DNA of 46,248 nt, from contig NZ_JAQOSO010000032.1 in NCBI RefSeq assembly GCF_030068505.1, forward strand, positions 1 through 46,248. Direction: 5' to 3'. Each line of letters begins with the position of its first letter. The stretch's first letter is position 1. A program made the position numbers and the translations under genes. A model generated the notes under the pieces. It searched no databases, had not been told where the DNA came from, and saw only the letters and a program-made list of their open reading frames with translations. Origin of the DNA: Roseofilum capinflatum BLCC-M114. Its GTDB lineage: Bacteria; Cyanobacteriota; Cyanobacteriia; Cyanobacteriales; Desertifilaceae. Shown piece by piece: positions 1 through 46,248 of this stretch.

Positions 1-93
1 AATGGGGAATGGGGAATGGGGAATGGGGAATGGGGAATGGGGAATGGGGAATAGGCAATAGGGGGGAAGGCAATAGGCAATAGGCAATAGGCT
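1..93. repeat. STRR heptanucleotide array (AATGGGG)n
   Basis: Seven perfect copies of AATGGGG fill bases 1-49. They decay into AATAGGC/AATAGGG variants up to about base 93. This is the short tandemly repeated repetitive (STRR) type known from filamentous cyanobacteria. The same heptamer in reverse complement closes the window at the right end. Confidence 0.9.
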
Positions 94-189
94 ATCCTCC
101 CCATCTCCCCACTTCCACTTGCTGGAATCCTAAAGAAAGAGTAAAGTTTCTTTAAGATTCCCTCACACACGCTCTGTTGATGATCAACT

Positions 190-1290
190 ATGCACAAATC
201 TAGCTTATTCTTGGCCACTCTATTGGTTTGGGGAGGTTTTCAGGGGGTTGCGCCCTCGACAGTCCAAGCCTCTGAAGGGGTAGAATGGATTGCCCAGCGA
301 TCGCCCAATAATGCCCAACTTGATGCCCTCTTAGAACAGGGGAATCAGTTTGTCGAAGCCAGAGATTATCCTAGGGCCATTCAAGTTTATCAACAAGCCC
401 TGCGATTAGATCCTCAAAATGCTCGTCTCTATTCCGGTATTGGCTACCTGCAATCGATGCAAGGGAATTTTGCCGAAGCTGCCCAAGCCTATCGCCAGGC
501 GGTGATATACGATCGCGAAAATGGAGATTTTTACTATGCCCTCGGCCATAGTTTAGCCAAGATTGGCGATAATGCCTCTGCCCAGATTGCTTATCAACAA
601 GCCATTCAGTTAGACCAAAGCAATTTGGAGGCCTATCTGGGTTTAGGGGTGGTGCAATGGCGACAGAATAATTTTGATGCTGCAAAACGAACCTATGAAC
701 AGGTACTTAGTGCCGATCCTCGGAATTTTCAAGCCCATGAGTTACTCGGAGCGATGTACCTCAAAGTAGGGGAACTCGATACGGCGATTCAACACCTGCG
801 ACAAGCGGAACAACTCAATCCTCGTTTGGGTAGTATTCAGGTCAAGTTAGCAAGTGCCTGGTTAGCTCGCGGTAATCTGGATTTGGGCCAAGAAGCTCTG
901 GAGAAAGCGGCTCAACTGGATTCCCAAAATCCGGTGATTTATATGACCATTGGTAAAATCCAAGAGAGTTTTGAGAATTGGCCGGAAGCCTATCAAGCCT
1001 ATCAACGGGCGGTATCCTTGGATCGGAATTTGGTAGATGCCTATCGAGCCATGGGGGATATTCTGATGCAACGGAATGATATCCTGTTGGCGATCGCTAC
1101 CTATCGTCAAGTGGTGCAATTGGCTCCCCAAAATCCTGAAGGGTATTATAAGTTGGCGTTGGCGCTGAAAGAGCGCGATCGCACTCAGGAAGCGCGTTCC
1201 TTTTTAGAGCGTGCCCTACAACTGTATCAGGTTGCCGGCGATCGCGAGGGCATCGACCAGGTGAAAGCTCTGATGGAGGAGTTAGATTGA
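190..1290 (+). CDS. Exported TPR-repeat protein
   Basis: This 366-residue protein begins with a signal peptide (about residues 1-27, hydrophobic core then VQAS). The rest is a run of tetratricopeptide repeats of about 34 residues. Repeat hallmarks recur regularly: A-Y at turn positions and D-P-x-N / D-x-x-N at repeat ends, for example LDPQNARLY near residue 73 and LAPQNPEGYY near 313. TPR solenoids act as protein-protein scaffolds; here one would act in the periplasm or thylakoid lumen. No enzymatic motif is visible. The gene stands alone: an STRR array lies upstream, and the convergent fic gene follows after about 90 bases. The partner cannot be told from the sequence. Confidence 0.85.
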   Translation: MHKSSLFLATLLVWGGFQGVAPSTVQASEGVEWIAQRSPNNAQLDALLEQGNQFVEARDYPRAIQVYQQALRLDPQNARLYSGIGYLQSMQGNFAEAAQAYRQAVIYDRENGDFYYALGHSLAKIGDNASAQIAYQQAIQLDQSNLEAYLGLGVVQWRQNNFDAAKRTYEQVLSADPRNFQAHELLGAMYLKVGELDTAIQHLRQAEQLNPRLGSIQVKLASAWLARGNLDLGQEALEKAAQLDSQNPVIYMTIGKIQESFENWPEAYQAYQRAVSLDRNLVDAYRAMGDILMQRNDILLAIATYRQVVQLAPQNPEGYYKLALALKERDRTQEARSFLERALQLYQVAGDREGIDQVKALMEELD

Positions 1291-1381
1291 TAATGAACAA
1301 TTAACAATTTTCATGTCGGCGACAGCCGAAACAATTAACAATGATTCATTTGTAGGGGCGATTTTTTTTTCACCCCTGCTT

Positions 1382-2848
1382 CTAAATGCTCTTATTCCAA
1401 TATTCCAAACCAGTCAAAATCATCTCTTCTAACCACTTCTGAAAACGTTCGATTAAGTTGTCTTGTGCATCTGCATAGGAAAATTGGAATGGAGAATCTG
1501 TCAAAGACTGAATATCGCTAATATTGCGCTCTCCTTCCTCCCCATTATCTCTATGGTAAGCACATGCTGTGCAGACCAGTAATCCTTGATATTCACGACC
1601 TAGAACATGAAAAGAGAGCAGAAGAGTCGTTGCTGCGCCTACATTGAGGACTAATTGTAGCCAACTGTGATAAGGGCGAAGATTGGCAAAATAATCCAAC
1701 TGTTTCGCGGTTTCTAAAACTTGGTAGCGATGGTAATCTGATCGAGGATCGCCAATGGGGGCAGCTACGGTAAAGACTGATGCATTATCGACCACATTTT
1801 GCAGCGATCGCCGAATTTCCTCCGCTATGGCTTGTAAGCGATTAGATGCCACATCAAAAAGAATTGAAGCAAAATGCTCTACTTTCTGACACCGCTCTTG
1901 CAAAGAAGCTGACTGATTCTGCTTTAACTTTTCGGCAATTGAAGCAATAATCACTTGGGTGCGTCTACCCTCAGATAGCACTTGTTCTGATAAACCCAGA
2001 CTTCTTAAAAAAGCTTGTTTTTGACTCTTCGCAAAGAGATTCACTAAACTTGACAAATTCCCCCGATCGCCCTCTTCCAACGCTGCAATGTAAACCGCAC
2101 GATCGTCACGGGTGAGAACCAAAGGAAACCAACTCGCTTGGATAAACACTAAACTCGCTAAACATCGAGCTACCCGACCATTTCCATCCTGAAAGGGATG
2201 AATTTGGGTAAAGCGATGATGTAACCAAGCGGCTTCAATTTCAGGAGGAATGTTTTCAGTGCTATGTTGATGATGCAGCGAGATCAGTCGATCCATTTCA
2301 GAAGCGACTTGTTCTGGGGGACAATATTCATGAACCGAACCATCGAGTCGTAGAGGATTATTCGGTTGACGTTTATAATCGCCTTGAATTAAGGAGACTT
2401 GAAATATTTGGTCGGTGAGTGTATCTAGGGCTTCTATACTGTCTTGACTTTGAGTTAACAGTTGATGGAGTTGCTTGATATAAAAAGTCGATAGGGTTCG
2501 TTGTCCCCCGACAAAATCAAATAACCCTTCGATCGCCGCTTCTTGATCTTTAATCAGCGAAATGACTTGTTTAACGGGGCGATCGGTCGAACCATGGGGA
2601 ATGAGGGCCTCATTAATTCCCTGCTCAATCAGTAGACGAGTAATCCCGCGATCGATGGTGTATAAACGCTCAATAATTCCGGTTTCGATCGCGATTTCTC
2701 GCCGCAGTTTGTCGTTAAATGTTTGAAATTCACCAGACTGACGCAATCGATCCGCTTGCTCGTTCCAAACGGTCACCAGGGGCGGTAATTCAGAACTGGC
2801 AAGGGTTTGCCAATTTAGGGGTAAGTCTTGGATCGGTTGCCAGGTCAT
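1382..2848 (-). CDS. Fic-domain protein (probable AMP transferase)
   Basis: This 488-residue protein carries the canonical Fic core HPFQDGNGRVAR at residues 217-228. Fic enzymes use the motif histidine to move AMP or a related group from a nucleotide to a target protein. Residues 56-61 (TGIIER) resemble the class II inhibitory-helix motif (S/T)xxxE(G/N), but Arg replaces Gly/Asn, so autoinhibition is plausible and unproven. About 200 residues after the Fic core have no motif I recognise; a short Cys-rich stretch (LLVCTACAY) lies near residue 430. The ATG overlaps the ispD stop as ATGA, so the two genes are probably translationally coupled. The target is unknown. Confidence 0.9.
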   Translation of the reverse strand: MTWQPIQDLPLNWQTLASSELPPLVTVWNEQADRLRQSGEFQTFNDKLRREIAIETGIIERLYTIDRGITRLLIEQGINEALIPHGSTDRPVKQVISLIKDQEAAIEGLFDFVGGQRTLSTFYIKQLHQLLTQSQDSIEALDTLTDQIFQVSLIQGDYKRQPNNPLRLDGSVHEYCPPEQVASEMDRLISLHHQHSTENIPPEIEAAWLHHRFTQIHPFQDGNGRVARCLASLVFIQASWFPLVLTRDDRAVYIAALEEGDRGNLSSLVNLFAKSQKQAFLRSLGLSEQVLSEGRRTQVIIASIAEKLKQNQSASLQERCQKVEHFASILFDVASNRLQAIAEEIRRSLQNVVDNASVFTVAAPIGDPRSDYHRYQVLETAKQLDYFANLRPYHSWLQLVLNVGAATTLLLSFHVLGREYQGLLVCTACAYHRDNGEEGERNISDIQSLTDSPFQFSYADAQDNLIERFQKWLEEMILTGLEYWNKSI

Positions 2849-3525
2849 GCTCGCTGTTGCAGAATGCGTTCGGCGATCGCCAAATCAATGGGAGTGGTAA
2901 CCTTAATATTGGTTTCTTCTCCCCTCACAATTTTTACCGGTAACTGGCATTGCTCAAATAAGGCGGCATCATCGGTGACTTCCCAGCCATTAGCGCGTCC
3001 CTTCTCATGGCACGCTTTAATCGCTTCTACCGCAAAGCCTTGGGGAGTTTGGGCGGCCCAAAGATCGGCACGGTTAGGGGTACTTTCGATCCAGCCCTCG
3101 CCATTGACCACCTTAATGGTATCTTTGACGGGGATAGCGGCAATTAATCCTTGGCACTCTTGAAGGGCGATCGCGCACCGGTCAAATAAATCCGGAGTCG
3201 CCAAACACCGGGCCCCATCATGGATCAACACCCCTTTAGCGCCCTCTGGCAGCGCCTGTAAGCCGTTGTAAACCGATTCTTGGCGCGTTGAACCCCCCAC
3301 AATCAAATGGACGGGTTTTTGCAAGCCTAAGCCGCCGATAATCTCCTCGAAGGCCGGAAAATCCGTCGGTTGTCCCATAATCCCCACCCATGCCACCGTT
3401 TCAGCCGCTTCCGTTGCTCGTAGCGTCCAAGCCAGCAAAGGATCGCCCAATACGTTCAACAGCATTTTATTGCGATCGCTCCCCATCCGCTTCCCCATCC
3501 CTGCTGCTGGAATCAATACATGCAT
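2845..3525 (-). CDS. ispD: 2-C-methyl-D-erythritol 4-phosphate cytidylyltransferase
   Basis: IspD joins CTP and methylerythritol phosphate in the cytosolic MEP isoprenoid pathway, which feeds carotenoid, phytol and quinone synthesis. The nucleotide-binding start IPAAGMGKRMG lies at residues 4-14. The conserved core motifs HDGARC, IPVKDTIK and TPNRADLWAAQTPQGF follow, then VTDDAALFE near the C-terminus. The length of about 226 residues is normal. I chose the ATG giving MHVLIPAAG; an in-frame TTG four codons upstream is possible but unlike the family. It is the upstream member of an overlapping pair with fic. Confidence 0.95.
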   Translation of the reverse strand: MHVLIPAAGMGKRMGSDRNKMLLNVLGDPLLAWTLRATEAAETVAWVGIMGQPTDFPAFEEIIGGLGLQKPVHLIVGGSTRQESVYNGLQALPEGAKGVLIHDGARCLATPDLFDRCAIALQECQGLIAAIPVKDTIKVVNGEGWIESTPNRADLWAAQTPQGFAVEAIKACHEKGRANGWEVTDDAALFEQCQLPVKIVRGEETNIKVTTPIDLAIAERILQQRA

Positions 3526-3648
3526 AATCGTTATCAATTAGAAATTAAAAATGGGTCGGTAGGGGCGGGTTAACTCATAACTAGAATACACACCAGCCCA
3601 GTAAACTCGCCTTCTTCCTTTGTCTCCCCATAGTTTACCATCCTAATA

Positions 3649-3993
3649 TTAGCGATCGCCATATTCATAACCGTCTTCATAGCCTTTAACATAGCCTTCT
3701 GCCCATCCTTGGATCAGGGGACGGGGGTTAGTGTTCATCAGCATTTGATAATTATTTTGGTTGGGTTGGTTCGCTGTTCTGGCAGCTAAACCCGCTTCAA
3801 AACCTTCGTTGAAGCCTTCATTAAAGCCTTGATAATACTCGGCATTTCTGGGGCGAGTATCCATAGTTTCTAGTTGGGCGCGGATCGTTTCTGGAGAAAA
3901 TGGGTTGTCTGAGGGAAGGGTTTGAGCCTTAAGAGGTAGGTAGGGGATTAAACTCAACAATAAGGTAGTCATTGATAGAATTTGGTATTTCAT
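3649..3993 (-). CDS. Small exported protein with Gly-Phe/Glu repeats
   Basis: This 114-residue protein has a clear signal peptide (about residues 1-23, ending LPLKA before QTLPS). The mature part contains YYQGFNEGFNEGFEAGLAAR and, near the C-terminus, GYVKGYEDGYEYG. These are four-residue periodic G-(F/Y) motifs, which form glycine-zipper-like or aromatic helical surfaces. I do not recognise a family and assign no function. It appears monocistronic: ispD is transcribed away beyond a gap of about 120 bases, and about 250 bases of non-coding DNA follow on the other side. Confidence 0.6.
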   Translation of the reverse strand: MKYQILSMTTLLLSLIPYLPLKAQTLPSDNPFSPETIRAQLETMDTRPRNAEYYQGFNEGFNEGFEAGLAARTANQPNQNNYQMLMNTNPRPLIQGWAEGYVKGYEDGYEYGDR

Positions 3994-4245
3994 AACCCTG
4001 ATACTCCGGTAAACTTGATATCTTTACTTTCACCGGATTGGGTATGAAGGGGGGCACAGATCGTGCCACTTTTAACGCAGGCGCAAGTGGACAGGGGGTA
4101 GAGGGTTCTGGACAGACGGATTTAGGCGATCGCCTTCAGGACAGTTGCACGACTGGCGATCGAGGCTTTGTCTTATTCCTAGTCTCTCCCCCTACTGGGT
4201 AACCTATGCCTATTGCCTAGCTGTCTGGGTTAGTCCACTAGACCT

Positions 4246-5247
4246 TTAATCTTCAATCAACAGGGCAATTTTGCCCATCATTGAGCCTTTCTCTAATAGC
4301 TCATGGGCGGCTGCCGCATCTCTGAGAGCAAAGGTGGTTCCTAAATGGATTTTCAGGTCTCCCCGGTCAATTAAACGGGCGCACTGCTGGAGAATTTTAG
4401 CTTGATCTTGTTGGGCAGAGACCAGACCTTGCACCATGGGGGTGAGCATTAATTCTAAGCTAATGCTGAGGTTTCGGTCTCTGGCAATTTTCCAATTGGT
4501 CTCAGCAGCCGGAGACAGAATAGTGACCAGATTGCCATAGACGCGAACAGCCGGAAAAGTTTGGGCAAAGGTCGATCCGCCTACGGTATCGAAAGCAACG
4601 TCAACCCCTTCCCCCGATGTCCAGTTGAGGGTTTCTTGAACAAAGTCCGTATCTTTGTAAAAGATGGCTTGGTCTGCTCCCAAAGATTGCACAAAGTCCG
4701 CTTTTTCTACGGAACCGACTGTGGTGCAAACCGATGCCCCTTGCAGGGTTGCCAATTGTATGGCGACGTGACCGACTCCACCCGCACCCGCGTGGATGAG
4801 GGCGGTTTGCCCCGGTTGTAGCCGGGCCCGGTCATAGAGAGATTCCCAGGCAGTAATTAGCACCAAGGGAGCGGCGGCAGCTTCGGCAAAGCTGAGGGAG
4901 GTGGGTTTGTGGGCCACAAACCGTTCGTCAACGGTGGCATATTGGGCGTAGTTGCCTGGATGGCCACCGAGTCCGGCGTTGCAAAAGTAGACGGCATCGC
5001 CCACTTTGAAGTTTTGTACCCCTGAGCCGATCGCCTCCACAATGCCTGCCCCATCACAGCCGAGAATGGCGGGCATTTGATCGGGATACAAGGTTCCTCG
5101 GTTCCGCAGCTTGGTGTCAATGGGGTTGACTCCGGCAGCTTTGAGATGAACGAGTAGTTCCCGGTTTCCTTCGAGTTTAGGGTCGGGGACATCCTGGAGT
5201 TGTAGCACGTTTGGCCCTCCAGGAGCCGTCATGACAATAGCTTTCAT
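4246..5247 (-). CDS. Zinc-independent alcohol dehydrogenase / NADPH:quinone oxidoreductase family
   Basis: This is a medium-chain dehydrogenase/reductase of about 333 residues. Visible features are a GroES-like N-terminal half (LLVHLKAAGVNPIDTKLRNRG), the quinone-oxidoreductase signature GCDGAGIVEAIG, and the Rossmann NADPH motif HAGAGGVGHVAIQLA. The catalytic-zinc cysteine and histidine ligands are not evident, which fits the quinone reductase branch reducing quinones or enals with NADPH. I chose the ATG at 5247 because a GGAGG ribosome site sits five bases upstream; an upstream GTG lies inside that site's spacing. The gene follows comB by 16 bases on the same strand, so they likely share a transcript. 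Confidence 0.88.
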   Translation of the reverse strand: MKAIVMTAPGGPNVLQLQDVPDPKLEGNRELLVHLKAAGVNPIDTKLRNRGTLYPDQMPAILGCDGAGIVEAIGSGVQNFKVGDAVYFCNAGLGGHPGNYAQYATVDERFVAHKPTSLSFAEAAAAPLVLITAWESLYDRARLQPGQTALIHAGAGGVGHVAIQLATLQGASVCTTVGSVEKADFVQSLGADQAIFYKDTDFVQETLNWTSGEGVDVAFDTVGGSTFAQTFPAVRVYGNLVTILSPAAETNWKIARDRNLSISLELMLTPMVQGLVSAQQDQAKILQQCARLIDRGDLKIHLGTTFALRDAAAAHELLEKGSMMGKIALLIED

Positions 5248-5263
5248 CAGCACCTCCGAATAA

Positions 5264-6001
5264 TTAACGATGGGAAACTAAAACTCCAGGTTCTTTCTGA
5301 ATGGGTAAAACATAGAGACTATCGAGTTGGGCGCAATACTCAAGATCCGCCGTACCATTTAAGCCCAGTAAACGTTTGCCATGACTGGCTTGTTGCAGCA
5401 GATCGACTAATTGTTCTTGCCATTGGCGATAGAGGGCAACAGCAGCGATTACTTCGTCGTTGACTTCGGAGATGGGAGAAGAAAGGGTAAATTCTGTTAA
5501 TAGACTATGGGCGATCGCTCCCGCACAAACTGTATCTTCTAGGGAGAATTTCCCTTCCCATCCCGATCCCACGATCCAGATGCTCTCCGGTTGGTGGCTG
5601 GTAATATAATTAACGACAGATTGACGATTAATCAAGGCTCCAGTAAGGACGGTTTTAGCTGCTTCTACCCGTTGCAGAGCGCGAGTCCCATTGGTTGTAC
5701 TCATAAAAATACGCTTCCCTTGGACAACCTCTGGAGTACAACTTAAGGGAGAGTTCCCCAAGTCACATCCTTCAACCTTTGCTCCCCCTCGTTCTCCAAA
5801 CCGGAGACGCTGTTCTTGGGGCCATTCAGCACTGACATCCATCAGTTTTTGGATATCGCTAAAGACTTGCACCGCTTCTGCCCCAGCGTGGAGGGCAGTG
5901 GCAATGGTAGTTGTCGCTCGCAGGACATCTACGGCGATCGCACATTCGGGTAAATGATCCGTGGGGGTTAATTCGGGCGTATGGTAAACAAAGAGTTTCA
6001 C
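5264..6001 (-). CDS. comB: 2-phosphosulfolactate phosphatase family protein (ComB)
   Basis: This 245-residue protein is a full-length ComB-family phosphatase. Typical segments are the N-terminal [23 protein letters not shown] near residue 70, the CDLGNSP motif, and STTNGTRAL near residue 100. In methanogens ComB removes phosphate from 2-phosphosulfolactate during coenzyme M synthesis. Cyanobacteria make no coenzyme M, so the physiological substrate here is uncertain. The gene is the upstream member of a two-gene unit with the quinone-oxidoreductase-like gene. The assignment to family is strong; the reaction is inferred from the family. Confidence 0.9.
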
Positions 6002-6172
6002 AACCTAACCTGGAGTTTTGAGTAACAATCAACATCTCATTTTAGGATTGTTTGAACCTTTCCGCTCTTGAGAGGCGGCAATAATCTGATTCTTTGCTCT
6101 AGATACAGCCTACATACAGGACTAATGGGTGTATCTAGATAGCTAGGGATACCCAACGGTGCGTGTCTTTTA

Positions 6173-6199
6173 AGATAGAGTTATCAGTAATCTCTATCT
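6173..6199. promoter_or_regulatory. Inverted repeat upstream of xisH
   Basis: An 8-bp perfect inverted repeat, AGATAGAG and CTCTATCT, is separated by 11 bases and ends about 21 bases before the xisH ATG. Its position near the start would suit an operator or a 5' leader hairpin. No regulator is known from the sequence. Confidence 0.4.
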
Positions 6200-6220
6200 A
6201 GTACACTTAATCATACATTC

Positions 6221-6637
6221 ATGCCTGCTAAAGATTTCTTTCATCAAGCTGTACGCCATGCCTTAGAAAAAGAAGGATGGATAATCACCCACGACCCTCT
6301 GATGCTAAGATACGACCTTGGTAAACTTTATGTTGATCTGGGTGCAGAAAAAATCCTAACCGCAGAACGAGAAGGGCAGAAAATTGCCGTGGAAATCAAA
6401 AGCTTTATTCAAAACTCTACGATTTCCGAATTTTATACAGCGGTTGGGCAATTTATCACTTACCGTACTCTCCTACACAAGCAATACCCAGAATATAATC
6501 TTTATCTCGCTATCTCTCTAGATACTTACACTTCTTTTTTTGCCATAGAGGTAGTCCAGGAGATTATCGACGCTCAACAGTTAAAACTAATCATCTATGA
6601 AGCTCAAAAGGAGAGCATCAACCGATGGATACCCTAA
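6221..6637 (+). CDS. xisH: XisH family protein
   Basis: This 138-residue protein matches the XisH family (MPAKDFFHQAVRHALEKEGW start). XisH was named as a factor controlling fdxN-element excision in heterocyst-forming Anabaena, but homologues occur widely in cyanobacteria without that element. The pattern VDLGAEK...VAVEIKSF (about residues 38-67) has the D...E-x-K spacing of PD-(D/E)XK nuclease folds, so a nuclease-like role is possible. It overlaps xisI by 13 bases, the usual xisHI arrangement. No excisable element or xisF recombinase is visible nearby. Confidence 0.93.
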   Translation: MPAKDFFHQAVRHALEKEGWIITHDPLMLRYDLGKLYVDLGAEKILTAEREGQKIAVEIKSFIQNSTISEFYTAVGQFITYRTLLHKQYPEYNLYLAISLDTYTSFFAIEVVQEIIDAQQLKLIIYEAQKESINRWIP

Positions 6638-6963
6638 ACCACTATCGCCAAATTATTCAGCAACTCCTAGAAGACTATGCTTGTTTAAGCGCCGATAGTC
6701 AAGACGGAGTGGAAACCCAATTGATTTTTGATCCGGCCAGAGATCATTACCAGCTTTTTCATGTGGGCTGGATAGGAGATTACCGAATTTATGGCTCGAT
6801 CTTACACTTTGATATTAAAGACGGGAAAATTTGGATACAGCACAATGGCACAGAACAGGATATTGGCCAAGACTTGCAAAATAGGGGAGTGCCCAAAACA
6901 GATATTGTTATTGGTTTCCATACGCCATTTAAGCGACAGTTTACCGAATATTCTGTAAGCTGA
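6625..6963 (+). CDS. xisI: XisI family protein
   Basis: This 112-residue protein is the standard partner of XisH. Recognisable family segments are the start MDTLNHYRQIIQQLLEDYA, the central DHYQLFHVGW and HFDIKDGKIWIQ, and the C-terminal GVPKTDIVIGFH. The two genes overlap by 13 bases, implying coupled translation and probably a complex. The biochemical function is not established even for the Anabaena protein. A short hairpin (CTAGCG / CGCTAG, 7009-7025) lies about 45 bases beyond the stop. Confidence 0.93.
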   Translation: MDTLNHYRQIIQQLLEDYACLSADSQDGVETQLIFDPARDHYQLFHVGWIGDYRIYGSILHFDIKDGKIWIQHNGTEQDIGQDLQNRGVPKTDIVIGFHTPFKRQFTEYSVS

Positions 6964-7062
6964 AGGGTGATTAACGAGAAAGCAATTGTAAACTGGGATG
7001 AAACCCCTCTAGCGATAAGCGCTAGGGAATAGGGAATACGATGGTGGTCTGTAGGAGTGTAT

Positions 7063-8391
7063 ATGTTAAGTTGGTTCGTTCTGCTCTTGTTTGCGTTCGA
7101 TGGTCTGCTGTGGGCAGAGTGGATGAATACAGTGGATCGGTTGAGTTGGTTGAGTTTAGGCTGGGGATTGCTGGCGATCGCCGCAGTGGAGTGTGTGCGC
7201 GATGTCTATCATGCTTTCTGCCATGCTTGGAAACCTCTCTATCGCTTGCATGTTTGGCATCATCGGGTGTTTCGCCCCGATTTAACCCCGGTCAATGCAG
7301 AGATTTATCAAAAGGCCCATTGGTACAATGATGTGCCCGAAAGTGTGGTGATGATCCTCTCGGCCAGCTTAGGGTCTGCCATAGCTGTATACTTCAACGA
7401 TCAACTTTGGGGAACGGGAGCAGCCATCATTTATTCTGTTACATTTCTCTTGACTGCCATGGGACGAGGATGGGGGGTTCCGGGAATGGAGGAGTGGACA
7501 GACTCAACCCATCGTCCGGGGGCGTTTGATGCCATTCCGAGCCAGGGAATGGTCAATCGTAGTTATCATTGGCGACATCATTTTGATAATCAGAATGCTT
7601 ATTTTTGTGGCACGTTTACCTTGGTGGATCGAATTATGGGAACAGCTTTATCTTTGAAAGGGAAAACGGTAGCGGTAACCGGTGCGTCTGGAACGTTGGG
7701 GCGATCGCTCCTTTATCAGTTACATCTACAGGGTGCAAAACCGATCGCCCTCACGTCTGGCGATCGCCCGATTCAGATTACCGTTGACGATCGAGCAGTG
7801 GAGATCCCCACGGTTTCTTGGCAAGTGGGTAAAGAGTCGGAACTCGAAGAGCAATTCAACTCGATTGATATTCTGATTCTCAATCATGGGATTAACGTCC
7901 ATGGCGATCGCACGGCAGAGGCGATCGAAACATCCTACCAAGTTAACGCCTTTTCCACTTGGCGCTTCATGGAACTCTTCCTCAAAACCATTCACAGCAA
8001 CCGGGATATGGCCTGTAAAGAAGTTTGGGTCAATACCTCAGAAGCCGAAGTTTCCCCCGCCTTTAGCCCCTTATATGAACTCACCAAGCGCACCATCGGC
8101 GATTTAGTCACCCTGCGCCGTCTGGATGCTCCTTGTATTGTCCGCAAACTGATTTTAGGGCCGTTTAAGAGCAATTTGAATCCCATTGGAGTATTATCGG
8201 CTAATTGGGTGGCCGAGCAAATTATTCATCAAGCCAAAGCCGATAGTCGCAACATTATTGTCACCATTAACCCGCTCACCTTTTTAGCCTTTCCGATTAA
8301 GGAATGGTGCAATTCCTTATATTTCCAATTCTTTAGTCAAAAAGCGTCTGATCTCAGTCCAGACCCAGAAACAGAGCAACAAGGGATCTAG
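7063..8391 (+). CDS. Bifunctional sterol desaturase / short-chain dehydrogenase
   Basis: This 442-residue fusion has two parts. Residues 1 to about 195 form a membrane fatty-acid-hydroxylase/sterol-desaturase-like domain with hydrophobic helices and the histidine clusters HAFCH, HVWHHRVF and YHWRHHF, which would bind a di-iron centre. Residues from about 196 form an NAD(P)-binding short-chain dehydrogenase domain with TGASGTLGR and a YELTK version of the YxxxK catalytic motif. The natural substrate is unknown; a membrane lipid or isoprenoid oxidation-reduction is likely. I chose the ATG at 7063 because TAGGAG sits five bases upstream; the GTG at 7057 overlaps that ribosome site. Confidence 0.85.
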   Translation: MLSWFVLLLFAFDGLLWAEWMNTVDRLSWLSLGWGLLAIAAVECVRDVYHAFCHAWKPLYRLHVWHHRVFRPDLTPVNAEIYQKAHWYNDVPESVVMILSASLGSAIAVYFNDQLWGTGAAIIYSVTFLLTAMGRGWGVPGMEEWTDSTHRPGAFDAIPSQGMVNRSYHWRHHFDNQNAYFCGTFTLVDRIMGTALSLKGKTVAVTGASGTLGRSLLYQLHLQGAKPIALTSGDRPIQITVDDRAVEIPTVSWQVGKESELEEQFNSIDILILNHGINVHGDRTAEAIETSYQVNAFSTWRFMELFLKTIHSNRDMACKEVWVNTSEAEVSPAFSPLYELTKRTIGDLVTLRRLDAPCIVRKLILGPFKSNLNPIGVLSANWVAEQIIHQAKADSRNIIVTINPLTFLAFPIKEWCNSLYFQFFSQKASDLSPDPETEQQGI

Positions 8392-8453
8392 AGGAATAGG
8401 GAGAGGTTTACAATCAATTCTTTAGTCCTTTTCTGTTCCCGATTTCCCTGACT

Positions 8454-10439
8454 ATGAGATCCAGATTTTCTTTATGCAATAAGCTTTCCCTGCGTGCGGT
8501 CTTAATTGTGCCGTTTATTTTGCAAATTTCTGCCGCCGTGGGGATTACTGGATATCTGTCTTGGCGCAATGGACAACAGGCCGTTAATGATTTAGCCTAT
8601 CAGTTACGGGATGAGGTGACAAAACGAACTGAGCAACATCTCACGGATTATCTACAACAACCCCCTAGGATTAATCATGTGAATCGGCAGGCAGTGGAAG
8701 CGGGTAAATTGGATGAGGATAACTTTCAGCAGTTGCAAAACCAGTTTTGGCAACAAATGCAGCTTTTCCCGCGATCGCGGGAAATCTATGTCGGTAAACC
8801 CAATGGCAGTTATTTAGCCGTCAGTCGGGAACCCGATGAAAGCTTAATTGTGAAGGAAGTTTTTGGTGAAGGCGATCCCATCGGGCGCTTCTATAGTCTC
8901 TCGGAAACCGGCGATCGCCAGGATCTGATTCGGGAAACGGCTCCCTACGATCCCCGCCAAAGACCTTGGTATAAAGCTGCCCTCGAAACCCGGCAGGCAA
9001 CCTGGAGTGAGATTTATTTATTTCGCTATGGCGATCTGGGAATCACTGCTTCTGAATGGTTTTTGAATACGGATGGCAATGTCGGTGGGGTGATGGCAGT
9101 GGATTTGGTTCTCAGTGGGATTAGTGAGTTTTTAGCGACGATTGAAGTCAGTCCTTCCGGAAAAATCTTTATTGTGGAGCGATCGGGTTTTCTGGTGGCT
9201 AGTTCTAGCGAGGCTCCCCCTTTTCTCTTAGGAGCAGGGGGAAGAAATCCTGAACGATTAATGGCTACAAACATTTCCGATCGCCTCATTCGAGCAACGG
9301 CTGAATTTTTGATGGAGGACAATAAACTAGAGGCGATCGCCACCCCAACACAATTTAATTTCGAGCAAGGGGGCGATCGCTCCTTTGTACAAGTGGCTCC
9401 CTACCCAGATGACTCCGGTTTAGATTGGTTAATTGTGGTCGTGGTTCCAGAATCCGATTTTATGGCCCAAATTCACGCCAATACCCGCCGCACCATTGAA
9501 CTGTGTGTCCTTGCTTTGCTCGTAGCTACCGGATTTGGATGGATGACAGCCCATTGGATCAGTGAACCCATTATGCAATTGATTGCCGGCAGTCAAAAGT
9601 TAGCCAAAGCCGCCTTAAGTCGGTGTGACAATCAAACCCTAGCCCAGAATGTGGAAGTGAGAGGGGTAGAAGAGGTGAAAATTTTAGCCCACTCTTTTAA
9701 CCAAATGGCCCAACAGCTTCAAGAATCCTTTGCTGCCCTAGAAAGAAGCAATCAAGAACTAGAGTTACGGGTCGAAGAGAGAACCGCCGACTTACGCCGG
9801 GAACAGGAAAAATCAGAAGAATTACTGCTCAACATTTTACCGGAGGCGATCGCCGAGCAATTGAAACAGGAGACCCAGGCGATCGCTGAATACTTTGAAT
9901 CCGTCACCATCCTCTTTTCCGATATCGTTGGCTTTACCTCCTTATCCGCTCGCATGGCTCCCATTGATTTAGTCAATTGTTTAAATGAAATGTTTTCCAG
10001 CTTTGATTATTTAGCAGAAAAACATAGCTTAGAAAAAATAAAAACCATTGGCGATGCCTATATGATTGTCGGCGGACTCCCCATCCCCCAACCCGATCAT
10101 GCCGCCGCCATGGCCGCCATGGCCTTAGATATGCAAAAAGTCCTGCAAGATTTTGCCCTGGAAAATGGAGAATCTCTACAAATTCGCATCGGTATCCACA
10201 CCGGGCCCGTAGTGGCCGGGGTGATAGGAGTCCGCAAGTTTAGTTACGATTTATGGGGCGATACAGTCAATACCGCCTCGCGCATGGAATCTTCCGGAAC
10301 GCCAGGGCGAATTCATGTCAGCCATCAGGTTTATGAAGTCTTAAAAGACCGTTTTCAATTTGAAGAGCGGGGCATCATTTCCGTTAAAGGAAAAGGTGAA
10401 ATGAAAACCTATTGGTTAGTTGACCATGTGATGGGGTAA
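8454..10439 (+). CDS. Membrane adenylate cyclase (dCache-HAMP-class III cyclase)
   Basis: This 661-residue receptor cyclase has one N-terminal membrane helix (about residues 12-33) and an extracytoplasmic double-Cache-like sensor with the motif DPRQRPWYK. A second membrane helix follows (about 345-370), then a HAMP linker, a coiled coil and a C-terminal class III cyclase domain. In the catalytic domain SDIVGFTSLS and IGDAYM supply the two metal-binding aspartates. Lys in EKIKTIGD and Asp in YDLWGDTVN are the adenine-selecting residues, so cAMP is the expected product. VNTASRMES carries the transition-state Asn and Arg. The Cache domain suggests a small-molecule ligand. Confidence 0.92.
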   Translation: MRSRFSLCNKLSLRAVLIVPFILQISAAVGITGYLSWRNGQQAVNDLAYQLRDEVTKRTEQHLTDYLQQPPRINHVNRQAVEAGKLDEDNFQQLQNQFWQQMQLFPRSREIYVGKPNGSYLAVSREPDESLIVKEVFGEGDPIGRFYSLSETGDRQDLIRETAPYDPRQRPWYKAALETRQATWSEIYLFRYGDLGITASEWFLNTDGNVGGVMAVDLVLSGISEFLATIEVSPSGKIFIVERSGFLVASSSEAPPFLLGAGGRNPERLMATNISDRLIRATAEFLMEDNKLEAIATPTQFNFEQGGDRSFVQVAPYPDDSGLDWLIVVVVPESDFMAQIHANTRRTIELCVLALLVATGFGWMTAHWISEPIMQLIAGSQKLAKAALSRCDNQTLAQNVEVRGVEEVKILAHSFNQMAQQLQESFAALERSNQELELRVEERTADLRREQEKSEELLLNILPEAIAEQLKQETQAIAEYFESVTILFSDIVGFTSLSARMAPIDLVNCLNEMFSSFDYLAEKHSLEKIKTIGDAYMIVGGLPIPQPDHAAAMAAMALDMQKVLQDFALENGESLQIRIGIHTGPVVAGVIGVRKFSYDLWGDTVNTASRMESSGTPGRIHVSHQVYEVLKDRFQFEERGIISVKGKGEMKTYWLVDHVMG

Positions 10440-10500
10440 TATCAAGTCCGTTGGAACAGTTACAGCAGTTTTCGCTGTTATGTTAGGTTTGCTATAGTAT

Positions 10501-10616
10501 GTCATTGCGAATGGAGCGGAGCGGAATGAAGCAATCTCCCCAATTTTGGAAATTTCAGCGTTAGCGAAGCTTGCGTGAAACGCGAAGCGCGAATGCTTCC
10601 CTGCGGTCGCAATGAC
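10501..10616. repeat. MITE-like element with GTCATTGCGA termini
   Basis: The element starts with GTCATTGCGA (10501-10510) and ends with its exact complement TCGCAATGAC (10607-10616). In between it has GCGGAGCGGAATGAAGCAATCTC and internal GCGAAGC/GCTTCC complementarities. This composition is typical of dispersed non-coding repeats found in many bacterial genomes. It lies between the cyclase and the kaiC 3' end, both of which point toward it, so it may also serve as a bidirectional terminator-like hairpin. Confidence 0.7.
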
Positions 10617-10638
10617 AACTATTCAAACGGACAGGATA

Positions 10639-12216
10639 TCACCCCATATCATCATCTCCTTCTTTTGTCTGCACACCTCGAACAATCCGCGACAGTTCAC
10701 TTTTTTCATTCACAGAAATTCGACTCGGTGAACCACTAATAATCCCTTCATAGTGACGGAAAGAATCCTTGATTTCTGCACCATGCTCCGTAATCGCATA
10801 TTCACGAATCCCTTTATCATGCCAGGAGCCGCGCATTTTGAAAACATTAATAGCTCGCGACATTTCTCCACGAATTTCCACATATTGCAACATTAAAATC
10901 GTATCGGTAATTGTCGAAATATGGGATTCCGTAATCGAATGAGATCCCATAAACTGATCCGTCGTATTAGTAAAGAAACCAGTGATTTCTTCCTGTTTGG
11001 CATATCCCGTCACCCCAATCACGAATTGACGGAAAGCATTATTACTAACCCCCCGTGCTAAAGCTGAAAGAGAATCAATAGCAATGCGAGACGGTTTAAA
11101 CTCTGTAATTTTAGATTTAATCATTTGTAAATGATCTTCTAATCCTGCCGACTCTGGATAAGCACAGAGAATTTTCAGCAGTCCTTGATTTTCCAGAGCC
11201 TCAAAATCAATTCCCCACGAGTTGGCATTGCGGAAAAGCTGGGCCCTAGATTCTTCATAGGCAAATAAAATCGCCCGTTCTGAGTTTTTACAGGCATTTT
11301 CCAAAAACTTACTAACCAATAAGGTTTTACCTGTTCCTGTTGCTCCTGTAGCCAAAATAATCGAATCTTTGAAAAATCCGCCGCCACACATTTCATCTAA
11401 GGTACTGACTCCAGACGAAACCCTAGCATTAGAAGAGCGTTGAGTGAGTCGCATCGCACCAAGTGGAAAGATATTAATTCCATCATCAGTAATAGTAAAA
11501 GGATATTCTCCTTTCATATGTGTGGTTCCCCTAAGTTTGAGGATTTCTACGGTTCTGCGTCTTCGTTCCCCTTCTAAAGCATTGCGAACAATTACCACAT
11601 TATCAGAAACAAATTCTTCTACCCCAAAACGAGCGACTTTTCCATATTCTTCTTCTCGTTCTGTAGTCATCACTGTGGTTACACCCAACTGTTTAAGTCT
11701 GGCAACCAGGCGAAAAATTTCCCGGCGAACCACAGACACAGCATCATATTGTTGAAATACAGCCGTTACGGAGTCAATCGAGACCCGTCTAGCTTTGTAT
11801 TTACGAATTGCATATTGAAGCCGTTCTATCAGAGCAGAGAGATCGAAGTTACCGACAATATCTTGTCCTTCTGGGTCAGGGGAAGCATCTAATATAAAAA
11901 GTTTTCCATCATCTATGAGTTGCTGTAAATCCCAACCAAAACTGGCAGAGTTCTGAATAATATCTGTAGGGGATTCTTCAAAAGTCACAAAGATTCCAGG
12001 TTCATTAAAATAGGTAATTCCATTATAGAGAAATTGAATAGTCATCATCGTTTTACCTGTGCCTGATGTCCCGCTAACCAGGGTGCTACGACCTTGGGGC
12101 AGACCGCCATGACTAATGTCATCAAATCCTTCGATCAAGGTTCTGATTTTGGTAATGCCGGTGAGTTTTGTATTTACCGTTTTTTCGGGTTCACTCAATT
12201 GTTCAAATGTATTCAT
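10639..12216 (-). CDS. kaiC: Circadian clock ATPase/autokinase KaiC
   Basis: This 525-residue protein has the two tandem RecA-like domains of the clock hexamer. Walker A motifs GTSGTGKT (residues 49-56, CI) and GATGTGKT (about 291-298, CII) are intact, as are EERI-type catalytic glutamates (TTEREEEYG in CI, FAYEES in CII). The autophosphorylation pair lies in HISTITDTI, aligning with Ser431/Thr432 of Synechococcus elongatus (about 434/435 here). The C-terminal SPSRISVNEKSELSRIVRGVQ A-loop and tail, bound by KaiA, is also present. It follows kaiB by 72 bases on the same strand. Confidence 0.98.
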   Translation of the reverse strand: MNTFEQLSEPEKTVNTKLTGITKIRTLIEGFDDISHGGLPQGRSTLVSGTSGTGKTMMTIQFLYNGITYFNEPGIFVTFEESPTDIIQNSASFGWDLQQLIDDGKLFILDASPDPEGQDIVGNFDLSALIERLQYAIRKYKARRVSIDSVTAVFQQYDAVSVVRREIFRLVARLKQLGVTTVMTTEREEEYGKVARFGVEEFVSDNVVIVRNALEGERRRRTVEILKLRGTTHMKGEYPFTITDDGINIFPLGAMRLTQRSSNARVSSGVSTLDEMCGGGFFKDSIILATGATGTGKTLLVSKFLENACKNSERAILFAYEESRAQLFRNANSWGIDFEALENQGLLKILCAYPESAGLEDHLQMIKSKITEFKPSRIAIDSLSALARGVSNNAFRQFVIGVTGYAKQEEITGFFTNTTDQFMGSHSITESHISTITDTILMLQYVEIRGEMSRAINVFKMRGSWHDKGIREYAITEHGAEIKDSFRHYEGIISGSPSRISVNEKSELSRIVRGVQTKEGDDDMG

Positions 12217-12288
12217 AGGTGATCTGGCTCTAAATTAGAATAATAAAAGGGATGATGGGACGCTCCAATGGTCTCAATTATTGCTGTT

Positions 12289-12603
12289 TTAGACCATATT
12301 TTCATCATCGCGCAGTTCATCATATAATAAATCGAGTCCAATCAGCACTTTTTCGCGATCGGAAAGATCTCCAATAATTTTACGGACGGGAGGGGGGAGT
12401 ATTTTAGCAAGGGTAGGAGTCGCTAAAATTTTGTCTTCTTCCGCCAATTGAGGGTTTTTGAGGACATCAATCACTTTCAGGGCATAAACTCCTTGAAACT
12501 CCTGCTCTAGAATGTCATTGAGAGTTTTTAACGCCCGCACGGAGTTGGGGGTGTTTCCGGCAACATAGAGTTTGAGGATGTAGGTCTTTTTCAGAGGACT
12601 CAT
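12289..12603 (-). CDS. kaiB: Circadian clock fold-switching protein KaiB
   Basis: This 104-residue protein is a full KaiB. It has [20 protein letters not shown] at the N-terminus and [20 protein letters not shown] in the centre, with the cis-proline-rich segment that refolds during the clock cycle. The C-terminal tail is acidic (DDENM). KaiB binds the CI ring of phosphorylated KaiC at night and sequesters KaiA. It lies 64 bases after kaiA and 72 before kaiC, consistent with kaiBC co-transcription with or without kaiA. No strong hairpin separates it from either neighbour. Confidence 0.97.
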
Positions 12604-12667
12604 GGTAGTTCTGTGTCAATGGGTTCTAAGGTAACGTGGTCATTCAAGACTTATGAATTAACAAGAT

Positions 12668-13582
12668 TTAGGATTGGCGAGGAATTGAGCGTCGATACAT
12701 TTCACATAAATGGGCAATGGTATCGATTAGGGTTAAACGATAGTCAAGTAAAATTTCTTCACTTCGTCCTTCTAGCTGTAACTGCTTGGAATATTCTTCC
12801 ATGAGTTCCATGTGAATTTCAACGATTTGAGACACAGAAATATCAGCGAAAAAAGCAATATTTACAAAGTCGTCAATTTTGGCATTAGTTCCTTCATCGT
12901 CGGAGAAGTAGTTTAGTATTATATCCTCATAGTCTTTTTTTAAGCAATCCAGTAAATCTTGTTGTTTTTCATGAGACAAACGACGGAAAAAGTTTTTGGG
13001 GTCTCGTTTGTAATACACGCCGAGATATCCTAGTCGTTCTTTGAGCTTTTCCCCTAAACGTCGTTGTTGACGTTTGAGGGAGTGTTGGGTGGCGATCGCC
13101 TCGATCGCGTTTCCCTGTTGTGTGCTGGTCGATTTTGGAGTGGTTGATAATTCCAGAAATTGCTCGATCGCCCGATCGATGACGGATGCAACTTGTTGAA
13201 GCCGATCCGTTGTGACTTCTAATATGGCATCGTGGTATAATCGCCTCATCCCTGTTAAATCCGGAACGTCTATACTGCCTCTTTCTTCTGGATTCTTTGA
13301 GTCAATAGGGAAGATTTTGGCATTTTCAACAGATTCCCGGATCGCAACCATAGGTAAATAGGTTTTTTGTTCCCGTAATTTACTTAAAAGTTCCAGGATC
13401 TCAGGCATCTGTTCAACCACCAAACAGTCAATTTGCTGTCTGTGTTGATCCAAATATTCTATCAACTCACCTTCAGAACCTAGGCGAGTGTGGGCATGGC
13501 GAGTATCATCTAGGTATTGATCCATTGAATGACCTAGAGACTCCGATCGGATAAAGCTACAGATAGACAGTTGAGAGGGCAC
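12668..13582 (-). CDS. kaiA: Circadian clock KaiC activator KaiA (full-length)
   Basis: This 304-residue protein is the long form. It has an N-terminal pseudo-receiver (about residues 1-135, starting MPSQLSICSFIRSESLG and lacking a normal phospho-Asp site), a linker, and the C-terminal four-helix domain (RLSHEKQQDLLDCLKKDYEDIILNYF onwards). The C-terminal domain dimerises and pulls out the KaiC A-loops to stimulate autophosphorylation. The long form contrasts with the C-terminal-only KaiA proteins of some Nostocales. A divergent histidine-kinase gene starts 195 bases upstream, so the promoter lies in that shared gap. Confidence 0.97.
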   Translation of the reverse strand: MPSQLSICSFIRSESLGHSMDQYLDDTRHAHTRLGSEGELIEYLDQHRQQIDCLVVEQMPEILELLSKLREQKTYLPMVAIRESVENAKIFPIDSKNPEERGSIDVPDLTGMRRLYHDAILEVTTDRLQQVASVIDRAIEQFLELSTTPKSTSTQQGNAIEAIATQHSLKRQQRRLGEKLKERLGYLGVYYKRDPKNFFRRLSHEKQQDLLDCLKKDYEDIILNYFSDDEGTNAKIDDFVNIAFFADISVSQIVEIHMELMEEYSKQLQLEGRSEEILLDYRLTLIDTIAHLCEMYRRSIPRQS

Positions 13583-13614
13583 GCCAAGGTGTTAAAAGAA
13601 ACTACAGGTATCAG

Positions 13615-13638
13615 CAACACTGATATAAAAAAGTGTTG
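13615..13638. promoter_or_regulatory. Inverted repeat in the kaiA / kinase divergent promoter gap
   Basis: CAACACT (13615-13621) and AGTGTTG (13632-13638) form a perfect 7-bp inverted repeat with a 10-base A-rich spacer. It sits about 33 bases upstream of the kaiA start in an AT-rich 195-base gap. It could be an operator or a leader hairpin for kaiA. No convincing -35/-10 pair can be picked by eye. Confidence 0.4.
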
Positions 13639-13777
13639 ATTCAATAATCCAGGAAATCAGGTTTTGTTACAAGTCTTTATATAAATGTAAACATTGTACC
13701 CTTAATTGTAAATAACTTGTTATGTTTTGACGAGTTTTTCCGATTTGCTTGCACTGCTCTAAGACTGAAGCCACCAG

Positions 13778-15592
13778 ATGTTGCTAACATTGTGGTTACT
13801 GAAACTTATGAATTCTCCTTTGCTCCAAGCTTTTACTGCTCCAGTTGTTGTCTGTGTACAAACCACTCTACTCGAAAGGGCCTTAATGGAATGGAGTTTA
13901 ACTGACCAAGCGCTTTTGGTGGTTATCGATCCGGCCCAATTTCCGATCGCCTGTATTCAGTTTTCTCGCTGGTTACCCTATTGGCTAAAACCCAGCTCCC
14001 AAGGGGTTCAGACTTCCTCGTTACTCAAGATTAACCCCCAATTATACCAAATAGGAGAACCCATTCTCGAACCGATCGCCTGTTTTTCTAGCGATCTAGA
14101 GATCGGCGAACTTCAGGAACAACTGAAACAGTTGAACCCAGCGATTACCCGTCATTATGCCCTCATTAACCAGAAACAGGAATTTGTGGGATTACTGGAT
14201 AATCAACGGTTGCTTCAGTATTTTTTGGAACAAAGTACCGATTATGGGCTGGAGTCACAGGAAGCACCCGCGAGATCTACACTTTTAGAACATCCACAGA
14301 GGGGAAACCCGACTCTCGATTGGCTCGTCTCGCCCCAGTCTAGATTCACTTCTGAGGGGATAGACTCAAGGACTCAATCCAAAACCTCTGAAGACTCTAC
14401 AGCAGACTGGCAACTTCAGGCCCTCTTAACCCGCGTGACTCAACTGGTTAAGGAAAATCAAAAAAAAGACCAGATTCTAGCCTACATCAGTCATGCTCTC
14501 AAAACCCCGATCACCAGAATTTTAAGCCTATCCAAGCTCCTATTTCACCCCAATCAGTCCCTGGCTAATCCTCGGCAAAAGCAGTATCTAACGTTGATTC
14601 ATCAAGGGGGAAAACAACTAAGAATGATGATTGATGATATGGTCACGTGGACGCAGCTTGAACTCGGAGAGGTTGGGTTAAATCAAGTACAATTAAAATC
14701 CTCTCAATTACGAGAGCGCATCCTCTTCACCTTTGCAGAACTGGTACAAGATGTACCCCAACCTCCCCGCCTCAATGTTTACTCCGATCCACAGATTACA
14801 GAGGTGATGGCCGATGAATTTTGGCTAGGGCAAATGATGAATCGACTCTTATCCTACAACCTTTGGGCGATCGGCGATGCCCAACATTATCGCTCCACCC
14901 CTCTCCAACTTGAACTCCAATCTCAAGGTGGATTTTGGATTAGCTTTCGGTTAACCAATCCCTACTTAACCACCCCCATCAATCTGACCCCTTGGTTTTC
15001 CTCATCAAGTCACCCGAACGCCTCCCCCTGCTCCTCCACTTGGGAATTAGGATTAGTCATTGTCAGTCAACTTGCCCAACTCCATGGCGGCGATCTCATG
15101 TGTTCGGTTACCGAAAACAAAGGCGCAGAATTTACCCTCCTCTTACCCTCACAACTCCTCCATCAACCCTCAGAACCGGAAATCGACTCTTCTTTTCCGC
15201 AAAAATTAACTCTGTTATGTTTATCTCCCGGTACACCCCAAAAGGGAACCTATCAAGAATGGGTACGGGGATGCCATACATTGAAAGGTCAAGATTGTCG
15301 CCTTCTGGAAGCGGAAGATTTAGATCAGGCAGAAATTTTAGCCAGGGTCTGGGAACCCCAAGTTTTAGTGTTTAATGATGCTGGATTAGATGATGTGAGC
15401 GGTTATTTAAACGCTTTACGTCAATCGGAATCCCTCTGTTACCTGCCCCTGATTACCCTCAGTCAAGAAACCACCCAACTCGCCAATCAAATTCCAGGAT
15501 TACTGGTTTTTCCTTGCTTGGTTTCCCCGGATTCTGAGTTGGCGGTTTCTACGTTGTTACAAGTGATTAAGATCGCTGCGAGTCAGGGATAG
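13778..15592 (+). CDS. Sensor histidine kinase with degenerate C-terminal receiver, divergent from kaiA
   Basis: This 604-residue protein has an N-terminal ligand or CBS-like region (about 20-155) with no membrane helix. A coiled linker is followed by a HisKA domain with the H-box ISHALKTPITRIL (His239), and an HATPase domain with QMMNRLLSYN as N-box and STWELGLVIVSQLAQLHGG as G-box. The final stretch of about 115 residues has receiver-like alternation (LTLLCLSPG, VLVFNDAGL, YLPLITLS). It lacks the normal acidic pocket and phospho-Asp strand end, so it is probably a pseudo-receiver. A soluble kinase plus pseudo-receiver resembles CikA in outline, without visible GAF residues. The start could also be the ATG at 13808. 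Confidence 0.8.
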   Translation: MLLTLWLLKLMNSPLLQAFTAPVVVCVQTTLLERALMEWSLTDQALLVVIDPAQFPIACIQFSRWLPYWLKPSSQGVQTSSLLKINPQLYQIGEPILEPIACFSSDLEIGELQEQLKQLNPAITRHYALINQKQEFVGLLDNQRLLQYFLEQSTDYGLESQEAPARSTLLEHPQRGNPTLDWLVSPQSRFTSEGIDSRTQSKTSEDSTADWQLQALLTRVTQLVKENQKKDQILAYISHALKTPITRILSLSKLLFHPNQSLANPRQKQYLTLIHQGGKQLRMMIDDMVTWTQLELGEVGLNQVQLKSSQLRERILFTFAELVQDVPQPPRLNVYSDPQITEVMADEFWLGQMMNRLLSYNLWAIGDAQHYRSTPLQLELQSQGGFWISFRLTNPYLTTPINLTPWFSSSSHPNASPCSSTWELGLVIVSQLAQLHGGDLMCSVTENKGAEFTLLLPSQLLHQPSEPEIDSSFPQKLTLLCLSPGTPQKGTYQEWVRGCHTLKGQDCRLLEAEDLDQAEILARVWEPQVLVFNDAGLDDVSGYLNALRQSESLCYLPLITLSQETTQLANQIPGLLVFPCLVSPDSELAVSTLLQVIKIAASQG

Positions 15593-15923
15593 GGGGCGCT
15601 CCCTGAGCGGAGTCGAAGGTAATGGGTAATGGGTAATAGGAAAACCATTTTTCACGCTGTAATGCCTATTTTCCAGGCTTCTTATAGGAATGCACTTTCA
15701 AGCAAAATTGGGATCATCGTACCTCAGAACAGCGACAAGTGTTGTATTGCTTGCCATCCTGCTCCATTTATTACCAAAGTTTATCGAGATGGAAGAATTC
15801 AAGCCTCGAAGAAAGCCCAAGAATTGCTTGAGGAGATTCAGTGATCTGCTGTCGGTAAAGCCTGAATCTGATAAGCTATGCTAAAGAGGCCGATACATTG
15901 TTAATAAGGCGTTGATCAGGCTT
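15593..15923. other. Gene-poor stretch with repeats and a doubtful 71-codon ORF
   Basis: The stretch holds a common dispersed repeat (CCCTGAGCGGAGTCGAAGG, 15601-15619) and a short GGGTAAT-type STRR (about 15620-15640). An open frame from 15629 to 15844 ends in a helix-like tail (DGRIQASKKAQELLEEIQ) and has two cysteine pairs (DKCCIACHPAP). Its start falls in the STRR, so only the part after about 15690 could be real. I do not recognise it; it may be the remnant of a lost gene. Confidence 0.35.
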
Positions 15924-16751
15924 ATGCACCCAATCTTTTCTGGCCCGCTAACTGTTGAAAATCTCACGGTTACCGTGAAGAACTTACCTCCAGAGTTACG
16001 AGGACTGAAGATTACCCAGCTATCTGATTTTCATTATGATGGGGTTAAACTTTCTGAGGAACTATTAGCTGAAGCTATTCATACCAGTAATAGCATGAAT
16101 CCCGATCTGGTGGTCTTAACAGGGGATTTCGTCACCTATGAACCCGATCCTATTCATGACTTAGTTAAACGGTTGAAACGGCTTGAGTCTCGGCGAGGGA
16201 TTTATGCGGTTTTAGGGAACCACGATCTTTATTATCCTACCACTAAATTTATTGTGACTCAAGCCTTAACTGATATTGGCATTCAAGTATTATGGAATCA
16301 GGTCAGTTATCCTCTGGGAAAGGGATTAGCTTTAGTCGGATTGCCTGATTTTTGGTCGCCGGATTTTAATCCAGCTTCGGTGTTAGATAATCTCGATGAA
16401 CAAGTACCGCGAATTGTGCTGTCCCATCAACCGGATAGTGCGGAAGTTTTGCAACAATGGCGCGTGGATTTACAATTATCGGGTCATACCCATGGGGGTC
16501 AAATTGTGTTACCTGAATTGGGGCCATTGATAGCGTATCAAGAACGAGCAATTTTGGCGACACCTAGTTGGTTACGGCAGTGGATACCTTTACTGCAACG
16601 GAAGTGCGATCGCGTGGTTAAGCATTGGGAATGGTATGCTGGATTTTACCAACTGAACCAGAATTGTCTTTATGTGAATCGGGGATTGGGAACGTATCCC
16701 CCTGGTCGATTATTTTGTCCTCCAGAGTTAACGGTTATTACTTTAGTTTAA
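15924..16751 (+). CDS. Metallophosphoesterase
   Basis: This protein of about 275 residues belongs to the calcineurin-like phosphoesterase fold. Metal and catalytic motifs appear in order: LSDFHYD (D-x-H), LTGDFV (G-D), LGNHDLYY (G-N-H-D), ILSHQPD and SGHTHGGQ. The family pattern with GHTHGGQ is shared by YkuE-like enzymes, which include membrane-peripheral phosphohydrolases. No membrane helix is seen. I chose the ATG at 15924; a TTG four codons upstream is in frame. The glutathione transferase gene follows after six bases, so the two are likely one transcript. The substrate is unknown. Confidence 0.9.
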   Translation: MHPIFSGPLTVENLTVTVKNLPPELRGLKITQLSDFHYDGVKLSEELLAEAIHTSNSMNPDLVVLTGDFVTYEPDPIHDLVKRLKRLESRRGIYAVLGNHDLYYPTTKFIVTQALTDIGIQVLWNQVSYPLGKGLALVGLPDFWSPDFNPASVLDNLDEQVPRIVLSHQPDSAEVLQQWRVDLQLSGHTHGGQIVLPELGPLIAYQERAILATPSWLRQWIPLLQRKCDRVVKHWEWYAGFYQLNQNCLYVNRGLGTYPPGRLFCPPELTVITLV

Positions 16752-16757
16752 GCAAAA

Positions 16758-17369
16758 ATGATCAAACTTTATGATTTTTTACCCTCTGGAAACGGTTATA
16801 AAGTGCGCCTCTGTCTTACTCAGTTAGGGCGAGAATTTGAACGAGTTGAGATCAATATTCTGAATGGGGAAAGTCGCACAGTTGAGTTTTTAGACAAAAA
16901 TCCCAATGGTCGCATACCCGTCATTGAAGTTGAGCCAGGAAAATATTTGTTTGAATCGAATGCAATTTTGGTTTATCTGAGTCAAGGAACCCAGCTCTAT
17001 CCCCAGAGTTCATGGGAGCAGGCACAGGTTTTGCAGTGGATGTTTTTTGAACAGTATAGCCATGAACCCTATATTGCCACTCCTCGGTATTGGATCTCGA
17101 TTTTAGGGAAAGAAGAGGAGTATGAAGAAGCGATACAACAAAAACGCCAGGGCGGATATGGGGCTTTAGAGGTGATGGAAAGGTATTTAAGTGTTCATGA
17201 TTTTTTTGTCGGAGAAGGCTATAGTGTAGCTGATATTGCCCTGTTTGCCTATACCCATGTCGCGCCTGAAGGGGGTTATGATTTAAGTGGCTTTCCAGCA
17301 ATTCAAAACTGGATCGGTAGAATTGAAGCACAACCAGGATTTATCCCGTTAATGTTTGATCGATTTTAA
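16758..17369 (+). CDS. Glutathione S-transferase family protein
   Basis: This 203-residue protein has the thioredoxin-like N-terminal domain (MIKLYDFLPSGNGYKVRLCL) with Ser at the glutathione-activating position. NPNGRIPVIE contains the cis-proline, FESNAILVYLSQ binds the glutathione gamma-glutamyl group, and an all-helical C-terminal domain has the conserved YSVADIALFAYTH N-cap motif. It is cytosolic. Function is detoxification or thiol transfer of an unknown substrate. It lies six bases after the metallophosphoesterase stop and converges on the response regulator gene ten bases away. Confidence 0.92.
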   Translation: MIKLYDFLPSGNGYKVRLCLTQLGREFERVEINILNGESRTVEFLDKNPNGRIPVIEVEPGKYLFESNAILVYLSQGTQLYPQSSWEQAQVLQWMFFEQYSHEPYIATPRYWISILGKEEEYEEAIQQKRQGGYGALEVMERYLSVHDFFVGEGYSVADIALFAYTHVAPEGGYDLSGFPAIQNWIGRIEAQPGFIPLMFDRF

Positions 17370-17378
17370 GGATGAATT

Positions 17379-18056
17379 TTAATCCGTGAGTAAACCAAAG
17401 CGATAGCCTTTTCCATAAACGGTATGAATTAAGGGGGATTCTCCGGGCAACTCTATTTTTCGGCGTAGTAAACGGATTTGGGCGGCTAAAACGTTGCTGT
17501 TGGGGGATTCATCGCTACTCCAGAGGGCCTGATAAATTTGGTCATGGGTGAGAAGTTGGCCGGGATGTTGCATAAAATAGGCGAGGAGACGACATTCTTT
17601 TTCCGAGAGTTGAATTAAGCGTCCTTGACGATCGCCCATTTGATTCTCCAGATCTAACCGTAAGTCTTCTACCTGTAACACGGAACGGTTGGGGGCAGCA
17701 AAACGGCGCAATAACGCCCGTACCCTAGCCAGAAACTCCCGCAACTCAAAGGGCTTAATCATATAATCATCTGCACCACTATCGAGTCCGATTACACGAT
17801 CGTCTAAGGTATCTTTCGCCGTCAGAAACAGAACTGGGGTAGAAAATTGGTGATTTCGCAGCGATCGGCAAATGTCTAATCCAGAGCGATGGGGTAACAT
17901 CCAATCTAGAATGAATAAATCGTATTCTCCTGTGGTGGCTAACTGTTCTCCCTGTTTGCCATCAGTGGCAACATCAACGTCATATCCTTCTCGTCTGAGG
18001 ACTTGACTGAGGGACTCGGTTAAGGCAACTTCATCATCAACTAAGAGAATCTTCAT
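17379..18056 (-). CDS. OmpR/PhoB-type response regulator (RppA-like)
   Basis: This 225-residue regulator has an intact receiver: VDDE acidic pair at residues 6-9, phospho-Asp in LFILDWMLP at about 51, Thr in LTAKD, and Lys in IKPFE. A winged-helix DNA-binding domain follows (LSEKECRLLAYFMQHPGQLLTHDQIYQALW, ending VYGKGYRFGL). The sequence style fits the cyanobacterial RppA branch, which answers redox or metal stress, but I would not fix the name without a search. No cognate kinase is adjacent; upstream there is a group II intron whose 3' splice end lies 24 bases before the ATG. Confidence 0.92.
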   Translation of the reverse strand: MKILLVDDEVALTESLSQVLRREGYDVDVATDGKQGEQLATTGEYDLFILDWMLPHRSGLDICRSLRNHQFSTPVLFLTAKDTLDDRVIGLDSGADDYMIKPFELREFLARVRALLRRFAAPNRSVLQVEDLRLDLENQMGDRQGRLIQLSEKECRLLAYFMQHPGQLLTHDQIYQALWSSDESPNSNVLAAQIRLLRRKIELPGESPLIHTVYGKGYRFGLLTD

Positions 18057-18086
18057 ACCTTCAGCTCTTGTGGGTCAATTGTTAAA

Positions 18087-19604
18087 CTAAGCCGGACAGT
18101 CGCCCGTCCGACTCGTCTTCAAAACCGGACGTGAGACTTTCACCTCATCCGGCTCCTCAATTGAACGGTTCTTGCCACGAATACTAATCAACTCCGCAGC
18201 AGTTTTGCGGTCATGGCAATGCCGATGGAGTAACTGCTTGTTTTCTCTGCGATTGCTACCACCCAAAGCTTTGGGGATAACGTGGTCGATTTCCATCAAG
18301 TCTCCATCTCTAAAGTATTGTCCACAGTAATTGCATTTGCCTTTTTGTTTTTTAAGCAGAGCGGCTTTTTCGTTGGGCATTTCAGGATGTTTGCCCATTC
18401 GACTACTCCAATAAGTTAATTCCCCATCGTATGGACTCTTCATTCCTTTGACCTTGACATGCCTAACAATTGGTGATGATTTGTGTCTCGCTATGACCTC
18501 TCCCAACTTTTTGATGTGGGCTTTGACTTTATCTTTGTTCGGTTTGATGAGGGTTTTGAATCCAAGCCTTTCCCCCTTCGGTGATTTTCCTGAATGATTC
18601 TTACCCATTTGATATTGGGCAATGTTGAATCCTAGGAAATTGAGGTCTTTGTCACCGTCTTTAGTATGGGTGATTCTCGTTTTACTTGGCTTAAGTTCAA
18701 GTCCCATTTCTGCCAACCAATCCCTTATGACCAATGAACAGTCCCTTATCACTTGCTCATCTTTATGTAAGATAACGAAGTCATCTGCATAGCGGATGAG
18801 GGATAAAGCGTATTGGTTATTCATTTTATTTCCTGGGAGAGTTTCGGCGAATTGCTTAACCTTCTCTTCCATACCGTGTAGGGCTATATTAGCTAGGAGC
18901 GGACTGATTACCCCTCCTTGCGGTGTGCCTTCATTGGTAGGGAACCAGGAGTTCCCTTGAATGACTCCAGACTTTAACCATGCTTTGACTTGTCGTCTTA
19001 AGGTAGGGTAGGTCTGGAGTTTATCCAGGAGTTTTTCGTGATTGATTTTATCGAAGCATTTGGCGATGTCAGCATCAAGAACATACTTAGCTTTCTGTTT
19101 GATGCTAGAGAATATGGCTCCGATTGCGTCGTGGGCTGAACGTCCTGGTCTGAATCCGTAACTGTTTGGTTCAAACTTAGCTTCCCATTCGGGTTCCATT
19201 GCTTGTTTTACTAACGCTTGTAGAGCGCGTTCTTCCATCGTTGGGATACCTAATGGTCGTTTTTCGTTTGTTCCTGGTTTAGGAATCAGAACTCTACGGG
19301 TTGGTTTGGCTTTGTGACTGAGATTCAGGTTGGAAGCCAGGATAAGTCTTTGCTTGGGAGAAAGAGATTTAACCCCATCAATCCCTGCTGTCTTCTTACC
19401 TTGGTTATCCTGTGAAACCCGACGTGCCGCCATTAGCTTCCCGTACCAGGAGTTAATGAGTAGTCGCTGCAATCTGTGGACTAACTTGACATTGCCCTGT
19501 TGACTAGCTTTGAATATTCTTTTTTGGAGCTTGAAGACGCATCGTTCGACTTTACGCCAATCGATGTCCCTCCATTCATACATCGAATTAAAATTCGTGT
19601 TCAT
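18087..19604 (-). CDS. ltrA: Group II intron reverse transcriptase/maturase with HNH domain
   Basis: This 505-residue intron-encoded protein is intact. The N-terminal reverse transcriptase shows AGIDGVKSLS, PKPGTNEKRPLGIP, NSYGFRPGRSAHDA, GTPQGGVISPLLANI and the catalytic LIRYADDFVIL. A maturase domain X follows, and then an HNH endonuclease domain (CNYCGQYF ... MEIDHVIPKALGGSN ... CHDRKT) used for second-strand target cleavage. The protein splices the intron RNA and copies it into DNA at new sites. The last 20 or so residues (from EEPDEVKVSRPVL) are encoded by domains V and VI of the ribozyme itself, so the true functional C-terminus may be earlier. Confidence 0.93.
   Translation of the reverse strand: MNTNFNSMYEWRDIDWRKVERCVFKLQKRIFKASQQGNVKLVHRLQRLLINSWYGKLMAARRVSQDNQGKKTAGIDGVKSLSPKQRLILASNLNLSHKAKPTRRVLIPKPGTNEKRPLGIPTMEERALQALVKQAMEPEWEAKFEPNSYGFRPGRSAHDAIGAIFSSIKQKAKYVLDADIAKCFDKINHEKLLDKLQTYPTLRRQVKAWLKSGVIQGNSWFPTNEGTPQGGVISPLLANIALHGMEEKVKQFAETLPGNKMNNQYALSLIRYADDFVILHKDEQVIRDCSLVIRDWLAEMGLELKPSKTRITHTKDGDKDLNFLGFNIAQYQMGKNHSGKSPKGERLGFKTLIKPNKDKVKAHIKKLGEVIARHKSSPIVRHVKVKGMKSPYDGELTYWSSRMGKHPEMPNEKAALLKKQKGKCNYCGQYFRDGDLMEIDHVIPKALGGSNRRENKQLLHRHCHDRKTAAELISIRGKNRSIEEPDEVKVSRPVLKTSRTGDCPA
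18121..18155 (-). ncRNA. Group II intron domain V catalytic hairpin
   Basis: On the minus strand this reads GAGCCGGATGAGGTGAAAGT then CTCACGTCCGGTTTT. It folds as GAGCCGG paired with CCGGTTT, an internal bulge, and TGAGGT paired with GTCTCA capped by a GAAA tetraloop. The AGC catalytic triad is at the base. This matches the conserved domain V of bacterial group II introns. Confidence 0.9.
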
Positions 19605-20196
19605 GACTTATTCACTCTTAGTTGAGACTATTCATTCCATTCAATCGGACTCACGTCAGCTTATCCAACTCATTACAACTTGGCGTTTGCTTCTTGAGTC
19701 ATCCTTCCCCTATAAACCTTGCGCTGGTTACTGCTCAAGCGAATCGACCTTTGCCTGAGAGATTTGTAAGGGTTACATCGTTCCCAATTTCCGTCTTCTT
19801 AGTTTTAGGGTCTCTCTATCTACCGAATCCTTGTGAATGTTCCCAGTTAAGATTGGGAAATCTTCTGGCACTTTGGATTGTTGACCTTTTGTCTGCTGCC
19901 AATAAACCGAGTAGGCAACTTAAGAGTAACGATAGTTCAAACGAGAGTTCGTATTCCTGCCCATAACTAAATGCTAGACGGGATTCTCTGTCGGATTCAG
20001 AGTTACCGCCGTTTAGCCCCGCTTCACCCATGAGGATTACCAGTTCCCAAGAATGGGGGCTATGCTGTCACTCCAACATCTAGAGGGATGGACTTTCACC
20101 ATCACGGAAATTGAGTTGTCAAGGTTCATTAGAATCCTTGCTCTGCCTACACTTTAGCCATTAAGTGGCTTCCATTTTCGCAGAAACGAATCGCAC
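19605..20196 (-). ncRNA. Group II intron domains I-III (non-coding 5' half)
   Basis: These roughly 590 bases between the intron 5' end and the maturase ATG hold the ribozyme scaffold. Typical patches on the minus strand are GTGAAAGTCCATCCCTCTAG and CTAAACGGCGGTAACTCTGA. The EBS1 candidate TCCCAAT (complement of 19852-19858) pairs with the last seven bases of the 5' exon. Open frames in this stretch are incidental. Confidence 0.75.
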
Positions 20197-20330
20197 TCCC
20201 AATACTCTATTGTCTATTATGGTGAGGCGATCGCCCGATCGGAGCTGAAGATAACCATACCAACAGCCGAGTTTCGGTAAGATAGGGATCAGAAGACTCG
20301 ATCACTGAACTCGTAACTATTTCCTAATCT

Positions 20331-21521
20331 GTGTTGAACCGTTCTCCAGCTCTTTCCTTATTCGCGATTTTAATGGCGATCGCTCCCTTAACGTCCTGCG
20401 CTAATAGCTCTGGAGGTCAAAGTCTAGAGCAACTGCTTGCACCCGATCCCCAACTGCAACAACCTCCTGCGTCCCAACCCTCTCCCTCTCCCCAAGCGTC
20501 TGTCCCTCCTGCTCCTGTTGCTGCTGTTAGCCTTCCGGATAGCTTTCCCTCTGCTATTCCCCAATATCCCAACGCTACTCTAGAATTGGTTTCTCCCTTA
20601 ACATCTGCCCAAGAAGGACTGATCACCCGTTGGTTTAGTCCTGACTCCACCACAGTAGTGAGGCGCTATTACCAAGAGCAATTAACCGAGAACAACTGGG
20701 AAATAACCAGCGCTCAAGATGCACCGGAGCTGTCTGCGCGTCGGGAGGATCTACAACTAACTCTGAGTTTTGCGCCCCCGACTTCTGGACAAACGACTTA
20801 TACCTTAACTTATCGTATAGAAACTATAGAAAATACGCCCACGGTCATCAGTTCTCCAAGTCCTTCCCCTTCTCCTACTCCGTCGCAAGTTTCGACTCCT
20901 CTATCGCCAGAAGTCAAACAATTGATCGCCCTCGGAATTACGAATGATGCTTCTGTAGAAGCATTTGAAGCCAATGAAATCATTACCCGTCGAGAGTATG
21001 CTCGCTGGTTAATCAACGCCAATAATCAAATCTATGCAGACGATCCGGGTAAACAGATTCGGTTAGCGTCTGGGACTGGAGATCCCGTATTCCAAGATGT
21101 ACCGAAAAGTGACCCAGATTTTGCGTACATTCAGGGTTTGGCGGAGGCGGGGTTAATTCCCAGCGCCCTAACTGGAGAGGCAACGGAGACTCGGTTTCGT
21201 CCCGATGCTCCCCTGACGAGGGAAAGTCTCATTGGTTGGAAAGTCCCCTTAGATACTCGTTCGGCACTGCCAAAAGCCACGATAGAGGCGGTCAAAGACA
21301 CTTGGGGATTTCAGGATACGAGTAAAATTAATGCCCAAGTTTTATCAAGTATTTTGGTGGATTTCCAAAATGGGAATAATGCCAATATTCGCCGGGTGTT
21401 TGGCTATACTCGGCTATTTCAACCCCAAAAAACAGTGACCCAGTTGGAAGCAGCAACGGCTCTAACGTATTTTGGGACACAAGGAGAGGGGCGATCGATT
21501 AATACAATTAATAATGAGTAA
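20331..21521 (+). CDS. SLH-domain lipoprotein
   Basis: This 396-residue protein starts at a GTG. It has a lipoprotein signal ending LTSC (Cys at about 23), followed by a Pro/Ser/Gln-rich linker. Residues of about 60-165 form a compact domain (FPSAIPQYPNATLELV ... TRWFSPDSTTVVRRYYQEQL). A second proline-serine linker follows, then S-layer-homology-type repeats (ITRREYARWLINANNQI, FQDVPKSDPDFAYIQGLAEAGLI, FRPDAPLTRESLIGWKV). SLH repeats bind pyruvylated or secondary cell-wall polymer, so the protein probably links an outer or cytoplasmic membrane to the wall. A CUGGG-free intergenic region separates it from comEC; they may not be co-transcribed. Confidence 0.8.
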   Translation: MLNRSPALSLFAILMAIAPLTSCANSSGGQSLEQLLAPDPQLQQPPASQPSPSPQASVPPAPVAAVSLPDSFPSAIPQYPNATLELVSPLTSAQEGLITRWFSPDSTTVVRRYYQEQLTENNWEITSAQDAPELSARREDLQLTLSFAPPTSGQTTYTLTYRIETIENTPTVISSPSPSPSPTPSQVSTPLSPEVKQLIALGITNDASVEAFEANEIITRREYARWLINANNQIYADDPGKQIRLASGTGDPVFQDVPKSDPDFAYIQGLAEAGLIPSALTGEATETRFRPDAPLTRESLIGWKVPLDTRSALPKATIEAVKDTWGFQDTSKINAQVLSSILVDFQNGNNANIRRVFGYTRLFQPQKTVTQLEAATALTYFGTQGEGRSINTINNE

Positions 21522-21657
21522 TTAATAACAAAGTATTGACTGCTCCCCGTTCTTCCAAGACGGAAGGTTAGCGCGGTGATTTAATATAGAGGCTACACTG
21601 TAAAGGTTGAGGTCTGTCGGACTTCAATCGTTTTTGATGTGTATTTTCCTATTTGCC

Positions 21658-23886
21658 ATGTCCCGGACGAGCGGTGTGCTTTTGTGTCTGGCTTATATCA
21701 TGGGGTTGCTGCTGGTTCCAGTTCCTGGGGGAAGTTATGGGATGCTGGGGTTGGGGGCGATCGCCGCTTTGACTCTTCCCCGATATTGGCGCATGGGGCC
21801 GAAGTCTGGGATGTGGTTACTGGCGGGAATTCTGGGGTTTCTAGCCAGTTTTTATTTTCATTTTCGCACGCCCCAACTTCCAGAAATAGACTTCAGCCCT
21901 TGGATCGGTCAACCGGTGACGGTGCAGGGAAGGGTACTTAATGAGCCTCAGTTGACGCGATCGCACCGTATCCGGTTTACGCTTAATGTCAGTCAGATTG
22001 GAAACCAGCCGGTTCAGGGAAAGTTCTATACCACGGTTCCCCGACTGCAAGCCACGGGATTACATCCGGGGTATGGGGTGGAAGTGCGGGGGAGACTGTA
22101 TGAACCGCAACCAGCAAGTATCCCTAGAGGGTTTGATTTCCGCCGCTATTTAGCCCGTCAGGGGATGTTTATGGGGCTGAGTGCTGAAACTGTCACATTT
22201 GACGCGAATCAAGGTTCCTGGGGCTGGTGGTGGGTGCGTGAGCGGATTTTGCGCTCCCTGGTGCAGGGGTTGGATGTGCCGGAAGGGGTGGCGATCGCCT
22301 CGATGGTTTTGGGACGGCGATCGGTAGATTTGCCCTTTGATATCCGGGATGATTTTATTCAGGTGGGACTCGCTCATGTATTGGCAACTTCTGGGTTTCA
22401 TGTGTCCCTCTTGTTGGGGTTTGTATTAACTCTAACTCAGAGATTCTCGAAGCAAATGCAGTTTCGGGTGGGGATGATTACCCTGATTTTGTATAGCGGA
22501 TTAACGGGGTTTGCGCCTTCGGTGTTGCGAGCGTCATTAATGGGATTTGGAGCAGTTTTAGGGAAGTTATTAGACCGTCGAGTGAATATTTTAGGCTCCT
22601 TATTATTGGCGGCAACCCTATTACTTTTAGTTGACCCGTTATGGATTCAAGATTTAGGATTTCAGTTGAGTTTTTTGGCGACATTGGGGTTAGTGGTGAC
22701 GGTTCCGGTGTTGATGGAAATTGGGGACGGTTTACCCCCGGCGATCGCCTCCGCATTCGCAGTTCCTGTCAGTGCTTTTCTTTGGACATTTCCCCTACTG
22801 TTGTATCATTTTGGCCTATTATCGCCCTACGGAATTTTAGTCAATTTGGTGACCCTGCCCTTAGTGGTGCTACTCACGCTGGGGGGGATGGTGGTGGCTT
22901 GTGTGGCAGTGGTTTGGCCCGGTTTAGGAAGTTGGGTGGCGACAGTTTTGTATTATCCGACGGTGGCGTTTCTAGGAATTATTGATAGGTTTACTCAGCT
23001 ACCGGGGAATTGGGTAGCGGTGGGTAAGATTTCTGAACTTCAGTTGCTGGTTTTGTATGGCGTAATTCTGCTGTTTTGGGTGAAGGGGAGAATTGAGCTT
23101 AAGTCTAAAATAGTGCTGGGAATGGCCGTTGGTTTGGCGATCGCCGTCGTCGTCATTCCCCTAGGGTATACTCAAGCGTATCAGTCTCAAGTAACGGTGT
23201 TTGCGACTCGCACCCCAGTAGTCGCTATTCAGGATCGAGGTAAGGCGATTTTGGTGAATACTCCCGATTTTGGAGTCGCTCAGTATACCCTGATTCCGTT
23301 CTTCCAGTCTCAGGGGGTGAATCAATTGGATGCTGGGGTGACGATCGATGGGGGAAATGCTCCCATTGAGGGATGGTTAAGGATTTTAGGGACATTACCC
23401 ATACAGCGATTTTATCAGATTGGTGACCTTGTAACTCAGGCAGAGCCAAAGATTGAGGAGCAGGTGGAAACTTATCAAGTGTTGCAGGTGAATCAGGGGT
23501 TAAGCTGGAAAACCCTGAGTATTGAAGGCTTGAGTTTAGATCCGCAGGTATTGGAGTTTGAGTTAAAAAATCAACGTTGGATTGTTTTTGGATCGGGTGA
23601 GTTCACGGAGGTATTCTGTCAGGTTCAGTCCTGGTGTACTTCTGAGGGTGGCAATACAGTGTTGATTTGGTCGGGTCGGGGGTTGGGTTTGGAGGTGATA
23701 GAAAAAATACAGCCGAGGGTGGCGATCGCTCTTTCTGAGGATCTCGATCCAGCTATTTTATCCGCATTGCAAGCTCAAAATACGACAGTCTTTTTAACGG
23801 GAAGGGATGGAACGGTTCAATGGAATGCTCAACGAGGGTTTAGCACAACTGCTGATGTGCAAGCACAGAATGATTTTGCCTTTTGA
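21658..23886 (+). CDS. comEC: ComEC/Rec2 family DNA-uptake channel
   Basis: This protein of about 742 residues has an N-terminal helix pair, the DUF4131 region (WIGQPVTVQGRVLNEPQL) and the multi-helix competence domain (GLAHVLATSGFHVSLLLGFVLT, then many membrane helices up to about residue 500). ComEC carries single-stranded DNA across the inner membrane in natural transformation. The C-terminal beta-lactamase-like part is present (ILVNTPDFGVAQYTLIPFF) but lacks the usual HxHxDH metal motif; the corresponding place reads VTIDGGNAP. I chose the ATG giving MSRTSGVLL; upstream TTG and ATG codons are in frame (21607, 21637). Confidence 0.88.
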   Translation: MSRTSGVLLCLAYIMGLLLVPVPGGSYGMLGLGAIAALTLPRYWRMGPKSGMWLLAGILGFLASFYFHFRTPQLPEIDFSPWIGQPVTVQGRVLNEPQLTRSHRIRFTLNVSQIGNQPVQGKFYTTVPRLQATGLHPGYGVEVRGRLYEPQPASIPRGFDFRRYLARQGMFMGLSAETVTFDANQGSWGWWWVRERILRSLVQGLDVPEGVAIASMVLGRRSVDLPFDIRDDFIQVGLAHVLATSGFHVSLLLGFVLTLTQRFSKQMQFRVGMITLILYSGLTGFAPSVLRASLMGFGAVLGKLLDRRVNILGSLLLAATLLLLVDPLWIQDLGFQLSFLATLGLVVTVPVLMEIGDGLPPAIASAFAVPVSAFLWTFPLLLYHFGLLSPYGILVNLVTLPLVVLLTLGGMVVACVAVVWPGLGSWVATVLYYPTVAFLGIIDRFTQLPGNWVAVGKISELQLLVLYGVILLFWVKGRIELKSKIVLGMAVGLAIAVVVIPLGYTQAYQSQVTVFATRTPVVAIQDRGKAILVNTPDFGVAQYTLIPFFQSQGVNQLDAGVTIDGGNAPIEGWLRILGTLPIQRFYQIGDLVTQAEPKIEEQVETYQVLQVNQGLSWKTLSIEGLSLDPQVLEFELKNQRWIVFGSGEFTEVFCQVQSWCTSEGGNTVLIWSGRGLGLEVIEKIQPRVAIALSEDLDPAILSALQAQNTTVFLTGRDGTVQWNAQRGFSTTADVQAQNDFAF

Positions 23887-23906
23887 GAGGGAGATGCAGC
23901 GTAAGT

Positions 23907-23930
23907 CATGAGTAATGAGTAATGAGTTTT
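23907..23930. repeat. STRR-type GAGTAAT repeat, left of the DGQHR gene
   Basis: ATGAGTAATGAGTAATGAG-type repeats (period seven) lie between comEC and the DGQHR gene. A matching GAGTAATGAGTAATGAGT tract (25552-25570) lies at the other end of the DGQHR gene, so that gene is bracketed by the same repeat. Confidence 0.7.
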
Positions 23931-24039
23931 GAGTAAGAGTTTAAACTATTAGGAGGTGTTCGGGTTGATGGCTCATCTGCAAGTTTTAACGATTTGTTAT
24001 TTTAACAAAATTGAGGCGATCGCCAATCCCCCCATTCCC

Positions 24040-25548
24040 CTATCCCCCCAATTGACTCGGTAGAGTCAGTTGGCGGGGATGAACAAATTTACCGTCGAAG
24101 CTGAGGGCTTTGTCTTGGAAGGTGCGAGCATTGGCGAGGTCTTGGCGCAGTTGGGCCCTTTCTAGGGTGTCGGGGGTGTCGTCGATCAGGTGGATCAACA
24201 GACGGGTGGCGAGATCCCGGCCGGAGACTTGGATGCGTTTTTTGGTGGGGTTGAAGAGGATGCCGTACCAGAGGGATTCGGGGTGATCGATATGACTGAA
24301 GCCGCCTTGAGTGTCGTAGGTGCAAAGTTGGCTGAAGATGCGGGTTAAGCTGAGGTTGTGTTGGTACACGAGGATACCGATCGCCCGAACGAGGGCGATT
24401 TGACCGACGGGACGGAAGAGCATGTGACCTTTGCCGCCGATACTCTCAAAGCTGAAGCGGCGTAGGTCGGTAGATAAGGCTCCGGTTTCGAGGCTCTGGT
24501 AGCTGGGAAGGGTGGCGAGGTGGTCGAAGAGGGTGGAGAGGGTGTCTATGGCTTCTTGGAGTTCTTCGTCTTCGGGACGCAGGGGGATCAGGCCTTTGTC
24601 GGTTGGTTTCCAGTGGGGATAGGGATGCTGGAGATAGGCTTGGGCCATGTCTTTGAGGGCGGGGAGGGTGGTGAGTACGGTGGATTTGGCGGAGACGGTG
24701 GCGCTGTCGAAGTTGACTCTGGGGTGGCGATCGCCGTCTGCTTTCAGTAGGGGATGGTGAACGGCAAGGCGACGGGCGACAATAGAGAAGCCATCATCTT
24801 CATTCAAGAGCGCCAATTGACCGGCACTCAGGCGCACAGCCATCAGGTTGACATGGACGAAAATAGAGCGGATGCGACCCCTGGCTTGGTCGCGAGTTTC
24901 CCCAGGGAGAACGGCGGGCAGGATCTCTAGGCCGATGGTTTCTTGGGCCAGGTTTTGTAGTTGGCTGGGGGTAATGGGGTAGTGCTGATAGAGGTCTTCG
25001 GCGGTGATGCTGGAGCCGGTGGGCTTTTTGTTTTTCTTGTATTTGGGCAGGGAACCGGTGCGGATCAGTTCCATCAGGCCTTGGATACCCATGAGCCGAT
25101 GTTGGCCATCGAGGGCAAAGAGGGAAAAGGTGCGATCGAGGTTGAGCTGGCCCAGGGTTGAGTGCCCTTCGACTTCGCCCAGGTCGAGGGGGGTGAATTG
25201 GGCGGCAGACTCAGTAGCCCGATCTTGGCTGTCCCATTCAGGAGCATGGGGTTCATCGACCCAGGGGGGACTGATGACGGCGAGGATAGGGGGGAATTTG
25301 TGGTTGGGACGGACGGCGAGATATTGGGCCAGGGGGGCTTGGCGCGACCAGTCGAGGGGGCGCTGTTGCAATTGTTCGATGGTGTCGGCATCCCGGATGG
25401 GGTTGTGGGTTTGGGGGTCGAATTTGTGTTGAAACAGGGGCAGTTGGTGGGCAAACCGGACATGGTTAGCGAGCCATTCGAGGGTGACGGAGGTGAGGTA
25501 GGCTTGGCTTTGTCCCATTTGGGTTTTTTGCACGAGGAGTTGGGTCAT
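24040..25548 (-). CDS. DGQHR-domain protein (DndB-like)
   Basis: This 502-residue protein carries the exact DGQHR motif at residues 147-151 (FSLFALDGQHRLMGIQG). It has further DndB-family style segments such as RSIFVHVNLMAVRLSAGQLALLNEDDGFSIVARRL. DndB proteins of this superfamily regulate the phosphorothioation genes and bind DNA. This one is longer than the neighbouring dndB product (502 against 338 residues) and has the motif intact, whereas the neighbour reads NDGMHRR. The gene is divergent from the dnd operon and shares a gap of about 220 bases with it. GC content is high. Its job, regulator or second accessory factor, is inferred from context. Confidence 0.85.
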   Translation of the reverse strand: MTQLLVQKTQMGQSQAYLTSVTLEWLANHVRFAHQLPLFQHKFDPQTHNPIRDADTIEQLQQRPLDWSRQAPLAQYLAVRPNHKFPPILAVISPPWVDEPHAPEWDSQDRATESAAQFTPLDLGEVEGHSTLGQLNLDRTFSLFALDGQHRLMGIQGLMELIRTGSLPKYKKNKKPTGSSITAEDLYQHYPITPSQLQNLAQETIGLEILPAVLPGETRDQARGRIRSIFVHVNLMAVRLSAGQLALLNEDDGFSIVARRLAVHHPLLKADGDRHPRVNFDSATVSAKSTVLTTLPALKDMAQAYLQHPYPHWKPTDKGLIPLRPEDEELQEAIDTLSTLFDHLATLPSYQSLETGALSTDLRRFSFESIGGKGHMLFRPVGQIALVRAIGILVYQHNLSLTRIFSQLCTYDTQGGFSHIDHPESLWYGILFNPTKKRIQVSGRDLATRLLIHLIDDTPDTLERAQLRQDLANARTFQDKALSFDGKFVHPRQLTLPSQLGG

Positions 25549-25627
25549 GTTTGAGTAATGAGTAATGAGTGGGGGAATGGGGAATTTGGGGTTAAGGTTG
25601 ATTATCTCATTGATATTCGTCAGGTTG

Positions 25628-25696
25628 CCCTCTTCCCCCTGCCCCCTTCTCCCACAGGAGAAGGGGGTTCAAAGTCCCTCTCCTTGGGGAGAGGGC
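25628..25696. repeat. Hairpin repeat, single copy of the dndC-dndD array family
   Basis: This stretch contains CCCCCTTCTCCCACAGGAG-AAGGGGG followed by AGTCCCTCTCC and GGAGAGGGC, both strong hairpins. It is the same repeat family as the array at 29435-29773, here as a single copy in the divergent promoter gap. The two occurrences therefore flank the dndB-HNH-dndC block. Confidence 0.75.
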
Positions 25697-25769
25697 ATTT
25701 TTTCTAAAACTTTGGAATCTTTTTAAAAAACTATGTCATACTGGAGGGGTCGCGGGGGGGGAAAGGGTG

Positions 25770-26786
25770 ATGTTGACTGCGTTTGAGTATGTGTTACCGG
25801 TGGTGCGGGGGATTCAGGCGGGGTATGAGTATTATACGTCGATGTGTCCTTTGCGGTTTTTACCGAAGTTGTTTCCGGTGGGGATGGGGAAGAGTGACCC
25901 GGTGTTGCGGGTTGGCCGATCGCCGTCTCGATCGCGAATTAAGTCTTTGTCTCGTTATATTTTAGACCATTCTCAGAGTTATGTTTTACCGGGGCTGATG
26001 GTGGCAATTGATGGGGATACGCGGTTTGAACCAGTGAGCGAGGAGGGGGAAGATTGGAAGATGGGGCGCTTGTATGTGCCCATGGATGCCACGTTGACGA
26101 TTAATGATGGGATGCATCGTAGGATGGCGCTGGAATGGGCAGTACAGGAGCGTCCAGAGCTGGGATATGAGACGATCGCGGTATGTTTCTTTTTGGGGAT
26201 GGGGTTGGAGCGATCGCAGCAGATGTTTTACGATCTCAATCGCTATGGGATGCGCGTCGATCCGGGTTTGGGGTGGTTGTATAACCATCGAGAGCGGGGC
26301 GAGGGTTGGGTGTTTCATGTGATTAAGGAGGTTGAGTGCTTACGGAAATTAACGGAGATGGAGCGCAGCCGTTTAGGGGCGAAGTCGGGTAAGTTGTTTA
26401 CGTTGTCTGGGGTGTATCCGGCGATCGCCCAGATGTTGGAGCAGGGGGTAACGGTGGCAGAGGCGGTATTATTTTGGCGGGGGGTGTGGGAGGTAATGGG
26501 GGTTTGGCGATCGGTGTTGACGGGGGAGTTGATGGCGTGGGAGGCTAGGGAGAGGTATGTCTGTTGTCAGGCGATCGCCTTTTGGGGGTTGGCTGACGTG
26601 GGGGTTACCCTGTTGTCTCTGTATCCAGAGTCTTGGGAGAATTGCTTACAGGGTTTGGCGCGGGTGGATTGGTCAGTGGCTAACCCAGTTTGGCAAGATT
26701 CGATTATGATTAAGGGACGCTTTCCAGTTTCTGCTGCGACTAGGGTTTGGATGCGCGACTATTTGATGGGGTTTTTGGAAACATGA
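25770..26786 (+). CDS. dndB: DNA sulfur modification protein DndB
   Basis: This 338-residue protein is a compact DndB. The family motif is present in variant form as TINDGMHRRMALEWAV (residues 110-125). The following FFLGMGLERSQQMFYDLNRYGMRVD matches the conserved helix-strand region after DGQHR. DndB is not needed to insert sulfur; in studied hosts it represses dnd transcription and tunes modification density. It is the first gene of the rightward operon and overlaps the HNH gene by four bases (ATGA). Start choice: an ATG three bases after a GTG at 25767; both follow a purine-rich run. GC content is high, like the divergent DGQHR gene. Confidence 0.85.
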   Translation: MLTAFEYVLPVVRGIQAGYEYYTSMCPLRFLPKLFPVGMGKSDPVLRVGRSPSRSRIKSLSRYILDHSQSYVLPGLMVAIDGDTRFEPVSEEGEDWKMGRLYVPMDATLTINDGMHRRMALEWAVQERPELGYETIAVCFFLGMGLERSQQMFYDLNRYGMRVDPGLGWLYNHRERGEGWVFHVIKEVECLRKLTEMERSRLGAKSGKLFTLSGVYPAIAQMLEQGVTVAEAVLFWRGVWEVMGVWRSVLTGELMAWEARERYVCCQAIAFWGLADVGVTLLSLYPESWENCLQGLARVDWSVANPVWQDSIMIKGRFPVSAATRVWMRDYLMGFLET

Positions 26787-27766
26787 GTCAGGTTAGATCT
26801 GAGGAAGACCAACGGAATTTAGCTTATTATTGCAAGTGCTTTTCAACGCTTAAAGTCCACAAAACAAAGGAACTCGGTAAAGCTTTTCATAAACCAATTC
26901 TTCTTTTATCAGTTATAGATTTGATTGGTCAGGGTTATATTCAAAACAATCGCATTTTTGTTTCAGAAGAACTTGAAAAAATATTTGATAAATACTGGAA
27001 AATTATTGTTAAAGAATCTAGACGATTACCTAGACTTTATTACCCGTTTTTTCATCTTAAAAATGAAGGATTTTGGCATCTTGAGTTTAAGAAGCCATTT
27101 AAAGATACTCAAATTAAAAGTAAAACCAAGCTCAATGAGTTTGTAGAGTATGCATACCTTGATAATTCTTTATTTAAGTTACTACAAAATGACCAATACC
27201 GAAATCAGCTTATTGATACTTTGATTGCGTCATGGTTTAGTGTTAGTCAAACCAAGCTAGAAGAAATTTTAGACATTAATGATCGATTTGTAGAAGATCC
27301 TGAAGACTCACAGGATCTAGCAAATCTCAGTTTAAGAGATTCGGTAGAAACGCCAACTTTTAGAATGAGTAAATCTGTTGTAAGAAAAGCCTTTTTTCGT
27401 AAAAGTATTGTCCATATCTATGATTACCGATGTGCATTTTGCCGACTTAAAGTACAAAGAAGTTTGAAGCAGTTCATTGTAGATGGGGCACATATTAAAC
27501 GACTATCAGAGTTTTATGATAATAGCATAACTAATGGTTTATCCTTGTGTAAGAACCATCATTGGGCTTTTGAAATGGGTTGGTTTTTCATTAATGAAGA
27601 TTACAGAATCATAGTAGCTGATGATTTAGAAGAAGACTCACCTTATGCACGTCCTATGAAAGATTTTCACGGAGAACGTATACTGTTACCGAGTTTACAG
27701 AAAGATTTTCCTAGCCTTGAGGCCTTATACTGGCATCGTAAAAAAGTATTTGAAGCATACAGTTAA
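26783..27766 (+). CDS. HNH endonuclease with McrA-type sulfur-binding-like domain
   Basis: This 327-residue protein has an N-terminal half with FHKPILLLSVIDLI (35-48) and YYPFFHLKNEGFWHL (86-100). These resemble the HKPLLLL and Y-P-F-W-x-L-x-N-D-G-x-W patterns of sulfur-binding domains in phosphorothioate-dependent McrA-type nucleases. The C-terminal HNH domain has C217-x2-C220, DGAHIKR (His237), NGLSLCKNHH (Asn251, Cys256, His259-260) and an FEMGWFFI strand. I infer a DNA endonuclease that reads phosphorothioate status. The start is set by the ATGA overlap with dndB. The gene is markedly AT-rich (one 60-base line is about 28% GC; a dndB line is 55%) and has no GCGATCGC, so it was probably acquired separately. 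Confidence 0.8.
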   Translation: MSQVRSEEDQRNLAYYCKCFSTLKVHKTKELGKAFHKPILLLSVIDLIGQGYIQNNRIFVSEELEKIFDKYWKIIVKESRRLPRLYYPFFHLKNEGFWHLEFKKPFKDTQIKSKTKLNEFVEYAYLDNSLFKLLQNDQYRNQLIDTLIASWFSVSQTKLEEILDINDRFVEDPEDSQDLANLSLRDSVETPTFRMSKSVVRKAFFRKSIVHIYDYRCAFCRLKVQRSLKQFIVDGAHIKRLSEFYDNSITNGLSLCKNHHWAFEMGWFFINEDYRIIVADDLEEDSPYARPMKDFHGERILLPSLQKDFPSLEALYWHRKKVFEAYS

Positions 27767-27778
27767 GAGGGATTCAAA

Positions 27779-29434
27779 GTGCTAGAACAACCCATACTTG
27801 AAAAAGAAACAACTGAATCGCGCACTATTCAAGAATTTATTGATGATCTGGAAACACTGACTCTAGAGATTCAAGAATTATACTTAGATAATGAAATTCC
27901 GTTTATTGTGGGTTTGTCTGGTGGCAAAGACAGTACAGCCACATTGCAGCTTGTTTGGAATGCTATCGCTAGGCTCCCCGAAGAAAAGAGGACTAAACTG
28001 ATTTATGTCATTACAACTGACACTCTGGTAGAAAATCCGATTGTTTCTCAATGGGTTAGAAAATCTATCGAATTGATGAAAGCATCGGCCAAAAAGCAAC
28101 GGATGCCGATTGAACCTCATTTACTCATTCCAGAAATATCAGAAACCTATTGGGTCGGATTAGTGGGTCGAGGTTATCCTGCACCGCGTCATAGTTTTAG
28201 GTGGTGTACTCCAAGATTAAAAGTTCATCCATCGAATCATTTTATCCGGGATATTGTCCGGAAAAATGGAGAAGCAATCGTAATTTTAGGAACCCGTAAA
28301 ACGGAAAGCACTCGCCGTGCTGCCATCATGAACAAACGCGAGCAAGGAAAAGTAAAAGATCGGTTATGTCCTCATGTACACTTACCCAGTTCTTTACTCT
28401 ATACCCCAATTGAAGATTGGCGAACGGATGAAGTCTGGATGTACCTCATGCAATGGGAAAATCCTTGGGGAAACAACAACAAAGATCTATTTTCCATGTA
28501 TCGGGGAGCAACTGCCGATAACGAATGTCCCCTAGTCGTCGATACCTCAACCCCCAGTTGCGGAAGTTCTCGCTTTGGGTGCTGGGTTTGTACCTTAGTC
28601 GATAAGGATAAATCCATGGAAGCCATGATCCAAAATGACGAAGAAAAGGAATGGTTACAACCGCTTTTAGATATTCGCAGTGAACTCGATCCAAAAAATG
28701 ATCGCGATAAACGAGATTTTCGGCGCATCTATGGAAGAGTCGAACTCTTTGAGCGCAAAATACAGGGAGCTGATAAAAAAACTGAACTCCAACCTATTCC
28801 CGGCCCTTATAAAAAAGAATGGCGGGAATATCTGCTCAGACGACTGCTCGAAGCACAGGTACAAGTTCGGCAAACTGCACCGCCAGAAATGGGAGAAATA
28901 ACCTTGATCACCCCCGAAGAACTGAGCGAAATTCGCCGCATTTGGCTAGAAGAAAAACATGAATTCGAGGATAGCTTACCGCGAATTTATCAAGAAGTCA
29001 CCGGAGAAGCATTTATCGATCGCCGTCCAGAAGGCGATCGCACCCTCCTCGGTTTAGACGAGTGGAGCGTTCTCGAAGAAGTCACCGATAAAGACTCCAT
29101 GGAATTCGAGCTACTCGCCAGACTCCTCAACACCGAACGCCAATATCAAAACAAAGGCAGTCGTCACGGCATTTATGAAGCTCTGAGCAAATGCTTTGAT
29201 ATCAGTTCCCGCGAACAAGACAAAGCCATTACAGATGCTCATTTTCAACGAGCCATAAAAACCGCCACTTTGGAAGGAAACGCGGAAAAAGTGGAAGACT
29301 TCATCAAACACCCCGAAAAAGCCGATCCCAACCATCCCGACAACCAACCCAAACCCGAACCCCCACCCCCAACCGAACAACTCAGTTTAGGTTGGGGAGA
29401 CATCAAATTTGGCTCGTCTGCTGAGAATGGTTAG
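27779..29434 (+). CDS. dndC: DNA phosphorothioation sulfurtransferase DndC
   Basis: This 551-residue protein is DndC, a PAPS-reductase-family enzyme that activates the DNA backbone with ATP for sulfur insertion. The PP-loop SGGKDS lies at residues 47-52. Cysteines that could hold the Fe-S cluster are in FRWCTPRLKVH and in STPSCGSSRFGCWVCTLVDKDKSM, a typical DndC pattern. GTRKTESTRRAAIM is also characteristic. The start is a GTG with AGAGG eight bases upstream, and it follows the HNH gene by 12 bases. The C-terminus ends in a low-complexity Pro-rich tail (PKPEPPPPTEQ) just before a repeat array. Confidence 0.93.
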   Translation: MLEQPILEKETTESRTIQEFIDDLETLTLEIQELYLDNEIPFIVGLSGGKDSTATLQLVWNAIARLPEEKRTKLIYVITTDTLVENPIVSQWVRKSIELMKASAKKQRMPIEPHLLIPEISETYWVGLVGRGYPAPRHSFRWCTPRLKVHPSNHFIRDIVRKNGEAIVILGTRKTESTRRAAIMNKREQGKVKDRLCPHVHLPSSLLYTPIEDWRTDEVWMYLMQWENPWGNNNKDLFSMYRGATADNECPLVVDTSTPSCGSSRFGCWVCTLVDKDKSMEAMIQNDEEKEWLQPLLDIRSELDPKNDRDKRDFRRIYGRVELFERKIQGADKKTELQPIPGPYKKEWREYLLRRLLEAQVQVRQTAPPEMGEITLITPEELSEIRRIWLEEKHEFEDSLPRIYQEVTGEAFIDRRPEGDRTLLGLDEWSVLEEVTDKDSMEFELLARLLNTERQYQNKGSRHGIYEALSKCFDISSREQDKAITDAHFQRAIKTATLEGNAEKVEDFIKHPEKADPNHPDNQPKPEPPPPTEQLSLGWGDIKFGSSAENG

Positions 29435-29773
29435 CCCTCATCCCCCTGCCCCCTTCTCCCACGGGAGAAGGGGGTAAAGTCCCTCTCCCCGTGGGAGAGG
29501 GATATAGGGAGAGGGCACACAACGCTCGATACCCCACAAAAAAGTCCCTCTCCTGTGGGAGAGGGATATAGGGAGAGGGCACAACGCCTCATCCCCCACA
29601 AAAAAGTCCCTCTCCCCGTGGGAGAGGGATATAGGGAGAGGGCACACAACGCTCGATACCCCACAAAAAAGTCCCTCTCCCCGTGGGAGAGGGATATAGG
29701 GAGAGGGCATAACGCTCGATACCCCACAAAAAAAGTCCCTCTCCTGTGGGAGAAGGATATAGGGAGAGGGCAC
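29435..29773. repeat. Tandem hairpin repeat array between dndC and dndD
   Basis: The array begins at the base after the dndC stop. After a lead-in hairpin (CCCCCTTCTCCCACGGGAG then AAGGGGG) come five units of 62-65 bases. They start with GTCCCTCTCC at 29479, 29544, 29606, 29671 and 29735. Each holds CCCTCTCC-(C)GTGG-GAGAGGG, a stable hairpin, then ATATAGGGAGAGGGCA and the linker CAACGCTCGATACCCCACAAA. One unit of the same family lies upstream of dndB. Minus-strand open frames in this stretch are repeat translation, not genes. Confidence 0.92.
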
Positions 29774-29797
29774 AACCATATTTAATTGTTAACTGAC

Positions 29798-31843
29798 ATG
29801 ATCTTCCTCGAACTCGTATTAGAAAACTTCGGCCCCTACAGGGGTAGACAAATCCTCAACCTCTGCCCCAATGATGGTAAACCCATCCTCCTCTTAGGGG
29901 GAATGAATGGGGGAGGAAAAACCACCCTCATGGATGCCATTCGCTTAGTCCTTTATGGCCATCGTGCCGAATGTTCCACGCGGGGAAATCTCAGTTATGC
30001 CAACTTCCTGAAACAATGCGTTAACCGCCATACTCCCAACGGAGAAAAAACCCGGTTAGAACTGTTAGTACAGATCGTTTCTAGCGATAGCAGTAAGTTA
30101 GGACAGCAGGGTAGGGGCGAACGGCCGTTCGCCCCTACGTTCAATGTTTCTTCTGACTCTCAATTCCATACCCAACTGCGAATTATCCGCCATTGGACAA
30201 CAGCAGACAGCAAAGATACCCTAGGCATTCTTAACGGTGAATTTCCCGAAAATGCCCTCAGAGATACTTGGGATGATTATATTGAAAACCTGTTACCTTT
30301 GGGCATTTCTAACCTGTTTTTATTCGATGGGGAACAGGTGAAAGAATTGGCCGATCTCGATGCTCCTCCTCCCTTAGTCGTGCAAGCGATTCAATCCTTA
30401 TTAGGCTTAGAATTAGCCGATCGCCTGGACACCGACCTAGACATCCTCTCCCGTCGTCAGCAAAAGAAGATCGCCGATAAGCAGGAATTGGGCAATTTAG
30501 AGGACATTGACCACAAACTCAAGGGTTATGACCGGGAGAAGGAGCGCATTACCCAAGAGAGCAAGAATATAGAAAATATGCTCAAACGGGCCCAAAAAGC
30601 CGCTAAACAGGCCGAAAATGAGTTTGTTTCCGAAGGAGGAAAAATTGCAGCCGAACGCCATCAGCTTGACTTGGAGAAAAAGAACCAAGAGGCCAAAATT
30701 CAACAGACTCGCGACGCACTGGTGAATTTAGCCGCCACCTCCCTGCCCCTGAGCCTGATTGAAGATCTGATCAACCCGGCGATCGCCCAAGGGAAAGCGG
30801 AACAGGAGTCCCTCAAAGCGCAAATTTCCCGCGATCGCATTCAGGAGCGCGATCGGCGTTTACTCAACCATCTGCAAACCCTTAATCTTTCCGACTCCCA
30901 AACCACCGAAATTGAAGCCTTTTTACAGCAAGACTACTACCATTTAGAACAGGAAATCTTACCCCCAGAAAAAACCTGGCTACAAGCCACCCCGGAAGAA
31001 CTAGAAAACCTAGAAAAACTGATCGCCTACGACGTTCCCACCCAACGACAAAAAGCCCAAGCCGAATCCGAAGCCCTGGAAAAATTAGAGCAGCAACTGA
31101 TGGATATCGAGCGCAAACTCACCGTCGCCGCTTCTCCCGAAATCTACCAAAAATTAATGGAAGCCAAAGAACAAGCCAACGACAAAAAGACCAAACTCGA
31201 AATCGATTTAGAATACAAACATCGGCAACTGCGAGACATCGAGCGCAGCATCGACGAGGCGAAAAAAGAACTCAAAGACTACAGCGATAAATTTCTGGCT
31301 AGGGAAAGCGAGACCCATATGGTCAACTCCATCGCCAGAGTTAAAATAATACTCACTCAATACCGAGAAAAACTCACCCTCAAGAAACTCAACAAGCTCG
31401 AAAACCACGTCACCGAATGCTTCCGCTACCTGCTGCACAAATCAGACCTCGTTCACCGCGTCGTTATCAGTACCGAAGACTACAGCCTCGCTCTGTATGA
31501 TTGCGAAGGTCAACCCCTGCCCAAACACCGCCTATCTGCCGGAGAAAAACAACTTTTGGCGATCGCCTTTCTCTGGGGTTTAGCCAGAGTCTCCGGCCGC
31601 CAACTCCCTGTTGCCATTGATACCCCCCTTGGTCGCCTCGACTCCTCCCACCGGCAAAACCTAATCGAGCGCTACTTCCCCAGCGCCTCCCACCAAGTCA
31701 TGCTCCTCTCCACCGATACAGAAATCGCCCAAACCGAAGTTAAAAATTTACGAGAGCAACAAGCCATTACCCGCGAATACCTGCTCAAATACGACCCCAC
31801 CACCGGCCAAACCACCATTCAAGAGGGTTATTTTTGGGAATAG
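29798..31843 (+). CDS. dndD: DNA phosphorothioation ATPase DndD
   Basis: This 681-residue protein is the SMC/Rad50-like ATPase of the Dnd complex. Walker A GGMNGGGKTTL (residues 34-44) follows LENFGPYRG. A long coiled coil fills about 215-550. The C-terminal head has RLSAGEKQLLAIAFLW (signature) and VAIDTPLGRLDSSHRQ (Walker B and D-loop). The ATPase is thought to nick or remodel DNA for sulfur insertion with DndC. I chose the ATG at 29798; a TTG four codons upstream is in frame. Residues of about 103-115 (GQQGRGERPFAPT) derive from a palindromic repeat inserted in frame. No dndE follows. Confidence 0.92.
   Translation: MIFLELVLENFGPYRGRQILNLCPNDGKPILLLGGMNGGGKTTLMDAIRLVLYGHRAECSTRGNLSYANFLKQCVNRHTPNGEKTRLELLVQIVSSDSSKLGQQGRGERPFAPTFNVSSDSQFHTQLRIIRHWTTADSKDTLGILNGEFPENALRDTWDDYIENLLPLGISNLFLFDGEQVKELADLDAPPPLVVQAIQSLLGLELADRLDTDLDILSRRQQKKIADKQELGNLEDIDHKLKGYDREKERITQESKNIENMLKRAQKAAKQAENEFVSEGGKIAAERHQLDLEKKNQEAKIQQTRDALVNLAATSLPLSLIEDLINPAIAQGKAEQESLKAQISRDRIQERDRRLLNHLQTLNLSDSQTTEIEAFLQQDYYHLEQEILPPEKTWLQATPEELENLEKLIAYDVPTQRQKAQAESEALEKLEQQLMDIERKLTVAASPEIYQKLMEAKEQANDKKTKLEIDLEYKHRQLRDIERSIDEAKKELKDYSDKFLARESETHMVNSIARVKIILTQYREKLTLKKLNKLENHVTECFRYLLHKSDLVHRVVISTEDYSLALYDCEGQPLPKHRLSAGEKQLLAIAFLWGLARVSGRQLPVAIDTPLGRLDSSHRQNLIERYFPSASHQVMLLSTDTEIAQTEVKNLREQQAITREYLLKYDPTTGQTTIQEGYFWE
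30111..30138. repeat. 28-bp perfect palindrome inside dndD
   Basis: GTAGGGGCGAACGG is followed immediately by its exact complement, giving a 28-bp palindrome within the dndD reading frame. The identical element occurs at 38911-38938 between genes. It translates as GRGERPFAP, a string that recurs wherever this repeat falls in cyanobacterial frames. Confidence 0.9.
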
Positions 31844-31945
31844 GTAATCGGTAATGAGTAAGACTTGAAACTCTTCTGTCTTCAAGTCTTGATTTTCAAT
31901 GCTTGCCAGCAGAGCGCTTTTCATGTCTGCGAAGCCCTGTATCAT

Positions 31946-31973
31946 TGAAAACCCCCCTGAACAAAGGGGGGTT
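31946..31973 (-). terminator. Hairpin terminator between dndD and the DUF4079 gene
   Basis: AACCCCCC (31950-31957) and GGGGGGTT (31966-31973) form an 8-bp stem with an 8-base loop. Read on the minus strand it is followed by TTTTC, so it best suits termination of the leftward msrP-DUF4079 unit. It may also stop dndD transcripts. Confidence 0.65.
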
Positions 31974-31998
31974 AGAGAAAATCAAGCTATAAGTCGAT

Positions 31999-32493
31999 TT
32001 AAATGGATAAGCCCAAGTTCAGACCTAAAAAGGCATGAACGAACAACAGTGCCAAAGCTGCCGTACCCAAATAAGCATGAACGGTACGCAAGGAAGGTTT
32101 ATTATCTCCCCCAAACTTGGTAATCGAAATTGCCCCATTAATGCCCAACAGCACTAAGACAATCGAACCCGTCCAAAAGTGCGGACTCTCTAGAATAGGC
32201 TGCCCTTGCATCACTAGAGATAAAACCCCTCCGGTATATCCGAGACCCAAGAATAGGGTTAAAAATGGGGCAAGTTTGCGGTGATTGAGCAGATTTTGAG
32301 TTTTCTCCTCTTCATTAGTCGCACTCCGTCCGCGCCATCCGACAAAGGCAACAAAACTGCCCAACACAAAAACCACAATACCCATCATCAGGGGGTGTCC
32401 CCAGTGGGTGATGGGTTCAGGAATGCCCAAACTGGCGAAATAATCAGCAATGGGGTCAACAATGGGGTGTAAAAAGTCTCTAATGGTGTCCAT
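31999..32493 (-). CDS. DUF4079 membrane protein (cytochrome b561-like)
   Basis: This 164-residue protein has about four hydrophobic helices (near 35-55, 78-95, 108-126 and 138-160) and histidines placed near their ends. Examples are ITHWGHPLMMG (about residues 28-37), PHFWTGS and RTVHAYLGTAALALLFVHAF. Paired histidines across helices suit one or two b-type hemes, as in cytochrome b561-like proteins. It is the last gene of a three-gene leftward unit headed by msrP, 57 bases after a small exported protein gene. I infer it could bring electrons to MsrP in place of the usual MsrQ. A hairpin terminator follows. Confidence 0.75.
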   Translation of the reverse strand: MDTIRDFLHPIVDPIADYFASLGIPEPITHWGHPLMMGIVVFVLGSFVAFVGWRGRSATNEEEKTQNLLNHRKLAPFLTLFLGLGYTGGVLSLVMQGQPILESPHFWTGSIVLVLLGINGAISITKFGGDNKPSLRTVHAYLGTAALALLFVHAFLGLNLGLSI

Positions 32494-32550
32494 GGAGTAA
32501 TCCGAGTAATATTTTCAGTCGAGTCGTTTACGATTCCCAGACTTTGAGAT

Positions 32551-33021
32551 CTAAAAGTCTGTGGGGTGTTTCCGGAAGTCTTGATAAGACTCCCATACTT
32601 TATTAGTGTAAACAGCAATGTCCCCTTGATCATACAAATTGGGATTACCCGACACCCACCAAGCCGCCGTTCTACGGATGGCAAGGTTTTCATCTTGAGC
32701 GCTGGTGGCATATTCTTCGGCGAGAACATCCCCGACAATACAGACTAAAACGGCTCTGGTTTGCTCAAGATTGACTGCAAAGGCTTCCGGAGCGACTGAT
32801 TCCCCCAGACACCATCGAGACCATCGGGTAATATTATTCGGTCTAATTTTCCACGGGCCATAGAGCATTTCTGCGGTTTGCCCTTGGGGGGCTGAAATTC
32901 GCAAAGCTTCGACTAGGGCTATAATCTGATAGCGCTGTAGCTCTGCCCAAGCAGGAACGACCCACAGGACTAGGCCGGCGATCGCCCCTAGTCCTCCTAA
33001 TCTCCAATATTTAGTTTTCAC
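32551..33021 (-). CDS. Small exported protein of unknown function in the msrP unit
   Basis: This 156-residue protein has a signal peptide (about residues 1-26, ending VVPAWA). The mature part is rich in Trp (RWSRWCLGES, TAAWWVSG, VWESYQDF) and has two cysteines (near 71 and 93) that could form a disulfide. I do not recognise a family. It lies between msrP (55 bases upstream) and the DUF4079 gene (57 bases downstream) on the same strand, so a periplasmic role linked to the same redox process is plausible. No catalytic motif is visible. Confidence 0.6.
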   Translation of the reverse strand: MKTKYWRLGGLGAIAGLVLWVVPAWAELQRYQIIALVEALRISAPQGQTAEMLYGPWKIRPNNITRWSRWCLGESVAPEAFAVNLEQTRAVLVCIVGDVLAEEYATSAQDENLAIRRTAAWWVSGNPNLYDQGDIAVYTNKVWESYQDFRKHPTDF

Positions 33022-33076
33022 TCCTCATCACCTGTTAATGGTTAGGTTTAATGCTCACACTCTTTAAAGCATAGGC

Positions 33077-34057
33077 TTAACCATATAAATGAGCCACCCA
33101 TTCCCCATAGCCGTTATAGTGCAAGGTCGGTTGTCTGGGCCAAGTGAACGGCGCTCCTTCACTAATAAGCCGTTCCGTGGCTTGAGACCATCGGGGATGG
33201 GGTTTATCGGGATTCACATTGGCTTCAAAACCATATTCACTGGCATCGATCGTATTCCAAAAGGTAGCCGGTTGAGTGTCGATAAATTCAATCTTGACAA
33301 TAGATTTTGCGCCCTTAAATCCATATTTCCAAGGAATGACTTGACGAATGGGTGCGCCATGTTGTTTGGGCAAATCTTTGCCATAAATTCCCGTGGCAAA
33401 AAAGGCGAGTTCATTGGCCATCTCGTCAATTCTTAAGCCTTCAGTATAGGGCCAAGGAATGCTAGAAAAGGGACTCCAGGAGGGGCCGGTACTAATAGCT
33501 TTATCATACCAAGAGGTAAACCGGACAAATTTCGCCTCGGAGGTGGGTTCGACCGCTTCGATCAGTTTCCGCATAGGGAACCCTAACCAAGGGACAACCA
33601 TAGCCCAAGCTTCGACGCAGCGAAACCGATAAACCCGCTCTTCCATCTCAAATTTTTTGCGTAAATCATCGATATCATAGGTTTGGGGATTTTTCACCAA
33701 TCCTCCCACTTCTACTTTCCAGTTTTCGGTCGGCAACGCTTGGGCCGCTTGCTGAATGGATTTGGTGGTTCCAAACTCGTAAAAGTTATTATATTGGGAC
33801 GATAGGGCCTGGGGGGTAATTTCCAAATTGCCCTGGAGAAAGTCTGGATTTTGAGCGATCGCCTCTGGCGTGGTATAACCATATTCAATATTGCCCGGTT
33901 GATTTTGCTGGCCACAAGCCGTTAAAGGCAGCAGACTAGCGGTAATTCCCGCTCCCATCAGCCCCTTGAGCAATTTCCGACGATTCATGAAGACCGACTC
34001 TGGGGTGATCTGGCGATCGGGAATATCCCAGATTTGGGGAACTTTGATTAAGGTCAT
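33077..34057 (-). CDS. msrP: Protein-methionine-sulfoxide reductase catalytic subunit MsrP
   Basis: This 326-residue molybdoenzyme repairs oxidised methionine in exported proteins. An N-terminal conserved extension (ITPESVF) precedes a twin-arginine signal with NRRKLLKGLMG. The core has YNNFYEFG and the molybdenum-ligand cysteine in RFRCVEAWAMVVPWLGFP. GAPIRQVIPWKYGFKG and NPDKPHPRWSQATERLI complete the family signature. The first ATG is supported because the pre-signal extension is shared with Escherichia coli MsrP. An LTAC motif after the signal could also allow lipid anchoring. It heads a unit with a small exported protein and DUF4079; no msrQ is seen. Confidence 0.95.
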   Translation of the reverse strand: MTLIKVPQIWDIPDRQITPESVFMNRRKLLKGLMGAGITASLLPLTACGQQNQPGNIEYGYTTPEAIAQNPDFLQGNLEITPQALSSQYNNFYEFGTTKSIQQAAQALPTENWKVEVGGLVKNPQTYDIDDLRKKFEMEERVYRFRCVEAWAMVVPWLGFPMRKLIEAVEPTSEAKFVRFTSWYDKAISTGPSWSPFSSIPWPYTEGLRIDEMANELAFFATGIYGKDLPKQHGAPIRQVIPWKYGFKGAKSIVKIEFIDTQPATFWNTIDASEYGFEANVNPDKPHPRWSQATERLISEGAPFTWPRQPTLHYNGYGEWVAHLYG

Positions 34058-34135
34058 GGCAATTGGTAAACACTCAATGCAGCAAGAATAACGATTTTTG
34101 GTTCTATTGTAGTCTAACTTGAAACATTCGACCGT

Positions 34136-34375
34136 TTAGATCAACCATAATAGAGGAATTAAAATCAAGGTTAATAGACCTGAAATTATTAATGCTTTTT
34201 CCATGGTTTTATTGATCATTCCTAGAATAATGATTATAGTTACAATCAATAAAAATACACCAATGTAAACAATCGTTTGTCCACTATCAGAAACCAGATC
34301 TACGGGTTCCGGTAAGGATTCCGGACTCGGAGAAATAGTTGGGCTTTGTACAAGAAAGTGTGGTATATCATACAT
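34136..34375 (-). CDS. Small membrane protein of unknown function
   Basis: This 79-residue protein (from the ATG giving MYDIPHFLV) has a short polar, Ser/Pro-rich N-terminal part. Two adjacent hydrophobic helices follow (IVYIGVFLLIVTIIIILGMI and ALIISGLLTLILIPLLWLI) with a short MINKTMEKA turn, an alpha-hairpin topology. The region is AT-rich. I do not recognise a family. An alternative TTG start lies nine codons upstream. It sits between divergent msrP-side and pentapeptide-repeat genes and may be transcribed alone. Confidence 0.5.
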   Translation of the reverse strand: MYDIPHFLVQSPTISPSPESLPEPVDLVSDSGQTIVYIGVFLLIVTIIIILGMINKTMEKALIISGLLTLILIPLLWLI

Positions 34376-34520
34376 AAAGTGTTCTGTCCTACTAGATAGC
34401 AATCGAATAATTCTATCATTAGAATCAGAAAAAGTTAATATTTTTTTAAGCTTAAATTTCTCGATGTAGGAGCTATGATTATACTCAAAATAGTTGAAGT
34501 TTCTTCACCTCTTTACGACC

Positions 34521-35096
34521 ATGCTCAAACTCAAAACGACTCTAGCCACGGTTATCGGGATAAGTCTAGGATTAACGACTGTAGCGATCGCCGCTAACCC
34601 CGATCATGTTTCCCAACTGCTCAACGGAGGTCGCACCTGTCAAGGATGCGATCTAATTGAAGCTGATTTAAGTAACATTACAGGCAGAACCGTTAAAGGC
34701 TCGCAATTACGGCAATCTCGGTTAATGAATGCCAACTTAAGTAACAGTAACTTTGAAGGGTCTTACTTCACTTGTGCCGATTTAAGCAACGCTAATTTAC
34801 AAGGCGGTAACTTTAGATGGTCTAACTTTGTAGATGCTAAGTTGCAAGGAGTCGATCTGCGCGGTGCAGACTTAAGAAATACAGACTTAACCGGAGCCGA
34901 TTTTACGGGGGCGATCGTTGATAATCAGATTAAGCTCAATGGCGCTAAAATGCCCGATGGCGCAACGATTTACCAAGGCGATCCCGAAACCCCAGACGAG
35001 ATGCGAGAACCCGTTGATTTGAATACTTTAGATTTTCAAAGAGCGAGAGAAGAACGGGAACAGCGCCGCTATTGTGAATCGACAAATAACCAGTAA
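34521..35096 (+). CDS. Exported pentapeptide-repeat protein
   Basis: This protein of about 191 residues has a signal peptide (LATVIGISLGLTTVAIAAN) followed by a CQGCDL motif. Next comes a run of A(D/N)LXX pentapeptide repeats (ADLSN, ANLSN, SNFEG, ADLSN, ANLQG, GNFRW, GADLRNTDLTGADFTG), about residues 45-135. Such repeats fold as a right-handed quadrilateral beta-helix. Proteins of this type are abundant in cyanobacteria and are mostly of unknown function. The CxxC just before the repeats is common in the secreted subgroup. I chose the ATG at 34521 because it gives a clean signal; a TTG nine codons upstream is possible. Confidence 0.85.
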   Translation: MLKLKTTLATVIGISLGLTTVAIAANPDHVSQLLNGGRTCQGCDLIEADLSNITGRTVKGSQLRQSRLMNANLSNSNFEGSYFTCADLSNANLQGGNFRWSNFVDAKLQGVDLRGADLRNTDLTGADFTGAIVDNQIKLNGAKMPDGATIYQGDPETPDEMREPVDLNTLDFQRAREEREQRRYCESTNNQ

Positions 35097-35187
35097 TGTA
35101 GCGCTACGCGCTAGGGAATAGGGAATGGGCAATAGGCAATAGGTAATCCCCGCGTCTGAAGTGTCTCCCTATCCCCCCATTCCCCCA

Positions 35188-36408
35188 CTAAAGTGCCTCA
35201 CGCTGCAATAACTCTTGTGCTGCTTCTAGCATCTGTGGAGCCAATTCTTGTAAATCTTCCCGATTGTCTAAATAAGCTTGCAGAGCTGATAGAGGATCGA
35301 CTTCCTTCCCTTGGCCTAATTCTGGGAGTCGCGTGCGGGAAAGTTGACTGACTAATTCCGGTTGAATGGTATAACTATGGGCAGCTTCTAGCTGTTGATG
35401 GAGTTCCTGGGAATCGATTAAATCGAGCTGTTCCGAACGAATTTGATAAATCAAACGCACTACAGCATCTTGAATGGATGATTTTTCTAGGGTATGGTTG
35501 AGTTTGTCTTGGGGGTTTTCTGCCTGGGTGAGATCCACTTTAATGGTCTTAAATGCCCGCACATTTAAGGGACAAAACTCTACATGGGTCTGCCTTTTCT
35601 CGATGTCCACCAGCATATAACCCTTCTGTTCTTTCTCTTCACTAAAATCGACCCGTTCAATACTACCCGGATAGACAACCGGGGGGCGATCGCATAAAAT
35701 TTGATGTTTATGGACATGGCCCAGGGCTACATAGTCGAAACAGGGACGGGCTAGAATCGACAAGGGAATGGTAAACCCTTTACCCACAGCTAAAAAGCGC
35801 TCTGCCCCATAATGGGCATTATCGACCATCACATGGGCTAAAAGAATGGTGGGAATATCAGAATTGAGGCGGCGAATTTGGGCTTCGAGGGCAGTTCGCA
35901 AACGGTCGATTAACTGATGATTAATTTCTGATAGCGATAATTCTTTGGTTTCTGGACGAGTGAATAAACTCGAACGGGTTAACCAGGGTAGGGTAATCAC
36001 TTGAACGGGGCCGTGGGGGGTGGTAATCTGATGCAAAGCTAGGCGATCGCCCACAATAAACCCTGGAACCCCCAAAGTTTGGTAAATCGATAAACTCGCC
36101 CCCCCCTTCCCTTGAGCATGTTGGTCATGATTTCCCACCAATAACACCGTCGGAATATTCGCCTCCACTAACCGGTAGAATTGCCGCGCAAACGCTTGAC
36201 TCACATAGGGAGGAGGAGTCGCATCCGGGAAAGCATCGCCCCCAAATAAGACTAAATCCACCGGTTCGGCGATCGCGCGATCGATACATTCCGACAAACT
36301 CCTGATAAAATCTTCCAAGCGCGTATTCAGCCCAGTTTCCGGATTCACCCGTCCATGACTCAACCCACTCCCCAAATGGATATCCGATAAATGTAAAACC
36401 TTAATCAT
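35188..36408 (-). CDS. sbcD: SbcD-like DNA repair exonuclease subunit
   Basis: This 406-residue protein is an Mre11/SbcD-type metallophosphatase. Motifs in order are LHLSDIHLG, LVLFGGDAF, LVGNHDQHA, LLAHVMVD and LGHVHKHQ, followed by a family-typical cap region (RPPVVYPGSIERVDFSE). With SbcC it cuts DNA ends and hairpins using manganese. The length matches cyanobacterial SbcD. No sbcC is adjacent. The C-terminal part (about 300-406) is helical and less conserved. It stands alone between the pentapeptide-repeat gene and a repeat-rich gap. Confidence 0.9.
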   Translation of the reverse strand: MIKVLHLSDIHLGSGLSHGRVNPETGLNTRLEDFIRSLSECIDRAIAEPVDLVLFGGDAFPDATPPPYVSQAFARQFYRLVEANIPTVLLVGNHDQHAQGKGGASLSIYQTLGVPGFIVGDRLALHQITTPHGPVQVITLPWLTRSSLFTRPETKELSLSEINHQLIDRLRTALEAQIRRLNSDIPTILLAHVMVDNAHYGAERFLAVGKGFTIPLSILARPCFDYVALGHVHKHQILCDRPPVVYPGSIERVDFSEEKEQKGYMLVDIEKRQTHVEFCPLNVRAFKTIKVDLTQAENPQDKLNHTLEKSSIQDAVVRLIYQIRSEQLDLIDSQELHQQLEAAHSYTIQPELVSQLSRTRLPELGQGKEVDPLSALQAYLDNREDLQELAPQMLEAAQELLQREAL

Positions 36409-36481
36409 ATCCAGTCCAATTAAACGGTTATCCTTCCCAATTTATCCTAGAGCCTTGACACAGCTAAAAATGTGCATTAGC

Positions 36482-36568
36482 GTAGGGTGGGTTAGGCGGC
36501 TAAAACCTAGACTCTGACAGCAATCTATCAATCCGCCGTAACCCACCATTTTAGGGTTGTCACGGCAC
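36482..36568. repeat. Dispersed GTAGGGTGGGTTA-type inverted repeat
   Basis: GGGTGGGTTA...GGCGG at the left pairs with CCGCCGTAACCCACC at the right. The right part (36530-36568, 39 bases, beginning AATCCGCCGTAACCCACC and ending CACGGCAC) recurs exactly at 44995-45033. This is a common non-coding cyanobacterial repeat. Confidence 0.75.
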
Positions 36569-36594
36569 GAGAGCCGTTTACCCATCACCCATGA

Positions 36595-36623
36595 CAAAAA
36601 TACCCCCATAAAGACTATGGGGG
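36595..36623 (-). terminator. Terminator downstream of the patX-like gene
   Basis: CCCCCATA and TATGGGGG form a perfect 8-bp stem with a 5-base loop (36603-36623). On the minus strand it is followed by TATTTTTG. It lies about 75 bases past the stop of the RGSGR-peptide gene, which supports that gene being transcribed as its own unit. Confidence 0.75.
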
Positions 36624-36697
36624 ACTATAGGAGCTAAAGCTGATCATCATGGTATTAGAAGTGCAGGACTAGACAGTATTCCATCCCGACTATCCCT

Positions 36698-36946
36698 TTA
36701 AGTTGCCTGATTCGAGTCAATTCGCCCACTACCCCGACGAGCAATTTCTGTGCTATCAAAAGATTGGGAAGAAGGGCAACCGTTATCACAGCGTCCGCTT
36801 CCCCGATGGTCTTCTGCATAGGTAGCAGATTGACCGAACTCGGAACCAACCGTGGCACTGGTTTGCAGGTTAACCCAACCTATTGAACCAATAACCAAGG
36901 ACAAAAACAGAAAACGATTAACTTTAATGGAGTTGTAGATACGCAT
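36698..36946 (-). CDS. patX: PatX-like exported precursor with two RGSGR pentapeptides
   Basis: This 82-residue protein has an N-terminal secretion-type segment (VNRFLFLSLVIGSIGWVNL). Its mature part contains the pentapeptide RGSGR twice, in DHRGSGRCDNG (codons at 36791-36805) and ARRGSGRID (36722-36736) near the C-terminus. RGSGR is the PatS/HetN peptide that binds HetR. PatX proteins, with a signal sequence and a C-terminal RG(S/T)GR, accompany HetR in filamentous cyanobacteria. Two copies would release two signals per precursor. Cysteines flank the first copy (CDNGC). Starts at 36946 (MRIYN) or 36955 (MFPMR) are both possible. A terminator follows. Confidence 0.75.
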   Translation of the reverse strand: MRIYNSIKVNRFLFLSLVIGSIGWVNLQTSATVGSEFGQSATYAEDHRGSGRCDNGCPSSQSFDSTEIARRGSGRIDSNQAT

Positions 36947-37024
36947 GGGAAACATCTGCCTTGAAGTAACTGTTCTACTTCTCATCGGTTTCCCTAGTTC
37001 ATCCGGATAAACTCTAGAAGTTTA

Positions 37025-38845
37025 TCAACTGAAAACGTCCGTAATTTCTTCCACAATCATCCAACCCCCGGCTAAATTCATCCGTCCGCGCAGACGAACC
37101 CGTTTTTGATCTGCCAGCGTCTGTAAAGCTGCATTGACTAGGGGTTCAGTGGTAATCAGTCGCCAAGTACGCCCCCCCCACTCAGAAGGAGTGCTGACCT
37201 GCAATTGATAGCTTTGTTCCTCTAAACGCTTAAACAGTCCTGATACCTCTAACCCATCAGTACAAGGGTTTCCTAAGCGAGCTAGAGGCGAGGGAACATC
37301 GCCACTTTTGGGATACTCCTGGCCATGGTCTAAATAATAAAATTGCCATTTTTGCCAATCTGGGGAGCCATGGGTCAGATTAAAACAGGGAATAACGGCT
37401 GCTGGGGCGCTTGTATCGGTCAATAAAGCTGATTGTAAGACTTGCACCGGCAGAGTATGGGGGTCTTCCTGGCGTTGAACACACAGCGCTGCCGCCATTC
37501 CTGCGGCTTGACCAATATTCATCACCACCGGTTGTAAGCGGGTGGCTCCATTAGCAATATGGGAGACAGAAATATTCTTTTCGCAAACAAGAAATCCGGT
37601 AATTTCTTCTGGAACTAAACAGCCATAGGGAATAGCAAAAGGCGTTCCCGTCCATCGTCCCCCCCAGCGCACAGCTTTGGGAGCCAGACGGAAGTCAACC
37701 CCTGGATAATGATGGTCGTTGGGATAGTTGGCAATAACAATACTATTAATCTTTCCCGTCTCATCTCTGGGTAAGAGCGCCACATTGCCCTCCGGTTGGG
37801 GCAAAATATCCTGTTCTCGTAGGGTAACTTTGCCTTTAAGTCTCCGACTTTCCCGAAAATAGGGGTAAAGAGCAACTCCTTGTTGAAACTGGGGAAGGAG
37901 TGCAGAACGGGGGGAGGTGGTGGAGTCGAGGACAGGAAATTGATTAACCGCTAACCCGTAGCGCTGTCCGAGTTGGCTTTGAATCGTGCGCCCAAAGTTG
38001 AGACTATGTTCTAGGGCTTCTTGTAAGAGGATAAACTGGTCTTGGGGCGACTCAATCAGGCGATTCAGATTTACTCCATAGTCATTGCCCTTAATCGGCC
38101 AATTCATCATCATTGTGCCACCCGGTAAACGGCCATAGCTCAAGAATTTCTCTACACCATGGTTTTCCCATGCACCCGCAAAGGCTGATTCATCAACAGA
38201 ACCGGGAATTTCTGGCGCACTGACTCCTTCTCCATAATCTTGCAGATGAATTACCCAAGTGGGCGCTTGCACGGGATACTTTTGGGTGAGTTCATTGGCT
38301 TCTTTAGGAGCGCTCGGTTCTCCCCATTCCCCTTGCAGTTCCCACCCCCAACGATGGGGAATATCGGCTAAGGCAAGTAAATCTCCCAGTTCAGTTCCAT
38401 CTAGGGTAAGTGTGGCGTTTACCCGCAAGTTTTGAAACCGAACACCGGTTACCCGGTTACCCTTTCGATACACTTCCAAAGGTGTTTGTCCCCAAATCCA
38501 ATCTAGATTGGGCAGCGCGTCTACCCAGTCCCGGAAAATTTGCGCTCCTATTTGGGGACTAAATCCAAATAAACTCACCCAATTATGGTCTAATCCTCCC
38601 GGTTGTTTCTGCCCTAATTCCCGCACAAATGCCCCCCACATTCCCGTTTGAAAGGCTGCCAACTCGCTACCATCGGGAGCAGAGACTCCGGCTGCGGTTA
38701 ACATGCCCCCTAACCAAGGAAATTCACTGACGAGCAGGGTTTGAGCGCCCCTGCGAGCGGCTTGGATGGCGGCACAAGTGCCCCCCGTACCTCCACCGAC
38801 AACGAGGATTTCTACGGTGCGTTCTTCTATTTGTATGTGGTTCAT
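37025..38845 (-). CDS. FAD-dependent oxidoreductase
   Basis: This 606-residue protein opens with a dinucleotide-binding fold (EILVVGGGTGGTCAAIQAARRGAQTLLVSE, residues 12-41) and continues with WLGGMLTAAGVSA, typical of the FAD_oxidored family. A second nucleotide-contact region is DGTELGDLLALADIPHRWG. A C-terminal flavin-binding segment has NGATRLQPVVMNIGQAAGMAAALC. Homologues act on unknown small molecules; some are called xanthan lyase-like in databases, which is not evidence of function. No signal peptide is visible, so it is cytosolic. It appears monocistronic. Confidence 0.85.
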   Translation of the reverse strand: MNHIQIEERTVEILVVGGGTGGTCAAIQAARRGAQTLLVSEFPWLGGMLTAAGVSAPDGSELAAFQTGMWGAFVRELGQKQPGGLDHNWVSLFGFSPQIGAQIFRDWVDALPNLDWIWGQTPLEVYRKGNRVTGVRFQNLRVNATLTLDGTELGDLLALADIPHRWGWELQGEWGEPSAPKEANELTQKYPVQAPTWVIHLQDYGEGVSAPEIPGSVDESAFAGAWENHGVEKFLSYGRLPGGTMMMNWPIKGNDYGVNLNRLIESPQDQFILLQEALEHSLNFGRTIQSQLGQRYGLAVNQFPVLDSTTSPRSALLPQFQQGVALYPYFRESRRLKGKVTLREQDILPQPEGNVALLPRDETGKINSIVIANYPNDHHYPGVDFRLAPKAVRWGGRWTGTPFAIPYGCLVPEEITGFLVCEKNISVSHIANGATRLQPVVMNIGQAAGMAAALCVQRQEDPHTLPVQVLQSALLTDTSAPAAVIPCFNLTHGSPDWQKWQFYYLDHGQEYPKSGDVPSPLARLGNPCTDGLEVSGLFKRLEEQSYQLQVSTPSEWGGRTWRLITTEPLVNAALQTLADQKRVRLRGRMNLAGGWMIVEEITDVFS

Positions 38846-38910
38846 GTCTTGCCTCAGAGTTGGATACTCTGGGCATTATGGCAAGAAAGGGCTTCGCTTT
38901 GGTCGAGGAG

Positions 38911-38938
38911 GTAGGGGCGAACGGCCGTTCGCCCCTAC
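38911..38938. repeat. 28-bp palindrome, intergenic copy
   Basis: This is the same GTAGGGGCGAACGG-plus-complement palindrome found inside dndD. Here it sits upstream of the FAD oxidoreductase start, in the 258-base gap before the exported glutathione transferase gene. A nearby open frame reading GERPFAPT is translation of the repeat and not a gene. Confidence 0.9.
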
Positions 38939-39103
38939 AGATTTTGGGTTTGATTAAGTTATCACTCCATCGATCGCCTCTGACTCAACCAAGGGTATAA
39001 ATCTTCTAAACTCGTCCAATCCACAATTGAGTTTGAGTCAATTGACGGTCATTCCATCAGGTCTATACAATTCTAGGGCAAACTGATTGAGAGATTGTAG
39101 TCC

Positions 39104-39784
39104 ATGGCCCCATCCCTATCTGCCCCTATTCTCGGTCTAATGGGTGTAATTGCATCACTGCTGATGCCGATGGAGGCGATCGCCCAACCCTCACCCATGA
39201 CTGAAAACCCAACATCTGAACTCCAACTGTATGGTGGCCCAAGGACGCGATCGCCGTTAGTCCAATGGTATTTAGAAGAGCTAAACCTTCCCTATCAGTA
39301 TATCTCCCTCAATATCCAGGAAAATGAACACCGCAAACCAGAGTATTTGACCATTAATCCCATGGGTAAAGTGCCTGCACTGGTGGATGAGGACTTTACC
39401 ATCTGGGAGTCTGGGGCGATTTTGCTGTACTTGGCAGAAAAGTATGGAAATTTACCGGATGATTTGGAAGGGCGATCGCAGCGAGTACAGTGGGTTTTGT
39501 TTGCCAATGCCACCCTAGGGCCAGGGTTATTTTTGCCCGATCGCCGCGATCGAGAAATGCCTCGTTTATTAGCACCACTGAATCAGATTTTATCTCAACA
39601 GCCGTTTTTATTGGGGTCAAACCTGGATGTCGCCGATGTAGCGGTGGCTTCGTATCTGTATTATGCCCAGATGTTAGCCCAACTTGATTATGGTGATTAT
39701 CCCGCTATTGTGGCTTATCTGGAACGCATTACGTCCCGAAAGGCGTTTCAAAACACCTTGGGCCAAAGGTTTGCCGGTTCATAG
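39104..39784 (+). CDS. Glutathione S-transferase-like protein with N-terminal signal peptide
   Basis: This 226-residue protein has an N-terminal hydrophobic signal (ILGLMGVIASLLMPMEAIAQ, about residues 9-28). A canonical glutathione transferase fold follows. The N-terminal domain is LQLYGGPRTRSPLVQWYLEELNLPY, NPMGKVPALVD carries the cis-proline, WESGAILLYLAEKYG is the gamma-glutamyl site, and the helical C-terminal domain has SNLDVADVAVASYLYY. Glutathione transferases are normally cytosolic, so export to the periplasm or thylakoid lumen is unusual. If translation instead began at the internal Met32 (MTENPTSELQ), the protein would be cytosolic. Confidence 0.85.
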   Translation: MAPSLSAPILGLMGVIASLLMPMEAIAQPSPMTENPTSELQLYGGPRTRSPLVQWYLEELNLPYQYISLNIQENEHRKPEYLTINPMGKVPALVDEDFTIWESGAILLYLAEKYGNLPDDLEGRSQRVQWVLFANATLGPGLFLPDRRDREMPRLLAPLNQILSQQPFLLGSNLDVADVAVASYLYYAQMLAQLDYGDYPAIVAYLERITSRKAFQNTLGQRFAGS

Positions 39785-39833
39785 GTATCGCTCCTTTCTG
39801 AGGATAAACCTGACATTAGGGGTTATTTTAGGG

Positions 39834-40334
39834 TTAATGGACGGGAATGGTGTATTCCCTGGCGATCTGTTCAAAGAGGGGATAATATTGGGCGAACTCG
39901 GAACTGGGCGATCGCCCCTCCCAAACATAATAGACTTGATTACTATAGATTCTCAGGGTTAACCGGCTGGTGGTGGTCTCCACGGTGGGGGTTAATACGG
40001 CTTTGATTCCCTGGTTGGTGACGAAGTTCGGGCCAGGCTCTAAACCCTTGAGATCGACCTGGGAGCGGGCAAACCCTTGGATCTGAATCTCTGGGCGATC
40101 GGGATGAGTGAAAATTTGCCCATCTTGATTTTCCGGTGGGGGTAGGGCTTGCCATCGGTGGGGATAGGGGAAGGTAAATCCATAGCGGGGATTTTGATAA
40201 ATTTTCCAGTTACTTGATGGAGGAGTGGCAGAGCAAGCAGAGACTGAAATCAAGACACACAAAGGGATTAGCGCTTTTAACGCCTTCCTCCATCCTCTCT
40301 GTTTTGTAAAGTAATGTAACAATATTGCCGTCAT
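39834..40334 (-). CDS. Lipoprotein, PsbP-like fold possible
   Basis: This 166-residue protein has a membrane-export segment (ALIPLCVLISVSAC, lipobox SVSAC with Cys at about 34). A compact domain begins WKIYQNPRYGFTFPYPHRWQ. A start of the form Y-x-x-x-x-G-F-x-F-x-Y-P-x-x-W is typical of PsbP-like and related small lipoproteins that attach to thylakoid or cell membranes. I would not claim a photosystem role from this alone. The gene is divergent from the ribbon-helix-helix gene 80 bases away. Confidence 0.65.
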   Translation of the reverse strand: MTAILLHYFTKQRGWRKALKALIPLCVLISVSACSATPPSSNWKIYQNPRYGFTFPYPHRWQALPPPENQDGQIFTHPDRPEIQIQGFARSQVDLKGLEPGPNFVTNQGIKAVLTPTVETTTSRLTLRIYSNQVYYVWEGRSPSSEFAQYYPLFEQIAREYTIPVH

Positions 40335-40414
40335 ACAGTCTTTACGTCTTGACAGCTAATGATAGAATCGATAAGGTAATAAGGCATAGCCGGATAGGAC
40401 GACTCCAGAGCTAT

Positions 40415-40762
40415 ATGCAAGACAAGCAAAAAGTTACGCTGTACATTCCCCCAGAACTCCATCGTCGGCTAAAAATACAAGCGGCGGTCGATTTAGAACC
40501 GATGTCAGCCATTGTAGAACGAGCAGTTTCATTCTACCTGGAACACCCAGAGGTTGTGGAAAATATGAACGATTCCCACGGGAAGACATATCAAATCCAT
40601 ACCTGTCCAGAATGTAAAAGTTCAGTCGTTATCAATGATGGAGAACTGGTCACTCTTAAGAATCAGCCCACTGTGCTGTCTGAAGAGGAACTGCCAGTTG
40701 AACGGGTTTCAAATCTTAACCCCACTTCTCAGTCTGGCGAGGAAGAATTAGTTCCGTGCTAA
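40415..40762 (+). CDS. Ribbon-helix-helix protein with C-terminal zinc-ribbon half
   Basis: This 115-residue protein begins KVTLYIPPELHRRLKIQAAVDLEPMSAIVERAVSFYLEHP (about residues 5-45), a CopG/Arc-type ribbon-helix-helix DNA-binding domain. It continues with HTCPECKSSVVINDGE, a CxxC knuckle that resembles half of a zinc ribbon; the second cysteine pair is missing apart from a C-terminal Cys. Such proteins often self-repress or act as small regulators. I chose the ATG at 40415; the longer frame to 40325 overlaps the divergent lipoprotein start. It precedes the ycf46-type gene by 144 bases on the same strand. Confidence 0.7.
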   Translation: MQDKQKVTLYIPPELHRRLKIQAAVDLEPMSAIVERAVSFYLEHPEVVENMNDSHGKTYQIHTCPECKSSVVINDGELVTLKNQPTVLSEEELPVERVSNLNPTSQSGEEELVPC

Positions 40763-40906
40763 ACATTGTCGGATCGTATCCGATTAGGAACGGCCGGGCT
40801 AATCCGATATTTAAGCTAAACCTTTAACCCTTAGTTATCGATTTAGTCCCATCAGGTTAGTCTAGCCGCAACCCATATCCCCACTGTTGCAAGTAGGTCG
40901 ATCGCT

Positions 40907-42409
40907 ATGCGAGAGCAGCTTAGTATTCTGATTAAAGCTCAATATCCTCTAATCTACCTCGTAACCTCTGAGGAAGAGAGGGCAGAGCAATCCATAGCCA
41001 ACCTTGCACAAGGCAAGTCTCCCAGACGACTCTACGTTTGGACAGTGACACGAGGAATGGTCGAGTACGGAGAACCTCGCAGCGTAACCCAGCACAATAC
41101 GTTGTCACCGGAAGCGGCGATCGAATGGGTGATTCGCCAACCTCCCAAAGAAGGCGCGATCTTTATTTTTAAGGATTTGCACTCTTTCTATACGCCAACA
41201 ATCGTGCGGTGGTTACGCGATGCGATCGCCAATTTTAAGGGAACGCAGAAGACAATCATCTTGATGTCTCCTGTCCAAGAAATTCCCATCGAACTGGAAA
41301 AAGAAGTCATTGTACTTGACTTTGCCCTACCCGATTTAGAGGCACTCAATCAAGTCTTATCCACCCAACTCGGTTCGAGTCGGATCAAGACCAATGTGCG
41401 AGAAAAACTCCTGAAAGCAGCTCTAGGCTTAACCCTAGACGAAGCCGAAAAGGTGTATCGCAAAGCCCAAGTGACAGCCGGTCGATTAACAGAATCTGAG
41501 GTAGAAATTGTTCTATCTGAGAAAAAACAGTTAATTCGCCGTAACGGTATCCTGGAATACATTGAAGAAGACGAAACCATTGATGCGATCGGTGGCTTAG
41601 AGGAACTCAAATCATGGCTCAAACAGCGCTCTAATGCATTTACTGAGCGAGCCAGGCAATATGGCTTACCCCAACCCAAAGGAATGCTCATTCTAGGAGT
41701 TCCCGGTTGTGGAAAATCCTTAATTGCCAAAACCACCTCTCGCCTATGGGGATTACCCCTACTCCGATTAGACATGGGTCGAGTCTACGATGGTTCCATG
41801 GTCGGTCGTTCAGAAGCGAACCTCCGAAACGCCCTGAAAACGGCTGAATCCATTTCCCCAGCTATCTTGTTCATTGATGAACTCGACAAAGCCTTTGCGG
41901 GAGGAACCGGGTCTGCGGACTCCGATGGGGGAACCTCTAGTCGGATCTTTGGCTCATTCCTCACCTGGATGCAGGAAAAAGACTCTCCCGTATTCGTGAT
42001 GGCAACCGCCAACCGCGTGGAACGCCTACCCGGAGAATTCTTGCGTAAAGGTCGCTTTGACGAAATCTTCTTTGTTGACTTACCCAACGAACAAGAGCGT
42101 ACAGATATTTTCACTATTCATCTAGAAAAACGTCGCCGAGATGTGTCCCGCTTCGATCTTGAGCAACTCTCAAAGATTTGCGATGGTTTTTCTGGAGCCG
42201 AAATTGAGCAGGCCATTATTGCAGCCATGTATGAAGCCTTTGCCCAGGATCGGGAATTTACCCAACTGGACATCATTGCTGCCATAAAAGCCACGTTGCC
42301 CCTGTCGAAGACGATGCAAGAACAGGTAACGGCCCTCAGAGATTGGGCCAGACAACGGGCTAGACCTGCGGCCGCTTCCGTTGCTGAGTATCAGCGACTG
42401 GAGTTCTAA
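40907..42409 (+). CDS. ycf46: AAA ATPase, Ycf46 type
   Basis: This 500-residue protein is the cyanobacterial and plastid Ycf46 ATPase. Walker A is GVPGCGKSLIAKTT (about residues 264-277) and Walker B is ILFIDELDKAF (about 321-331). Sensor 1 is ATANRVERLPGEFLRKGRFDEIF, which carries the arginine finger region. An N-terminal domain of about 230 residues (MREQLSILIKAQYPLIYLVTSEEERAEQ) is specific to the family. Work in Synechocystis has linked Ycf46 to photosynthesis and carbon uptake regulation; the exact substrate is not known. The next gene is ycf35-type DUF1257, after a gap with two hairpins. Confidence 0.93.
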   Translation: MREQLSILIKAQYPLIYLVTSEEERAEQSIANLAQGKSPRRLYVWTVTRGMVEYGEPRSVTQHNTLSPEAAIEWVIRQPPKEGAIFIFKDLHSFYTPTIVRWLRDAIANFKGTQKTIILMSPVQEIPIELEKEVIVLDFALPDLEALNQVLSTQLGSSRIKTNVREKLLKAALGLTLDEAEKVYRKAQVTAGRLTESEVEIVLSEKKQLIRRNGILEYIEEDETIDAIGGLEELKSWLKQRSNAFTERARQYGLPQPKGMLILGVPGCGKSLIAKTTSRLWGLPLLRLDMGRVYDGSMVGRSEANLRNALKTAESISPAILFIDELDKAFAGGTGSADSDGGTSSRIFGSFLTWMQEKDSPVFVMATANRVERLPGEFLRKGRFDEIFFVDLPNEQERTDIFTIHLEKRRRDVSRFDLEQLSKICDGFSGAEIEQAIIAAMYEAFAQDREFTQLDIIAAIKATLPLSKTMQEQVTALRDWARQRARPAAASVAEYQRLEF

Positions 42410-42413
42410 CAGA

Positions 42414-42464
42414 CTTTCTCTCCTGCTCCCAACAGGAGGAAAGACTAGCGTATCCCTCGCTAGT
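42414..42464 (+). terminator. Two consecutive hairpins downstream of ycf46
   Basis: CTTTCTCTCCTG pairs with CAGGAGGAAAG (42414-42443, one bulged base). It is followed at once by ACTAGCG paired with CGCTAGT (42444-42464) and then TTCATTT. They lie between ycf46 and ycf35 and could be a partial terminator or RNA-stability element setting their ratio. Confidence 0.55.
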
Positions 42465-42565
42465 TTCATTTAAAGCCAGCGATCGCCAAAAACGATCAAC
42501 GGCATAGTTTCAATCCATAAGTTGTCGTTTCTCTCAAACACCGTTTTCTTAGGAGGAAATCTCAA

Positions 42566-42919
42566 ATGTCTCACTTTAGCACCCTGCGTACCAAAATCAC
42601 CGACGCTGAAATCCTCAAGTCTTCCTTGCGTGACCTGGGTATCTCCGTCAAGAGTGAAGCCAATGTGCGCGGATACAACGGCCAACAAGTTCGTGCTGAC
42701 CTCGTTGCTGTTCTCGAAGGCGAGTATGACCTCGGCTGGTCTCGCAATGCGGATGGTTCTTTCGACCTCATCGCTGACCTCTGGGGTGTAGCTAAAAAGC
42801 ACAACCAAACCGAGTTGATCAACTCCATCAACCAAAAGTATGCAGTCAACAAGACCCTGAGCGAAGTTAAGCGTCCTGGTCTGCAAAACGCGAACGTGAA
42901 ATTGGTCGTACAAAAGTAA
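42566..42919 (+). CDS. ycf35: DUF1257 protein, Ycf35 type
   Basis: This 117-residue protein matches the Ycf35/DUF1257 family: MSHFSTLRTKITDAEILKSSLRDLG start, VRGYNGQQVRADLVAVLEG in the middle, and DLGWSRNADGSFDLIADLWGVA. A strong ribosome site AGGAGG lies about seven bases before the ATG. It is soluble with no signal. Function is unknown, but conservation in plastid and cyanobacterial genomes points to a photosynthesis-related role. A terminator hairpin follows after 23 bases. Proximity to ycf46 may be functional. Confidence 0.9.
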   Translation: MSHFSTLRTKITDAEILKSSLRDLGISVKSEANVRGYNGQQVRADLVAVLEGEYDLGWSRNADGSFDLIADLWGVAKKHNQTELINSINQKYAVNKTLSEVKRPGLQNANVKLVVQK

Positions 42920-42942
42920 TTTCTCTAGCGCGTTTCCAAGTT

Positions 42943-42978
42943 AACGGGTTAACCTAATGCTGGTTACCCCGTTTTTTT
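42943..42978 (+). terminator. Rho-independent terminator after ycf35
   Basis: AACGGGTTAACC and GGTTACCCCGTT form a near-perfect stem with a 7-base loop, followed by a run of seven T. It ends the ycf35 transcript and shows that the downstream phosphatase gene starts at 42993, not at the in-frame upstream codon inside the hairpin. Confidence 0.85.
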
Positions 42979-42992
42979 ATGTCGAGAGAGCT

Positions 42993-43841
42993 ATGGATGA
43001 CATTGCATCTGAGTTTAATCCCAAAATCACTCAAGTCTTACAAGAGTGTGGTCAACAAATTGAGTTGCTCAGTCAATCGTTTGAGGTGGATGAAAAAGGG
43101 CCAGGAGATTATGTCACCAATGTCGATCGCTATTTAGACCGGAAATTAGCCCAAGTTTTTGGTAGCATGTTTCCCCAAGATGGCATTATTACTGAGGAAA
43201 ATGAAGCATCAAGGGGCTTATTTCACCAAGCCTATGAACACTTATGGTGTATTGACCCCTTAGATGGTACAGAAGGCTTAGTCAATGGCCGTCAAGATTA
43301 TGCTGTTATGGTAGGACTATTGCGAAATTATCAACCGATCGCCGGTTGGATTTATGCCCCAGCACGGGCCAGATTATATTATGGGGGCTACGATTGGGGT
43401 TTGTTTGAAATCCGCTCTCAAGAACTGCCTAAAGCCATTATCCCCCAAATCCCTCCCCCCCCGTCTGCCTCATTCTGTCCCGTGCAAATTGGCTTTCAAG
43501 ACCGAAAAACCTATGGCCAAGCCTTAACCGAGTTTATTCCCCACATTCAGTTTAATTCTTTAGGCAGCTTTGGCTTAAAGGTGTTAGAAGTCATTTTTGG
43601 CCGGGTGGGCTTGTATTTTTACTTTAATCGTCGGGTGAAACTCTGGGATACTGTTGGCCCGATCGCCTTAGCTCAGAAAGCCGGATTAGTCTGTTGCGAT
43701 CTTGAGGGCCAACCCCTAGAGTTTACCCCCAATGCCATCGATCCAGATAGCCTCGCCCACCAACAAATGATTGTCATTGGTTGGCCCGATTATATTGATG
43801 CACTTCTACCCGGCTTACAAAAAGCTGTGTACTCCATTTAG
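42993..43841 (+). CDS. Inositol monophosphatase family protein
   Basis: This protein of about 282 residues has the metal-binding motifs of the IMPase family: TEENEASRG (Glu), the aspartate loop WCIDPLDGTEGLVNG, and the C-terminal KLWDTVGPIALAQKAG. The family includes inositol phosphatase, fructose bisphosphatase and CysQ-type 3'(2'),5'-bisphosphate nucleotidases. EGLVNG in place of the usual TNF-type pattern is closer to the CysQ side, so a sulfur-assimilation role is possible, but this is weak. I chose the ATG after GAGAGAG at 42993 because the upstream start lies in a terminator. It converges on the next gene. Confidence 0.88.
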   Translation: MDDIASEFNPKITQVLQECGQQIELLSQSFEVDEKGPGDYVTNVDRYLDRKLAQVFGSMFPQDGIITEENEASRGLFHQAYEHLWCIDPLDGTEGLVNGRQDYAVMVGLLRNYQPIAGWIYAPARARLYYGGYDWGLFEIRSQELPKAIIPQIPPPPSASFCPVQIGFQDRKTYGQALTEFIPHIQFNSLGSFGLKVLEVIFGRVGLYFYFNRRVKLWDTVGPIALAQKAGLVCCDLEGQPLEFTPNAIDPDSLAHQQMIVIGWPDYIDALLPGLQKAVYSI

Positions 43842-43844
43842 AGG

Positions 43845-44822
43845 TTAACGGAAATAAACAACTCTGGCATTGGTAAATCCTCGAAATCGCAACCAAGCCG
43901 ACTGACTCTCCGCTTGATCTCGATTACCATAGGTTCCCACATAAATATATCGGCCTCGGCGATTGCGGTAGAGTTGTGCCCCGGAGTTAACTTCCTGAAC
44001 TCTAGTCACCAGAGTGTTATCGCCTGTGGGAATAACGACCACATATCCTTTGGGCGTAAACCTGGGGATGGCCATATTGTTTCCCGATCCACCCCCATAT
44101 AATGCTTGTATAGTTTCGGCATCAGCGATACCATTAGCAAATAAACCCCTAGATAACTGAAACTGCTCGACAGCATCTCTGGTAAGCGGGCCATAATATC
44201 CATCAATGGGGCCTGGATTAAAACCGTTATTGATTAATAGTCTTTGGAGTTCTACAACATCATTTCCCTGAGCGCCTGGTGCTAATTGACGGTTAATTGT
44301 CCCAAAGGATTGAACCGACGGATTATATACATTGGAGCCGAGATAAGAAGGCGTGTTGAAATTCGGTGGAGGGGGAGGGGGAAGGAAGGATGAGACAGGT
44401 ACGGTTGGGATTCTCGGAGGTATTCCCAAACGTTGACTAATAGCCCACGTAGTATCCTGTCCAACGACACCATCTACCTGAAGGCCAGCTTGTCTTTGTA
44501 AATTCCTGACTGCTTGATCGGTTGCCCAATCAAAGTTACCATCTATTGGGCCTTGATAGTATCCCAACTGCTGTAGCTGCCACTGAAGTTCTCTCACCTC
44601 CAGGCCAACACTTCCCCTTTGTAATAAGGCGAGAGCAGCTTGGGCTAAAGTCAGAATCGTCAGAGCAGTGGCTACAGACAGTAATCGCAGGATAAAGCGA
44701 CTAGAGATAGGTTTAGAGAGCCACTGTTGCCAGAATTGCTTCAGCCATTTGCCCAAGATCAATTCAGGGCTGGTGGGGTCTTGATAGGCGAGGGCTAGAT
44801 GTAGATAGGCTAGAGAGTCCAT
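43845..44822 (-). CDS. Peptidoglycan-binding membrane protein with SPOR-like C-terminus
   Basis: This 325-residue protein starts with a short cytoplasmic part (MDSLAYLHLALAYQDP) and a membrane helix (about residues 45-67). Two PG_binding_1 domains follow (VRELQWQLQQLGYYQGPIDGNFDWATDQAVRNLQ and VVELQRLLINNGFNPGPIDGYYGPLTRDAVEQFQ) joined by a Pro-rich linker (PPPPPPNF). The C-terminal 70 residues (GYVVVIPTGDNTLVTRVQEV ... SAWLRFRGFTNARVVYF) look like a SPOR fold that reads denuded glycan strands. No hydrolase motif is visible, so it is probably a structural or division-linked wall-binding protein. Confidence 0.85.
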   Translation of the reverse strand: MDSLAYLHLALAYQDPTSPELILGKWLKQFWQQWLSKPISSRFILRLLSVATALTILTLAQAALALLQRGSVGLEVRELQWQLQQLGYYQGPIDGNFDWATDQAVRNLQRQAGLQVDGVVGQDTTWAISQRLGIPPRIPTVPVSSFLPPPPPPNFNTPSYLGSNVYNPSVQSFGTINRQLAPGAQGNDVVELQRLLINNGFNPGPIDGYYGPLTRDAVEQFQLSRGLFANGIADAETIQALYGGGSGNNMAIPRFTPKGYVVVIPTGDNTLVTRVQEVNSGAQLYRNRRGRYIYVGTYGNRDQAESQSAWLRFRGFTNARVVYFR

Positions 44823-44994
44823 AGGAAATAAGGGATTTTAATCCAGATGTCTATGTTGCCCTTATTCTAGGCGATTTTTTCCAGTAACATGACTCAAAAT
44901 GACTCACTATGGATTTCTTTTGCTCAAGGATTGGTTGCTCAGGCAGCGAATTGGTGCGTTACGCTTCGCTAACACACCCTACCGATAGGGACTC

Positions 44995-45033
44995 AATCCG
45001 CCGTAACCCACCATTTTAGGGTTGTCACGGCAC
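44995..45033. repeat. Second copy of the 39-base AATCCGCCGTAACCCACC repeat
   Basis: This is identical to 36530-36568. It sits in the gap between the two peptidoglycan-binding genes. The flanks differ, so the shared block is the mobile or conserved unit. Confidence 0.8.
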
Positions 45034-45048
45034 TACCGATAGGGACAC

Positions 45049-45786
45049 TCAGCGAATATCTTCGGGGCTAATGCCATAGCTCTCTTGCGCTCTGGATATA
45101 GCTGCTTCAGTTTGGGGGCCTAAAATGCCATCTAAGGGGCCATCATAAAATCCCCTGGCTTTTAAGCGGCGCTGTAATTCTAGAACATGGGGATCTGACC
45201 CTGCACTTAAGGCGTTCCCCATGGGCGCTCCATTTTCGAGTCTTGCTTGGGTGCGGCGGCCATAAATGCCATCTGGGGTTAAGCCTTGAGATTGTTGATA
45301 GGAGCGAACCGCTTCCTCGGTTAAGGAGCCATATAATCCGGTAATGGGGCCGTTAAAGAAGCCTGTGGCCATCAATTTTTCTTGTAGAGCAGTGACTTGA
45401 GGGCCTTGGTCTCCGCGCTGAAGTAGGGGAGAATTGTCTAAGGTCGATCGCCCTGTGCCTGCTGAACGTAACCGACTCCAAGTTTGTGCGCCCACAATAC
45501 CATCGGGAATTAGGCCCTGGTCTTCTTGAAAGCGAATTACTGCATCTCTAGTGAGTTCTCGAAACAGTCCGGTGGGTTGTAAATTAAAGTACCCTAATCG
45601 TTGCAACTGTTCCTGTAATTCCCGAACTTGCGGCCCATCTTCTCCCATTTCCAGAGCTTGGACTGAGAGAGTTACCGAGCCTATAATTAGAGTAGTTGTG
45701 AGCAGCACTCGGATAAACTGAGAACCTATAGCGCTTCGCGCTAGGGAATAGGGAATAGGGAATAGGGAATAGGGAATGTGGTACAT
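45049..45786 (-). CDS. Exported peptidoglycan-binding protein (three PG_binding_1 repeats)
   Basis: This 245-residue reading frame carries three PG_binding_1 domains (VRELQEQLQRLGYFN, VTALQEKLMATGFFNGPITGLYGSLTEEAVRSYQ and VLELQRRLKARGFYDGPLDGILGPQTEAAISRAQ), with family-typical spacing of about 70 residues. The first 15 residues (MYHIPYSLFPIPYSL) are translation of an STRR heptamer repeat. A GTG at 45708 would give MLLTTTLIIGSVTLSVQA, a normal signal peptide, and is probably the real start. No catalytic motif is present. It may bind wall peptidoglycan in the periplasm like its neighbour. Confidence 0.85.
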   Translation of the reverse strand: MYHIPYSLFPIPYSLARSAIGSQFIRVLLTTTLIIGSVTLSVQALEMGEDGPQVRELQEQLQRLGYFNLQPTGLFRELTRDAVIRFQEDQGLIPDGIVGAQTWSRLRSAGTGRSTLDNSPLLQRGDQGPQVTALQEKLMATGFFNGPITGLYGSLTEEAVRSYQQSQGLTPDGIYGRRTQARLENGAPMGNALSAGSDPHVLELQRRLKARGFYDGPLDGILGPQTEAAISRAQESYGISPEDIR

Positions 45787-45837
45787 GGCTTTTAGCCTTT
45801 AAGACTCTACACCATAACAGCGCCAAGCGCTGCAAGT

Positions 45838-46011
45838 TTAAGCGATCGCCCGATCGATTAACCAAGCCGAGATCCCCGCAAACAGGGTAATAGCTAGACC
45901 CACGAGGGGATGTTGCCCTTGGCTAACGGCAAAAGAAGTAACAATACCTGCGCCAATACTGCCAGTCACGATCGCTTCGAGCCAATCTGAATCAGAACGC
46001 TTATTATGCAT
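45838..46011 (-). CDS. 57-residue membrane protein
   Basis: The frame reads MHNKRSDSDWLEAIVTGSIG then a hydrophobic segment (AGIVTSFAVSQGQHPLVGLAITLFAGISAW) and LIDRAIA. It looks like a small two-helix or long one-helix inner membrane protein with a charged N-terminus. Codon use is orderly and the frame ends in a GCGATCGC. I do not recognise a family. It lies about 50 bases upstream of the PG-binding reading frame on the same strand and may share its transcript. Confidence 0.6.
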   Translation of the reverse strand: MHNKRSDSDWLEAIVTGSIGAGIVTSFAVSQGQHPLVGLAITLFAGISAWLIDRAIA

Positions 46012-46153
46012 AGAGGATCACTGCTTGGGTGAGTGTCGATCAATTTTGTCTTCTCAGGGTATCACCCAAATTTCTCCAGAGTACGTGATCGCCCCTAAAT
46101 TGCAATCAACCTTGAAATTTAGAGATTTTTCTTAACATTTACAGCATTTCGCG

Positions 46154-46248
46154 GGGTAATGGGTAATGGGTAATATGGATTCTTTACTGGGTTTTCCCCA
46201 TTCCCCATTCCCCATTCCCCATTCCCCATTCCCCATTCCCTATTCCCC
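46154..46248. repeat. STRR arrays at the right window end
   Basis: GGTAATGGGTAATGGGTAAT (46155-46174) is followed after a short gap by CCCCATT repeated about six times (46196-46240) and CCCTATTCCCC. It is the reverse-complement partner of the array at the window's left end. Confidence 0.9.

Follow-up and report, generated by a model that had tools for sequence, protein, structure and literature searches.

Nucleases that sense DNA phosphorothioation (PT) have been described in several architectures. The closest to the protein considered here are the PT-dependent endonucleases SprMcrA, EcoWI and Bsp48385I, in which a sulfur-binding domain (SBD) is joined to an HNH nuclease domain, and ScoMcrA, which has the order SBD-SRA-HNH. 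According to the consulted sections of PMC7461809, fewer than 3.6% of predicted enzymes lie near dnd genes, and such cases are left unresolved there. Genes of the wHTH(SBD)+SAD+HNH type have been reported in the Dnd loci of 698 taxa, their products carrying an SRA/SAD domain and the genes lying mostly downstream of the modification genes (PMC10853773, in part). A further architecture is that of SspE and DndI, DUF262-HNH PT-sensing effectors that have been published as PT readers matched to their own writer. Cyanobacterial Dnd systems are treated as being without a restriction part, at least in the excerpted text of PMC8569181.

The DNA analysed here is a 46,248-nt stretch (the window) of contig NZ_JAQOSO010000032.1 of Roseofilum capinflatum BLCC-M114. 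Nucleases in dnd loci have already been published; what is added is an exchange of genes at the position held by the SBD-HNH gene (the slot) and a coupling of its product with DndC, and no earlier report of slot exchange or reader-writer coupling was found in the literature searched. The features concerned are the following:

24040 to 25548, minus strand: DGQHR2, a divergent second DndB-like (DGQHR domain) protein of 502 aa (TIGR03187 156.6 bits, PF14072 58.3 bits, both over cut-off)
25770 to 26786, plus strand: dndB (PF14072 305.8 bits; alternative GTG start at 25767)
26783 to 27766, plus strand: SBD-HNH nuclease gene (the slot gene), 327 aa, ATG start
26810 to 27247, plus strand: sulfur-binding domain, residues ~10-155 (8h0l by sequence and fold)
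27365 to 27763, plus strand: HNH nuclease domain, residues ~195-327 (HNH_2, TagI, conservation in 112 sequences)
26797 to 28356, plus strand: tract without sister-species homology, comprising the HNH gene with the adjoining 5' part of dndC (blastn vs G213)
27779 to 29434, plus strand: dndC, GTG start (TIGR03183 674.5 bits, cut-off 290.4)
28172 to 28204, plus strand: DndC specificity loop GYPAPRHSFRW, residues 132-142 (triplet R137 H138 S139), as defined in PMC12193691
29798 to 31843, plus strand: dndD, ATG start, alternative TTG at 29786 (TIGR03185 620.3 bits, cut-off 245.85)

The gene calls bear out the order given by the original prediction, dndB, SBD-HNH, dndC and dndD on the plus strand, with the dndB stop and the HNH start sharing the bases ATGA and 12 bases separating the HNH gene from dndC. 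The nuclease had further been described as embedded in the operon and made together with the modification enzymes; the embedding is supported, and co-production is likely. DndB exceeds its Pfam cut-off, and its NCBIfam equivalog score (287.7 bits) falls below the cut-off of 328. GC-rich tandem repeats of ~65 bases lie between dndC and dndD. The minus-strand DGQHR2 gene, missing from the earlier description, is inside the same range, and in relatives it adjoins the slot.

Family scans of the five proteins encoded at 24040-31843 identified no dndFGH, pbe or ssp gene in the window, and the earlier statement that partner genes are lacking stands at that scale. It does not extend to the genome, which has dndE (contig C30), dnd_assoc_4 (contig C112) and, on contig C13, a dnd_restrict_1 helicase adjoining a PbeC-like ABC ATPase. 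The Dnd modification set of DndC and DndD in the window and DndE on contig C30 is all present. TIGR03238, the only DndFGH family searched, gave no match in the genome, but it gave none in any control either. With respect to PbeABCD, a PbeA-like helicase and a PbeC-like ATPase occur in the loci of many relatives as well as on another contig of the host genome; the system itself is not in the window, and the SBD-HNH protein is not a Pbe protein.

Structure prediction (AlphaFold2, mean pLDDT 80) gives the N-terminal half of the HNH protein the SBD fold that had been predicted for it rather than an unrelated one, with matches to SBDHga1 (PDB 8h0l) by sequence (phmmer, E 8e-19) and by fold (Foldseek, TM 0.88 by target length, rmsd 2.2, E 3e-8). 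The candidate sulfur-pocket positions are H36, K37, Y87, P88 and H91, placed by eye against H116/R117/Y164/P165/A168 of ScoMcrA from motifs in the consulted part of PMC6224610. Across 112 sequences (HNH genes shorter than 290 aa were excluded from this count and from the mirror tests), P88 is kept in 110 and position 37 is K or Q in all 112, while positions 36 (Y/H/N) and 87 (mostly Y/L/Q) vary; a histidine at position 91 is also present in SBDHga1. The C-terminal domain has a Pfam HNH_2 match above cut-off and resembles TagI by sequence and by fold. Within it, D234, H237, N251 and H260, which we take to be catalytic, and C217, C220, C256 and H259, presumably the zinc ligands of the HNH fold, are conserved in 111-112 of the 112 sequences.

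Such conservation rules out a dead remnant; HNH genes are interrupted by stops in several relatives. The conservation also argues against the view that the protein is a passenger that binds PT and scarcely cuts, its role being regulatory or none. Bsp48385I, the one dnd-linked enzyme studied, has low activity and scarcely discriminates PT (PMC7461809, in part), which is the behaviour such a passenger would show, but with both sets of residues retained we consider this improbable. A phage origin was likewise rejected: the matches at E 1e-5 comprised five phage records, with a top identity of 26%.

Compared with the described systems, the window protein shares with SprMcrA, EcoWI and Bsp48385I the SBD-HNH architecture, the pocket frame and the HNH residues, and with ScoMcrA the same pocket frame and HNH residues. 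Unlike free SBD-HNH enzymes, it is encoded inside the host's own dnd locus, and its match to NF045808 ('PT-DNA_restrict', residues 21-323) scores 119.8 bits, below the cut-off of 180, as do the four relatives' HNH proteins tested (108.9-127.5 bits). It differs from the nucleases in the available portion of PMC10853773 in being without SRA and in sitting between dndB/dnd_assoc_4 and dndC. The proposed role, that of a reader-nuclease paired with a writer, would by analogy resemble that of SspE and DndI, except that the reader would be an SBD: PF03235 (DUF262/GmrSD_N) has no match in the HNH protein (P0002) at E up to 1, and the family scan found neither an NTPase nor an SRA domain in it. In two candidates for Mae9806I (PMC7461809) from the genus Microcystis, L319 and L320, an SBD is absent by eye.

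SBD-HNH genes occur within the dnd gene sets of dozens of cyanobacteria. Because dndC is on 35 of the 39 HNH-bearing pieces and all 80 named loci contain at least one dnd gene, a random insertion unlinked to dnd genes in relatives, which the original prediction had named as the finding that would count against it, is ruled out. At the level of genomes, DndC above cut-off is found in 36/39 with the HNH family vs 58/347 without (naive Fisher p 1e-21). Among 94 dndC loci, the slot is occupied by the HNH gene in 35 and by DGQHR3, a DndB-like protein in which a recognised nuclease domain is absent, in 30; both occur in 0 and neither in 29 (naive p for exclusion 1.8e-8), and nine independent pairs give 0 same to 6.4 opposite (median p 0.031). 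The exclusion is not absolute, since a second sample, the 80 named loci, has the two together in four (L172, L190, L202, L220) and, with L297, at least five loci hold both. The slot is without any recognised gene in 5/53 loci, and in one relative (L154) it holds a DUF262 (GmrSD_N) gene. In the window's genus, DGQHR3 adjoins dndC in all five other genomes; its genome-wide absence from the host is ruled out by a 43% paralogue on contig C55.

When the HNH/DGQHR3 state is mapped in 35 complete loci, it changes 3 times on the tree of DndC 110-210, 5 times on that of dnd_assoc_4, 11 times on that of DGQHR2 and 10 times on that of DndD, the shuffled means being ~12. The trees are quick LG+G4 trees, permutations leave some phylogeny in, and the DndC tree of the 94-locus set used 90 sequences, four dndC shorter than 480 aa being excluded. 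The dnd_assoc_4 coupling may be linkage, because this gene adjoins the SBD-coding end.

The window itself records one such exchange. In blastn against the sister species (G213), 95.7% identity stops at 26796 and 93.6% identity restarts at 28357, and the interval contains a single short 74% match. GC content is 33% in the HNH gene and 40.6% in the 5' part of dndC, compared with 46.9% for the window. Judged from the sequence, the window's lineage has acquired an AT-rich HNH gene together with ~193 dndC codons, specificity loop included, and a single tract with HNH and the N-terminal part of DndC would have taken the place of DGQHR3. An assignment of the window's PT motif from the DndC triplet RHS was rejected, as it fits 0/3 published patterns.

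The SBD co-varies with the N-terminal part of DndC (DndC-N) and not with DGQHR2. Given DndD, the correlation in 19 HNH loci is r 0.51 (0/500 permutations), and in the same loci it is 0.00 for DGQHR2, which is located in between, and 0.02 for the nuclease domain; in the pooled 38 loci the value is 0.40, vs 0.11 for DGQHR2 and 0.07 for the nuclease domain. The coupling is weaker in the 11-16 new loci, at r 0.28 with DndC-C as control (n=16, 7/1000; DGQHR2 0.22, 83/1000) and r 0.31 with DndD as control (n=11, 20/1000). In one 25-locus set the nuclease domain tracks DndC-N too (0.225, 0/500), the SBD tracks the C-terminal part of DndC as well (0.27 in 19 loci, 0.37 in 15), and classes of residue 87 have some association with DndD (0.082) and DndE (0.066). 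Near-duplicates above 95% or 90% DndC identity were removed from the coupling and residue-code sets. A one-residue reader-writer code, in which L/I/M at SBD residue 87 accompanies the DndC triplet R[NQKR]R, was picked after data inspection and held in 54/59 loci of the discovery set; it failed validation in loci fetched after the rule (11/17, Fisher p 0.33), the validation set having been reduced from 79 stretches to 17 by the removal of 35 duplicates, 23 without dndC and the rest without a long-enough HNH.

Could the coupling be a by-product of recombination breakpoints and shared ancestry, functional matching being absent? The arrival of the window's HNH gene and dndC 5' part as one adjacent tract would agree with this, as would the possible linkage of dnd_assoc_4 and the phylogeny left in by quick trees and permutations, but DGQHR2 is uncoupled where it lies between HNH and dndC while DndC-N is coupled, and we give this explanation almost no credence.

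The coupling by itself fits a nuclease that reads its own mark and one that must avoid it alike. In the latter case the SBD would recognise another PT context than the host's and the nuclease would cut incoming DNA of a foreign dialect, and the joint exchange of reader and writer would follow from the lethality of a mismatched pair. If dialects are few, this accounts equally well for slot exchange and for the coupling of reader and writer; cleavage of foreign PT plasmids is documented for free SBD-HNH enzymes (PMC7461809 and PMC6224610, both in part), and foreign-dialect restriction is put forward for dnd-linked cases in the former. We nonetheless regard it as somewhat unlikely, since SBD and DndC-N distances rise in step, a pattern easier to reconcile with matching than with simple avoidance, and since an orphan type IV enzyme needs no tight operon embedding. 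Distinctly unlikely, in our estimation, is a suicide or addiction device in which a nuclease that cuts self PT is restrained by DndB, DGQHR2 or dnd_assoc_4 and freed by infection or operon loss. DndB-like genes do adjoin the slot, some HNH genes are broken, and suicide effectors in Dnd loci are proposed in PMC10853773 (in part); yet the analysis identified no inhibitor, DGQHR2 shows no co-variation with the SBD (r 0.00 in 19 loci), and the slot is also held by the nuclease-domain-free DGQHR3 or by no recognised gene.

Our tentative preference, held at a little under even confidence, is that the HNH protein is a PT reader-effector matched to its own writer, SspE/DndI-like, by which PT-bearing self is spared. 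The original prediction had held that a host both making and cutting PT DNA would kill itself and had offered altered specificity as one way out; the SBD/DndC co-variation fits an own-writer-matched reader at least as well, and suggests that the reader part evolved together with the writer as a matched pair, not a self-destructive accident. Under the matched-reader model, DndC, DndD and DndE would mark a part of host sites with PT, and the SBD would bind these marks in a sequence context determined by the N-terminal part of DndC. SBD binding would hold or switch the HNH nuclease, such that PT-bearing self DNA is spared and PT-poor DNA, e.g., that of phages, is nicked or cut, a putative antiphage role. 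Against the model, the free SBD-HNH enzymes studied elsewhere have PT DNA as their target, and in the absence of regulation a matched reader should then cleave self. In its favour, besides the analogues SspE and DndI, SprMcrA missing part of its SBD has been described as an unspecific nickase, and Bsp48385I scarcely discriminates PT. Reader and writer would be exchanged together because they must agree. A shade more guardedly still, we propose a modular pair in which the SBD of the embedded nuclease and DndC-N, the DNA-recognising part of DndC, would fit each other and move jointly, leaving the ATPase, DndE and the nuclease domain in place, and the SBD would read self.

Why PT-writing hosts keep PT-reading nucleases becomes a directly testable question with a conserved, exchangeable and DndC-coupled slot. 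The coupling also suggests that sequence choice resides in the N-terminal part of DndC, in agreement with the specificity loop of PMC12193691. If the proposal is true, the SBD, so far known as a reader of foreign marks, would read self; the specificity for PT motifs would be naturally recorded in DndC-N together with its reader; and the supposedly restriction-less Dnd systems of cyanobacteria would possess an effector of their own.

The order and junctions of dndB-HNH-dndC-dndD in the original prediction were borne out on re-reading of the window sequence, in which an additional divergent DndB-like gene, DGQHR2, lies upstream of dndB. In family scans, DndC and DndD score above curated cut-offs, and DndB only above that of Pfam. 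The features concerned are as follows:

24040-25548 (-): DGQHR2
25627-25688: a second stretch resembling the dndC-dndD repeats, upstream of dndB
26783-27766 (+): HNH, coding for P0002, a 327-residue nuclease
29434-29774: GC-rich tandem repeats in the dndC-dndD interval (unit about 65 bases)

Given the similar stretch at 25627-25688, the dndC-dndD repeats may represent a dispersed genomic repeat. The remaining Dnd genes are scattered over other contigs of the genome, with dndE on C30, dnd_assoc_4 on C112, and a dnd_restrict_1 helicase together with a PbeC-like ATPase on C13.

The proposed resemblance of the nuclease's N-terminal half to sulfur-binding domains (SBDs), which read phosphorothioate (PT), holds both by sequence and by predicted structure. 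In sequence searches, residues 18-167 match SBDHga1 (8h0l; E 8e-19), with TagI matched by residues 152-281. An AlphaFold2 model built from 43 sequences (mean pLDDT 80) is closest in fold to 8h0l (TM 0.88 by target length), followed by TagI, VcaM4I, ScoMcrA and SprMcrA. Among 112 family members longer than 290 residues, near-duplicates included, N251, H260 and four putative zinc ligands are conserved in all, D234 and H237 in 111, and P88 of the SBD pocket in 110. Pocket position 36 is Y, H or N, position 37 is K in 91 and Q in 21, and position 87 is Y in 70, L in 29, Q in 8 and other residues in the rest. Residue 87 is equated by motif with ScoMcrA Y164, a reported base contact that varies with PT context (PMC6224610, as excerpted).

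Of 386 genomes of the phylum, 63 have a match to P0002 at E 0.001, and in 39 the match reaches E <=1e-40; DndC exceeds its cut-off in 94 of the 386, comprising 36 of the 39 with a strong match and 58 of the 347 others. A DndC homologue is present on 35 of 39 HNH-bearing pieces (the window and L034-L071), being absent from L063, L065, L069 and L071. In a second sample, the best 80 of 260 relatives, all cyanobacterial by title, dndC accompanies 74 and another dnd gene the other 6. Linkage depends on identity in a third sample, which overlaps the second and comprises 79 stretches: 47/47 are dnd-linked at 50% or above, and below it 15 are linked and 17, plasmid-borne copies among this group, are unlinked. 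The family thus has a dnd-embedded and a freer branch. One relative lies on the Nostoc plasmid pNsp_d (L242, 7995-8945), with small genes downstream of it, among which are a DUF262 gene and GIY-YIG genes; similar runs occur in L063 and L065. Five Microcystis loci (L047, L053, L205, L214, L225; the last three named so by title) carry the HNH-dndC pair without dndD within the stretch examined, and in L058, L064, L070 and L163 stops shorten or split the HNH gene beside an open dndC.

The position held by HNH is exchangeable. Across 94 dndC loci (99 pieces), it is occupied by HNH in 35, by DGQHR3, a full-length PF14072 protein encoded on the opposite strand in most loci, in 30, by neither in 29 and by both in none. 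Absolute exclusion was nevertheless ruled out, as both genes occur in 4 of the 80 second-sample loci and in L297. A quick tree of 90 DndC rows requires at least 13 changes in HNH state, of which starred branches force 9. Of 9 independent pairs for HNH vs DGQHR3, 0 were the same and a mean of 6.4 were opposite (median p 0.031, range 0.004-0.125). In 53 pieces carrying both dnd_assoc_4 and dndC, the interval between them holds HNH-DGQHR2 in 16, DGQHR3-DGQHR2 in 10 and DGQHR2 alone in 5, the remainder being otherwise arranged. Other occupants of the slot are:

L117:11446-14127, L148:9021-11201 and L129:4056-6041: DGQHR-like genes, with a GIY-YIG gene in two of the three
L154:11498-13891: a DUF262 gene

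A LAGLIDADG homing endonuclease gene separates dndB from dndC at L142:6970-7959, and the window's own genome has a DGQHR3 paralogue (about 40%) that is not near the dnd genes (contig C55; L257:6437-7612), as does the same-genus genome G213.

Comparison with G213, which has DGQHR3 at the HNH position, delimits an exchanged tract: identity is 95.7% up to 26796 and 93.6% again from 28357, within dndC, and DndC itself is 53.6-54.8% identical over residues 1-193 and 89-98% beyond. All 6 genomes of the genus carry dndC, adjoined by DGQHR3 in the other 5, against which the window's DndC shows 57.5-58.7% over residues 14-193 and 78-92% over the rest. GC content is 33.0% in HNH, 40.6% in 5' dndC, 46.8% in 3' dndC, 53.2% in dndB and 46.9% in the window. 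Most simply, this lineage would have acquired HNH together with the recognition part of the writer.

More widely, whether a locus carries HNH or DGQHR3 is associated with the DndC sequence as far as about residue 210 (n=63) and with dnd_assoc_4 (n=43); no association was detectable for DGQHR2 (n=46), DndD (n=50), DndE (n=39) or the second ATPase (n=29). In 35 complete loci, the fewest changes of state (shuffled means 11.6-12.3) were 3 for DndC residues 110-210, 4 for 20-110, 6 for 210-310, 9 for 310-400 and 10 for 400-490, compared with 5 for dnd_assoc_4, 10 for DndD and 11 for DGQHR2. Within HNH loci, coupling was expressed as the correlation of distances given a control. In 19 loci with DGQHR2 between HNH and dndC (control DndD), the SBD gave 0.51 with the N-terminal part of DndC (DndC-N), 0.64 with dnd_assoc_4, 0.27 with the C-terminal part (DndC-C) and 0.00 with DGQHR2; the nuclease domain gave 0.02 with DndC-N. 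Since dnd_assoc_4 adjoins the SBD-coding end, its signal may reflect linkage, an account made less simple for DndC-N by the intervening DGQHR2. SBD vs DndE gave 0.07 (13 loci, control DndD), and 38 pooled loci gave 0.40 with DndC-N (jackknife 0.37-0.43), 0.11 with DGQHR2 and 0.06 with DndC-C. Against this, the nuclease domain also tracks DndC-N (0.225, 25 loci), the SBD tracks DndC-C in 15 loci (0.37), and residue-87 classes are somewhat associated with DndD and DndE. New loci alone gave 0.28 with DndC-N and 0.22 with DGQHR2 (n=16), or 0.31 and -0.02 (n=11).

The available text of PMC12193691 describes a DndC loop predicted by models to read the motif and shown by mutation to be needed, with triplets TRS for GAAC/GTTC, TQN or NQT for GATC and RxK/R for GGCC. 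The window has RHS (residues 137-139), and the other five genus genomes RNG, RPG (3) and RQG. Pocket types and triplets correlate across 59 deduplicated HNH loci (NKL with RNR in 5/5, for example). A rule derived from these same loci and fixed in writing before new ones, pairing L, I or M at SBD residue 87 with R[NQKR]R, held in 54/59. In independent pairs, the DGQHR2 tree gave 9.7 same against 0 opposite of 12 (p 0.002), and the DndD tree 8.0 against 0.1 of 9 (p 0.008). The rule failed validation, being correct in just 11/17 new loci; we therefore claim the coupling and not the code.

Nucleases in Dnd loci are already in print, including SBD-HNH with SAD (PMC10853773) and rare dnd-linked SBD-HNH enzymes (PMC7461809), and cyanobacterial Dnd has been described as without PT restriction genes (PMC8569181), in the parts of these papers available. 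No earlier report of the exchange slot or of SBD-DndC coupling was found among the matches listed from an open-licence library. With only a few dialects in existence, restriction of foreign PT dialects, the main rival interpretation, would account for this coupling too; we consider it rather unlikely. We tentatively prefer, at somewhat short of an even chance, a reader-effector matched to its own writer. The reasons are that self DNA bearing PT can be spared by SspE and DndI, which join a PT reader to a nuclease (in the accounts available), that the same slot can be occupied by a DUF262 gene, and that reader-part and writer-part distances increase jointly. Under such a matched arrangement, the host would make PT, the SBD would read these self marks, and the nuclease would thereby be restrained.
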